From assembly GCF_002752635.1 (NCBI RefSeq), contig NZ_AYTW01000010.1, forward strand, positions 1 to 48,273: DNA of 48,273 bases, read 5' to 3'. The first letter of the stretch is position 1. Each line of letters begins with the position of its first letter. The DNA comes from Mesotoga sp. Brook.08.105.5.1 (lineage in GTDB: Bacteria; Thermotogota; Thermotogae; Petrotogales; Kosmotogaceae). A program made the position numbers and the translations under genes. Under the pieces are notes generated by a model. The model made no database searches, was not told where the DNA came from, and was given only the letters and a program-made list of their open reading frames with translations. This document shows positions 1 to 48,273 of this stretch, piece after piece.

Positions 1-156
1 AAGGGAGTCTTTCCTACGGATACTTCTCTCTTAAAGATGGCTTATCTAGCAATAATAAATATAACAAAGAAATGGACAGTAAGAACCCTTGAATGGTCAA
101 AGATCCTAACTCAACTTGTGATAAAGTATGAAAGATTAGCTAAGTACATAAGCTGA
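1..156 (+). CDS. IS256-family (mutator) transposase, C-terminal fragment
   Basis: The window opens inside this gene. Frame 1 reads in from base 1 and ends at TGA 154-156, giving the last 51 residues. The stretch FPTDTSLLKMAYLAIINITK followed by KKWTVRTLEW and a terminal QLVIKYERL matches the characteristic C-terminus of mutator/IS256 transposases (pattern: F-P-T/S-D, LLK, YLAI-N-I-KKW, then W..L..QL.I.FE.R). The DDE catalytic residues would lie upstream, outside the window, so activity cannot be judged. Identification rests on my memory of the family pattern. Confidence 0.85.
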   Translation, partial: KGVFPTDTSLLKMAYLAIINITKKWTVRTLEWSKILTQLVIKYERLAKYIS

Positions 157-203
157 TTCTTAAACCCATTACAAAAAAGGGGTTTACACAAAAAAAGAGA
201 CAG
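1..203 (+). mobile_element. Right end of an IS256-family insertion sequence
   Basis: The transposase stop at 154-156 is followed by about 45 bases ending in GGGGTTTACACAAAAAAAGA (about 179-200). Read on the other strand this is TGTGTAAACCCC, the usual look of IS256-family terminal inverted repeats. I place the element's right edge near base 200-203. The left end and the target duplication are outside the window, so the exact boundary is an estimate. Confidence 0.6.
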
Positions 204-335
204 AACCGATCTTGATCTTCTTACCTCTAGCCTCATTCCCCTTACCTCTGATCCGCCTCGTCGTCGTCGATTGCCCAAGAACGAAGATCAGGTACTCGCT
301 CCGGAACGAAGAACCGATTATCCTCGGAGAGCGGA

Positions 336-580
336 GAACCGTTCAACGGTCAACCAGGTTCTCTTGCTCTTTCCTACCACGAACCCGCAACCGCCAACCC
401 CGGCTTTTGCTTTTTCTTACAACTTGCACCTTGGAACTTGCAACTGATGCTTTTCTCGGCAAACGGTGAACCGTTCAACGGTCAACCAGGTTCTCTCGTT
501 CTTTCCTACCACGAACCCGCTACCCCCAACCCCGTTCTTATGCTTTTTCTTACAACTTGCATCTTGGAACTTGCAACTGA
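336..580. repeat. Imperfect tandem duplication of a 132-133 bp intergenic unit
   Basis: Copy 1 (336-447) and copy 2 (468-580) share GAACCGTTCAACGGTCAACC at their start, CCTACCACGAACCCGC in the middle, and CTTGGAACTTGCAACTGA at the end. The offset is 132 bases at the start and 133 at the end, so one single-base indel separates them. Each unit opens with a perfect 6+1+6 palindrome, ACCGTT-C-AACGGT, inside a GAACC...GGTTC inverted pair. Degenerate further pieces (GTTCAGCGG, GTACAGCGG) lie at 594-633. The whole 206-700 stretch has no convincing gene; its open frames are low-complexity Pro/Leu/Arg reading. Confidence 0.8.
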
Positions 581-659
581 GCGGCTCTTCCAGCGTTCAG
601 CGGGTCCTCGTTCTTAAGCGTACAGCGGCTCTTAACCGACAGGCTTGCTATGTTACAAT

Positions 660-688
660 TTAAATTATGATAAAATAGTTTGTATAGT
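660..688 (+). promoter_or_regulatory. Candidate promoter for the encapsulin operon
   Basis: A TATAGT -10-like hexamer lies at 683-688, with TTAAAT at 660-665 at a 17-base spacing. The AT-rich stretch 651-690 also holds other possible boxes (TTACAA 653-658, TATGAT 666-671), so the exact promoter is uncertain. It sits 30-60 bases before the first gene. Confidence 0.35.
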
Positions 689-723
689 ATGGAGTACACG
701 ATAGTTTAGAAGGAGGCGTGCAA

Positions 724-1062
724 ATGAGCAATTATCACGAACCGTTTGAAAAGCTTAGCGAAAAGGCAAAAGACATTTCCAGAGCTCTCAACAGCCTCAA
801 GGAAGAGATCGAGGCAGTTGACTGGTACAACCAGAGAGTCGATGTTTCGGATGACCCTGAACTCAAGGCAGTCATGGCTCACAACAGAGATGAAGAGATA
901 GAACATGCGTGTATGACTCTTGAATGGCTCAGAAGAAATATGGACGGATGGGATGAGGAATTAAAGACATATCTGTTCACGAATGCCCCGATAACCGAAG
1001 TTGAAGAAGCCGGTGAAGGTTCTTCCGGAAATGGCGGTCTCAACATCGGAAAGATGAAATAG
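724..1062 (+). CDS. Encapsulated ferritin-like protein (EncFtn), encapsulin cargo
   Basis: A 112-residue member of the encapsulated-ferritin family, which oxidises Fe(II) at a dimer interface and mineralises iron inside an encapsulin shell. Visible family features are the N-terminal YHEP segment, a first helix with E-E-I-E-A-V-D-W-Y (about 30-38), and a second helix with HNRDEEIEHA (about 54-63) carrying the metal ligands Glu and His. After an acidic, Gly/Ser-rich linker the tail ends GGLNIGKMK, which resembles the short targeting peptide that docks cargo on the shell wall. The ATG at 724 is preferred because AGGAGG (711-716) is 7 bases upstream; the in-frame GTG at 718 is almost on the SD. 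The stop overlaps the SD of the encapsulin gene, so the two are co-translated. Confidence 0.93.
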   Translation: MSNYHEPFEKLSEKAKDISRALNSLKEEIEAVDWYNQRVDVSDDPELKAVMAHNRDEEIEHACMTLEWLRRNMDGWDEELKTYLFTNAPITEVEEAGEGSSGNGGLNIGKMK

Positions 1063-1073
1063 GAGGGATTGCG

Positions 1074-1865
1074 ATGGACCTTTTCAAGAGACAATTGGCC
1101 CCGTTATCAAGCGAGGCATGGGAAGAGATAAACGAGAGAGCAAAGCAAGTACTCAAGAGCTACCTATCGGCAAGAAAGATCGTCAACGTTGTTGGACCTA
1201 AGGGCTGGGAATACTCTTTCCTGCCCGAAGGAAGAGTGATGCTCCTGGATAGAGAAGGTGAAATCGGGGTGGGTTTGAGAAAGGCAAAACCTCTAATAGA
1301 GGCTAGAATCCCGTTCAAGCTGGTTCGGTGGCAGATGGATGATATAGAAAGAGGCGCAAAGGATTCAGATCTTGCACCTCTTGAAGATGCGGTTAAGCAA
1401 ATCGCGCTCTTTGAAGAGAGAGTCATCTATAACGGCTACGAAAAGGCTTCAGTCGAGGGAATCGTTGAAGCTATCGAAAACGACCCCATTCCTCTCGGAT
1501 CGAAGCCAAATGAAATCATTGAGTCTTTGTCTAGAGCAGTCCAGGTTCTGAAAGACAACTTCACTGACGGACCGTTTGTCCTTGTGGTCAATCCAGATAC
1601 TATGTCTATGCTGAACTCACATGTTTCCGGTTATCCTCTGGTGAAGAGAATCGAGTCCTTCCTGGGAAGTGAGATTGTGGTCAGCAGAGTGTTGAAAGAT
1701 GCGCTTCTTCTGCCGAAGGATCACGAAGATCTTGAGATGGTAATCGGCGGAGATTTCGAAATCGGTTATCAAAGCAGCACAGACGATGAGGTAGAGCTCT
1801 TCATAACGGAATCATTTACTTTCAGAGTTCTTGATCCGGCGATCATAGTAAAGCTCACTGTCTGA
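1074..1865 (+). CDS. Encapsulin shell protein (HK97-fold, T. maritima type)
   Basis: This 263-residue protein is the length of Thermotoga maritima encapsulin and aligns with it throughout: it opens with LFKRQLAPLSSEAW, has GPKGWEY near residue 45, the LRKAKPLIEAR E-loop region at about 68-78, and ends with LFITESFTFRVLDP. Family knowledge: 60 copies form a T=1 nanocompartment that houses the ferritin-like cargo and protects iron. The tryptophan that stacks on a flavin in the T. maritima shell (W87) is present here as W86 in the segment VRWQMDDIERG. The start is ATG with AGGAGGG at 1061-1067. The gene forms a two-gene operon with the ferritin and is closed by the hairpin at 1884. Confidence 0.96.
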   Translation: MDLFKRQLAPLSSEAWEEINERAKQVLKSYLSARKIVNVVGPKGWEYSFLPEGRVMLLDREGEIGVGLRKAKPLIEARIPFKLVRWQMDDIERGAKDSDLAPLEDAVKQIALFEERVIYNGYEKASVEGIVEAIENDPIPLGSKPNEIIESLSRAVQVLKDNFTDGPFVLVVNPDTMSMLNSHVSGYPLVKRIESFLGSEIVVSRVLKDALLLPKDHEDLEMVIGGDFEIGYQSSTDDEVELFITESFTFRVLDPAIIVKLTV

Positions 1866-1883
1866 TTTACATTCCAATAAGAG

Positions 1884-1912
1884 ACCGGGAGCATGAAGCT
1901 CCCGGTTTTTTT
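1884..1912 (+). terminator. Rho-independent terminator of the encapsulin operon
   Basis: ACCGGGAGC (1884-1892) pairs perfectly with GCTCCCGGT (1898-1906) across a 5-base loop and is followed by a run of seven T (1906-1912). It lies between the convergent encapsulin and ileS genes; the T run favours the plus direction. Confidence 0.9.
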
Positions 1913-1919
1913 CATATGT

Positions 1920-4900
1920 CTAGACTCTCTCTACCTTGATTCTGGTGTTGTAACCATTTAGGTTCCATTCGGTCCCGGTATCGAGTCCCTCCTGGAAATT
2001 GACGCTGTTTGAAAGCGTCTCTTCTTTTATGTAATCACTGAATGTCTCTATTGCTTCTACAAGAGCATCGGGCCCGAAGTAAGCTACAGTGATTCTATCT
2101 GTAATCTCAAAGTCGGCTTCTTTTCTCATTGTCTGTATCTTCGAAACCATTTCTCTTGCAAGCCCTTCCTGCAGAAGATCGGGAGTGAGTTCGGTATCGA
2201 GAATGACAAAGTTGTCGTTGCTCATCTCGAAAGTAAAGCCTTCCAGTTCCTGTATTCTTATGTCCAGATCCTCTTCCGTCAGATCGAAGAGCCTTCCGTT
2301 AGCTTCAACGGAGATCTTACCGTCGTGTTTGACTCTTGCGACAACCTCAGAAGGTTTCATTAACCTTAGGGCATTGCCGATCGACTTGAGATCTTTGCCG
2401 AACTTAGGACCCATAACTCTGAAATTCGGCTTGACTTCATAGTTCACATAGTCTCCCAGCTCTTCAATGTATTCTATGTTCTTGACGTTGATCTCTTCGA
2501 GGATCAGCTCGCGCATTGACTCGACGATCTTTCTTATATTCCCGTCCACTAGAATCTTCGGCAGAGGTTGCCTGACCTTTATCTGGACCTTGTTTCTACA
2601 TGCTCTACCCAGTGTCACAATGTCCATGACTGTGGCCATTCTCTTTTCGAGTTCAGGCTCGATCAAGCTCTCGTCGGCAACCGGATACAGTTCCAGATGC
2701 ACAGACTCCTTTTCCTTGTGGGTAAGGTTTCTGAAAATCTCTTCGGCCGTGAAAGGTGCAATTGGCGCCATGAGTTTTGCGATGGTCAGCAGTACTTCAT
2801 AAAGCGTGAGATAGGCTGCCTTCTTGCTGTTGTCGAGTTCGCTGGTCCAGTATCTGTCTCGTGTCCTTCTCACATACCAGTTAGAGACTTCCTCGACGAC
2901 AAAGTCCTGAATCGCTCTCACTGATTTCGTAAGATCATAATTGTTCAGAAGCTCTGTCACTTCCTTTACCAGAGTGTTCAGTCTGGACATTATCCATCTG
3001 TCAACCTCTTCCCTTTCAGGAACAGGCAAGTCGAAATTCGCAGGGTCAACGTCGTCAACATTTGCGTACATTGTGAAGAATGAGAATACACTATGCAGGG
3101 TTCCAAAGAACTTGCTGTAAGTGTCCTTCACTCCGTCCTCATCGAACTTTGTGGGAACCCATGGTGGCGAGACGGCCAGCAGATACCATCTGAGTGTATC
3201 TGCACCGTACTTCTCGATTATCTCCGACGGATCAACAGTATTTCCCTTTGACTTCGACATCTTCTGACCGGTCCTGTCTAGAACCAGATTGTTAACCAGA
3301 ACGTTCTTGTAAGGAGACTGGCCAAAGAGGAATGCAGAAATCGACATAAGGGAGTAGAACCAGCCTCTAGTCTGATCTATACCTTCGCAGATGAAATCTG
3401 CTGGAAATAGCTCTCCCATGAAATTGTCTTTGTTCTCGAATGGATAGTGATGCTGGGCCACTGGCATTGCCCCTGAATCAAACCAGCAGTCAATGACCTC
3501 AGGGGTCCTAGTCATCTGTCCACCACATTCGCATCTTAAATGAACGTCATCTACATATGGGCGGTGAAGCTCGATATCTTCTGATATGTTCTCGACTGCT
3601 CTCTCTGCCAGTTCCTTTCGTGATCCAACCGAAGTCAACTTGCCACATTCATCGCACTTCCAGATGTTTAAAGGAGTTCCCCAGTATCTATCTCTCGAAA
3701 GGGCCCAATCTACCATGTTTTCGAGCCAGTTACCGAAGCGGCCCTCCCCAACAAACTTTGGGTACCAGTTCACGGAGTTGTTCACTTCGATCATTTTATC
3801 TCTATACTCTGTAGTCTTTATGTACCACGACTTTCTTGCGTAGTAGAGAAGCGGCGTATCGCATCTCCAGCAGAACGGGTAGGAGTGGGTCAAACGCTCC
3901 TTTTTGAATAACAGATTCCTCTCCTTCAGATAGCGAACAATGAGTGGATCGGCATCCCTTACAAACATCCCTGCCCACGGTGTCACTTCTTCTGTTATCT
4001 TACCTTCCTTGTCGACAAGCTGGAGAAGCGGGAGATTGAATTTCCTTCCGAGTATGTTGTCATCTTCTCCAAAGGCAGGAGCCATATGCACTATACCCGA
4101 GCCGTCTTCAAGAGAGACAAAGTCCCCGTAGACAACAAAGAATGCCTTCTTGTCTACGCTGGCAAAGGGGATCAGCTGTTCATACTCGAGATTGACAAGA
4201 TCTTTGCCTTTGAGTTCTTCAATAACCTTGTAATTGCCTTCTTCACCGAACAAAGCACTGAGGCGCTCCTTGACCAGGTAGTAATATTCGACTTCGCCGG
4301 TATCCAGCATCGCTTCAACCTTTACGTAGTTGAATCTGGGATTCACTGCTAGAGCAACGTTAGAAGGAAGCGTCCATGGAGTCGTCGTCCATACTATGAA
4401 GTACTCGTTTTCCTTTCCTTTCAGTCGGAACTTCGCGTATATAGAGTCAATAGTCTCATCTCTATAGCCCTGAGCAACCTCGTGAGAAGCGAGGGGAGTA
4501 CCGCATCGCGGACAATATGGCATTATTTTGTGGCCCTCATATATGTAGTCTTTGTCAAAGTACTGCTTAAGGATCCACCAGACAGATTCTATATAGTCGT
4601 TGTCCATCGTTATATACGGGTGCTCCATATCTATCCAGTAACCGATTCTCTCTGTCATTTTCTTCCACTGACTTTCGTACTTCCAGACGGATTCTTTGCA
4701 CTTGTGATTGAACTTCTCTATGCCAAAGTCCTCAATCTCCTGCTTCGAAGAGAAGCCCAGCTGCTTTTCAACTTCGATCTCCACAGGAAGACCATGCGTG
4801 TCCCAGCCGGCCTTTCGCTTCACCTTGTATCCTTGCATCGTTTTGAAGCGACAGACTGCATCCTTCAACGTTCTCGAAATTACATGATGAATTCCGGGCA

Positions 4901-5063
4901 TACCGTTGGCAGTAGGCGGACCCTCGAAAAAAACAAACTCGGGACTCCCCTCCCTAACAGTGACACTTCTGTTCGCTAGATCATCTTGCCTCCAATAGGA
5001 GAGTACTTCTTCTTCTCTATCAGCTGCAGGGCGTCTAAGGTCTACTTCTTCAAACCTTGGCAT
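1920..5063 (-). CDS. ileS: Isoleucyl-tRNA synthetase, type 2 (eukaryote-like)
   Basis: Charges tRNA-Ile with isoleucine. This is a class I synthetase of 1047 residues. The signature-1 region is GMPGIHHV (about 54-61) instead of the GHIH of the common bacterial type, and the second signature is KMSKSKGNT near residue 600. The segment GRFGNWLENMVDWALSRDRY is the block typical of long, eukaryote-like (type 2) IleRS, which as a class tolerate mupirocin. Paired Cys motifs (CPRCG, CWRC, CDECG, CECGG) suggest zinc sites. The editing domain contains the WTTTPWTLPSNVALAV block. The ATG at 5063 is chosen over an upstream in-frame one at 5111 because AGGAGGAG lies 7 bases before it and the 16-residue extension is low-complexity Arg. 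It is a single-gene transcript on the minus strand. Confidence 0.95.
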   Translation of the reverse strand: MPRFEEVDLRRPAADREEEVLSYWRQDDLANRSVTVREGSPEFVFFEGPPTANGMPGIHHVISRTLKDAVCRFKTMQGYKVKRKAGWDTHGLPVEIEVEKQLGFSSKQEIEDFGIEKFNHKCKESVWKYESQWKKMTERIGYWIDMEHPYITMDNDYIESVWWILKQYFDKDYIYEGHKIMPYCPRCGTPLASHEVAQGYRDETIDSIYAKFRLKGKENEYFIVWTTTPWTLPSNVALAVNPRFNYVKVEAMLDTGEVEYYYLVKERLSALFGEEGNYKVIEELKGKDLVNLEYEQLIPFASVDKKAFFVVYGDFVSLEDGSGIVHMAPAFGEDDNILGRKFNLPLLQLVDKEGKITEEVTPWAGMFVRDADPLIVRYLKERNLLFKKERLTHSYPFCWRCDTPLLYYARKSWYIKTTEYRDKMIEVNNSVNWYPKFVGEGRFGNWLENMVDWALSRDRYWGTPLNIWKCDECGKLTSVGSRKELAERAVENISEDIELHRPYVDDVHLRCECGGQMTRTPEVIDCWFDSGAMPVAQHHYPFENKDNFMGELFPADFICEGIDQTRGWFYSLMSISAFLFGQSPYKNVLVNNLVLDRTGQKMSKSKGNTVDPSEIIEKYGADTLRWYLLAVSPPWVPTKFDEDGVKDTYSKFFGTLHSVFSFFTMYANVDDVDPANFDLPVPEREEVDRWIMSRLNTLVKEVTELLNNYDLTKSVRAIQDFVVEEVSNWYVRRTRDRYWTSELDNSKKAAYLTLYEVLLTIAKLMAPIAPFTAEEIFRNLTHKEKESVHLELYPVADESLIEPELEKRMATVMDIVTLGRACRNKVQIKVRQPLPKILVDGNIRKIVESMRELILEEINVKNIEYIEELGDYVNYEVKPNFRVMGPKFGKDLKSIGNALRLMKPSEVVARVKHDGKISVEANGRLFDLTEEDLDIRIQELEGFTFEMSNDNFVILDTELTPDLLQEGLAREMVSKIQTMRKEADFEITDRITVAYFGPDALVEAIETFSDYIKEETLSNSVNFQEGLDTGTEWNLNGYNTRIKVERV

Positions 5064-5207
5064 ACTTCGTCTCCTCCTGTCTTGAAGTATTCGTCGAATA
5101 ATGTAGTTCAATTATGAGGGTATCTGTCAATTTTTGCTTTAAGAATAGAAAAACTTGAAGAGTGCCTGTGAAGAGACTGGGCAGGCAATCTGTCCTAGAA
5201 AAGCGTC

Positions 5208-5246
5208 TTACTCTGTAATCCCCGGCTCTGAAGTTGTACCAGGCAT
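5208..5246 (-). CDS. Possible 12-codon leader ORF upstream of ileS
   Basis: In the 220-base leader of ileS, ATG 5246-5244 is preceded by AAGGAG (5256-5261) at a 9-base spacing and reads MPGTTSEPGITE before TAA. It contains a single Ile codon. Downstream in the leader, TGCCTG and CAGGCA can form a 6-bp stem with a T-rich stretch after it. This could be a translated leader affecting ileS, but one Ile codon is weak evidence and it may be chance. Confidence 0.25.
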   Translation of the reverse strand: MPGTTSEPGITE

Positions 5247-5290
5247 AGATTTCTTCTCCTTCTCAACGGTTATAGCCGCTTATAGATAAT

Positions 5291-5318
5291 ATAATACAAT
5301 ACATTTCAAACTTGTCAA
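5291..5318 (-). promoter_or_regulatory. Sigma-A-type promoter for ileS
   Basis: Read on the minus strand, TTGACA (5318-5313) is followed after 16 bases by TATTAT (5296-5291). The start of transcription would be near 5284, leaving a leader of about 220 bases before the ileS ATG. Confidence 0.65.
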
Positions 5319-5345
5319 GCAAAATCGACAACCAGAAATCTAAAC

Positions 5346-5372
5346 GAAGCATCCGCGCAGGGCGGATGCTTC
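5346..5372 (-). terminator. Terminator hairpin at the end of the molybdenum hydroxylase operon
   Basis: GAAGCATCCGC (5346-5356) and GCGGATGCTTC (5362-5372) form a perfect 11-bp stem with a 5-base loop, 47 bases past the stop of the minus-strand operon. On the minus strand it is followed by GTTTAGATTTC, a broken T tract, so termination may be imperfect. Confidence 0.65.
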
Positions 5373-5418
5373 AATGAATTGGAGATTGTTTCGATCTCTT
5401 ACAAAATACGCTCTTATT

Positions 5419-7833
5419 TCACCATTCCTTCTTTGCTCGCTCATAAGCCAGATCAAGAGCATAAGGCCATTCCCAGAAATCAGTCTCACCTTTATCTTTA
5501 GCTTTCAAAGCCTTGTAAACTCTTTCTCTGCTGAGCGGGTAACTGTGAATTCTCATACCAGTCGCCCTGAACAATGCGTTGTTTGTTGCCGGTGCAGGGG
5601 CTATCATCGAGTGTTCACCGACTCCGCGGTTTCCGTAAGGTGAAATCTCTTCTGGTGTCTCTTCCCAGAAAGCGTCGATCTCACCTGGAATATCCTTTAT
5701 CGTGGCAATCTTGTAATCCGTGAAGTCTGGAGTGAGTAATCTTCCATATTCATCGTAGATCATAGCTTCCATTAGACAGGCAGAAAGACCCTGAACTGTT
5801 CCTCCTTCAATCTGACCTTTGATGTTTATTGGAGTGATAGCTTTGCCGACATCGTAACCCGCACAAACTTTGTTTATAATGATTCTCCCAGTCGCAGGGT
5901 CTACTTCCAAATCTATTCCCACTGCGCCAAGAGTGAAGTGAACGACACTCTTGGGAGACTGCCCGGTGTCTGGATCGGGATAGATCAAGTCAGGCGGTGT
6001 AAATGAGCCGCTTCCGATTATTGGGCCGCCCTTCAGAATTCCGTCTGGCATTTTGAAACCGTTCTGAACTCTTTCGTCAATCCTTTCGCTCTTGCCAAGT
6101 TTGTGACACTTAACGACTCCATGCTCTATGCTTATCGTCTCGACAGGCGTCTGCCAGTATTCGGAGAAAAGAGCGAGGAGCTTCTCTCTTAGCTCGCTTG
6201 CAGCTAGCTTTACCGCCATGCCCATCGACCAGCAGGATCTGCTTGCTACAGTTTGCCAGTCGTAAGGATGGCTCTGTGTATCTGGATAGTAGACCTTTAT
6301 CCAATCATAAGGAATCCCGAGTTCTTCGGAGACTATCTGAGCATAAGCGCTATACGTTCCCTGACCCATATCCATTGTGGCGGCAAGAACTTCAACCGTT
6401 CCGTCTCCGTTGAGTTTGACAATGGCTGATGAAGAAGCGTCGGCGGGAATTGCAGGCGCCTTTATTGCCAGCGCGATTCCCTTCCCTCTCTTCCAGCCCT
6501 TTCTTATTGGAGGCTCTTCTTTGAGGACATCTATGCTCTTTGCAACCTTGTCGATTATTTTGTCGAGAGCATGGTCATGCATTGGCATTCCGGTACAGGT
6601 AGTCTGCCCCTTCTTCAAAAGGTTCTTCTTTCTGAACTCAACTGGATCTATGTTCAGTTTGTGAGCGACTATATCAACCACGACTTCAAGTGCGCTCATT
6701 AGCTCCGGCAAACCGAACCCTCTGTAAGCACCTCCAAATGGCTTGTTTGTGTAAACTGCATAGCAGTCCGACCAGACGTTCGGAATATTGTAAGCTCCCA
6801 TTGATGTGTAACCGGCGCTTCTAACCGGGTTTGCTCCATATTCGGCAGAGATTCCCGTGTCAAACCAGAATGTGTGGCGTATACCCTGCATCAGGCCGTC
6901 TTCACTGACTGCAAGCTCGATTCTAGCCACAAATCCCTGGCGGACCCACGAGGTCAAGAGGACTTCTTCTCTTGGTATGAAAAGCTTTACAGGCCTTCCT
7001 TTCAGATCCTCATCCATAGCTGCTGCAAGGCAGAGAGCCTCGATAGTCATCCCTGCCTTCCCTCCGAAGCCGCCGCCTATCGGAGGCGCGATCACCCGAA
7101 TCTTGTTCAGTGGATACTTTATCCCCTTGGCGATTATGTCTCTTACTGTGAAGGCGGACTGCGCCGAGGTCCAGATCATTATCTCTCCAGATGCGGGATC
7201 TTGCTTGCAAATTGAGCACAGCGTTTCAATATAACCATGAGCAATCTGAGGACACGTAATCGTCTCTTCAAAGACGTGAGCCGCATTCTTGAAGGCCGCT
7301 TCGGTATCTCCTTTTCTTATCCTGAACCAGTTGGCAATATTGGTATTTGGCTGAGGAGTAATGAAGTCTACGTGCTCGTATTTGTGGAGGTCGGGATGAA
7401 CAAGCACTGAATTTGTGGTAGCTGCCTTAACCGGATCGAAGATAGCTTCGAGCTCTTTGTATGTTACTTTAACCTTCTTGACCCCTTCTCTCGCGGCCTG
7501 CTCGGTTTCGGCAACAACTAGCGCAACGGGCTCTCCAACATATCTTGCTCTCCCAATTGCCATGGGCGTTCTATCCTTTAGATATAGACCGAAGTGATGT
7601 GGAAAGTCTTCTCCAATCAGGACTTTAAGTACACCGGGAATCTCCAGCGCCTCTGAATAATCGATTTTCAGAATCTCTCCGTGTGCTACAGAAGAGCGTA
7701 CGACCGCTGCGTGAAGCAGTTCGGGACCGAACCTGAGGTCATCGGTAAATTGAAGTGTGCCCTCCGCCTTCTCGAGATCATACTTTCTTGGCAACCACTT
7801 CCCAATTCCGGTCTTTGTCTTAATCGTCTTCAC
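5419..7833 (-). CDS. Xanthine dehydrogenase family, molybdenum cofactor-binding subunit
   Basis: An 804-residue catalytic subunit of a molybdenum hydroxylase; the family hydroxylates purines and other N-heterocycles with water as oxygen donor. Family landmarks are the N-terminal segment RYVGEPVALVVAE, the cofactor loop GGGFGGKAGM, the GAYRGFGLPE block, and GVGEHSMIAPAPATNNAL near the C-terminus, which carries the Glu that acts as base in xanthine dehydrogenase. The GTG at 7833 is used because AAGGAGGTGAG ends a few bases upstream; the longer reading from 7875 lies wholly within the preceding gene. It overlaps the Fe-S subunit by 14 bases and is the last gene of the operon. Substrate is not readable from sequence: xanthine is the default, but the neighbours point to a less usual heterocycle. 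Confidence 0.92.
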   Translation of the reverse strand: MKTIKTKTGIGKWLPRKYDLEKAEGTLQFTDDLRFGPELLHAAVVRSSVAHGEILKIDYSEALEIPGVLKVLIGEDFPHHFGLYLKDRTPMAIGRARYVGEPVALVVAETEQAAREGVKKVKVTYKELEAIFDPVKAATTNSVLVHPDLHKYEHVDFITPQPNTNIANWFRIRKGDTEAAFKNAAHVFEETITCPQIAHGYIETLCSICKQDPASGEIMIWTSAQSAFTVRDIIAKGIKYPLNKIRVIAPPIGGGFGGKAGMTIEALCLAAAMDEDLKGRPVKLFIPREEVLLTSWVRQGFVARIELAVSEDGLMQGIRHTFWFDTGISAEYGANPVRSAGYTSMGAYNIPNVWSDCYAVYTNKPFGGAYRGFGLPELMSALEVVVDIVAHKLNIDPVEFRKKNLLKKGQTTCTGMPMHDHALDKIIDKVAKSIDVLKEEPPIRKGWKRGKGIALAIKAPAIPADASSSAIVKLNGDGTVEVLAATMDMGQGTYSAYAQIVSEELGIPYDWIKVYYPDTQSHPYDWQTVASRSCWSMGMAVKLAASELREKLLALFSEYWQTPVETISIEHGVVKCHKLGKSERIDERVQNGFKMPDGILKGGPIIGSGSFTPPDLIYPDPDTGQSPKSVVHFTLGAVGIDLEVDPATGRIIINKVCAGYDVGKAITPINIKGQIEGGTVQGLSACLMEAMIYDEYGRLLTPDFTDYKIATIKDIPGEIDAFWEETPEEISPYGNRGVGEHSMIAPAPATNNALFRATGMRIHSYPLSRERVYKALKAKDKGETDFWEWPYALDLAYERAKKEW

Positions 7834-8323
7834 GCAACTCACCTCCTTTAACCTTTCCGGAAAGAATGGCGGCACTTTTCTTGACCGCCCGGATAATCGA
7901 GAGATAACCCGTGCATCTGCAGATATTTCCCGAGAGAGCTTCTTTTATCTCTTCCTCAGAAGGAGACGGATTCTTCTTGAGCAATGCATAGGTTGTCATG
8001 ACCATCCCCGGAGTACAGTAACCGCACTGTATTGCGCCTTCATCTACGAAGGCCTGCTGAATCGGATGAAGCCTGCCTTTTTTGACAAGCCCTTCTACTG
8101 TTAGCACTTCCGCACCCTCGGCTTCTCGCGCAAGGACAAGACAAGACTTTTGAGGAAGTCCATTTATGATAACCGTGCATGCTCCGCACTCTCCCTCTTC
8201 GCAGCCTCGCTTCAGGCTTGTAACACCGTATTCTCTCAAAGCATTGAGAAGGGTCGTTCTGTCCTCGACTATCAAGGTGGCTTTTCGGCCGTTGAGTGTC
8301 AGAGTTACATGCTTGTCTTTCAT
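7820..8323 (-). CDS. Xanthine dehydrogenase family, [2Fe-2S] subunit
   Basis: A 167-residue electron-transfer subunit with two [2Fe-2S] clusters. The plant-type cluster ligands are in GCEEGECGACTV with a fourth Cys in QKSC; the second, helical-domain cluster ligands are CGYCTPG and NICRCTGY. It passes electrons from the Mo centre to the FAD subunit. The ATG at 8323 overlaps the stop of the FAD subunit as ATGA and has AGAAGGTG 7 bases upstream; the longer frame to 8362 is unlikely. Full family length. Confidence 0.95.
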   Translation of the reverse strand: MKDKHVTLTLNGRKATLIVEDRTTLLNALREYGVTSLKRGCEEGECGACTVIINGLPQKSCLVLAREAEGAEVLTVEGLVKKGRLHPIQQAFVDEGAIQCGYCTPGMVMTTYALLKKNPSPSEEEIKEALSGNICRCTGYLSIIRAVKKSAAILSGKVKGGELREDD

Positions 8324-9207
8324 CTGCGAACACCTTCTTCCACGGGACCTTCCAGACAACAAGAAATCGCCCTGCTCGTCAGTTCGGCAATCATGTCGAT
8401 CCTGTATTCTCTGGATGCTCTCACGTCCGTAATGGGATCAACAGCTCCAGCTGCAAGCTCTGCGGCTCGTTTGATAACCCCGTCATCTATATTACCGGAA
8501 GAATTGAGGAGTTTTTCCGCCTCCGTCGCTCTCAGCGGTCTGGGAGATACGGCACAGAAGGCAATCCTGAACTCCCTGTTATCCCCCTTGAAGAGCGTAC
8601 AACAGACGGCTGCCTGAGCTATATCCAGAGCCTCTCTTCTGATTGCTTTGAGATAGCAACCACTTGTTTCAACTACGGGTATGGCGATTCTTATTCCTGT
8701 CACAACCTCGTCGACTGCCAGGGAGGTCTTCTTGGGTCCGATTATGAATTCGGATACCGGGACGTTTCGGGTGCCGTTTGATCCTGTGATTTCAACTTTG
8801 GCGTCATAGCATACTAGAGGAGCTATCATATCTCCGGAAGGAACCGCAGCACAGACGTTGCCTATAACGGTTGCACGATTCCTTATCAGTGGATCCGAGT
8901 GCGCCCTGCAAGCCTGCACCAGCGCAGGGAAGTAACGTTTCATTGAGCTGTCTTCTATAATCTCACTAAGAGTCACGAGCGCCCTGATTTCCACATTGTC
9001 CTCGTTTATCGTTATTCCTTTTAGCTGCTCGATTCCCGTTAGGTCGATTATATAGTCCGGCTCCTTTATGGATTTATGTAGCCAGACAATAACGTCAGTA
9101 CCGCCGCTCTTGATTATGGCATTCTTTCCATGACGTCCAAGTGCATCCAGGACCTCGGAAAGTGAGCGCGGCCTTTCCAGAACGAAGTCACGCATCCATA
9201 TCGCCAC
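8320..9207 (-). CDS. Xanthine dehydrogenase family, FAD-binding subunit
   Basis: A 295-residue FAD-binding subunit of the molybdenum hydroxylase. The N-terminal segment KSGGTDVIVWL (about 33-43) matches the FAD pyrophosphate loop (usually AGGTDLL), and RNRATVIGNVCAAVPSGDM (about 110-128) matches the conserved (R)N-x-A-T-x-GGNI-PSGD block. Reoxidation partner (NAD+ or other) cannot be told. Start: GTG at 9207 with weak SD, or ATG at 9195; the first residues are not conserved, so either may be used. It sits 14 bases after the cyclase-family gene and is coupled to the Fe-S subunit by ATGA. Confidence 0.92.
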   Translation of the reverse strand: MAIWMRDFVLERPRSLSEVLDALGRHGKNAIIKSGGTDVIVWLHKSIKEPDYIIDLTGIEQLKGITINEDNVEIRALVTLSEIIEDSSMKRYFPALVQACRAHSDPLIRNRATVIGNVCAAVPSGDMIAPLVCYDAKVEITGSNGTRNVPVSEFIIGPKKTSLAVDEVVTGIRIAIPVVETSGCYLKAIRREALDIAQAAVCCTLFKGDNREFRIAFCAVSPRPLRATEAEKLLNSSGNIDDGVIKRAAELAAGAVDPITDVRASREYRIDMIAELTSRAISCCLEGPVEEGVRR

Positions 9208-9221
9208 TCTTTCGTTTGGAT

Positions 9222-10013
9222 TTATTCCTCTTCGTCGAACGCAACTATTCTACTTATACAAGACTCTCCGCCGACAAATCTCCACGGGAAGCACCCGATA
9301 ACCATTCTCTTGTTCAATATTTTGTCTATCTCTCCACCAACGTTCTCGGCGTGAATAATGTCGTATGGGAAGAGAAGCACATGCATAAGCTGGTAGTCCT
9401 CGTCGGGGAAGATCTCTTGAAGGGACTTACCATACTTCTTCTGCATATAGCGGTCACACTCTTTCGCCTGAACAGGCATCCAGTCACGGATCTTTGTATT
9501 CATTGGATGGTCGGCAGAACCGCAGTCAACTCCTATCCACTTTATCTTCTTCTTTTTGCACCACTCGGCAAACTCTCTTGTCGGCCCAGGGTGTTTGATC
9601 ATGTATCTTACTTCGTCTGCCTCCGGCTGGTCGTAAGCGTACTTGTGATACCCTGTGTTGATGATAAGGATGTCGCCTTCTCTTACTTCCACTCTTTCTT
9701 CTATGTCCTTTGATGTGTAGATCCCGTAATCCTCTGCAATGTCCGAGAGATCAACGATAACTCCTGGCGCAACGAGTTCGTCCAGAGGTATGCTTGCGAT
9801 GTCTCTACCATGAGTGCAAAAGTGCAGCGAACCATCCAGATGGGTCCCGACATGGTTAGAGTGAGTAAGAAGTTGACCGTTCGCACCGTTTGGAGCCAAC
9901 CTCTTGAAGAATTTGATCTGAAGCGGCTCATAAGTTGGCCATGGTGGTGTCAGATGACTGATCGGTTGAGATAACTCGTAAATCTTGATCTTGTCCCAGT
10001 TTTTCGGTATCAT
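9222..10013 (-). CDS. Cyclase family (kynurenine formamidase/isatin hydrolase-like) metal hydrolase
   Basis: A 263-residue member of the Pfam cyclase family, which uses Mn or Zn to open cyclic or linear amides; described relatives include kynurenine formamidase and isatin hydrolase. The metal-binding motif is seen as HSNHVGTHLDGSLHF (about 52-66; family H-x-G-T-H-x-D-x-P-x-H), and a later HxxxE-type site is in LLFPYDIIHAENVGGEI. In place of the usual Pro after the Asp there is Gly-Ser. The start has AAGGAGGAAGAGT upstream. Position between the carbamoyltransferase genes and the hydroxylase suggests it opens the ring of the hydroxylated compound; that is inference. Confidence 0.85.
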   Translation of the reverse strand: MIPKNWDKIKIYELSQPISHLTPPWPTYEPLQIKFFKRLAPNGANGQLLTHSNHVGTHLDGSLHFCTHGRDIASIPLDELVAPGVIVDLSDIAEDYGIYTSKDIEERVEVREGDILIINTGYHKYAYDQPEADEVRYMIKHPGPTREFAEWCKKKKIKWIGVDCGSADHPMNTKIRDWMPVQAKECDRYMQKKYGKSLQEIFPDEDYQLMHVLLFPYDIIHAENVGGEIDKILNKRMVIGCFPWRFVGGESCISRIVAFDEEE

Positions 10014-10025
10014 ACTCTTCCTCCT

Positions 10026-11282
10026 TTATTTGGAATATTTCTCGACGAACGCTTCCGCTGCCTTTACAAAAGCTTCAGAAGGCATCCTAACAATTCCGGC
10101 ACCCACCTGCCCTTTACCGGCCTCTCTGTGAGCTGCGCCTGTATCCAGGATAGGAGTGATGCCTGTCTCCACAACTCTGATTAGATCAATTCCTGTGGGA
10201 GTTCCACGGAAGTTCAGTGCGGGAATTGTGAAGTGCTTGTTTTCTCCTATACAGATTTCATACATCTCCTTTGTGTAGTTCACCGCATCTTGAGGCGTAC
10301 CTCCAACAAACTGGACGATCGCAGGGGCCGCAGCCAGGGCAAAACCACCTAAGCCGTAAGTCTCCATAATCGCACTGTCTCCTATGTCTCGATTGACATC
10401 CTCCCTTGTGAAACCAGGGAAGAGCAAGACATCCGGCAAGGCCGCCTGGCAGGTGAACCATTTGTTCTTCATTCCGGCGACCTGGATCCCGAAGTCTGTA
10501 CCGTTGCGAGCCATTATGGTGAGCATACTCGATCCTTCGACGTAACCAACACTGTCGAGCGAGACCTTTGCCGCCGCCATACCGGGATTAAGAAAGAAAT
10601 GATCATTTCCCGCCACAAATTTAACAACTCTGGAGAGATCAGGGTTGCTCCCCTCCGCATCAATCATAGAAGGTACGAGGGTACGAATGAGAAGTGAAGT
10701 AGCTGCCCTGTTTCGGTTATGAAGCTCATCCCCCATGTGTAGAGACTGAGATATAAGACTCTTAAGGTTAAGACCCCCGTTATCGCTCACGAATTTCCGG
10801 ACCCCGCTTCTCAAGACAGGATACAGAACTTCTCGCATCCAGTTCAGTCTCTCAATAACCTCTTCACTGAACGCTCCCATTCGCAAGACCTTACCGAGTC
10901 CCTCGTTCAGCGTTGCATAGCTCCTCTTTCCAGAATTCTTTTCCTCAATGATCCAAACCGGCAGGTTAGGGGATATTATCCCTGCCATTGGGCCGACAGC
11001 GTTATGATGATGGCAAGGTTCAAATGAGATATTTCCTTTCGAAGCAAACTCCCTTGCTTTCTCCGGAGTTTCGGCCCAGCCTTCATAAAGGATCGCGCCG
11101 GTCACGGCACCTATCATAGGTCCCGACATTCTGTCCCAGGTTATTGGCGGTCCTGCATGAAGTATCATCTTCTCTTTGAAGTCCGGAATAACATCTTTTG
11201 CCATGCCGAGATCTACAATATGGGGCTCGGCTTTCAGAAGCCTTTCAAATGCGATGGAGTTTGCCGTTTCAATACTATTCAA
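10026..11282 (-). CDS. DUF1116 family protein (YlbE/AllG-like carbamoyltransferase subunit)
   Basis: A 418-residue protein of the DUF1116 family, whose E. coli member YlbE (AllG) is reported as one of three subunits of oxamate carbamoyltransferase in anaerobic allantoin use. Conserved blocks seen: GPPITWDRMSGPMIGA near residue 45, EPCHHHNAVGPMAGI near 90, RNGTDFGIQVAG near 265, and the C-terminal HREAGKGQVGAGI. I use TTG at 11282, with GAGGTGA five bases upstream; a GTG at 11291 lies directly on that SD. The gene overlaps the preceding 59-aa ORF by eight bases. Its likely partners FdrA and the DUF2877 protein are in the same operon. Confidence 0.85.
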   Translation of the reverse strand: MNSIETANSIAFERLLKAEPHIVDLGMAKDVIPDFKEKMILHAGPPITWDRMSGPMIGAVTGAILYEGWAETPEKAREFASKGNISFEPCHHHNAVGPMAGIISPNLPVWIIEEKNSGKRSYATLNEGLGKVLRMGAFSEEVIERLNWMREVLYPVLRSGVRKFVSDNGGLNLKSLISQSLHMGDELHNRNRAATSLLIRTLVPSMIDAEGSNPDLSRVVKFVAGNDHFFLNPGMAAAKVSLDSVGYVEGSSMLTIMARNGTDFGIQVAGMKNKWFTCQAALPDVLLFPGFTREDVNRDIGDSAIMETYGLGGFALAAAPAIVQFVGGTPQDAVNYTKEMYEICIGENKHFTIPALNFRGTPTGIDLIRVVETGITPILDTGAAHREAGKGQVGAGIVRMPSEAFVKAAEAFVEKYSK

Positions 11283-11454
11283 CTTCCTCACCTCTTAACT
11301 TTCTCAATTTATCCATCAGTGAGCTCTTCGCAAGAGGAGGTCTCCAGTTGACCTTCACTGCAGGTACCTCCTGATCCTGAAGATCGAGATAGAATCTTTC
11401 CATTCCAAGATTAACTACTTTCGGACCATAATCGAGTAGATCTTTGAAGGACAT
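11275..11454 (-). CDS. Small 59-aa ORF resembling a detached FdrA-type C-terminal segment
   Basis: A 59-residue reading frame between fdrA and the DUF1116 gene, with AAAGGAG 8 bases before ATG 11454 and overlaps on both sides. The core VVNLGMERF and VKVNWRPP resembles a short segment (V-x-N-V-G-L-x-x-F, then V-x-V-x-W-x-P-P) that I recall at the end of some FdrA-type proteins. It is therefore probably a real, separately encoded piece of the carbamoyltransferase and not noise. The family assignment is from memory and should be treated as moderate; translation is well supported by the SD and the packing. Confidence 0.7.
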   Translation of the reverse strand: MSFKDLLDYGPKVVNLGMERFYLDLQDQEVPAVKVNWRPPLAKSSLMDKLRKLRGEEVE

Positions 11455-11456
11455 AG

Positions 11457-12989
11457 TCAACGCTCCTTTCTCGAAACTAAACTGGCAGCCAGAAGAGCTG
11501 CTCTTGCATTGCTCTCGCAGACTATAACACCTGCTTCCTCCAACAGAGTCCTCTGCCTGCCAAGATCTTGAGGATCCCCGTCGGTCCCGCAGACATAAGC
11601 TATATATATCGGTTTCGTTTCTCTATTTACAGACTTGATTGCCTCAACAACATCGAACGAAGGATTATCAGCACTTCCATACCCGAGGACAACATCGAAA
11701 AGGATGACAGCTACCGAACGGTCTTCAGATTGCTGTTTCACCTGTTCGGCCCTGAAGGATGGGTCTATCATGGGGTGTAATCTCCCTTGAGTGAACTCGT
11801 CTTCGCCGTAGTCGATGAATGAGTGTCCGACAGGTTTCAAGCTGTTCTCCAGTTTGAGATCTTCCCTCAACGGAGCATTTCCGTAGATTGGATTTATGTG
11901 TGCCTGAGCTATATACTGCGCTTCGTAACAGAGAGTGCCGCCAGTGAAAAGCCCTCTTACATATTTTCCATGAACCGCGCTTACGGATCTCTTTTCGGCC
12001 AACTTCACGTACTCTGCCTTCAACTTATCTCGAGCCATAGAAACGTCTCTGCCTTTTATAAGGGCCTCGGCCACAACTGCGCACTCTTCAAGTTCCGTAG
12101 TGTAGAAGAGTTTGTCTTCATCTTTTCTAGGATCATCTCCCATAAAGCAAATCACGCTCTTCTTTTGTGTTTCTTTGAGGCAAGCCAGAATCTTCTCTCT
12201 TACTTCCGGCGCAGGAGGCTTCCCTATGGCTACAATCAGCGAAATGTCGGGATCTTTTGCCAGTTCTCGTATGCCTCTCAGGAATGATATTCCTCCAACT
12301 GACTTCTTCACATCTCTGCCTCCGGTTCCAATTCCATGCTTGACGCCAACATCCCGGCGGCAGAGCTGCACCATGACTTCTTGAAGACCGGTGCCTGATG
12401 CCGCCACAATTCCAACCGAACCTGTGGGGCACACGTTAGAAAAGGCAAGTCCTTTCCCATTGATAACAGCTGTACCACAATCCGGGCCCATTACGATTAG
12501 ATCGTTGTTCTCCGCGAAACGTTTAAGTTCAATCTCATCTTCAACTGTGACGTTGTCGGAGTAAAGCATTACGTTCAAACCGTTCTTGAGGGCCTTCATA
12601 GCCTCTGCTGCTGCATATCTACCGGGCAGAGAAATGAGAGCAAGATTGCTTTCGGGAAGTACAGAGAGAGCTCCCTGAAGAGTTGCCGGTGAATACTCGG
12701 TGTCCTTCTCTTCCTTCTTCCAGGGAGGCGAGGCAAGATAGGAACGGGCCCTTTCGAAGATGTCCTCTATCCCTTCTCTTTCGTAGTCGATTCCGATCAG
12801 CAGATCGTCGGGTGAAAGCAAACCCGTGTCTACTTCGAACCCGGCCGCTCTCATGATGGTTATGTTTGCCTCTGTTGCCATATTCAGCGAAGCATCTGTG
12901 ACTCCCTCAATCTTCTTAAGCTCCTTAGCCACAAGCATCAGAGTGACGCTATCGTAGTATTCGCCTTTCACGACCTCGATTCTCTTCAT
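11457..12989 (-). CDS. fdrA: FdrA/AllF-like carbamoyltransferase subunit (succinyl-CoA synthetase fold)
   Basis: A 510-residue protein of the FdrA family, built like succinyl-CoA synthetase with an N-terminal CoA-binding-type Rossmann domain. In E. coli FdrA (AllF) works with YlbE and YlbF to move the carbamoyl group of oxalurate to phosphate. Visible blocks: TEANITIMRAAGF (about 45), GPDCGTAVINGKGLAFSNV (about 168-186), a GIGTGGRDV loop (about 222), and GNAPL with a HPMIDPSFR segment in the C-terminal half. ATG 12989 has GGAGGT six bases upstream; the frame opens at 13010 without an SD. It is followed, with a 3-base overlap-like junction, by the 59-aa ORF. No ATP-grasp domain is present. Confidence 0.88.
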   Translation of the reverse strand: MKRIEVVKGEYYDSVTLMLVAKELKKIEGVTDASLNMATEANITIMRAAGFEVDTGLLSPDDLLIGIDYEREGIEDIFERARSYLASPPWKKEEKDTEYSPATLQGALSVLPESNLALISLPGRYAAAEAMKALKNGLNVMLYSDNVTVEDEIELKRFAENNDLIVMGPDCGTAVINGKGLAFSNVCPTGSVGIVAASGTGLQEVMVQLCRRDVGVKHGIGTGGRDVKKSVGGISFLRGIRELAKDPDISLIVAIGKPPAPEVREKILACLKETQKKSVICFMGDDPRKDEDKLFYTTELEECAVVAEALIKGRDVSMARDKLKAEYVKLAEKRSVSAVHGKYVRGLFTGGTLCYEAQYIAQAHINPIYGNAPLREDLKLENSLKPVGHSFIDYGEDEFTQGRLHPMIDPSFRAEQVKQQSEDRSVAVILFDVVLGYGSADNPSFDVVEAIKSVNRETKPIYIAYVCGTDGDPQDLGRQRTLLEEAGVIVCESNARAALLAASLVSRKER

Positions 12990-13122
12990 TTGAACCTCCA
13001 CAAGCAACAAAGGTAATACAAGAAAATCCCCGTTGCTCCGACTTGATTCCGAAACCTATCGATACCGATAGAACGATTTATCTTAGTCTTTCCCATTAAG
13101 CCTAACAATATCTCTAATACGG

Positions 13123-13812
13123 TCATTCACCAAGTTCAAGTCCATAGGCAAGGCCGGCAAGCCATGCCTTTCCCGACAGATGACCCCATTTTGTGATACT
13201 GTCTGTCTTTTCAAGTACCCGGGTTGCATCACCGTCTGCAATAGCTGAAACCATTTCGATTCCTCTCTTCCAGAATCTACCCTCAAGAGCATCCTTTATC
13301 ATTTCTGAAGAGAACCAGCTCGTTTTTCGATCAAGCATCTCTCCTTCGATTGTCAACAAGCTCTTCTTTCTACCCGTGAAACGGAGAGCCATTATCCAGC
13401 CAACCAAAAAGTCATCACCTGCCGGTGTATACCCCGGTCCAAGTCCTATCAATCTCTCCGGTTCATCAATAGCTTCATGAAGGTAGCTAAGCTCCTCTGC
13501 ATCCATGAACTCCAACCATTCAAGCCAAAGGCCTCTCAGCTTCTTATCCCGTAAACCGTCGATTTGAGATGGATCAAAGCCCACAGAGGCACCGTCAATA
13601 CCGACCCTAATCTCTTGACCTACCTCAAGGGGAGGAAATGCCTCAATTAATGACGATCTTGGAAGATAGTGCTCAGGGTCGAGCAAGACAGAGTATCTTC
13701 TCCCGCAATGATCCATCAGGTTCAAGGCCGTTCTATAAGCACTTCTTACAGTAAGCTTTTCGACTTTGTTTCCCCAATCTGCGCTTCTCTGAAAAGGATA
13801 AAGAAGAATCAT
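13123..13812 (-). CDS. DUF2877 family protein (YlbF/AllH-like carbamoyltransferase subunit)
   Basis: A 229-residue protein with the DUF2877 hallmark LIGLGPGYTPAGDDFLVGW (about 121-139) and a C-terminal SGKAWLAGLAYGLELG. The E. coli member YlbF (AllH) is the third subunit of oxamate carbamoyltransferase. This copy is somewhat shorter than YlbF. The start overlaps the stop of the CoA-transferase gene as ATGA, with AAAGGGG upstream. After its stop comes a 133-base gap (12990-13122) before fdrA, in which I see no gene and no clear hairpin; fdrA may have its own promoter there. Confidence 0.85.
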   Translation of the reverse strand: MILLYPFQRSADWGNKVEKLTVRSAYRTALNLMDHCGRRYSVLLDPEHYLPRSSLIEAFPPLEVGQEIRVGIDGASVGFDPSQIDGLRDKKLRGLWLEWLEFMDAEELSYLHEAIDEPERLIGLGPGYTPAGDDFLVGWIMALRFTGRKKSLLTIEGEMLDRKTSWFSSEMIKDALEGRFWKRGIEMVSAIADGDATRVLEKTDSITKWGHLSGKAWLAGLAYGLELGE

Positions 13813-14993
13813 ATTACCCCTTTTTCATGCAATTCTTCAATCTCCTCTAGACTTATTCCCAGCATTCCCGAATAGATCTCTTCGTTATGCTCACCGAGTA
13901 ATGGCGCAGGTCCGGAAATTGACGCCGGTGTTTCAGAGAACTTTATTGGCACACCAGGCATTTTCACAGTTCCATTCCTGTGAGTTACCTCGACAATCAT
14001 CTCTCTTGCTTTGATCTGCTCGTCTTCAAAAAGATCGGCGACGTTGTTTATCTTGCCCGAGGGGATGTCCAGTGCCTCAAAGGTGCCGAGCCATTCCTTG
14101 GATGTTTTCTTCTTAAGCTGAACTCCTATAATCTCCATCAACTGATCGATATTCTTCACCCTTGACGGGTTATTCGCAAACCTCGGATCTTCGCAGATGT
14201 CTGCTCTTTCGATAGCTTTGCAGAATTTCTTCCAGATGCCATCGTTTCCCACAGCTATGTTTATCATTCCATCCAGAGTCTCAAAGGAAGAAAATGGCGC
14301 AATTGATGGATGCCTGTTTCCAATTGGAGTCGGAATCTCTCCGGTTGCCGCATATCTTGCTATTGCGTTCTCCAAGACAGCGACCATACTGTCTAGCATA
14401 GCAACATCCACTTTTTGTCCAGACCCCGTGCTGTTTCGACTCTGAAGTGCCGCAAGTATTCCTATACACGCAAATGTTCCACAAAATATGTCTGCAATGG
14501 AGCTTCCTACCTTCGTTGGATACTGTTCATCGGGACCGGTTATACTCATGATTCCACTCAATCCCTGTATGATCAAATCATAGGCTGTTCTCTGGCTCAT
14601 GGGACCGGAGTGCCCGAAGCCCGAAGAACAAGTATATATGAGCCTCGGATTCATCTCTTTCAGCCTTTCGGCGGAGAAGCCCAGCCTTTCGAAAACGCCC
14701 GGTCTGAAATTCTCGACCAGAACATCGGATCTCTCGATCAGCCTTTCGAGAAGCTTCTTTCCCTCCTCGGTCTTCAAATTGAGAGTAATGCTCTTCTTTC
14801 CTCTGTTTATACTCATGAAATAAGCGCTTTCTTCACCAACAAAGGGGCTGAATGATCTCGAATCGTCGCCCCCATCGGGTCGTTCAACTTTGACAACAGC
14901 TGCGCCCATGTCGCAGAGCAGCATCGTACAAAACGGTCCCGCTAGAACACGGGTAAGATCTAATACGAAAAGCCCTTCAAGGGGTTTACCCAA
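13809..14993 (-). CDS. Class III (CaiB/BaiF, formyl-CoA transferase-like) CoA-transferase
   Basis: A 394-residue family III CoA-transferase; such enzymes move CoA between carboxylic acids through an aspartyl-CoA thioester. The N-terminus LEGLFVLDLTRVLAGPF is the family opening, the catalytic Asp is expected in VGSSIADIFCG (about 164-174), and GSGQKVDVAMLDSM follows about 25 residues later, as in relatives. Start is TTG at 14993 with AGGAGGAG six bases upstream. It lies between a nitrilase-family gene and the DUF2877 gene. Formyl-CoA/oxalyl-CoA chemistry would fit an oxamate- or oxalate-related pathway, but the acid substrate cannot be read from sequence. Confidence 0.88.
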   Translation of the reverse strand: MGKPLEGLFVLDLTRVLAGPFCTMLLCDMGAAVVKVERPDGGDDSRSFSPFVGEESAYFMSINRGKKSITLNLKTEEGKKLLERLIERSDVLVENFRPGVFERLGFSAERLKEMNPRLIYTCSSGFGHSGPMSQRTAYDLIIQGLSGIMSITGPDEQYPTKVGSSIADIFCGTFACIGILAALQSRNSTGSGQKVDVAMLDSMVAVLENAIARYAATGEIPTPIGNRHPSIAPFSSFETLDGMINIAVGNDGIWKKFCKAIERADICEDPRFANNPSRVKNIDQLMEIIGVQLKKKTSKEWLGTFEALDIPSGKINNVADLFEDEQIKAREMIVEVTHRNGTVKMPGVPIKFSETPASISGPAPLLGEHNEEIYSGMLGISLEEIEELHEKGVI

Positions 14994-14995
14994 AA

Positions 14996-15886
14996 TTATC
15001 TCCTCCTGTACGGAATTCGTTTTGAAGGTTCAAACACGCTTTTTCCTTCAGCAAGAATATCCCTGTACGAATCTAGGTTTCTGTCTTCTATGTGGTCGAA
15101 GATCTGGTCTCTAGACGTCCCAGGAACTATCTTCTTAATCGGATCCTCATCGAGTTCGGCAGAAACGAATTCTTCACACCCTGAAGCCTGAACTAGCTTT
15201 GCTCCAGAAGGGTGGACTATCATTGACGAGCCGAAGAAATTCGCTCCGCTTGCGTCCTTGCCAACGAGATTCGAAGCAACCCAGTAAACATGATTGTCAT
15301 ACGCCCTCGCCCTGTTCGTGAGCTCCCATTGATCAAAGGATCTCATAAATGCCGAGGGCCTGCAGATTACTTCCGCCCCCTTAAGAGCCGTAACTCTTGC
15401 CAACTCGGGAAAGTCCCCATCATAGCAGATCACCACACCGATGTTGCCAATGGGTGTCGAAACAACTAACGGATCGACTCCAGGAGTTGTCCAACCTCCC
15501 GCCGACAGTCTCTCCGTGGGGAAAGGATGTGTCTTCCTGTATACTCCTAGAATTCCCTCGGGGCCGAGAATAGCAGCGCTGTTGTATATAACCCCTCGCT
15601 CTCTTCCGCGTTCATAGGTGGGGAAACACAAATATATCCCAAATTCACGAGCCCACTTCACTCCCTCATGTGTAAGACGGCCGGGAATTGGTTCCACGGT
15701 ATCCCAAAGCGAATTTGCGTTTCCGAGCGGGGTGAAACCCGTAGTAAAGCTTTCAGGCAGAACTATCAGCGAGGCTCCCGTTTCTTGTTTGCACCTGGTT
15801 ATCCAGCGATATGCAGCTTCCAGATTCCTTGCCACCCTCATTGGTTCTGCTTCAAATTGAATAGCTGCGGCCACAAACTTCTTCAT
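14996..15886 (-). CDS. Nitrilase-superfamily carbon-nitrogen hydrolase
   Basis: A 296-residue amidohydrolase of the nitrilase superfamily (omega-amidase / N-carbamoyl hydrolase group). The catalytic triad is visible: Glu in LIVLPESF (about 45), Lys in YRKTHPF (about 115), and Cys in VVICYDGDFPE (about 153). Start ATG 15886 has AAAGGA nine bases upstream; the longer frame starting at 15904 has no SD. It is the first gene of the minus-strand operon that runs down to 5419. Its likely substrate is a linear amide or carbamoyl compound formed within the pathway; this is inference from context. Confidence 0.88.
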   Translation of the reverse strand: MKKFVAAAIQFEAEPMRVARNLEAAYRWITRCKQETGASLIVLPESFTTGFTPLGNANSLWDTVEPIPGRLTHEGVKWAREFGIYLCFPTYERGRERGVIYNSAAILGPEGILGVYRKTHPFPTERLSAGGWTTPGVDPLVVSTPIGNIGVVICYDGDFPELARVTALKGAEVICRPSAFMRSFDQWELTNRARAYDNHVYWVASNLVGKDASGANFFGSSMIVHPSGAKLVQASGCEEFVSAELDEDPIKKIVPGTSRDQIFDHIEDRNLDSYRDILAEGKSVFEPSKRIPYRRR

Positions 15887-16284
15887 AGTCAGCAATCCTT
15901 TCATTTAACATAAAAAGTACCTATATTTCACAATCTAGCACATCAAAGGCGGAATTGAGAAATGGTATTTGCAGACTTTACAACTGATCATCCTTGAACA
16001 ACCACTCCTTTCAGGCTGTCTCGCGCTTTTCTTTAGAAAGAACCATTCCAGACTCAAAGGTTACGAATTGTTGGTTCTCCTTTATTCGACGAGAGCAGAG
16101 GTCTTTGGTGACCCCCAGGGGAGTAAGACAAGTAAGTGAGGAATAGTAGACAAACAAGGGATGAATATGGTTGTGACCGAAGATGAAAGCTATTTTTCAT
16201 TCCGTTTATTTCATAATGCTACTGTACCATGATGGCGATCAGCACGGTTTGTCTGGAAGAAGGATACCCCTGAACCTCAAAGAG
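15887..16284. other. Intergenic region upstream of the catabolic operon, no gene seen
   Basis: About 400 bases without a gene. It must contain the promoter of the minus-strand operon, but I find no convincing -35/-10 pair; the best is CTTTGA and TATAGG at 17 bases on the minus strand. AGAACCA near 16040 and TGGTTCT near 16072 can pair. AGCAGAGGTCT (16094-16104) is repeated in inverted form as AGACCTCTGCT at 16495-16505, bracketing the protease remnant. Confidence 0.4.
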
Positions 16285-16479
16285 TTGAAATATCTCTCGC
16301 TTTCGATCATTTGCCTTTACTTTGTCTTCCTCATGGCCGGCCGGGTAGGGGTTGCCGGTGTTGTCCCATCAGCCTACGATTTGAGGAACGTCGATGGCAG
16401 ATGCTATATGACTCCGGTAAAGTCACAATACGTGCCCGGTCAATGGTGGAATTCGGTCGGCCTACGTAATGCATCATAA
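16285..16479 (+). pseudogene. Remnant of a secreted papain-like (C1A) cysteine protease, 5' end only
   Basis: From TTG 16285 the frame gives a hydrophobic signal-like segment (LSLSIICLYFVFLMAG), then VPSAYDLRNVDG and YMTPVKSQ, the unmistakable entry of bacterial C1A papain-like proteases (P-x-x-Y-D-L-R, then V-x-P-V-K-x-Q). At the catalytic position, where Gly-x-Cys-Trp is expected, it reads PGQWWNS, so the Cys is missing, and the frame stops 11 residues later. No downstream protease sequence follows before the trpB2 promoter. It is therefore a decayed fragment of about 64 codons out of several hundred. It carries an 11-bp inverted repeat on its flanks. Confidence 0.65.
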
Positions 16480-16504
16480 TTAAATCTACTCAAGAGACCT
16501 CTGC

Positions 16505-16534
16505 TTGACTTGTAACATACCGAAGTAGTATATT
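16505..16534 (+). promoter_or_regulatory. Promoter of the trp leader and trpB2
   Basis: TTGACT (16505-16510) and TATATT (16529-16534) are 18 bases apart. Transcription would begin near 16541, about 23 bases before the leader-peptide ATG. Confidence 0.7.
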
Positions 16535-16563
16535 TGGTTAAGCTAATTCAGCGAGGGATTATT

Positions 16564-16635
16564 ATGGTTGTCAATCAATTTCTAAATAAACTGAATATGT
16601 TCTGGTGGTGGAGCTGCCCCTTCGGTGGGGGTTAG
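16564..16635 (+). CDS. Trp leader peptide (trpL-like) of a transcription attenuator
   Basis: A 23-codon ORF starting ATG 16564 with GAGGG (16553-16557) six bases upstream, ending TAG 16633-16635. Codons 14-16 (16603-16611) are three consecutive TGG (Trp) codons: the C-terminal half reads MFWWWSCPFGGG. Three Trp codons in a row in a short ORF with a good SD, between a promoter and a terminator hairpin and upstream of a tryptophan synthase gene, is the classical layout of ribosome-mediated attenuation. It is too short for ordinary gene calling. Confidence 0.88.
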   Translation: MVVNQFLNKLNMFWWWSCPFGGG

Positions 16636-16699
16636 CCTTTCGCTACTAGGGTAAACCCATATTGAAGGGGCTCTCATAGTTGAGAGCCCCTTTACTTTT
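16617..16699 (+). terminator. Trp attenuator: competing antiterminator and terminator hairpins
   Basis: Terminator: GGGGCTCTCA (16667-16676) pairs perfectly with TGAGAGCCCC (16681-16690) over a TAGT loop, followed by TTTACTTTT (16691-16699). Antiterminator: CCCCTTC (16617-16623), in the leader ORF just after the Trp codons, is an exact complement of GAAGGGG (16664-16670), which overlaps the terminator's left arm; GAG 16611-16613 can extend it with CTC 16671-16673. A ribosome at the leader stop would cover CCCCTTC and let the terminator form; one stalled at the Trp codons would leave it partly free. A small CCCC/GGGG hairpin (16617-16630) may compete. Confidence 0.85.
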
Positions 16700-16715
16700 G
16701 AGGAGGTATATTGGC

Positions 16716-18041
16716 ATGAAGAAAAGAATTATTGTGAATTTGAAGTCGGAGGAGCTTCCACGAAGCTGGTATAACATAAAGGCTGACTTACCATTCAAGA
16801 TGGATCCGCCTTTGAATCCGGCAACCAATGAGGTGATCGATCCTGCAGATATGATGGCGATCTTCCCGAAGTCGATTGTTGAGCAGGAAATGAGTGAAGA
16901 AAGGTTCGTCCCTATTCCTGAGCCCGTTCTGGATGAGTATGTGGTATTCCGCCCCAGTCCACTTATAAGGGCGACCTTTCTCGAAGAGTATCTCAACACT
17001 CCAGCGAGGATATACTACAAGTATGAAGGCAACTCCCCGACCGGAAGTCACAAAACGAATACGGCAATAGCGCAGGCTTATTACAACAAGGCCGATGGAA
17101 TAACCGAGCTAACTACGGAAACGGGGGCTGGACAGTGGGGTAGCGCCCTCTCGTATGCGGGCAGGAAATTCGGTTTGACGGTAAGAGTCTTCATGGTGAG
17201 AAACAGTTTCCAGTCGAAGCCAATGAGACAGCACATGATGAGAATGTTTAATGGAGAGGTTGAGCCGAGCCCTGGTGAACACACCGAAAGCGGAAGGAAG
17301 TTCCTCAAAGACAGGAAGAATTTCTCAGGTTCCTTGGGAATGGCAATTAGCGAGGCTATCGAAATCGTTCTGAATTCTAAGACGAAAAAGTACTCTCTCG
17401 GAAGTGTTCTCGATCATGTTCTTCTTCATCAGACAGTGATTGGTCTGGAAATTGAAAAGCAGCTGGAGATCCTCGGCGAAAAGCCTTCATCGATTCTTGG
17501 CTGTCACGGTGGCGGGTCAAACTTCGGCGGATCAATCTTGCCGTTTGTGAAGAGGGTATTCGAAGGAGAGAAAATTGAGTTCGTTGCCTGCGAGCCAGAA
17601 TCATGTCCTACGCTTTCTAAAGGCGAGTATCGGTACGACAGCGGAGACACTGCTGGATTCACGCCGCTGCTGAAGATGTATACGCTTGGGAGAGAGTTTG
17701 TTCCACCCGCAATTCATGCCGGTGGTCTCAGATATCACGGTGCGGCTCCTCTCGTGTCGCGATTAGTGAAAGAAGGCATTGTCACTCCGGAAGCTTTCCC
17801 TCAAGAAGAGACTTTCAAAGCAGGTCTTCTCTTCGCTACAACGGAGGGTATTGTTCCCGCACCGGAGTCAACCCATGCAATTGCAGGTGCTGTTCGAAGA
17901 GCAATTGAGGCAAGGAAAAACAGAGAAGAGAAGGTTATTGTGTTCACTCTGAGCGGGAATGGCGTTCTAGACCTCTCTTCTTACACTAGCACAATCGAGG
18001 CGCATAAGGACGTGCTCAACTTCGACAACCTGCGCCCATAA
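16716..18041 (+). CDS. trpB2: Tryptophan synthase beta chain 2 (TrpB2)
   Basis: A PLP enzyme of 441 residues that makes tryptophan from indole and serine; the TrpB2 subgroup is longer than TrpB1 and usually does not depend on TrpA. The PLP lysine is in EGNSPTGSHKTNTA (about 103-116), the phosphate-binding loop is GCHGGGSNFGG (about 253-263), and SGNGVLDL ends the fold. The N-terminal part with ADLPFKMDPPLNP is typical of TrpB2. The ATG at 16716 has AGGAGGT eight bases upstream; a further in-frame ATG-like start at 16680 lies within the terminator hairpin. It is monocistronic, with no other trp gene nearby, and is controlled by the upstream Trp leader, supporting a true role in tryptophan supply or indole salvage. 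Confidence 0.95.
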   Translation: MKKRIIVNLKSEELPRSWYNIKADLPFKMDPPLNPATNEVIDPADMMAIFPKSIVEQEMSEERFVPIPEPVLDEYVVFRPSPLIRATFLEEYLNTPARIYYKYEGNSPTGSHKTNTAIAQAYYNKADGITELTTETGAGQWGSALSYAGRKFGLTVRVFMVRNSFQSKPMRQHMMRMFNGEVEPSPGEHTESGRKFLKDRKNFSGSLGMAISEAIEIVLNSKTKKYSLGSVLDHVLLHQTVIGLEIEKQLEILGEKPSSILGCHGGGSNFGGSILPFVKRVFEGEKIEFVACEPESCPTLSKGEYRYDSGDTAGFTPLLKMYTLGREFVPPAIHAGGLRYHGAAPLVSRLVKEGIVTPEAFPQEETFKAGLLFATTEGIVPAPESTHAIAGAVRRAIEARKNREEKVIVFTLSGNGVLDLSSYTSTIEAHKDVLNFDNLRP

Positions 18042-18103
18042 GGCATTGTAGAGCATTGACTTGTTGAAATCCTTTTCGTCAAACGGTTTCAGATGATTCT
18101 ATG

Positions 18104-18133
18104 TTGCAGAAGTCAATTAGAAAATGTTAGAAT
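18104..18133 (+). promoter_or_regulatory. Promoter of the HU gene
   Basis: TTGCAG (18104-18109) and TAGAAT (18128-18133) with an 18-base spacer, 37 bases before the GTG start. Confidence 0.55.
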
Positions 18134-18170
18134 TTGGTTGTGATCTGAATTCTAGCTAGGGGGTGTACCT

Positions 18171-18443
18171 GTGAATAAGAAAGAACTTATCGCTGTTCTT
18201 GCACAAAGAACTGGAGCAACCAAGAAACTTGTCGGAGACGTAGTTGATAGCTTTATCGGCGTGGTAGGGGAAGAACTCTCAAAGAACCAGGAAGTTAAGC
18301 TAATAGGTTTCGGAACGTTTGAAGTTACCATGCGAAAGCCCAGGATGGGTGTCAACCCGAGAACGAAGGAAGCTATCGAGATTCCTGGCGGGAAGGTTCC
18401 GAAATTCAGACCTGGCAAAGAGCTAAAAGAGAAAGTTCAGTAA
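18171..18443 (+). CDS. hup: DNA-binding protein HU
   Basis: A 90-residue HU/IHF-family nucleoid protein. It starts MNKKELIAVLAQRTG, has the signature GFGTFEVTMRKPRMGVNPRT (about 46-65) that forms the DNA-clamping beta arm with its tip Pro, and ends with VPKFRPGKELKEKV. Start is GTG with AGGGGGTG five bases upstream. It is monocistronic, bounded by its own promoter and a shared terminator with uvrC. Full length, nothing odd. Confidence 0.97.
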   Translation: MNKKELIAVLAQRTGATKKLVGDVVDSFIGVVGEELSKNQEVKLIGFGTFEVTMRKPRMGVNPRTKEAIEIPGGKVPKFRPGKELKEKVQ

Positions 18444-18467
18444 TAATTGTCCTGCCGATAAGAGATG

Positions 18468-18494
18468 AAAGTGGAGCTTAGTCTCCACTTTTTT
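18468..18494 (+). terminator. Terminator after HU, overlapping the end of uvrC
   Basis: GTGGAG (18471-18476) and CTCCAC (18483-18488) form a stem, flanked by AAA and followed by six T (18489-18494). The uvrC stop codon (18478-18480) lies in the loop. It serves HU on the plus strand, and with GTGGAG..CTCCACTTT on the other strand may also serve uvrC. Confidence 0.8.
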
Positions 18495-20205
18495 CACTAG
18501 CCCATCTCGTTACGGCTTCAACCGCCTTACTGTTTTTCAAGACAGAGCGGAGGTCATCTTCAGAGGCCTTTGAGATTCCTTTGATGCTTCCAAAGGCCTT
18601 CAAGAGTGCCTTCTTTCTTTTGGGTCCTATTCCTGGAATATCATCTATCTTCGAAGTTAGAAATCTCCTCTCCCTCAGAACTCTGTGATAGTTAACTGCG
18701 AATCGATGCGCCTCATTGTCTATAGAGATGATCATTCTCAACACCGGATGTTCTTCTTTGAGTCTTACTCTGTCGCGATTATCAAGAAACACAAGCTCGT
18801 TGAACTCCTTTGCGAGTCCAACTATCTCGTATTCTTCGATCCCTATCTCTGCAAATGCCTTCTCAACTGCTCTCAACTGAGGTTCTCCTCCGTCTATAAG
18901 CAGAAGATCGGGGAGAGGGTACTTTGTGTATCGCCGTTTGACTACGGTTGCCATTGCTTCGAAATCATTTGGTTCTTCAAGCTCGCTTATTCTGTACCTT
19001 CTGTACTCCGACTTGTTCGGCTTACCGTTATCGAAAACTACTACTGAAGCGACTGTGTAGAGACCTTGTGTATGAGAGATATCGATTCCCTCGATTCTCG
19101 AGGGAAATCTCTTCAGTCCAAGTATCTGCTGAGCCTGTCGCAGCGAATGAGCCGCATTCAGTCTTATCTTCAGCTCTTCGTCGATATTCTTGAAGGCGAT
19201 ACTCAGAAGTCTCTCTTCCTGCTCATCACGGGGATCTCCAATGTAATCAAAATCTCTTCTGAATTGCCTCACATCTTTTTTCTTCAGACCGGTTACGATT
19301 AAAGACTTTGGAATTCTGTTCTTCTTGGCGTAGTAAAACTGGGTAATGAAATCCATAGGAGTACCATCCGGGAAGTCGAAAACCAGCTTTCCCAAGAGCA
19401 TTCCTCCCCTTACCTGCAGCAGGGCAGCGAGCCCGGCCGAAACGGCCAATATGTCTGCCTTCAAATCTAGCGGGGCTTCAACCCCCTGAAAGGCGTAAAG
19501 GTCATCCATCGACGACAGAATGTCCCTTATTTCTGCCGCCCTTTCGAACTGAAGAGCCTCCGACAATACAGTCATCCTCTTGAGGAGAGCTTCTCTAACT
19601 TTTATCGTGTCCCCTTCAAGGAATTCGGTTAGCGCAGAAAGCTGCTCTTGATACTCTTCAGGAGAGACCTTTTCAACGCAAGGTGCCGAACACATTTTCA
19701 GATGATATAGAAAGCAGGGTCTCTTTATCCTGCCGAGATCATATGTGCATGTGCGAATCTTGAAGACTTTCTGTAGGAATTCGAGTAGCTTTCTGACAAG
19801 TCCGGCGCTCGTGTATGGACCAAAATAAGTGCCTTCGAGCTCCTTTGTTCGCGTGATCGCAATATAAGGATACTCCTCAGCGGATATGTATATGTATGGA
19901 TAAGTACGCGAATCCTTCAGGAATACATTGTACTTCGGCTTTTTACTGAAGATTAGGTTGGCCTCGAGAAGCAGAGCCTCTCTTTCGGATGTGACCATTA
20001 TGAAGTCCAGATCCTCCGACTCTTCGGCGATGCGTCTGGCCTTTTCGTTCTGAGACCACGTCGACTCTCTGAAGTATGAGAGGACTCTCCTCTTCAGCTT
20101 CTTTGCCTTTCCTACGTAGATTATTGCATTCTTTTCGTCCTTGAAGATATAAACTCCGGGTTCTTCCGGAAGCTGCGAAGCCTTGTTCAGTATTTGTTCA
20201 TTCAT
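18478..20205 (-). CDS. uvrC: Excinuclease ABC subunit C
   Basis: The dual-incision nuclease of nucleotide excision repair, 575 residues. An N-terminal GIY-YIG domain is clear (GVYIFKD, then IIYVGKAKKLKRRV, about 17-42). A Cys cluster (CTYDLGRIKRPC, CSAPC) lies at about 154-177, and the UvrB-binding (UVR) region at about 190-225. The C-terminal RNase H-like half holds GIDISHTQG (about 378) and LLIDGGEPQL; a helix-hairpin-helix pair IPGIGPKRKKALLKAFGS lies near the end. Start ATG overlaps the preceding DUF501 gene by eight bases, and SD is weak, suggesting translational coupling. Last gene of the holB operon. Confidence 0.96.
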   Translation of the reverse strand: MNEQILNKASQLPEEPGVYIFKDEKNAIIYVGKAKKLKRRVLSYFRESTWSQNEKARRIAEESEDLDFIMVTSEREALLLEANLIFSKKPKYNVFLKDSRTYPYIYISAEEYPYIAITRTKELEGTYFGPYTSAGLVRKLLEFLQKVFKIRTCTYDLGRIKRPCFLYHLKMCSAPCVEKVSPEEYQEQLSALTEFLEGDTIKVREALLKRMTVLSEALQFERAAEIRDILSSMDDLYAFQGVEAPLDLKADILAVSAGLAALLQVRGGMLLGKLVFDFPDGTPMDFITQFYYAKKNRIPKSLIVTGLKKKDVRQFRRDFDYIGDPRDEQEERLLSIAFKNIDEELKIRLNAAHSLRQAQQILGLKRFPSRIEGIDISHTQGLYTVASVVVFDNGKPNKSEYRRYRISELEEPNDFEAMATVVKRRYTKYPLPDLLLIDGGEPQLRAVEKAFAEIGIEEYEIVGLAKEFNELVFLDNRDRVRLKEEHPVLRMIISIDNEAHRFAVNYHRVLRERRFLTSKIDDIPGIGPKRKKALLKAFGSIKGISKASEDDLRSVLKNSKAVEAVTRWASEKSGD

Positions 20206-20731
20206 TTCGGTTCAACAACTCTCTGCAAATGACTCTCTCAGATGAACAACGGGTTCTTTCTAAGAGACTCCATACTTCTCGTCCAATGGGGTTGTTCACA
20301 CCGCCAAGAAAGTTAGCCAACTGCAGGTGAAGACACTTAACCATTTTCAGATTTCTTATCCCTCCAATACCTCTACCAAGCAGCAGCAACTTCTGCGATT
20401 CAGATAGAGTGCACCGACCGAGGATTCTCTTTTTGATCAACGTGGTTTCTTCATGAGCTTTGAGATACTCGTCTGCAAAAACGCCGTCACGTTCGATTCT
20501 CTTCTCGAATTCAGTTATCATTCCCCCGCTCTCAAGACGGGAGACTTTCTCCTTCAAAAAGGGGCAGCTCAGCCAGAAAAGTGTCGGGAAGGGCTTTCCA
20601 TAAGAAATGAGGGAGGACTCAATAACTTGCGGAAATCCCCATTTGCAGACTCTGGCTACTCTGAAGTCGTTCTTCAGTTCTCTTCCTAGTTGAAGAGAGA
20701 CTATTTTCTTCTCAATTTTATCGCTTTCCAA
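20198..20731 (-). CDS. DUF501 domain-containing protein
   Basis: A 177-residue DUF501 protein of unknown function. Family blocks visible: LQLGRELKNDFRVARVCKWGFP (about 14-35, here split by usual residues), PTLFWLSCPFLKEKVSRLESGG (about 49-70), and RGIGGI with VKCLHLQLANFLGGVNNPIG near the C-terminus. The conserved Cys-His residues (WLSCP, KCLH) hint at a metal or catalytic site, but nothing is established to my knowledge. The first possible start is TTG 20731, inside prmA (31-base overlap); the conserved N-terminus begins within ten residues of it, so the start cannot be far off. Coupled to uvrC. Confidence 0.85.
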   Translation of the reverse strand: MESDKIEKKIVSLQLGRELKNDFRVARVCKWGFPQVIESSLISYGKPFPTLFWLSCPFLKEKVSRLESGGMITEFEKRIERDGVFADEYLKAHEETTLIKKRILGRCTLSESQKLLLLGRGIGGIRNLKMVKCLHLQLANFLGGVNNPIGREVWSLLERTRCSSERVICRELLNRNE

Positions 20732-21516
20732 TCTCCGTCTTCCCTGCTGCTCTCTATAAGAAAGGTTCCTTCAATAAGGTTTCCGATCTCACTGAACTTG
20801 TCTTTGTAAATTCCCGAGAGGATTACGGTACCGTGTTCATCTAGAAATCTCTCTAGGTCAAGAACAAATTCTCTCAAAAGCTCCACAATCATATTCGAGA
20901 CAATTATGTCAAAACGCTCTTCGGGTTTTACAGAGGAGAGAAATTCCGATTGTCTTGCATCTATATACACATCATTTATCCTTGCTGTCTCATTGGTCTT
21001 CTCTACCGAGTGCTCGTCTATGTCGAGCGCCACGATCTGTGATGCGCCCTTCTTCGCAGCAATTGCCGAGAGGATACCTGTGCCGCAACCCACGTCAAGA
21101 ACTCTAGAGCCTCTGACAACGGCTTCAACAAGAAGAGAGGCAGCCAGCTTCGTTGACTCATGAAGGCCAGTGCCAAACGCCATTCCCGGTATAATTCCGA
21201 TCTTATTCGGATCGACTACTTTTTTCTCTTCCTCAAGAGGAAGGACTTCAACGCTTTTGCAGAGCTCGAACGGTACCAGAGTCTCTTTCCATTTCTCGAA
21301 CCAATCCTTTTGTTCGGTGAACCCTAGATCGGAGAACTCCATCTTACTTAGGAAGTAAGGTAGTTCCTCCCCTTCTTCAAGAAGTACATGCAGAGCAATT
21401 CCAGAGTCGACGGTCTTCTCGAAGAAGAGATTAGAGAATCCTTCATTCCAGCTGATTCCCTCAATCAAGTCGCTTTCTTCTTCTGAAACAAAAGAGACTA
21501 AATGTCTGTACTTCAC
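20701..21516 (-). CDS. prmA: Ribosomal protein L11 methyltransferase
   Basis: A 271-residue class I SAM-dependent methyltransferase. PrmA features: WKETLVPFELC (about 76-86), the PGMAFGTGLHESTKL substrate/SAM block (about 109-123), motif I LDVGCGTGILS (about 140-150), acidic VALDIDEHSV (about 162), and the catalytic motif IVSNMIVE (about 200), in which PrmA normally has N-I/M-x-x. It trimethylates L11. Start is GTG 21516, overlapping the rnc stop. Its N-terminal L11-recognition domain is somewhat divergent. Confidence 0.93.
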   Translation of the reverse strand: MKYRHLVSFVSEEESDLIEGISWNEGFSNLFFEKTVDSGIALHVLLEEGEELPYFLSKMEFSDLGFTEQKDWFEKWKETLVPFELCKSVEVLPLEEEKKVVDPNKIGIIPGMAFGTGLHESTKLAASLLVEAVVRGSRVLDVGCGTGILSAIAAKKGASQIVALDIDEHSVEKTNETARINDVYIDARQSEFLSSVKPEERFDIIVSNMIVELLREFVLDLERFLDEHGTVILSGIYKDKFSEIGNLIEGTFLIESSREDGDWKAIKLRRK

Positions 21517-22250
21517 TTCTCAGCACCTGCCTTATCGAGCCCTTTACGAAGAGCTTCAAGAGCGTGCTTCGCGGCAAGCTGTTCTGCCGCTTTCTTCGTC
21601 CTACCCTCTCCTTCACCGACAATCTTTCCATCCAAGAAAACACCGACTTTGAACCATTTGTCCTGAGGTGGTCCTTCGTCCAGAATCGTTTCATATGATG
21701 GTCTAGAACTGAAACGAGCTTGGGTTAACTCCTGAAGTGAGGTCTTGTAATCAAGAATCAACTCGCCGTTGACCGCCTGATCAATATAGTCGCAAAGCTT
21801 TGACTGAACAAAACTGACCGAGGCTTCAAATCCACTTGTCAAGAAGACTGCAGCAAGAACGGCCTCAAACGTATCTGCGAGAATAGAATCTCGATCAGAC
21901 CCACCCATTTGCCTCTCTCCTTTTCCCAGAAAGACGAAGTCTCCTATCCTCATGAATCTTGCGACATCGGAAAGGACTTTTTCGCTTCCAACCATCGCCC
22001 TGATTTTCGACATGTCGCCTTCGGACAATGAGTATTCATCAAACAGCGTTTTCGCAAGTGACAGTTCAAGAACCGCATCTCCGAGAAACTCCATCCTTTC
22101 GTTTGACTCCAGAATCCTCTCTCCGTTCTGCGCGAGCTCGTTGGTGAACGAGGAATGGCAGAGAGCCCTGAAAGCGAGCTCTCTGTTTGCTTCAATTCCG
22201 TTTATTCTGCAAAACTCATTTACTTGCTTTTCTTCCTCGACGCTTAGCAT
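21513..22250 (-). CDS. rnc: Ribonuclease III
   Basis: A 245-residue double-strand-specific endonuclease for rRNA and mRNA processing. The RNase III signature NERMEFLGDAVLEL (about 50-63) carries the catalytic Glu and Asp, the second acidic site is ADTFEAVLAAV (about 126-136), and a C-terminal dsRNA-binding domain runs from TSLQELTQARF (about 168) to TKKAAEQLAAKHALEAL (about 218-234). The ATG at 22250 overlaps the transketolase stop as TAATG. Full length. Confidence 0.97.
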   Translation of the reverse strand: MLSVEEEKQVNEFCRINGIEANRELAFRALCHSSFTNELAQNGERILESNERMEFLGDAVLELSLAKTLFDEYSLSEGDMSKIRAMVGSEKVLSDVARFMRIGDFVFLGKGERQMGGSDRDSILADTFEAVLAAVFLTSGFEASVSFVQSKLCDYIDQAVNGELILDYKTSLQELTQARFSSRPSYETILDEGPPQDKWFKVGVFLDGKIVGEGEGRTKKAAEQLAAKHALEALRKGLDKAGAEK

Positions 22251-24148
22251 TACCGGGCAATTCTCCTGATCTTCTCAACCATTTTGCCGCTCGAAAGACC
22301 GCAGAGATCGAATAGCAGCTCATTATCACCGGAGAACATATATCTCTCTACACCAAGCTTCTCAAATCTCTCAGGCATTATCTTCGAGTCGATCAAATAG
22401 TCCGATAGAATCGTGCCTAATCCACTCTCCACATTGTGATCTTCTGCGGTTATAACGACTTTGGACAAGTGTTCTTTGACGCTATCGAAATCCGCTTCTA
22501 GAGGGCAGCTGACGTTAAGAACCGTGACTTCTATTCCCTCTGACCTGAGCTTATCTGCAGCCTCAACGGCCTTATGGGTTACCTGACCGGTCGTAACTAT
22601 GGTTACACCCTTTCCTTTCCTGACAACATCGACCTTGCCATATTCAAACTTGTATCCATCGCCGAAGAAAGCTCTTCCATTTTCATCGGAAATTGGATTC
22701 ATAGTAGATCTGCCCATGGCAATGACGAAGTTTCCTTCAGTCGCGCTCACATACCTTACAGCTTTGTCCGTCTGATTTGGATCTGCCGGTACGATCAGCT
22801 TGAAGCCAAATAGATTCCTCAAGGCCCCAATGTAATCAATACAGTGGTGAGTCTTTCCATCTTCTCCCACGTCTATTCCCACATGGGTCACCCCAACTTT
22901 GACGTTTGCTTTGTTTATGTCGTTCAGCCGTTGCTGATTGTAGGTTTCATCGATTCCAAAGACTCCAAAGTCTGCAAAGAAAGTAAGCACACCACATACG
23001 GACGCAGCACCGGCAACCGTTGCCGCATTATGTTCCTGAACTCCAATCTGAACGAAGTTCTCCGGCCAGACCTTCTCGAACTCGTTTACCTTCGTTGAGG
23101 GTTTCAAATCACAATCAACAACCATCATCGGAACTTTTCCCTTGTTCAGCTTTCCAATATCTGCGAGAGCCCTTCCAAAGGCCGATCTGTTGTCGGTCTT
23201 CTTGTCAACAGGATAAACAATCGAATCTCCCGTGACCGGTCTTACCACTTCGTCTATGGGGCGCACATGTTCATGATAAGTGGGAAGCTCCTTCCTCATT
23301 TCGACATATCTTTCGATATCACTTTCAAGGCCAAGCTCGGCAAGCGCAGAGGCGGCCTTCTCCATATCCAGAGGTTTGCCGTGATACGAAACATCACCCT
23401 CCATGAAGGAAACACCTTTTCCCATAACTGTTCTGCCAATTATGACTGCGGGGGTTCTTGAATCGAACGCTTCCACGAGAGCTTCATTGAGCTCGGCATA
23501 GTCGTGGCCGTCGACCTCTATAACCTTCCATCCATCAGCGAGATAGTTTGCCTTAATGTCCACGTACATTATGTCGCTCGCTTTTCCGGAGATCTGAGCA
23601 TCATTGTAGTCGACAACAACAACAAGGTTATTGAGCTCGTATTTCTTGGCCGTTCTTCTTGCCTCCGCCACCTGACCTTTTGCCTGTTCGGCATCACTCA
23701 TGGCTACTATCACCCTGTTGTTTTTCCCTCTGATTTTCGAAGCAAGGGCCATGCCAACACCTACGGACAACCCCTGTCCAAGATTTCCTGTAGTCCATTC
23801 TACGCCAGGAATCCCTCTTGTGATGTGACCCTCGAATATCGATCCGGGATGCCTGAATCCGGCAATTGCCTCGTCAATGTCTATAAAACCCAATCTCCCA
23901 AGTGTCGCATATACCCCGGGAGATGTATGACCGTGGCTTACAACAACCCTATCGCGTTCGGGATCGTAGGGGTTCTTCGGATCTTTCTCTGCAAAATCAT
24001 AAACGGATAGGAATATGTCTATCGATGACATTGAACCGCCCGGATGACCGGAATTCGCAACTGTGGTCATCTTTATGATGTCTCCCCTGCACACTCTTCC
24101 AAGGTTTTCTAGTCTCTTAATCTCATCTTTCGTCAGCAAACGCGCCAT
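22250..24148 (-). CDS. tkt: Transketolase
   Basis: A 632-residue thiamine-diphosphate enzyme of the pentose phosphate pathway with both halves in one chain. Seen: GHPGGSMSSIDI (about 34-45), SHGHTSPGVYATLG (about 72-85), the TPP-binding GDG-like region with VAMSDAEQAKGQ (about 149-160, so D-A-E replaces the common G-D-G) ending near DYNDAQISG (about 180), and the pyrimidine-domain Glu region GVQEHNAATVAGA (about 372-384). ATG 24148 has GGAGGTTGGAT upstream; the frame opens eight codons earlier. The altered GDG motif is shared with some transketolase-like groups, so a related ketose transfer is not excluded. Confidence 0.9.
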   Translation of the reverse strand: MARLLTKDEIKRLENLGRVCRGDIIKMTTVANSGHPGGSMSSIDIFLSVYDFAEKDPKNPYDPERDRVVVSHGHTSPGVYATLGRLGFIDIDEAIAGFRHPGSIFEGHITRGIPGVEWTTGNLGQGLSVGVGMALASKIRGKNNRVIVAMSDAEQAKGQVAEARRTAKKYELNNLVVVVDYNDAQISGKASDIMYVDIKANYLADGWKVIEVDGHDYAELNEALVEAFDSRTPAVIIGRTVMGKGVSFMEGDVSYHGKPLDMEKAASALAELGLESDIERYVEMRKELPTYHEHVRPIDEVVRPVTGDSIVYPVDKKTDNRSAFGRALADIGKLNKGKVPMMVVDCDLKPSTKVNEFEKVWPENFVQIGVQEHNAATVAGAASVCGVLTFFADFGVFGIDETYNQQRLNDINKANVKVGVTHVGIDVGEDGKTHHCIDYIGALRNLFGFKLIVPADPNQTDKAVRYVSATEGNFVIAMGRSTMNPISDENGRAFFGDGYKFEYGKVDVVRKGKGVTIVTTGQVTHKAVEAADKLRSEGIEVTVLNVSCPLEADFDSVKEHLSKVVITAEDHNVESGLGTILSDYLIDSKIMPERFEKLGVERYMFSGDNELLFDLCGLSSGKMVEKIRRIAR

Positions 24149-24168
24149 ATCCAACCTCCATTCACACT

Positions 24169-25053
24169 TCAACCGTCAATCGAAATATCCTCGTCTCTAT
24201 TCTTTATTAACTCATCGGGATTTGTGTCCTGAATAATAGATCTCTGGCTCATTCTAAAGTCATCAAACTGAACCTTGAGCATCTGGCCGTCATCTGCAAC
24301 CAGGGTGATCACTTTCATGAAGATGTTCACCGTTAGAACCTTGCAAGTCTTTCCTTCATAGTCGACAAGAGACCCTTCATCAGGGATATCCAATAACTCA
24401 TTTTCATAGAGCTCCTGTTCATAGGATAGACAGCAAAGCAGTCTTCCGCACCTACCGGATATCTTTGCAGGGTTTATCAACAATTGCTGCTTCTTCGCAT
24501 GCTTGAGCGTTATACTCTCAAACTGTCTCAAGAAGCGGACGCAGCAAGCTGTCATGCCGCACAACCCGAGGCTGCCGGTCATTTTAACTTCATCTCTTAT
24601 TCCAACTTGCCTGAGCTCTATCCTCGTTCTGAATGCCCTGGCAAGATCCTTCACCAACTCTCTGAAATCGACCCTGCTGTCGGCACCAAAATAGAAGACT
24701 ATTCTTGAGCGATCAAACATATATCTCGCCTCGAGCAATCTCATAGGAAGCGAGTGCTTTTTTATCAGCTCCTGGCAGGTATTCATAGCAGCTTCGGCCT
24801 CTTCCTTGTTCTTTGCATGAGTCTCCCAGTCTTCATCAGTCATTACCCTAACGATCGGTTTCAGCTCTTCCTTTGAGTCATCTATGCGAATCTCAACTGG
24901 TCCATACATGACCTTACCCACATCCAGTCCGAACTCACTCATTGCAAGCACACGATCTCCCTGCTTTAGGAGCTGTTCACTAGATGTGTACTGATAAAGC
25001 TTGCCAACAGAGTGAAACTCGACTCCATATACAGTTCCATATATTTCAGGCAT
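24169..25053 (-). CDS. ricT: PSP1/RicT (YaaT)-family protein
   Basis: A 294-residue PSP1 C-terminal-domain protein. In Bacillus the homologue RicT (YaaT) joins RicA and RicF in an Fe-S-containing complex that influences RNase Y processing, sporulation and competence. The Cys signatures GLCGMTACCVRFL (about 163-175) and SGRCGRLLCCLSYE (about 199-212) are complete. An RMRSR-like DRSRIVFYFGADSRVDFREL block lies at about 114-133. Neighbour holB immediately upstream (8-base overlap) is the usual gene order (holB-ricT) in many bacteria. RicA and RicF partners are not in the window. SD GGAGGT precedes the ATG. Confidence 0.93.
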   Translation of the reverse strand: MPEIYGTVYGVEFHSVGKLYQYTSSEQLLKQGDRVLAMSEFGLDVGKVMYGPVEIRIDDSKEELKPIVRVMTDEDWETHAKNKEEAEAAMNTCQELIKKHSLPMRLLEARYMFDRSRIVFYFGADSRVDFRELVKDLARAFRTRIELRQVGIRDEVKMTGSLGLCGMTACCVRFLRQFESITLKHAKKQQLLINPAKISGRCGRLLCCLSYEQELYENELLDIPDEGSLVDYEGKTCKVLTVNIFMKVITLVADDGQMLKVQFDDFRMSQRSIIQDTNPDELIKNRDEDISIDG

Positions 25054-26083
25054 CTGAATTACCTCCGTTTTCTCTTCTTACGAGGCTCCTCGAAACCGAG
25101 TACAGAGCTCTGAATGAAACGAGATTCGAGTTCTGAGATGAAGTCCTCTGTCTAAGGAACCTGTCACACCAAGCAAAATCTGCCAGGATCTCCTTTCCCG
25201 GCACGAAACTCACTAGCCATTCTATCAGATCGAGGTTTACAACGGAGTTACTGGAAGTATCTGCCGATAGAATTACTACATCTCTCAGTATGCTTCTGGC
25301 TACTTCAACGAGCTCACGCGATCTTTCAAATGAGCCCTGCCCAATGAATAGAGGCGAGATTTCTCTGAAGGTTGTGAAGAATTTGTCAGATTCTACGATG
25401 CTTCTGCAGAGAGCAGCAAATGCTCTTCTTCGTCTAACAATATCTATCGGCTCGTTAACTTCACTCTCAGACAGTACAGAAACCAGTCCGTTGAGGTCTG
25501 AAGGAACCTCCATCGAACCCCAGTCTATGGACTCGACTTCCTGATCAAGAAAGAACCGAAGAACAGAGAAGTTCTGTCGCGCACATGCGTAGATTCTCGA
25601 TACGCTATTCCCATACTTATCTCTCAATTTACCTATCAGTTCTTCAGGAACATCAACAACGACAGAGACCGTTCTGCTCCTTACTGTGGGAAGAAGAGAC
25701 TGCCATGAAGTAGTGGTCATTATCAGCGTTGCAAAACAGGGAGGCTCTTCGAGTATTTTTAGGAAGGCATTTGCACTCTCATCTGTCATCTTTTCACATT
25801 GATGGACCAATAAATACTTTCTCTTGCCTCCCGAAGGCTTGTGGAGCATCATCTCTTCAATATCCCGCACTCTGTCAATTCCGATGTTCCCTTTCTCAGG
25901 CTCTATAAGAAGAAAATCTTCAATATATCTCTTTCTGTTCCATTTTGGATCGGACTCGACCAATGACAAAGCCGAAGTCTTCAAGTATTCGCTGTCTCTG
26001 CCTACCAAAGTCACGCTTATTCCCGAATTTCGAGCCAAGAATCGGGCAAGTCTGTCGCTAACTACTCCGTTGAACCACTCCAT
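25046..26083 (-). CDS. holB: DNA polymerase III delta' subunit
   Basis: A 345-residue AAA+ clamp-loader subunit. Diagnostic blocks are IGIDRVRDIEEMMLHKPSGG (about 67-86), LLVHQCEKMTDESANAFLK (about 91-109) with LEEPP after it, and the sensor-1/SRC-type region LLPTVRSRTVSV (about 130-141). The P-loop position reads VGRDSEYLKTS, which is degenerate, and there is no Cys4 zinc module; both fit a non-ATPase delta' role. It heads the seven-gene minus-strand operon. The ATG has no SD; instead an extended -10 lies so close that the mRNA may be leaderless (see the promoter entry). Confidence 0.9.
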   Translation of the reverse strand: MEWFNGVVSDRLARFLARNSGISVTLVGRDSEYLKTSALSLVESDPKWNRKRYIEDFLLIEPEKGNIGIDRVRDIEEMMLHKPSGGKRKYLLVHQCEKMTDESANAFLKILEEPPCFATLIMTTTSWQSLLPTVRSRTVSVVVDVPEELIGKLRDKYGNSVSRIYACARQNFSVLRFFLDQEVESIDWGSMEVPSDLNGLVSVLSESEVNEPIDIVRRRRAFAALCRSIVESDKFFTTFREISPLFIGQGSFERSRELVEVARSILRDVVILSADTSSNSVVNLDLIEWLVSFVPGKEILADFAWCDRFLRQRTSSQNSNLVSFRALYSVSRSLVRRENGGNSDA

Positions 26084-26089
26084 GTTTTA

Positions 26090-26098
26090 ATTATAGCA
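26090..26098 (-). promoter_or_regulatory. Extended -10 promoter immediately upstream of holB
   Basis: On the minus strand TGCTATAAT (26098-26090) is a perfect extended -10 element. Only six bases (TAAAAC) separate it from the holB ATG, so transcription would begin at or next to the A of the start codon. There is no recognisable -35 hexamer and no SD. The divergent ndk gene starts 47 bases away. Confidence 0.6.
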
Positions 26099-26130
26099 AT
26101 GAATGACGAATTTGATTGGAGGGAAGTATT

Positions 26131-26574
26131 ATGGAGAGAACATTTGCTTATCTGAAGCCAAACGCTATTCAGCGAGGCCTCGTAGGAGAGATAATCAGAA
26201 GAATCGAGGAAAAAGGTCTTAAGATATTAGCTCTCAAAATGCTCATGATTTCAGAGTCTAAAGCTAGAGAACTATACAGGGAGCATGCCGGGAAAGACTT
26301 CTACGAACCTTTGCTCGGTTTCATACAATCTGGCCCAGTTGTGGCAATAGTTCTTGAAGGTGAGGATGCCGTTCAGAGATTGAGAATCCTCATTGGAAAA
26401 ACCGATCCGGTCCAGGCAGACCCGGGAAGTATTCGTGGAAGGTTCGGCGTCTCCGTCAGAAAGAACCTCATCCACGCTTCAGACAGTATTGAAAGTGCAA
26501 TTCGCGAAACGAATATCTTCTTTGACAAAACTGAGATTCTTGACTATTCTCTGTTGATTGAAGGGCAGCTCTGA
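26131..26574 (+). CDS. ndk: Nucleoside diphosphate kinase
   Basis: A 147-residue enzyme that balances NTPs by phosphate transfer through a histidine. It opens MERTFAYLKPNAIQRGLVGE; the active-site His is in NLIHASDSIESA (about 115-126; most relatives have H-G-S-D-S, here H-A-S-D-S). The P-loop-like GKTDPVQADPGSIRGRFG (about 90-107) is intact. ATG 26131 has GGAGGG eight bases upstream; the frame opens at TTG 26116. The stop overlaps the next ATG (TGATG form). Confidence 0.95.
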   Translation: MERTFAYLKPNAIQRGLVGEIIRRIEEKGLKILALKMLMISESKARELYREHAGKDFYEPLLGFIQSGPVVAIVLEGEDAVQRLRILIGKTDPVQADPGSIRGRFGVSVRKNLIHASDSIESAIRETNIFFDKTEILDYSLLIEGQL

Positions 26575-27752
26575 TGCTAATTGCGCAAATAAAAAAAGGA
26601 AAGGAAGGAAAGGTGTTGAATTCTTACCCGTGGATCTTCAAAGATGAAATCCTCTCTCTTGAAGGCTCTGCAGATAGAGTAAGCGAAGTCAATGTCTTCT
26701 CTTCTACTTACGAGTTCCTGGGGAAAGGCTTCTTCAACCCTGGTTCAACGAGGTCGATAATGGTTCTAACTAATCATGATGAAGAACTGGGAGAGGCTTT
26801 CTTCAGAAAGCTTCTGAATAAATCCTTGCAGAAAAGAGACAGGCTTTTCGATACACCTTACTACAGGCTTATCCATGGCGAGGGGGATAGACTTCCTGGA
26901 CTTGTAGTTGACAGATACGGCGATTTTTTAGCAGTGCAGTTCAGAAATCTGATCATGCAGGAAAGAAAGCAAATGATCGTCACCCTTCTTTCAGATCTTC
27001 TGAGCCCGATAGGAATCTACGAACGCAGCGACTTTGAGATGGGGGTGGACGACAGAATTGAGAGAAACACCGGCCTGCTTTGCGGGAAAGTACCGGACTC
27101 AATCGAAATTGAGGAAAACGGCCTAAGATTTCTTGTAGATGTCAAGAACAGCCAGAAGACCGGATTCTTCTTTGACCAAAGAGACTCCAGAGCATTCTGC
27201 AGAAAGATTACTAAGGAGCTGTCGCTTCAAAAGGGGCTAGATCTCTTCTCTTTTACGGGCGGCTTTGGACTCAACATGGCATTCTCCGGAGCAGAGGCGA
27301 TTTGTGTTGACAAGTCGGAAGAAGATCTAGAAAGGGCAAGACTGAACTCCGTAGTGAACAAGGTGGATAACCGGCTGCAGTTAGTCCAGAGCGATGTTCT
27401 TGCCTTCCTTAATGAATTTGAAAAGAATGACTATTTTGATATAGTAGTATTGGATCCGCCATCCTTTGTTAAGCATAAGAAAGAGCTTCCGCATGGAATT
27501 TCACTTTTCAGAAAGCTAGTAGAGAGCACGCTACCGTTAATGAAGGATGGGGGAATCCTCGGCCTCTGCACTTGCGCCTACAATATTGGGATTGAGCATC
27601 TAGTAGAGTCTGTAAGAAGATCAACAGAAAGAAGAGGCTTGAGGTTTTCGCATTTGGCGATCACTCTGCAGTCACCTGATCATCCGTGGCTTTTGGAGGT
27701 TCCTGAAAGCCTTTATTTGAAGTGTCTGTGGGGCTTCGTAGAGAAGGAGTGA
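26574..27752 (+). CDS. Class I SAM-dependent rRNA methyltransferase (RlmI-like, PUA domain)
   Basis: A 392-residue protein of the COG1092 group; E. coli RlmI makes m5C1962 in 23S rRNA. An N-terminal PUA domain (KVLNSYPWIFKDEI, about 13-26) is followed by a GDRLPGLVVDRYGD linker block (about 103-116) and a Rossmann methyltransferase: KTGFFFDQRDSR (about 196-207), LDLFSFTGGFGLNMA (about 220-234), VLDPPSF (about 299-305) and LCTCAYN (about 330). The two Cys-type positions (DPPSF, CTCA) match the m5C family, though which site is modified cannot be said. Translationally coupled to ndk. Confidence 0.9.
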   Translation: MLIAQIKKGKEGKVLNSYPWIFKDEILSLEGSADRVSEVNVFSSTYEFLGKGFFNPGSTRSIMVLTNHDEELGEAFFRKLLNKSLQKRDRLFDTPYYRLIHGEGDRLPGLVVDRYGDFLAVQFRNLIMQERKQMIVTLLSDLLSPIGIYERSDFEMGVDDRIERNTGLLCGKVPDSIEIEENGLRFLVDVKNSQKTGFFFDQRDSRAFCRKITKELSLQKGLDLFSFTGGFGLNMAFSGAEAICVDKSEEDLERARLNSVVNKVDNRLQLVQSDVLAFLNEFEKNDYFDIVVLDPPSFVKHKKELPHGISLFRKLVESTLPLMKDGGILGLCTCAYNIGIEHLVESVRRSTERRGLRFSHLAITLQSPDHPWLLEVPESLYLKCLWGFVEKE

Positions 27753-27757
27753 GTTTT

Positions 27758-28573
27758 TTGCCCGGCTTCTGGACTCATATCATGTATGGAAAAGATGTTC
27801 TGGAAGAAATAGGACTCGATCTTGAAGCCGACAAAAGAGAGGAGTTCAATCTTGGGTGCCTCTTTACTGATCCTGGACAGTATTGCTCAAGAGAAGATCC
27901 GGAGTTTTCTCTCTGGAGATTTTCTCATACGCTGAGATGTGATGATTTTGCCGAAGAGGTCTGCAGAAGAGCCGAAGAGATCTCTCGCTTCTACTCTCTC
28001 GGGGCGATATGCCATTACTTTCTCGATGCAACCGTTAATCATTATATTGTCGCCCGTGCGGGAAATGGATATAAGTATCAGCAGCTTGAGACAATGATAG
28101 ACAAAGTAATACTGAAGAACAGAGTAGAGGCGGTTATTCTTGACCTTGATCCGACTGCCGAGTTTTCCAAGTCTCTACCTGAAGCTCTAGAAGATCTTTA
28201 CAGAGCGATTGCTGAGGAGTACTACGGAGTGAAAGGTTGTTCTATCCAGAAGGCAATAAACTCTATGAACGAGTATTTCGCGGGGATATACGGTCGTTCC
28301 AGACTGGGCATCATTCTCAAGAGATTCAGCATCAAGGAAGGCTCTCCGGAAGAGGCTTTTTTCAAAGACACTCATACAGATCCGCTGAATCTGGAAATGA
28401 AACCTTGGTTTCACAGTATAGCTGGATGGGAGAGTAAAAAGACCTTTGAAGAACTTTACAGCGATGCCTTCGACAAGGCTGTCCATTTTATGCAGAGTTA
28501 TCTGGACGGCGTAGGCGAGTTGTCTTTACCCGGGGTCTCTCTCATGACCAATTTACCATTAATGGAGTACTGA
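27758..28573 (+). CDS. Zinc-dependent phospholipase C-like protein
   Basis: A 271-residue protein of the zinc-dependent phospholipase C/S1-P1-like helical group. It starts with PGFWTHIMYGKDVL and has GAICHYFLDATVNHYI (about 93-108), the His-Asp-His pattern of the metal site, plus HTLRCDD and HTDPLN later. No signal peptide is evident, so it probably acts in the cytoplasm and the real substrate is unknown. The TTG at 27758 is chosen because AAGGAG is eight bases upstream and the family usually begins with P-x-x-x-T-H; the longer frame from 27722 overlaps rlmI. Confidence 0.75.
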   Translation: MPGFWTHIMYGKDVLEEIGLDLEADKREEFNLGCLFTDPGQYCSREDPEFSLWRFSHTLRCDDFAEEVCRRAEEISRFYSLGAICHYFLDATVNHYIVARAGNGYKYQQLETMIDKVILKNRVEAVILDLDPTAEFSKSLPEALEDLYRAIAEEYYGVKGCSIQKAINSMNEYFAGIYGRSRLGIILKRFSIKEGSPEEAFFKDTHTDPLNLEMKPWFHSIAGWESKKTFEELYSDAFDKAVHFMQSYLDGVGELSLPGVSLMTNLPLMEY

Positions 28574-28632
28574 CTAACAAATTCGAGATGAAGGGAGGAA
28601 GATCGCATCCAGATCTGGAATGCGGTGATCAT

Positions 28633-29760
28633 ATGAAAGTTCTCGGAATAATCCTGGCAGGTGGACGAGGTGAGTACTTGAGTTCCCTTACGCAAGTTCG
28701 TACAAGTGCCGCACTACCGGTTTTCGGAAAGTACAGGTCCATCGATTTCACGCTCAGTAATATGATCAATGCCGGGGTATCGAAGGTTGGCATTATTACT
28801 CAATACAGCCCTAGAAGCCTAATGGACCACATAGGTTCCGGTAAAGAATGGGATCTTGACAGGAAACAGGGCGGTCTTTTCATTCTGCAGCCTTACTACT
28901 CACCGTATAATCCTTCCATGGGATACAAGGGAACTGCAGATGCTCTGTTCCAGAACATAGACATACTTCGGAGAGGGAACGAAGACTCGGTACTGATTGG
29001 TTCTGGAGATCATATTTTCAAGACTGACCTTACCAAGATATTCAGGTATCATCTCGATACGGTGGCCGACATAACCCTCCTAACAGGAAACAAGAATGGT
29101 GAATGTGGTATGAAAGGTATGGATAGAGTCATATGCAAGAACGGAAGAGTAATAAAGTGGATAGAGAAGGAAAATGCCTCTGAGAACCCTGATGAGGGAG
29201 ACTGCGTTGCTCTTGGAGTTTACTTCGTAAACAAGTTCCTCCTGCGGGAACTTCTCTACTCAGCGGTTCCCAACGGCTATAACGAGCTTGTTAAGGGTAT
29301 TATCTCTCCTAATCTCTCTTCGCTAAATGTTAGAGAGTACAGATACAACGGGTATTGGCGGGATATCAAGCAGAGCAAGAAATGCTATTTCAAGACAAAT
29401 CTCGATATCCTGGATCCTCAGATCAGACGAGAGTTGTTTTACGAGAACGGTAGAGTATTTACGAAACTAAAGGATCTCCCACCTCCGAAGATCACCGGAA
29501 CGGCATCTATGAACAACTCAGTCATTGCAGATGGATGCGTAATTGGAGGAAGAATCGAAGATTCAGTCTTGTTCAGAGATACTAGAGTTATGGCAGGGGC
29601 AACCGTTAAGAACTCAGTTCTCCTTGAGGGCTGCCTCGTCGAAGAAGGCGCTTACATAGAAAACGTAATTATGGACAAGTACTGCACAGTTAGGCTTGGG
29701 AGAAGTTTCGTTGGTGAGAGCGAAGAGCCCACAGTGATCGAAAAACACGGCGTAATATAG
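28633..29760 (+). CDS. glgD: Glucose-1-phosphate adenylyltransferase, GlgD (regulatory) subunit
   Basis: A 375-residue GlgD-type protein paired with glgC. The fold is clear: [10 protein letters not shown] at the N-terminus, [17 protein letters not shown] (about 33-49), [14 protein letters not shown] (about 96-109), and left-handed beta-helix repeats at the C-terminus. Catalytic residues are lost: where GlgC has GGQGTRL and [11 protein letters not shown], this has GGRGEYL and [11 protein letters not shown], removing the Arg and Lys of the nucleotidyl-transfer site. It probably forms a hetero-oligomer with GlgC, as described for Bacillus-type GlgC/GlgD. ATG 28633 gives the normal N-terminus; an ATG at 28588 has no SD. 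Confidence 0.92.
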
Positions 29761-29773
29761 GGCGGGTGATTGT

Positions 29774-31042
29774 ATGGCCAAAAAAGTAGTAGCATTGATT
29801 CTAGCTGGCGGACAGGGTACAAGACTGGGATTACTAACCGATGAGGTTGCAAAACCGGCGGTGCCTTTTGGAGGCAAGTACAGGATAATCGACTTTGCAC
29901 TTAGTAACTGCGTGAATTCTGGAATCTACGCAGTTGGTGTGCTTACTCAATACAGGCCTCACATTCTCTCCAGGCATATCGGAATAGGTCGTCCCTGGGA
30001 TCTTGACAGAAAGGATGGGGGGGTAGTCATTCTCCCGCCGTTCATCGCTCAGGGAGATTCAAACTGGTATAAGGGAACGGCAAATGCCGTATTCCAGAAT
30101 ATTGATTTTGTCGATGATTACGACCCAGAAATTGTTGTAATCCTTTCTGGCGACCACATCTACTCTATGGATTACAATGAAATGATTGATTATCATCTCT
30201 CGAAAGGTGCCACGGGAACAGTAGCATGTATGCGTGTTCCGCTGTCTGAAGCTAATAGATTCGGCATGATGATAACGGATTTTGAAAACAAAATAGTCGA
30301 CTTTCAGGAGAAGCCTGAACAACCGAAGTCGGATCTTGCCTCTCTTGGGATTTACGTCTTTGACTGGAAGTTCCTTAGAGAAAGGTTAATCGAAGATGAA
30401 AAGGATCCCGAGAGTGACAATGATTTCGGGAAGAACATCTTGCCGAAGATCGTACATGATAACGCTGGAAGGCTTTTCGCTTTCGTCTTCGAAGGATACT
30501 GGAGAGACGTCGGTACGATCGAATCTCTCTGGGAAGCAAACATAGAGCTAACACGGCCTATTCCGCCACTGAACCTCCACGATCCTTCCTGGAGGTTTTA
30601 CACCCAAACGGAAGAGTATCTCCCTGCTTACGTCGGAACCAGTTCTCATGTCAGAAATTCCCTGATTAACGAAGGGGCAGAGATTTACGGTCGAGTAGAG
30701 AATTCAGTTATCTTCCAAGGCGTGCAGATCGGAGAAGGTTCGGTTGTTAAGAATTCTGTGATTATGACAAACTCCAAAATTGGAAGCAATGTGGTCATAG
30801 ACAAGGGGATAATTGGAGAGAGAACGACAGTTAGAGATGGGGTGGTTGTTGGTTATGGAGACGAAGTGCCACACGAATCTCAACCACACATATATGATTC
30901 GGGTATTGTCGTTGTCGGATCGGACGTAATCATTCCCGAGAATCTTAAGATAGGTAGAAACAGCGCAGTTCTTAATCACGTTAAAGAGGAGGACTTCGAG
31001 GGAGATGTGGCAGGCGGCAAGACCATCTCGCCCAGAGAGTAA
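29774..31042 (+). CDS. glgC: Glucose-1-phosphate adenylyltransferase
   Basis: A 422-residue ADP-glucose pyrophosphorylase, the first committed step of glycogen synthesis. All key motifs are present: [13 protein letters not shown] (about 7-19), [14 protein letters not shown] (about 24-37), [12 protein letters not shown] (about 122-133), the sugar-binding FQEKPEQPK (about 177-185) and the [17 protein letters not shown] block (about 237-253). A C-terminal left-handed beta-helix follows (hexapeptide I/V-x-x-x-x-x repeats, about 290-400). Thirteen bases after glgD and certainly in the same operon. Confidence 0.96.
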
Positions 31043-31067
31043 AGGCAAAGGAGTAGCTTATTTTTCG

Positions 31068-31361
31068 TTGTTGATAGCTATACTGATAATCTGTACGACA
31101 ATTGTTACATCGCTTGTTCCCTTAGAGACAATAATGAATGCGAGGCGCCTCGGTTCTTGGTATTTCAGACTGGCTCTCACTGTGAAATCGTTGTATCTTG
31201 CAGAGCCGGCCGAAACGGAACTCAACGGTTTCCTGGTTACAAAAAGCTCAAGAACTGTCTCTTCAAACTGCGCAGAAATAGAAATAATCAATTACCATAT
31301 AAGTGAAGGAGATAGGCACTTCGATTTCGAGTTAATTGGAGAAATCACCGATATTCTATAA
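31068..31361 (+). CDS. Small hypothetical protein with one N-terminal membrane segment
   Basis: I do not recognise this 97-residue product. From TTG 31068 it has a hydrophobic segment (LLIAILIICTTIVTSLVPLE) followed by about 75 soluble residues with two Cys-free halves ending in a Phe/Asp-rich HFDFELIGEITDIL. The layout (short N-terminus, one helix, mixed soluble domain) recalls pseudopilins or small envelope proteins, without a clear prepilin cleavage motif. AAAGGAG (31047-31053) is 14 bases before TTG 31068, which is long, so the start is uncertain; the frame is open back into glgC. It lies 12 bases before the nucleotidase gene. Confidence 0.5.
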   Translation: MLIAILIICTTIVTSLVPLETIMNARRLGSWYFRLALTVKSLYLAEPAETELNGFLVTKSSRTVSSNCAEIEIINYHISEGDRHFDFELIGEITDIL

Positions 31362-31373
31362 GGAGGTAGAAGT

Positions 31374-32831
31374 ATGAAAAAAGTTCTTTTGATTACCCTA
31401 CTGTTGGTCATGGCCGTATTTGTCATGGCTCAGAGACTTACGATTGTCCATATCAACGACACTCATGGACACATATGGCCAGAGGGCGAGTTCGGCGGGC
31501 TTGCGGCCGTAGCCACTCTGGTCAACCAGGCTAGAGCGGAGAATCCCAACACTCTTTTCTTGCACGCAGGTGACATGAACACCGGTGTTCCAGAGTCGGA
31601 CCTGCAGGATGCAGCTCCAGACATAGTTTCACTGAACCTTATGAAACTCGATGCGATGGCTATCGGAAATCACGAATTTGACAACGACGCATCGGTACTT
31701 GCTAAGCAGATGGACATTGCTAGCTTCCCGTTCCTCAGCGCCAATATCTACAAGGACGGAGAACCGGCCTTCCAGGAATACATTATCAAGGAAGTTGGCG
31801 GAATAAAGGTTGCAATAGTAGGATTCACTGCTCAGGAGACTGAAATCCTTGAATACTTGTACGCCAAGGACTACGAATGGATGGATGTCATAGAAATCGC
31901 CAAGGAAATCATACCGGTTCTGGAGGCCCAGGCGGATATAATTATCGCTCTTACACACATGGGAAGCAATCCGGTTCTTGCGGGCCCGAATTCCTGGGAG
32001 CTTGCCAAGGCGGTTGACGGAATCGATGTTATTGTTGACGGGCACAGCCACACTTTCTATGAAAGACCTGAAATAATCAACGAAACAATTATCGTTTCTG
32101 CTGGAGAATGGGCAAAGAATGTGGGCAAGCTCGATCTAGAAATCGTCGACGGAACGGTAATCTTCGTTTCTTTCAGGAATCTTCCTGTCCTGGCAGAAGA
32201 GATAAAACCTGACTTCGCAGTGGCAACTGTTCTTGATTACTTCAAGAAGGCCGGAGGAGAAGCTCTTGGCATAGTTGTCGGTGAAACAACGATCAAGCTT
32301 GAGGGTGACAGGGGAGTAGTTAGAGCCCAAGACACAAACCTCGGTTACTTGATCTGTGACGCGATGGTGTGGAAGTCCGGAGCGGACCTTGCAATAACCA
32401 ATTCCGGTGGTATCAGAGCTTCAATTCAGGCTGGTCCGATCACATATCGCGACATTCTTACAGTACTCCCGTTCGGAAATACACTTTACGTTGTTGATGT
32501 ACCGGGGACAGCCCTCAGAGATCTTCTGGAGTACACGGCAACCAGAGAACCAGGGCAGGGAGCGATGGCTCAGGTAAGCGGAGTAACTTATGTAATAGAG
32601 AATGGCGAGGCCAAGGATATTCTTGTGAACGGAGAACCCATTGATGACAATAAGGTGTACAAAGTTGCTACAAATAACTACCTTGCCTCTGGCGGTGACG
32701 GGTATACGGTCCTTGCAGGACTCTCCGGTTACGACACCGGATTCGTGCTGGCAGATGTAGTGGTTGAGTTCGTTGGAGAGATAAGCCCGATAACCGCTTA
32801 CGCCGATAGCGGAAGGATAACCAGAAAGTAG
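31374..32831 (+). CDS. Secreted 5'-nucleotidase / 2',3'-cyclic phosphodiesterase family protein
   Basis: A 485-residue UshA-like enzyme. A signal peptide (MKKVLLITLLLVMAVFVMAQ) precedes a metallophosphatase domain: HINDTHGH (about 26-33), LHAGDMNTG (about 62-70), AIGNHEFD (about 95-102), ALTHMGSN (about 181) and DGHSHTF (about 222). The C-terminal 5'-nucleotidase domain has NSGGIRAS (about 343-350), DILTVLPFGNTL (about 360-371) and NNYLASGGDGY (about 433-443). It would release nucleosides from nucleotides in the periplasm-like toga space. SD AAGGAGGT. Followed by a strong hairpin at 32867. Confidence 0.94.
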   Translation: MKKVLLITLLLVMAVFVMAQRLTIVHINDTHGHIWPEGEFGGLAAVATLVNQARAENPNTLFLHAGDMNTGVPESDLQDAAPDIVSLNLMKLDAMAIGNHEFDNDASVLAKQMDIASFPFLSANIYKDGEPAFQEYIIKEVGGIKVAIVGFTAQETEILEYLYAKDYEWMDVIEIAKEIIPVLEAQADIIIALTHMGSNPVLAGPNSWELAKAVDGIDVIVDGHSHTFYERPEIINETIIVSAGEWAKNVGKLDLEIVDGTVIFVSFRNLPVLAEEIKPDFAVATVLDYFKKAGGEALGIVVGETTIKLEGDRGVVRAQDTNLGYLICDAMVWKSGADLAITNSGGIRASIQAGPITYRDILTVLPFGNTLYVVDVPGTALRDLLEYTATREPGQGAMAQVSGVTYVIENGEAKDILVNGEPIDDNKVYKVATNNYLASGGDGYTVLAGLSGYDTGFVLADVVVEFVGEISPITAYADSGRITRK

Positions 32832-32866
32832 TTTTAGATTAAGTTAAGACGCAAACATTGTACTAT

Positions 32867-32894
32867 AATAGGAGCGGAGCGATCCGCTCCTATT
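32867..32894 (+). terminator. Terminator hairpin after the 5'-nucleotidase gene
   Basis: AATAGGAGCGGA (32867-32878) pairs perfectly over 12 bases with TCCGCTCCTATT (32883-32894) across a 4-base loop, followed by GTTTGAT. The T tract is short, but the stem is strong. It separates this operon from rnf. Confidence 0.75.
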
Positions 32895-33004
32895 GTTTGA
32901 TAATATCAATCGCTTTTTCCATTTTGAGTCGCAGTCACTTTCATGATATTCGGGATCCCAGAAAGGCAAACATCTATTGATTAAGGTTGAGAGGTGATAA
33001 CTAA

Positions 33005-34324
33005 ATGAGGTTGCCTACCTTCAGAGGAGGGGTGCACCCGCCAGAGAAAAAAGAACTTTCCCAAGATTGTCAGCTAAGTGTTCTACCGCCTCCTGAAAGG
33101 GTTTATGTTTTTCTTGCTAATCACGCCGGAGTCCCAGCAAAGCCTGTTGTAAGTATTGGAGACAGAGTCAGAACCGGCCAGCTAATTGCCGAAGCTGGCG
33201 GCTTCATTTCTGCAAATCTCCATTCTCCTCTAACAGGCGAGGTTAAAGAGATTGCCAAGTATTATCATCCCACTCTTGCAAAACCTGACGATGCGATTGT
33301 CATAGATAGGACCGGAGAAGATGAGTGGGACCTGCTTCAGCCAGCAAAACCATTCGATCAGTTTTTACCCGAAGAGATCGTGCAAAGGGTTAAGTCTGCA
33401 GGTATTGTTGGGCTCGGCGGCGCAATGTTTCCGACCAGCGTCAAACTGTCCCCTCCGAAGGATAAGAAAATCGATCTCCTTGTCATAAACGGCGCAGAGT
33501 GTGAACCTTACCTTACCATTGATTACAGGTTCATGCTCGAGCGTTCTGAGGGAGTAGTCAGGGGAATCCTCGCTTTGATGCGTGCACTAAACGTTGAAGA
33601 AGCTATCGTTGGAATTGAAGACAATAAGCCAAAGGCGATAGAGAAGATGAAAGAGGCGGTCCGGTCAACTTCGATACAGGTGAAGACTCTAAGAACAAAA
33701 TACCCACAGGGAGCCGAAAAGCAGTTAATATTCGCGCTGACGAAAAGAAAGGTTCCTTCAGGCGGGCTTCCCCTAGATGTAGGGGTTGTAGTCGATAATA
33801 TTGGAACTGCATTCTCTGTCTATGAGGCAGTCGAACTTGGCCGCCCTCTTGTCGAAAGAGGCGTGACGATTACGGGTGAAGGAATCAAGAAACCCGTAAA
33901 CGTGGTCTCGAGAATCGGGATAATGGCGGATGAGTTGATCAGATATGCTGGAGGCGCGCAGGAATCAGTGGAAAGAGCCGTCTTCGGTGGTCCTATGATG
34001 GGAATGACGGTTCCTAAGACTGATGTACCTACGGTCAAAGGCACTTCCGGGATAACCCTGCTTCTCAGGAGCAAACCAACAGAAGAGTTTCCATGCATAA
34101 GATGCGGGAAATGCACTTCTGTTTGTCCGATGAACCTCCAACCCTTTCTCCTCAATCTCTACGGCACAAACAGATTGTACGACATTCAGGTGGAGAACGG
34201 CCTGCTAGATTGCATTGAGTGCGGTAGCTGTTCCTACGCCTGTCCTGCAAAGATCGATCTAGTCAAGAACTTCAAACTGCATAAGAAGGTCTACAGAAGT
34301 TTGAAGGGAGGTGCGAAGAAGTGA
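33005..34324 (+). CDS. rnfC: Rnf electron transport complex subunit C
   Basis: A 439-residue peripheral subunit of the ferredoxin:NAD+ oxidoreductase that couples electron flow to Na+ or H+ export. It starts LPTFRGGVHPPEKKELS, has the flavin/NADH-type Rossmann region with GLGGAMFPTSVKL (about 138-150) and NGAECEPYLTIDYRFM (about 162-177), and two [4Fe-4S] motifs: CIRCGKCTSVCP (about 364-375) and CIECGSCSYACP (about 403-414). SD GAGAGGTGA. First gene of a six-gene rnf cluster; the C-D-G-E-A-B order is the one seen in Thermotogota and Clostridia. Confidence 0.97.
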   Translation: MRLPTFRGGVHPPEKKELSQDCQLSVLPPPERVYVFLANHAGVPAKPVVSIGDRVRTGQLIAEAGGFISANLHSPLTGEVKEIAKYYHPTLAKPDDAIVIDRTGEDEWDLLQPAKPFDQFLPEEIVQRVKSAGIVGLGGAMFPTSVKLSPPKDKKIDLLVINGAECEPYLTIDYRFMLERSEGVVRGILALMRALNVEEAIVGIEDNKPKAIEKMKEAVRSTSIQVKTLRTKYPQGAEKQLIFALTKRKVPSGGLPLDVGVVVDNIGTAFSVYEAVELGRPLVERGVTITGEGIKKPVNVVSRIGIMADELIRYAGGAQESVERAVFGGPMMGMTVPKTDVPTVKGTSGITLLLRSKPTEEFPCIRCGKCTSVCPMNLQPFLLNLYGTNRLYDIQVENGLLDCIECGSCSYACPAKIDLVKNFKLHKKVYRSLKGGAKK

Positions 34325-35271
34325 AGCTCTCAATGATGGCAGCACCTCATCTAAGATCAGAAGACAGCGTTCGTAAGATAATGCTGGACGTTTTGATAGC
34401 GCTTTCTCCGGCCGCAGTTTGGGCAGTCGTTTCGTTCGGATTGAAGGCCCTCGCTCTTATCCTTGTGTGTACGTTAGGCGCAGAAGCTCTTGAATTCTTC
34501 GTGGTGAGATTCGTAAGACAGAAAAAGAGCTTCAGACCCGATCTTAGCGGTTCCGTCACGGGATTGTTGCTTGCACTGAACCTTTCAGTATCTGTCGAGT
34601 GGTGGCAGGCGCTGATAGGTGTCTTTGTTGCAATAGTAATCGCGAAGGCAGTATTTGGGGGTCTCGGAAAGAACTTCTTCAATCCCGCACTGGTCGGAAG
34701 GGTCTTTCTTCTTATCTCGTTCCCCGTTCAGATGACAACATGGTTCAATCCGTTCGATATGCAGACCACCGCCACTCCGATGGCTATTCTTAAGCAGGGA
34801 GCACCAAGAGTTTTCTCATTGCAGGAGATGTTCCTTGGCACTATCCCCGGCTCTATAGGGGAGGTTAGCGCGCTGCTGCTTCTATTGGGCTTTGGCTGGT
34901 TGTTGTTAAGAAAGAGAGTGGCACCGTTTATCCCCATTGCCTACGTCGGAACGGTTGCGATAATGGCCTCGATATTCTATGCGGTGAATCCGGGCTTTGG
35001 TTCGCCTCTTTATCACATCTTTGGCGGCGGTCTCATGCTTGGAGCTCTGTTTATGGCAACAGATATGGTGACTAGCCCGATGTCTATCAAAGGGCACATT
35101 ATCTTCGGAATAGGTTGTGGAGCTGTGACTATGATCATCAGGTTATTCGGAGGTTATCCGGAAGGTGTCTCATTCGCAATTCTGGTGATGAATGCCTTCG
35201 TGCCTCTAATAGATATGGGGACCAAGCCCAAGATATTTGGAAAGCCAAAGAAGGTGAAGAGCAATGCGTGA
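34321..35271 (+). CDS. rnfD: Rnf complex subunit D
   Basis: A 316-residue membrane subunit with about nine or ten hydrophobic helices. The covalent FMN site is expected on Thr in FDMQTTATPMAI (about 147-158; family pattern T-x-A-T). FFNPALVGRVFLL (about 119-131), and a late GAVTMIIRLFGGYPEGVSFA block, are standard. Start GTG 34321 overlaps the rnfC stop (GTGA) with GGAGGTG upstream. Forms the inner, ion-moving part with RnfG, E and A. Confidence 0.96.
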   Translation: MKLSMMAAPHLRSEDSVRKIMLDVLIALSPAAVWAVVSFGLKALALILVCTLGAEALEFFVVRFVRQKKSFRPDLSGSVTGLLLALNLSVSVEWWQALIGVFVAIVIAKAVFGGLGKNFFNPALVGRVFLLISFPVQMTTWFNPFDMQTTATPMAILKQGAPRVFSLQEMFLGTIPGSIGEVSALLLLLGFGWLLLRKRVAPFIPIAYVGTVAIMASIFYAVNPGFGSPLYHIFGGGLMLGALFMATDMVTSPMSIKGHIIFGIGCGAVTMIIRLFGGYPEGVSFAILVMNAFVPLIDMGTKPKIFGKPKKVKSNA

Positions 35272-35986
35272 ATACTTGAAGACGGGCATTACTCTGATGG
35301 TAATTACTATTATCGCCGCACTGGTTCTTTCGGTAGTTTATACTGTCGTTAAGGAGCCCATCGCCAATGCGGAATTAGGCGCAAAACTAAAGGCTATCCG
35401 AGAAGTCCTTACAGATGCGGAGACTGGAGAGTTGCTTATAGCAGCAGAAAACATCCCTGAGACTGCCAGCGAACTGGCGGAGTTTGAATGGTTTCCCGCC
35501 GGATTCGACTCATCGGAAGGCATAATCTATACGGCAACAAGTTCACAGGGAAAGGTTGAAAGTCCTGCATACAAGTTTGTCAAGGAAGACGGCAGCGAAA
35601 TATACGTAGCAATAGGAATCGCGGTCGGTTATGGCGGAGATGTAAAGACGATGGCTGCCTTCGTCAGTGGACCAAACGGAGTTAGCCTTAACGCAATAAA
35701 AGTTCTCGAGTACTCGCAAGAGACCCCAGGACTTGGAGCCAATATTGCTAACGATGTCGTCCAGCAGAGGTTCTTCCCTATAGCTAGTAAGGGCCTTGAC
35801 AAGGGCGTAAGGGTTGACAAAGACGCAGGAGTGACTCCCTCAGGAGATCAGATAGAGATTAGAAAGCAAGAAGACGGAATAGTCACAGTAAGTGACGTGA
35901 TGACTGGAGCGACGATAACTCCAAGAGCCGTCGCATTCTCACTAAATGCTATATCCGAGTTCTTGGAAAAGGCAGGTGTTCGATAA
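35264..35986 (+). CDS. rnfG: Rnf complex subunit G
   Basis: A 240-residue subunit with one N-terminal transmembrane helix (about 9-29) and an extracytoplasmic FMN domain. The covalent FMN attachment motif is DVMTGATITPRAV (about 208-220), S/T-G-A-T-x-T. The GYGGDVKTMAAF and QETPGLGANI blocks are as expected. Overlaps rnfD by eight bases and joins rnfE as TAATG. Confidence 0.96.
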   Translation: MREYLKTGITLMVITIIAALVLSVVYTVVKEPIANAELGAKLKAIREVLTDAETGELLIAAENIPETASELAEFEWFPAGFDSSEGIIYTATSSQGKVESPAYKFVKEDGSEIYVAIGIAVGYGGDVKTMAAFVSGPNGVSLNAIKVLEYSQETPGLGANIANDVVQQRFFPIASKGLDKGVRVDKDAGVTPSGDQIEIRKQEDGIVTVSDVMTGATITPRAVAFSLNAISEFLEKAGVR

Positions 35987-36597
35987 TGGCTGAATCTAAG
36001 TTCAAAGTCCTCACAAACGGAATCTTCAAGCAGAATCCGATTTTCATTCAGGTTCTGGGAATGTGTCCGACTCTAGCCACTACGACTAGCGCTGAGAATG
36101 GTCTTGGCATGGGGCTAGCAACGACTGCCGTTCTAGCAATGTCGAACATTACGATCTCTCTCGTAAGGAAGTTCATTCCGGACAAGATCAGAATCCCTTC
36201 GTACATTGTGATAATTGCTTCCTTTGTAACTATGATCGATATGCTGATGCATGGTTTCATCTATGATCTCTGGAAGACTCTGGGATTGTTCATCCCTCTG
36301 ATTGTGGTGAACTGTATCATTCTCGGTAGAGCAGAGGCCTTTGCTTCAAAGAACGGTGTCTTCAGATCCTTCCTGGATGGGCTCGGAATGGGACTTGGTT
36401 TTACCGCCTCTCTGGTCTTGCTGGGCTCAGTAAGAGAGTTTCTCGGTAATGGCTCAATCTTCAACTACCACCTTTCGGATGTGAAGATGTTTGCCATGAT
36501 ACTCCCTCCAGGTGCATTCATTGCTCTGGGAATGCTTGCCGCATTCTTCAACTACCTTGGAATAAGGCGTAGCAAACCTAAGAAGGCAGCAAAATGA
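35986..36597 (+). CDS. rnfE: Rnf complex subunit E
   Basis: A 203-residue integral membrane subunit, six predicted helices. Family features: NPIFIQVLGMCPTLATTTSA (about 17-36, with the Cys that helps bind the intramembrane cluster), VNCIILGRAEAFAS (about 109-122) and FLDGLGMGLGFT (about 128-139). Together with RnfA it forms the inverted-topology pair that carries electrons across the membrane. Confidence 0.96.
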   Translation: MAESKFKVLTNGIFKQNPIFIQVLGMCPTLATTTSAENGLGMGLATTAVLAMSNITISLVRKFIPDKIRIPSYIVIIASFVTMIDMLMHGFIYDLWKTLGLFIPLIVVNCIILGRAEAFASKNGVFRSFLDGLGMGLGFTASLVLLGSVREFLGNGSIFNYHLSDVKMFAMILPPGAFIALGMLAAFFNYLGIRRSKPKKAAK

Positions 36598-36610
36598 GGA
36601 GGGTTGACTG

Positions 36611-37192
36611 ATGGCTACCAGATTGGTTTTCATATTTCTTTCAGCAATTCTAATAAACAACTTCGTTCTATCTAGATTTCTAGGAATATGTCCGTTCCTC
36701 GGTGTTTCGAAGAAGACAGATACAGCTGTTGGAATGAGCATAGCCGTTACATTTGTAATGATCATGGCTTCAATAATCACATGGCTCTTGAACATCGCGC
36801 TTGACGCGCTGGGTATTCCTTTTCTTAGAACAATAGTATTCATCCTGATTATTGCAACACTGGTGCAGTTTGTAGAAATCTTCCTGAAGAAGGCCAGTCC
36901 GTCACTTTATGATGCGCTGGGGATATTTCTTCCCCTAATAACTACTAATTGCGCAATTCTCGGTCTGGCGCTTCTGAATGTTCAGCAGAACTATACGCTG
37001 CTCGAGACAATAGTTAATGCCGCCGGCGCCGGACTTGGTTTCGCCCTCGCGCTAATTCTTTTCTCAACTATAAGAGAGAGAATGGAGCTCTCCGAAATTC
37101 CGGAGCCCTTCAAGGGCACTGCCATTGCATTGATCACAGCCGGTTTGCTCTCGATGGCCTTCATGGGTTTCCAGGGCCTCGTGAAACTGTGA
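36611..37192 (+). CDS. rnfA: Rnf complex subunit A
   Basis: A 193-residue six-helix membrane subunit homologous to RnfE. It shows NNFVLSRFLGICPFLGVSK (about 16-34) and TTNCAILGLALLN (about 112-124), each with a Cys of the transmembrane Fe-S site, and GFALALILFSTIRERME. SD GGAGG six-nine bases before ATG. Confidence 0.96.
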   Translation: MATRLVFIFLSAILINNFVLSRFLGICPFLGVSKKTDTAVGMSIAVTFVMIMASIITWLLNIALDALGIPFLRTIVFILIIATLVQFVEIFLKKASPSLYDALGIFLPLITTNCAILGLALLNVQQNYTLLETIVNAAGAGLGFALALILFSTIRERMELSEIPEPFKGTAIALITAGLLSMAFMGFQGLVKL

Positions 37193-37202
37193 GGCGGTGT
37201 GT

Positions 37203-37895
37203 ATGACAGTAGTCTATTCAGTTCTGTTTATGGCCATACTTGGCATAGGAGCAGGTGTCTTTCTAGCTTTCGCCTCTGCGAAGTTTGCGGTCAAGAAAGA
37301 TCCCAGAATCACACTCATCGAAGCCTCTTTGCCAGGCGTCAACTGTGGCGCTTGTGGTTTCCCCGGTTGTTCGGCCTTTGCAAAAGCTATCGCCGAAGGC
37401 AAAGCCCCGCTGGATGGATGTATTCCCGGCAAGCGATCCGGCGTACCTGAAAAACTGAAGCTAATCATGGACACGGATGTCGACAAGCTCACTGCTCTCT
37501 TTGAAGAGGCAGAGGAAGATGCGGAAAAGACACTGGAAAAACTGATCGCTGTCTCCGGGAAAGAAGTAAAAGCAGCGCCGCCAAAACCAAAAAGACCGAC
37601 TCAGGAAGAAATCGATAGTTACAAGGGAAAACTGAAAGAGAATTCTAGAGCTGCTGTGGTCTTTGCGATTCTTCCAAACATAAACTGCGGAATCTGCGGA
37701 TCACCCGGTTGTGCTGCCTTTGCCATAAAGGTCGCGAACAAGGAAGAGAACGCAGACAAATGCGTCCCGGGCAAAAGACAGAACGTGCCCGAAAAAGTCG
37801 AGAAGATTATGGCGCTTTCCCAATCAGAGATTCAAAAGATAATTGAAGATACTTCTGGAGAACCGGCCGAGATAAAAAAGAAGTTTGAGTCATGA
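37203..37895 (+). CDS. rnfB: RnfB-like subunit with two tandem 4Fe-4S (PF04060-type) domains and no ferredoxin domain
   Basis: A 230-residue subunit with an N-terminal transmembrane helix (about 4-26). It carries a first Fe-S motif NCGACGFPGC with a later GCIPGK (about 46-76), and a second, NCGICGSPGC with KCVPGK (about 160-191). The linker between them (about 95-150) is charged and Pro/Lys-rich. Canonical RnfB has one such domain and then two ferredoxin-like CxxCxxCxxxCP motifs; none is present here. The gene stops normally and overlaps dxr as ATGA, so truncation by frameshift is not evident. ATG 37203 is preferred to GTG 37197 for SD spacing. Function as electron entry from ferredoxin is by family. 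Confidence 0.88.
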   Translation: MTVVYSVLFMAILGIGAGVFLAFASAKFAVKKDPRITLIEASLPGVNCGACGFPGCSAFAKAIAEGKAPLDGCIPGKRSGVPEKLKLIMDTDVDKLTALFEEAEEDAEKTLEKLIAVSGKEVKAAPPKPKRPTQEEIDSYKGKLKENSRAAVVFAILPNINCGICGSPGCAAFAIKVANKEENADKCVPGKRQNVPEKVEKIMALSQSEIQKIIEDTSGEPAEIKKKFES

Positions 37896-39022
37896 AGAAA
37901 AGGTTGGCTGTTCTTGGTTCTACTGGATCTATAGGTTCACAGACACTCGAAATAGTAGATAAGATTGAAGAAATCGAAATTGTGGCCATTTCCTGTGGCC
38001 ACAATTTCGTCTCTTTTTCTAAACAGCTTTCAGAATTTCATCCCAAGTTCGCCGCCACTCTTGAAAAAAAAGAGGATCTAGTCGATTCCTTTCCGGAAAC
38101 AACCTTTTTCCAAGGCGAAGAGGGGATAGAAACGATGCTCGAAAAGTCCCGCCCGGATTATGTGATGCTTGCGGTCAGCGGAGCGGCCGGACTGAGATTC
38201 AGCCTTAAGGCGGCTGAAGTCTGCAGCAGACTATGTCTTGCGAACAAAGAGTCTATCGTTTGTGGAGGTAATCTTCTTCCGGACAGATGTGCCGACAGAG
38301 GGGTAGAGCTTATCCCGGTCGACTCAGAGCACAGCGGCCTCTTTCAGCTTCTTGACGGTACTGTTCGCCCTGAGAGAATCTTGATAACCGCATCTGGCGG
38401 CGCCCTGAGGGATTGGCCGAAAGAAAGGATTCACCAAGCAAGCCCTGAAGATGTCATGAAACACCCTGTTTGGTCTATGGGAAACAGGATAACCGTTGAT
38501 AGCGCTTCAATGGTTAACAAGGGACTCGAAGTAATTGAAGCGAAATATCTCTTTGGGTTCGAATCGAGTGAAATTGATACTTATATTTGTAGAAACAGTT
38601 TTGTTCATGCCGGTGTTGTGTACAATGATGGCGTTATGAAACTTCATGTGGGGCGCCCGGACATGCGAATTCCGATTGCATATTCTCTGACTTATCCAGT
38701 GCACCACCATCTTTTCGGAGAAGAGAGGATAGCCGGCATACCAATTGCCCTGGAAGAACTGCAGCAAGAGAGATTTCCCGCTCTGACACTTGCGAGAGAG
38801 ATTTGTGGAACTGTCAGCAAGCAAATCGCTTATAATGCTGCAGATGAGATAGCAGTCGATGCTTTTATGAAGGGTAGGATGCCTTTTGGGAGCATTTACA
38901 ATATAATTGAAAGGACGGTTGCCCGAACAGATGATCTAAATCCGGTCGATTACAGTCAAATTATCGAGATTGACGTTCTGGCAAGAAGATTGGCTCAAGA
39001 AGAGGTGAATAGATGTTATTAG
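37892..39022 (+). CDS. dxr: 1-deoxy-D-xylulose 5-phosphate reductoisomerase
   Basis: A 376-residue enzyme of the MEP isoprenoid pathway that makes 2-C-methyl-D-erythritol 4-phosphate with NADPH. Seen: VLGSTGSIGSQTL (about 7-19, nucleotide binding), LANKESIVCGG (about 116-126), DSEHSGLFQLL (about 144-154, metal ligands), ITASGGALRDWP (about 165-176) and the flexible HPVWSMGNRITVDSASMVNKGLEVIEA region (about 190-216, in two parts). Start ATG overlaps the rnfB stop. A 14-bp hairpin followed by a T-rich run lies in its first 130 bases (separate entry). Confidence 0.96.
   Translation: MKKRLAVLGSTGSIGSQTLEIVDKIEEIEIVAISCGHNFVSFSKQLSEFHPKFAATLEKKEDLVDSFPETTFFQGEEGIETMLEKSRPDYVMLAVSGAAGLRFSLKAAEVCSRLCLANKESIVCGGNLLPDRCADRGVELIPVDSEHSGLFQLLDGTVRPERILITASGGALRDWPKERIHQASPEDVMKHPVWSMGNRITVDSASMVNKGLEVIEAKYLFGFESSEIDTYICRNSFVHAGVVYNDGVMKLHVGRPDMRIPIAYSLTYPVHHHLFGEERIAGIPIALEELQQERFPALTLAREICGTVSKQIAYNAADEIAVDAFMKGRMPFGSIYNIIERTVARTDDLNPVDYSQIIEIDVLARRLAQEEVNRCY
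37975..38020 (+). promoter_or_regulatory. Terminator-like hairpin inside the 5' coding part of dxr
   Basis: CGAAATTGTGGCCA (37975-37988) and TGGCCACAATTTCG (37996-38009) are perfect 14-bp complements with a 7-base loop, followed by TCTCTTTTTCT (38010-38020). It lies 84 bases into dxr, in codons for EIVAISCGHNFVS. The shape is that of an intrinsic terminator or attenuator. Whether it acts is unknown; it would set rnf expression above dxr-rseP-ispG. Confidence 0.6.
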
Positions 39023-40524
39023 CAATAGTGTACTTTCTTCTCATTCTAACGGGGATAGTGGTTGTTCATGAACTCGGTCACTACCTGTTCTCGAGGGTTT
39101 TTGGAGTGAGAGTTCTAGAATTCGCCATAGGAATGGGTCCAAAGCTCTGGTCAAAAAAAGGAAAGAAGACTACATTCAGGATAAACGCATTTCCAATTGG
39201 CGGTTACGTGAGACCTGCCGGAGAAGACCTAGATGCTATAGACTCCTCCGTTCCGGATAACGAGCAGATACAGAACAAGCCGGCCTGGCAGAGATTCATT
39301 ATCTATTTCGCCGGTCCGGCCTTTTCTTTGCTTCTGGGTTTTCTCATACTCTCTCTGGTAGCAGTAGTTTGGGGCTTTCAGGAAGTCAAGATCGACAAGG
39401 TCGAGCTTGGTTCTCCTGCAGCACTGTCCGGAATGCTTCCCGGAGATAGGATCGCCTCAGTAAATGGTAAGACTCTACTAGACAATACAAGACTTAGCGA
39501 AGCCGTTGTGAGGGGCGAGAAAATAGATCTAGTAGTTATTAGGGAAGGCAGAGAAGTCGAAATAACTCTAATCCCAGAAATGCTTCCTCAAGAGGCCTTC
39601 ATTGTGATCGGCAATGTCTCAGGTGAATTTGGCGATGCTCTCTCTTCAATAAACGGAGCATCGTTCAACGGCGATTACGTTGGATACGGCGGCATACTAT
39701 CTCCTGAGAGCACTATCAGACTTGGTTTTGCCGACGGTTCGAATCTTTCCGGCACGCTCCTGACTTATTCCCCTGCAGAGGAACGCTACGCAATGGGGAT
39801 CTACTATGCAAACTTCAAACCGATAGTTGCAACTGATTTCGGCCAGTTCAGGAAGGGAGATGTTCTTGTCTCGGTAAACGGGATGACAACCGAGACAAGT
39901 TATGATCTTACAACCATGAGTCAGCTCCTCTCCTTGAAACCAAACGAACTTCTAATTCAATTCACAGGAAGAGAGACTACCTTCGCTAGATACGGCTTCC
40001 CTGAAGAATTTGTCGTTACCCTGGAACGGGATGGACAGGTAGTTGACTTAACGATGACCAAGAACGAAATGATTGCTCTCGTGAGTGAGGTCGGTGCCTT
40101 TTCTCAGGGAAGCGATTACTGGTATCCAGATAGCCCGGTTGAGGCCGCAGTTCTCGGGGTTCAGTGGGCAAACGATCTCCTAATAACCATGGTGAAGGTT
40201 GTTGGCAGCCTCTTCACTGGAGGAGCGAACATCAACGAATTCACCGGTCCTATTGGACTGGTAACAATAGTTGACCAGGCAGTGAGCCTTGGGACGAGGA
40301 TAGTTCTTTTCCTCGCGGGCTTCATCTCGCTCAACCTCGGAGTGATAAACATGATTCCCTTCCCCGCGCTGGATGGTGGGAGGATGTTGCTTGCCTTGCT
40401 TGAGATAATTACCAGAAAGAGACTGGATCCGAAGATTGAGGGGTTAATCAATGTGATTGGCTTCATGATACTCATGGGGTTCATGATCTATATTACGTTC
40501 ATCGATATCGGCAGATGGTTATGA
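39013..40524 (+). CDS. rseP: RseP-family site-2 membrane metalloprotease with PDZ domains
   Basis: A 503-residue M50 intramembrane protease. The zinc motif HELGH is at residues 19-23 in the first helix and the third ligand is in [12 protein letters not shown] (about 448-459). One PDZ domain lies at about 125-185 ([11 protein letters not shown]); a second PDZ-like piece ([14 protein letters not shown]) is at about 275-300. The protein is somewhat longer than E. coli RseP. It cleaves transmembrane anti-sigma factors or signal-peptide remnants in other bacteria; no anti-sigma gene is in the window. Often adjacent to dxr and ispG, as here. SD AAGAGGTGA. Confidence 0.94.
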
Positions 40525-41564
40525 GTAGAACCGTAAGAGTTGGGAATGTCTTGGTCGGTGGCGGAAATCCGGTTTCGGTTCAGTCAATGACAAATACCAA
40601 GACAATCGACATTCCTGCAACTCTCGAGCAGATCGATAGGCTTACAGATGCCGGGTGTGATCTTGTAAGAGTCTCCGTTCCGGATTTTGAGTCAGCACAG
40701 GCCATCAAAGAGATTTGCTCATCAAGCAAAATCCCTGTAATTGCAGATATTCATTTTGATTACAGACTCGCAGTTGAGTCCATAAAGAACGGTGCAGCAA
40801 AGGTAAGGATAAATCCGGGAAATATCGGTCAGGAATGGAAGGTCCGGGAGACAGTGAAGGTTGCTAAAGAATTCGGTGTTCCAATAAGAGTTGGCGCAAA
40901 CTCTGGCTCTCTCGACCGAAGTTTTGGTTCGTACGACAAACCCACCGCTCTTGCAGAGAGCGCTCTTGCGCAAGTAAGAATACTTGAGAGTGCAGGGTTC
41001 GAGGACATTGTGATTTCTCTTAAGTCTTCATCGGTATCAGAGACTGTGAGTGCAAATGAATACCTGTTCGAGAAGACCGATTATCCGTTTCACCTTGGAG
41101 TTACAGAGGCAGGTTTCGGGCTTGATTCAACCGTAAAGTCTTCTATTGGTATTGGCACACTCTTGCTGAAAGGCATTGGAGACACCATAAGAGTATCGAT
41201 GTCGGGAGACCCCGTTCAGGAGATCGAAGTAGGCTTGAGCATTCTTCGTTCACTTGGGCTAAGAAAGGGAGTTGACGTGATTTCCTGTCCGACGTGCGCA
41301 AGAGCCGAAATAGATGTTGAGTCTCTTGCAAGGAAAGTGAAGAGTTGGGTAGGGAATATCGAGGATGACATTTCTGTAGCCGTTATGGGATGCGTTGTAA
41401 ACGGAATTGGGGAAGGAAAAGATGCGGACATTGGGATCGCCGGCACTGCATCCGGCGGAGTCATTTTTCTCAAGGGAGAGATAGTCGAGAAGGTGGAGAA
41501 GCGGAACCTTGAATCACGATTCCGACATTGGTTTGATGAACTCCTGTCGGGAGGTGATAGATGA
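40515..41564 (+). CDS. ispG: 4-hydroxy-3-methylbut-2-enyl-diphosphate synthase
   Basis: A 349-residue MEP-pathway enzyme with a [4Fe-4S] cluster; it uses reduced ferredoxin or flavodoxin. N-terminal TIM barrel: [15 protein letters not shown] (about 13-27), [10 protein letters not shown] (about 74-83), [10 protein letters not shown] (about 95-104). Cluster ligands: CPTCAR (about 255-260) and [11 protein letters not shown] (about 292-302) with its downstream Glu. The start is ATG 40515 or ATG 40521; the latter overlaps the rseP stop as ATGA, and neither has a strong SD. It stands directly after a Rnf complex that governs the ferredoxin pool. Confidence 0.95.
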
Positions 41565-42480
41565 AAGTCTCGATAATCGGAGCCGGAATGGTAGGTTCGT
41601 CAATTGCGTATGCAACAATGATAAAGGGAATTGCAAGAGAGATAGCGCTTGTTGATGTAAATACAGAACTTGCAGTGGGTCAGGCTATGGACCTGAGTCA
41701 TGGAAATGTGTATGTGAGACCGGTGAAGATATCCGGTGGAAGTTACAATGTGTCGGCAGATTCCGATGTTGTTGTTATTACCGCCGGAAGGCCACAGAAA
41801 GAAGGGGAGAGTCGTCTCCAGCTTTTAAAGAACAACGCAAAAATGGTTGAGAGAGCAGTCGATGAGTACTTTCATTCAGCAAAGAGCCGATTATTTTGGT
41901 CGTCTCGAATCCGGTAGACATACTCGCATGAGTTGCCTGGAGGACATCTGGCTTTCACAGGAGCAAAGTCATCGGTTCCGGTACTACCTTGGACACGGCA
42001 AGACTAAGACAGAGCATAGCCGACCACTGTGGACTTGACCCAAGAAACGTTCACGCATATGTTATTGGTGAACACGGTGATAGTGAGATCGTTAACTGGA
42101 CGAATGTCGACATCGCAGGTATTCCGATAAAGGAGTTCTGCGGGAACTGCGAAGACGTTTTGTTTGAAAAACTGTTTGAAGAGACACGAAGCGCTGCTTA
42201 TCGTGTTATTGAAAAGAAGGGTTCAACATACTACGGAATAGGGCTTGCTGTATCAAAGGTGCTTTCCACTATTCCGAACGATCAACACTCAGTCCTTACA
42301 GTCTCATCTGTACACAGGGAATTTGAAGGTATGCAGGATGTGCCTTTCAGCGTTCCCAGTATTCTAGGGAGAAGTGGAGTAGAAAGAATACTGCATGTTG
42401 GACTTTCAGAAGAGGAAATTCAGGGACTTTCGAAATCAACAGGCGTTATCACCGATGCAATAGAAAGCCTAAAGGGATAA
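41561..42480 (+). pseudogene. ldh: L-lactate/malate dehydrogenase, broken by a frameshift and a nonsense codon
   Basis: The first part (41561-about 41890) encodes [25 protein letters not shown] and VVITAGRPQKEGESR, a normal NAD-dependent LDH/MDH N-terminus. Near 41889-41891 the frame is lost: shifting by one base restores LVVSNPVDIL (from 41897), so one base seems missing. In the restored frame GCA-TGA at 41926-41931 puts a stop where family members have Trp (L-A-W-V-A-W). After that, RSKVIGSGTTLDTARLRQ and the catalytic VIGEHGDSEIVNW follow to TAA 42480. All catalytic residues remain, so decay is recent. Apart from the lesions the length (about 306) is normal. The ATG overlaps ispG. Confidence 0.9.
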
Positions 42481-42492
42481 GGAGGGATTAGC

Positions 42493-43566
42493 GTGAAGAA
42501 AGTACTGCTTATTGCGATTATTGCTCTCAGTGTTTCTCTTATTGCCACGTCAGTCGCTTATGACCCTCAGGGACTTATGTTCCTGAACAGGTCAGGAGCT
42601 AGCATCAATGTAAACGTAAGCTTGAACAAGGGTACCGGATCAACTTACTACGGTGGCGAGTCGCTCGGATTGTCTTTCTCCGTTGACAGAAGCGCCTATG
42701 TGGCTGTTCTGGATATCGATCAGTCGGGGCAGGTCCAGGTTCTCTTTCCAAATGTCTACGATCAGGACAACTACGTCCAGGGTGGAAGGACCTACACTCT
42801 ACCGACGGATAAGGCGACCACAAAATACAATCTGCAGGTCGAATCAAACAGAGGAAGAGAGACGATAGTAGTCGTTGCATCGACTTCTCCCCTGAATTTC
42901 TTAGGGAATGTGTTTTCTCTGTTCGATAGATATCCATTCCCATATTTGGGTCAGAACGTGAACAATTTGTCGATTGCGATTAACCCTGTCTTCAACACAA
43001 GCTGGGGGATAGGTTATACTTACTTCTATAACAGCTATGTGCCTTTCACGGTTAGGACTACAATCAGTGCAGACAGAAAGGATGCAAATGTCTATGTCGA
43101 TGGAATATTCATGGGAAAATCACCGGTCACGACAACTTTGGAGGCCGGTATGCACTCGGTATACATCTACACAGACAGGAACCTCGTATACGGACCGGCA
43201 ACAATAAACGTGCAACCTGGTTCAAGCAACTTTCAGTTCTCGCTCTTGCCAAATTACATTTACGGTTATCTGGAAGTTACATCGATCCCCGATGGTCAGG
43301 TTTATGTGGATGGACAGTATGCCGGTGACACACCTTACAGAGATTTTGAGAAGGTTGGAAGCCATACGGTAACAGTCTCCAAGTGGGGTTACCACGATTC
43401 CAAACAGAATGTCTACATCAACAGAGACATGACGACTTCGGTCGATTTCAGATTAACTGAGAAGACAGAGCAAGAGAAGAAAACGGACAACATCATACTC
43501 TTCTCGATAATCGGAGTGCTGATCGCGGGAATTGTAATCGCAATAGTACTTAGCGCAGGCGACTAA
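42493..43566 (+). CDS. Envelope protein with DUF4384-like and two PEGA domains, C-terminal anchor
   Basis: A 357-residue exported protein. It has a signal peptide (about 1-22), then a beta-rich region with YGGESLGLSFSVDRSAYV and VLDIDQSGQVQVLFPN (about 53-92), the look of DUF4384 domains. Two PEGA-type domains follow: ANVYVDGIFMGKSPV (about 196-210) and DGQVYVDGQYAGDTPY (about 269-284), each ending in a HSVYI/HTVTV strand. A C-terminal hydrophobic helix (about 335-353) anchors it. Probably a structural or surface protein of the toga/envelope. GTG 42493 with GGAGGG upstream. It directly follows the ldh pseudogene. Confidence 0.8.
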   Translation: MKKVLLIAIIALSVSLIATSVAYDPQGLMFLNRSGASINVNVSLNKGTGSTYYGGESLGLSFSVDRSAYVAVLDIDQSGQVQVLFPNVYDQDNYVQGGRTYTLPTDKATTKYNLQVESNRGRETIVVVASTSPLNFLGNVFSLFDRYPFPYLGQNVNNLSIAINPVFNTSWGIGYTYFYNSYVPFTVRTTISADRKDANVYVDGIFMGKSPVTTTLEAGMHSVYIYTDRNLVYGPATINVQPGSSNFQFSLLPNYIYGYLEVTSIPDGQVYVDGQYAGDTPYRDFEKVGSHTVTVSKWGYHDSKQNVYINRDMTTSVDFRLTEKTEQEKKTDNIILFSIIGVLIAGIVIAIVLSAGD

Positions 43567-43597
43567 GAGTGTCCCGAAAGGGATAATTCTTTCTTTG

Positions 43598-44476
43598 ATG
43601 AAGCAGAAGTCAAAGGCATACGTCAACTTACTACTCGTTGTTGCATTCTGGGGACTGACCTTTCCAGTTCAGAAGAACATACTGGAAGGGCTTTCCCCGG
43701 TTTTCTATAATGCTCTTCGCTTTTCATTTGCTCTCTTGCTACTCATCCCCATAAGGAAGAAGCTGGGAATAAGGCTTTCGAGAAGAAGCTTCACTCAGGG
43801 ACTGATTCTCGGGCTCTTTCTTTCGGGCGGTTATGTGTTTCAAACCTGGGGACTTGTTCACACCACAGCATCGAAAAGCGCCTTTATTACCGCTCTCTAC
43901 GTTGGGCTTGTAGCGATAATCGGCCCGTTTGTGGAAAAGCGTATTCCCAACAGGTATCAGATTCTTGCGCTCGCTGTGTCTCTCGTTGGACTCTACTTTT
44001 TGACGACGCCGGAAGCCGGTTTCAACTTTGGCGACTTGCTCACAACCCTTTGTGCAATCTCCTTTGCTCTGCATGTAGTATTCATCTCGTATTTCACAGA
44101 AAGAGAAGACTCAGGAGAGATGGAGCTGCTGGTCCCTCAGATTGTGGTGGTCATTATCGTTAATCTGGTTCTCATTCCTTTTGTCGATGGCGGGGTACGG
44201 GTAAGCGGATCTATAGTCACTGTCGCTCTCTTCTCGGCGGTATTCGCTACTATCTTCGCCGTGGCAGTACAGCTGAGATTCCAGAGATTTCTCGGATCAG
44301 TCGGCGCATCACTTATCTATGTTGGCGAACCGGCATTTGCTTTGTTCTTCGCGATGATAATACTGAGAGAGATTCCGGGTAAAATGGAGGTAATAGGGTT
44401 GCTGCTTATGACGGCAGGTATGATATTCGGAGGGACTTCGTCGTACATGTTGAGAGATAGAGGAGTGAAGAAGTGA
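43598..44476 (+). CDS. EamA-family (DMT superfamily) transporter
   Basis: A 292-residue inner-membrane protein with ten predicted helices in two EamA repeats, each about 140 residues: the first opens VNLLLVVAFWGLTFPVQK (about 9-26), the second begins near FGDLLTTLCAISFALHVVF (about 143-161). The conserved SKSAFITALYVGLVAI and GEPAFALFFAMI blocks are typical. Such proteins export or import amino acids or other metabolites; the substrate cannot be said. The SD is AAAGGGA at about 14 bases, in a small TCCC/GGGA hairpin. Last gene before a two-component pair. Confidence 0.88.
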   Translation: MKQKSKAYVNLLLVVAFWGLTFPVQKNILEGLSPVFYNALRFSFALLLLIPIRKKLGIRLSRRSFTQGLILGLFLSGGYVFQTWGLVHTTASKSAFITALYVGLVAIIGPFVEKRIPNRYQILALAVSLVGLYFLTTPEAGFNFGDLLTTLCAISFALHVVFISYFTEREDSGEMELLVPQIVVVIIVNLVLIPFVDGGVRVSGSIVTVALFSAVFATIFAVAVQLRFQRFLGSVGASLIYVGEPAFALFFAMIILREIPGKMEVIGLLLMTAGMIFGGTSSYMLRDRGVKK

Positions 44477-45135
44477 AGGGAAGGATTTTAGCTGTAGAAG
44501 ATGATGTACATATTGCGAAACTGCTCCGCATGGAGTTAAGCCACGAGGGGTATGAAATAGAAGTCTTGGGTGATGGGAAGGAAGCACTGAAGTATCTTGA
44601 GAAGGAACTTCCTGATCTTCTGATTCTCGACGTCATGCTTCCGGGAATCGACGGCTTCTCGGTACTCGAAGAGATCAGGGAGTATGTTTCGACCGACCTA
44701 CCCGTAATAATGCTTACTGCAAGAGGCGAAGTGAAGGACCGTGTACGCGGCCTGAAGAGCGGCGCAGACGACTACTTGCCTAAACCGTTTGCTATTGAGG
44801 AGCTTCTAGCTAGAATCGAAGCTATTCTCCGGAGAAAGGGAAAAGGGGAAAGAATAAGCTACCATGAGATTACCCTTGACCTTCAGTCGCGAGAAGCCAC
44901 CCTAGGAGGGGAAGAACTTCAGTTGAGCAAAACTGAGTTCGATCTTCTGGCTGTCTTGCTGTCAAATGCCGGAATTGTCATGTCGAAAGATAGATTGCTT
45001 GAAAAGGTCTGGGGAAGCGAGGACTGGGGTAATCCAAACGTTGTTGAAGTTTATATCAATTACCTTCGCAAGAAATTGGGAAAGAGCGGCGGAATAATCA
45101 AGACGGTAAGGGGATCTGGCTACGTTGTCAGATAA
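44473..45135 (+). CDS. OmpR/PhoB-family response regulator
   Basis: A 220-residue two-domain regulator. Receiver: acidic pocket VEDD (about 8-11), phospho-acceptor Asp in LILDVMLPG (D53), Thr in IMLTARGE (about 79-86), Lys in LPKPFA (about 100-105). C-terminal winged-helix DNA-binding domain from about 130, with LSKTEFDLLAVL and VEVYINYLRKKL followed by IKTVRGSGYVV. The GTG at 44473 overlaps the eamA stop (GTGA) with GAGGAGTGA upstream. It works with the kinase encoded next. Confidence 0.96.
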   Translation: MKGRILAVEDDVHIAKLLRMELSHEGYEIEVLGDGKEALKYLEKELPDLLILDVMLPGIDGFSVLEEIREYVSTDLPVIMLTARGEVKDRVRGLKSGADDYLPKPFAIEELLARIEAILRRKGKGERISYHEITLDLQSREATLGGEELQLSKTEFDLLAVLLSNAGIVMSKDRLLEKVWGSEDWGNPNVVEVYINYLRKKLGKSGGIIKTVRGSGYVVR

Positions 45136-46402
45136 GCAGAAGCTTTCGACTGCGACGCAGGTAGCCATCTACTCGGTAGTACTTGTTGTCTTCATACTAT
45201 GTGTCTCCGCCCTGTTCGTGTACGGAGTTTCGGAAAATGTTTTCATACGCAATTACTCTGCAGAGATGCGGAGGATCTTCATGGATTCTCCTATGGGTAA
45301 GGGTTACAGATTTGGGATGGGCAGAATGTCAATCGGCAGAGGAACTACTGAATTCTATGTAAGAGTCGACAACACTGTGGTCCAGAATCCTACAGAGCTA
45401 GCTTCTGTGCCGGATGTAGATGGATACGTCCGTACAAGATTGGAGGGAAGCTCTTATCTTCTTTACGGTTTTTGGAACGGCGATGAGAAGGTTATCCTAG
45501 GCGCGAGAATGGATGACCTGGATTTCTTCCTCGAGAGTCTGTCGACTACTCTTCTTCTATCGCTGTTCGTTGGAATAGTACTTTCGGTAATTGGCGGATT
45601 CCTTCTTGGAAGTAGAGTTTCCAAACCGCTTAAGGAAACCTCGCGCCTGCTGAAAGAGATAACTCTGGACGACCTTTCAAGGAGGCTCGAGAGTGATCCA
45701 AAAACCTCCGAACTCGCCGAAATGAAAGAGGATCTCAACAGAGCCTTAGACAGAATTCAGGACGGATACAGCAGGCAGGAACAGTTTTCCTCAGACATCG
45801 CACATGAAATTCGTTCTCCTCTCACCGCTATCCTCGGCTTCTCGAGACTGATTCAGCGCTGGGGATCTCAAGATCCCGAAGTTGTAAAAGAAGCTGCTGA
45901 CAGTATTTACGATACTGCCGCCAAAATGATGACTATCACCGAGTCCTTGCTATTCCTCTCGCGACCCAGCATGGAAATCCAGGTAACGAGTTTCAATCTA
46001 CGGGAGCTTATACATGAACTCATACTGGGAACTCCTTCATTCCAATCGGTCGAACTCAAGGTTGATGTTCCGAACATTGAAGTCGAAACGGACAAAGTCC
46101 TCCTTAAGATTGTTCTTAAAGTGCTCGTGGAGAATGCAGTGAAGTTCGGCGGCGATCACCCAATAGAGATCACATTCTCAGATGGTGCACTTAATGTTAG
46201 AGACTATGGAAAAGGGATAAATGAAGACGAATTAGACAAGGTGTTTGACAGGTTCTACAGAAGCGACACTTCAAGAGGTGGGGAAGGTCACGGGCTAGGT
46301 CTTTCGATTGCCAGCAAGATATGCAAAGTTCTAAGGCTCTCAATCAATGCAGAGAACTGTAAAGATGGAGGGGCAGTGTTCAGAGTGGAGGGGTTGAGAT
46401 GA
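45125..46402 (+). CDS. Sensor histidine kinase
   Basis: A 425-residue membrane histidine kinase. TM1 (about 12-34) and TM2 (about 141-163) flank a small extracytoplasmic sensor of about 105 residues containing Gly/Arg/Met-rich GKGYRFGMGRMSIGRGT. HAMP (about 164-215) leads to the H-box SSDIAHEIRSPLTA with the phosphorylated His near 226. ATPase: N-box VLVENAVKFG (about 334-343), G1 RDYGKGI (about 360), F-box FDRFYRSD and G2 GEGHGLGLSIA (about 389-399). Start TTG, overlapping the regulator by 11 bases. The sensed signal is unknown. Confidence 0.94.
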   Translation: MSDKQKLSTATQVAIYSVVLVVFILCVSALFVYGVSENVFIRNYSAEMRRIFMDSPMGKGYRFGMGRMSIGRGTTEFYVRVDNTVVQNPTELASVPDVDGYVRTRLEGSSYLLYGFWNGDEKVILGARMDDLDFFLESLSTTLLLSLFVGIVLSVIGGFLLGSRVSKPLKETSRLLKEITLDDLSRRLESDPKTSELAEMKEDLNRALDRIQDGYSRQEQFSSDIAHEIRSPLTAILGFSRLIQRWGSQDPEVVKEAADSIYDTAAKMMTITESLLFLSRPSMEIQVTSFNLRELIHELILGTPSFQSVELKVDVPNIEVETDKVLLKIVLKVLVENAVKFGGDHPIEITFSDGALNVRDYGKGINEDELDKVFDRFYRSDTSRGGEGHGLGLSIASKICKVLRLSINAENCKDGGAVFRVEGLR

Positions 46403-47913
46403 AGCTCATTATGTCAGCTATAGAACTCGTGATAATGTGGATCGTAATCCCCATTCTTCTTTTCGGCGGAGCGCCTTTTTCTTCACCAGTAGCGATTACC
46501 GTTATCGCATCAGTAATTATCGCAGGATCACTTCTTTTGTCCGTGTACTCTGCGCTGGTCGTCTTTTACTGGTCTGGAAGACTTCCAACCACTTCTTTTG
46601 GACCGGAAACTACAGTTCAGAGTGGTCCTTATAGATTTGTTCGCCATCCGTTTAACGCAGGTTTCATTCTCTTCCTTTTCGGCATGGGATTCCTCTGTGG
46701 CGATTACTGGAGAGTGCTATATGTCTCCGTAATCGGTGCATTGGCCGTTATTTACTCGTTGCTTCAAGAATACCTTACATCTAAGAGAGTAACTGGCTAC
46801 AGCGAGTACAAAGAAAAACTTCCATTCATGATTCCCAAAGCTGGAAAGCAAATTCCCTTTGACAAATCAACATCTATCCCCTGGCAGTTCATTGTGGCTT
46901 CCTTCGTTGTGAAGCTGGTAATTCTTTTCATCTTGCCTTCTAAAGTGAAGAACACAAAAGTCTTGCGAGATAGAAGGCCATTTGTAATCGCATTGGCGCA
47001 CCAAACGCATTTTGACGGCCCCTTGATTTTCTACTCCACGTGGCGTTACATTAGATTCGTCGCCACTGCAATCTATGTCGACAGATTGGGCTTGCTGGGT
47101 TGGCTGGCAGTAATTCCGGTAAGGCGATACGCCGTCGATACGTCTGCAATTCGACAGATGCTTTCCACCATAAGACAGGGAGTCCCTCTCGGAATTGCAC
47201 CGGAGGCGGCAAGATCGTGGGATGGGAGGCCTCTTCATACAAAAAAGGAGATATGGAAACTCTTCAGGATGTTGAAAATACCCATAATCCCTGTGAAGTT
47301 CTTCGGAGTTCAGCGGCTTTGGCCAAGATGGTCGAAAACATTCTCTATTGGTACTTCGACTGTTGAATTTGGAAACCCCATTGAAGCAGATGATCCTCAA
47401 CTTGAAGAGAAGGTCATGAACTTCTTGGGCAAAGAAGATCCCACCTTCAAACTGCCATACAGAAACTACAAGCACATAGAGAAGTTAATCTGGCGCTGCC
47501 CTAGTTGTGGAGCAATCGCATCAATTAAGAGCTTCAGATCGGGGTTCTCCTGTTCCTCTTGTGGAAAGAGCTGGACGAAACCAACTGTGAATGAAGTCAT
47601 TCAGCTGCACGACAAGATAATGCCGGGAAACATGGGTCTTTCCTTCCCGATTGAAGATGAAGTAGTCTTTAACGGAAAGAGTGTGAAGGCAAAGATGTAC
47701 GAAGACCATGCCATAATTGGCGACTACAGGCTTGACTATAACGTGATAAAAAACTCCAGTATAGAAAAAAGCATAGAGCCCGTCTTCGGAATCGGAAGCG
47801 AAATGGTAAGCTTCGTTTCAACAACCAGTGCTCTCAAGTGGCAAGAAATCGTTGACTTCCAGATTAAATTCAGGCTCAAGAGGGAGAACTACCACACCGA
47901 TCTTTGGGGATAG
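46399..47913 (+). CDS. Fusion of an ICMT/PEMT-like membrane methyltransferase, a PlsC acyltransferase and a zinc ribbon
   Basis: A 504-residue protein with three parts. (1) Residues 1-155: hydrophobic helices with SGPYRFVRHPFNAGFILFLF (about 75-94) and EEYLTSKRV-like LLQEYLTSKRVTGYSEYKEK (about 120-139), the pattern of isoprenylcysteine/phospholipid methyltransferases. (2) 165-345: PlsC acyltransferase, with HQTHFDGPL (H201-x4-D206), then GIAPEAARSWDG (about 266-277) and PIIPVKFFG (about 294-302), the acceptor/Pi-binding motifs. (3) 366-388: zinc ribbon CPSCG...CSSCG, then a beta-rich tail of 115 residues I do not recognise. I infer phospholipid acylation plus methylation of a lipid head or chain. 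It overlaps the kinase by four bases. Confidence 0.8.
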   Translation: MKLIMSAIELVIMWIVIPILLFGGAPFSSPVAITVIASVIIAGSLLLSVYSALVVFYWSGRLPTTSFGPETTVQSGPYRFVRHPFNAGFILFLFGMGFLCGDYWRVLYVSVIGALAVIYSLLQEYLTSKRVTGYSEYKEKLPFMIPKAGKQIPFDKSTSIPWQFIVASFVVKLVILFILPSKVKNTKVLRDRRPFVIALAHQTHFDGPLIFYSTWRYIRFVATAIYVDRLGLLGWLAVIPVRRYAVDTSAIRQMLSTIRQGVPLGIAPEAARSWDGRPLHTKKEIWKLFRMLKIPIIPVKFFGVQRLWPRWSKTFSIGTSTVEFGNPIEADDPQLEEKVMNFLGKEDPTFKLPYRNYKHIEKLIWRCPSCGAIASIKSFRSGFSCSSCGKSWTKPTVNEVIQLHDKIMPGNMGLSFPIEDEVVFNGKSVKAKMYEDHAIIGDYRLDYNVIKNSSIEKSIEPVFGIGSEMVSFVSTTSALKWQEIVDFQIKFRLKRENYHTDLWG

Positions 47914-47957
47914 CTCCCACGCGGCGTAGTACTGCTTTAACGTGGCAGCAGGTTGCT

Positions 47958-48273
47958 GTGTGCCAAGAAGGCGAAGAAGGAAACTTCAAGCCATGCTTAA
48001 TTGAAGATGAGGGAGGGTCCCTCGAAGCCGCCATGCAGGTGGAGGCTTCAAACCACCGTAAGCTGCTGTGGTAAAGAGCCATGGTAGTGAACGTTACGGG
48101 AAAAGGCGGGACGGCGATCCCCTCAGGTGAGTACCAGAGGAGACGAATACAAGTGAACCACCGTGAACGTGTCGTAACAACCTTTAGTGTCATCTAAACC
48201 GGGGGGTGCTACTATCCCGGGATAAGTCTGGAGGAAACCTGCTTACTGACCAGATGGTGACCGGCATACAGGT
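47958..48273 (+). mobile_element. 5' part of a group II intron (continues past the window)
   Basis: The boundary is GTGTG at 47958, the GUGYG start of group II introns. After it comes a run typical of domain I, with AACTTCAAGCC, CCGTAAGCTGCTGTGG and a GAACCACCGTGAACGTGTCGTAACAACC region, and no protein reading frame. Flanking DNA supports the boundary: the exon ends GCAGCA (47945-47950) and GGTTGCT (47951-47957), and the intron contains TGCTGT (48064-48069) and AACAACC (48176-48182), good partners as EBS2/IBS2 and EBS1/IBS1. The insertion site lies 44 bases past the acyltransferase stop. The reverse transcriptase and 3' end lie outside. Confidence 0.78.

Follow-up and report, generated by a model that had tools for sequence, protein, structure and literature searches.

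RnfB is the most variable subunit of the Rnf complex. The A. woodii and C. tetanomorphum proteins (9eri, 7zc6) comprise a membrane helix, a shuttle domain (B8 or FdI domain) and, at the C-terminus, a polyferredoxin (FdII/III) with five to seven clusters. The C-terminal part of such long RnfBs binds RnfC (PMC9588780). In A. woodii, both growth and activity require the FdI (B8) cluster, which shifts towards RnfA/E upon reduction (PMC11889175). Vitt et al. (2022, PMC9588780) further likened FdI to the [4Fe-4S] domain at the N-terminus of corrinoid/iron-sulfur protein (CFeSP). T. maritima RnfB is much shorter (10.56 kDa), and a single [4Fe-4S] centre is predicted for it. Once purified, the T. maritima complex oxidises ferredoxin from C. 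pasteurianum and pumps Na+; its true cluster number was left to be established (Kuhns et al. 2020, PMC7414866). According to Vitt et al. (2022, PMC9588780), FdI is all that this shortened RnfB comprises.

We analyzed a 48,273-nucleotide stretch of Mesotoga DNA (the window) carrying a complete rnf operon in the order rnfCDGEAB, with rnfB as the final gene (Table 1). The products of rnfC, D, G, E and A (33005-37192) all exceed their own TIGRFAM cut-offs (5 of 5), and the rnfB product is assigned to RnfB by a TIGR01944 score above the curated cut-off of 68.7 bits. In agreement with the original prediction of an intact gene that ends in a normal overlap with dxr, the rnfB reading frame is uninterrupted from the ATG at 37203 (alternative in-frame GTG at 37197) to the TGA at 37893-37895 and shares an ATGA-type overlap with the dxr start codon at 37892. 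All expected cofactor motifs are present in the other subunits and the complex looks functional. Known here from its genes, the host Rnf is by all signs a complete, ordinary Na+-type complex of the short Thermotogota kind.

Table 1. Coordinates of the rnf genes and of the RnfB segments in the window.
Feature	Position	Strand	Characteristics and evidence
rnfC	33005..34324	+	NADH-binding subunit; TIGR01945 555.8 bits; two [4Fe-4S] motifs from C364 and C403
rnfD	34321..35271	+	TIGR01946; flavin-attachment-type motif TTATPM at residue 149
rnfG	35264..35986	+	TIGR01947; flavin-attachment-type motif TGATIT at residue 214
rnfE	35986..36597	+	TIGR01948; Cys27 and Cys110 may ligate the intramembrane [2Fe-2S] cluster
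rnfA	36611..37192	+	TIGR01943; Cys27 and Cys114 may ligate the [2Fe-2S] cluster shared with RnfE
rnfB	37203..37895	+	230 aa with two FdI copies in tandem and without ferredoxin-type clusters; TIGR01944 112.5 bits
N-terminal membrane helix, residues 2-28	37206..37286	+	AlphaFold2 helix; aligns with RnfB of 7zc6, 9eri and 8ahx
FdI-1, residues 34-91, Cys 48/51/56/73	37302..37475	+	PF04060; match to 4c1n, Z 7.4, 1.7 A over 57 residues (VIA-align)
Helical tail of repeat 1, residues 92-118	37476..37556	+	helices 93-102 and 107-118; resembles tail 2 and Petrotogaceae RnfB tails
Pro/Lys-rich linker and helix between repeats, residues 119-147	37557..37643	+	sequence; helix 134-146
FdI-2, residues 148-205, Cys 162/165/170/187	37644..37817	+	PF04060; pLDDT 93.5 when folded separately; match to 4c1n, Z 7.8, 1.8 A over 57 residues (VIA-align)
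Helical tail of repeat 2, residues 206-230	37818..37892	+	helices 207-217 and 221-229; resembles Petrotogaceae RnfB tails (0 of 3000 shuffles reached the score)

Pfam analysis of RnfB returned a single family, PF04060 (FeS), in two stretches (94.2 bits, E 3.6e-27). These cover residues 43-75 (37329-37427, E 1.4e-15) and residues 157-189 (37671-37769, E 2.9e-12), with four cysteines each (C48, C51, C56 and C73; C162, C165, C170 and C187). The Fer4 family had no match in RnfB at E<=1 and a motif search found no CxxCxxCxxxC ferredoxin motif. Both the duplication of the Fe-S domain and the absence of the ferredoxin part, as originally predicted, were therefore borne out. The picture of a canonical RnfB with two ferredoxin clusters, against which the protein had been set, needs widening because the C-terminal part of RnfBs holds two to seven clusters (PMC12174285) and T. 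maritima RnfB has none there (PMC7414866). The single membrane helix followed by a four-cysteine FdI is shared with A. woodii and C. tetanomorphum RnfB, whereas their polyferredoxin is absent here. T. maritima, a member of the same phylum, has the same gene order, the same succession of membrane helix and FdI and likewise no ferredoxin part, but only one FdI where two plus their tails are present here (PMC7414866). Petrotogaceae RnfBs (e.g. L046, L044 and L062) also possess an FdI followed by a similar helical tail but in single copy and with a length of about 115-120 aa.

Structure prediction for RnfB (AlphaFold2, 16-sequence alignment) resulted in a mean pLDDT of 87 and a pTM of 0.71. In this model, the helices of repeat 1 (34-42, 56-64, 74-77, 81-90, 93-102 and 107-118) are matched helix-for-helix by those of repeat 2 (148-156, 170-178, 188-191, 195-203, 207-217 and 221-229). 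Only the CFeSP domain and A. woodii RnfB exceeded Z 5 in structural comparisons, with Z values near 7 being modest, and a Foldseek search of these small domains against the PDB gave no match at E<=0.001. Both copies are confidently predicted to share the fold of the CFeSP N-terminal [4Fe-4S] domain (4c1n, 2ycl), which also has the PF04060-type motif, although CFeSP is a corrinoid methyl-transfer protein that is not membrane-bound. In phmmer searches, similarity to the RnfBs of solved complexes was confined to residues 4-94 (E down to 2.4e-15) and thus to copy 1, not copy 2. Because of this similarity and its position after the membrane helix, copy 1 corresponds to the B8/FdI shuttle.

The missing ferredoxin part is a lineage trait already known for T. 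maritima. A PF04060 protein is encoded in 99 of 103 Thermotogota genomes, and all RnfBs examined from Thermotogota outside the Kosmotogaceae (45 of 45) are FdI-only, with a single FdI and no ferredoxin motif. Comparison across the phylum thus identifies a known layout as far as the missing part is concerned, while the same is untrue of the duplication. The accompanying proposal that electron entry differs is correct relative to long RnfBs but not as a novelty, as the FdI-only Rnf of T. maritima already accepts electrons from soluble ferredoxin (PMC7414866). A ferredoxin-domain RnfB encoded elsewhere could be rejected: in the source genome (2.99 Mb, 61 contigs, 100% complete) PF04060 is confined to the rnfB product and a second RnfB is absent. 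The genome does encode a soluble ferredoxin of the T. maritima type (61 aa, PF13370, 63 bits; locus L162, 1495-1680, minus strand) and several dicluster ferredoxin-type proteins.

Related arrangements were observed in other genomes. Beyond the phylum, FdI-only RnfBs are likewise encoded beside rnf genes in Acholeplasmatales (L081, L079, L085, L098 and L138), a Clostridiales MAG (L080) and a spirochaete MAG (L136). L081 encodes, between rnfA and rnfB (2753-2998), a membrane protein of 81 aa whose soluble part contains cysteine. In several Thermotogota (L006, L019, L042, L043, L045 and L050), a permease-like membrane protein of ~240-260 aa ends in a fused PF04060 FeS domain. Two genomes from other genera of the Kosmotogaceae (G020 and G022) encode an additional PF04060 protein of ~540-550 aa, possibly of the [FeFe]-hydrogenase type, which is absent from the source genome.

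The double FdI is present in every Kosmotogaceae genome that yielded an RnfB (16 of 16), with protein lengths of 230-236 aa; a Kosmotogaceae MAG (L072, 80% identity) ranks as the nearest named record. All eight cysteines are invariant in these 16 proteins, so that neither chance nor a sequencing artefact accounts for the duplication. One further genome of the same genus (78% complete) gave no RnfB match. Outside the family, the duplication is absent from the 45 RnfBs of other Thermotogota, and among the best 80 loci of a genome scan of bacteria and archaea it was seen in only two records, both of the Kosmotogaceae type. For 398 genomes of a Clostridia-containing phylum, none of the matches listed extended over copy 2, and no double FdI was present among the matches listed for 198 genomes of the phylum to which L136 belongs, although rare cases may occur in both sets. 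Other RnfBs flagged as having multiple FeS motifs contained ferredoxin CxxCGxC motifs instead of a second FdI and were discarded by eye. The tandem FdI is thus a family-fixed variant that we could not find described in open papers, and the openly accessible portions of the Mesotoga and Kosmotoga Rnf literature make no mention of it. Copy 2 has invariant residues of its own in the 16 family genomes, for example CAAFA at 170-174, and shows little replacement change (pN 0.14 vs pS 0.74, with silent sites saturated so that no dN/dS is given). Based on these two features, copy 2 is evidently maintained and not decaying.

To trace the origin of the two copies, we relied on a domain tree of 63 domains built from a short alignment of 83 columns. 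Copy 1 forms one group (90/99), which also includes the long-branch row L054, and copy 2 forms another (99/99). Both copies and the single-domain Petrotogaceae RnfBs, the nearest outgroup, share one grouping (92/99). The two tails are alike (6 of 3000 shuffles reached the score with slides allowed) even with two copy-1 rows out of register, which biases the test against similarity, and in case of the comparison of either tail with the Petrotogaceae RnfB tail no shuffle scored as high (0 of 3000). The domain trees and the shared tails together point to a single internal duplication that copied the entire soluble portion, FdI together with its tail, of a short RnfB like that of Petrotogaceae. 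This event is placed by the sequences in the Kosmotogaceae ancestor, before the family diversified. A derivation of copy 2 from the permease-type FeS proteins of ~240-260 aa was rejected, as these form a distant group (100/100) and copy 2 clusters with RnfB.

With copy 1 as the shuttle and copy 2 maintained, we lean towards an electron relay within a once-duplicated short RnfB, leading from ferredoxin via FdI-2 and FdI-1 to the [2Fe-2S] cluster of RnfA/E. Each FdI copy would bind one [4Fe-4S] cluster, on which cysteine pattern and predicted fold agree. Reduced soluble ferredoxin would dock on FdI-2 and donate one electron, which FdI-2 would hand to the membrane-anchored FdI-1. Tethered by its helix, FdI-1 would then swing into the RnfA/E groove and reduce the [2Fe-2S] cluster, as in the Rnf complexes of A. 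woodii and C. tetanomorphum. FdI-2 would in this way assume the receiving role of FdII/III of long RnfBs in a one-cluster form, and an additional ferredoxin subunit would not be required. An argument against the relay is that one FdI is enough in T. maritima, so that a second one is not obviously needed for reception. The two-FdI RnfB sits between one-cluster and six-to-eight-cluster forms. A two-cluster, all-FdI version of this variable subunit tests how few clusters suffice and can show whether ferredoxin reception and delivery to RnfA/E separate into two copies of one fold.

After the relay, the explanations rank in decreasing likelihood as two FdIs working in parallel, FdI-2 as a docking module, FdI-2 as near-neutral baggage and an external polyferredoxin. 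If both FdIs worked in parallel, each would take an electron directly from ferredoxin and each would reach RnfA/E, with RnfB holding two electrons for the two-electron reduction of NAD+. The four cysteines and the same predicted fold in both copies would fit such an arrangement, as would the 29-residue Pro/Lys-rich stretch separating them and the fact that the single T. maritima FdI does both jobs (PMC7414866). However, the copies fall into two distinct tree groups with copy-specific invariants such as CAAFA, and only copy 1 is similar to the FdI of other Rnf complexes, and we regard the parallel arrangement as unlikely. A related and more speculative idea is that the tandem FdI acts as a two-electron input, in which RnfB would load two electrons from one-electron ferredoxins, deliver them sequentially to RnfA/E and alter the gating of the Na+ pump relative to every characterised Rnf; we regard this as decidedly improbable.

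The contact between RnfC and the C-terminal part of long RnfBs (PMC9588780), which FdI-only RnfBs do without, raises the thought that FdI-2 mainly serves docking or assembly, for example by taking over RnfC binding from the missing FdII/III, with any cluster lying off the electron path. We consider this quite unlikely given that pure docking would not require the four invariant cysteines of FdI-2 and that other Thermotogota assemble Rnf without this domain. FdI-only RnfBs are nevertheless common in the phylum and the T. maritima complex works (PMC7414866), so FdI-1 might do everything as it does there and FdI-2 might be tolerated baggage of a near-neutral duplication. Its retention in all RnfB-yielding family genomes with invariant cysteines and few replacement changes renders this very unlikely. 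The least probable explanation, for which we see hardly any room, is the supply of the missing part by a separately encoded polyferredoxin, a role for which the several dicluster ferredoxin-type proteins of the genome could be candidates. The rnf operon contains no extra ferredoxin gene and such a protein is dispensable in T. maritima (PMC7414866). The earlier suggestion that another protein provides the ferredoxin part was consequently not supported, since FdI-only complexes work alone and soluble ferredoxins are available as donors.

Two further features of the neighbouring sequence were observed. Beside the ispG homologue in the window, an L-lactate dehydrogenase gene (41561-42480) is broken into two plus-strand open reading frames (41561-41917 and 41989-42480) that differ in frame. 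The shift lies around 41880, and an in-frame TGA comes shortly after it in the second frame; this may be a real pseudogene or an assembly error. At positions 37975-38009, inside the start of dxr and 80 bases 3' of rnfB, lies a perfect 14-bp inverted repeat followed by TCTCTTTTTC, which occurs once in the genome. Several family members also have the inverted repeat; L035 shows a paired change, but one pair is broken in L028, L033, L034 and L039. It also overlies the conserved peptide VAISCGHN, so that it is no more than a possible terminator or operator.
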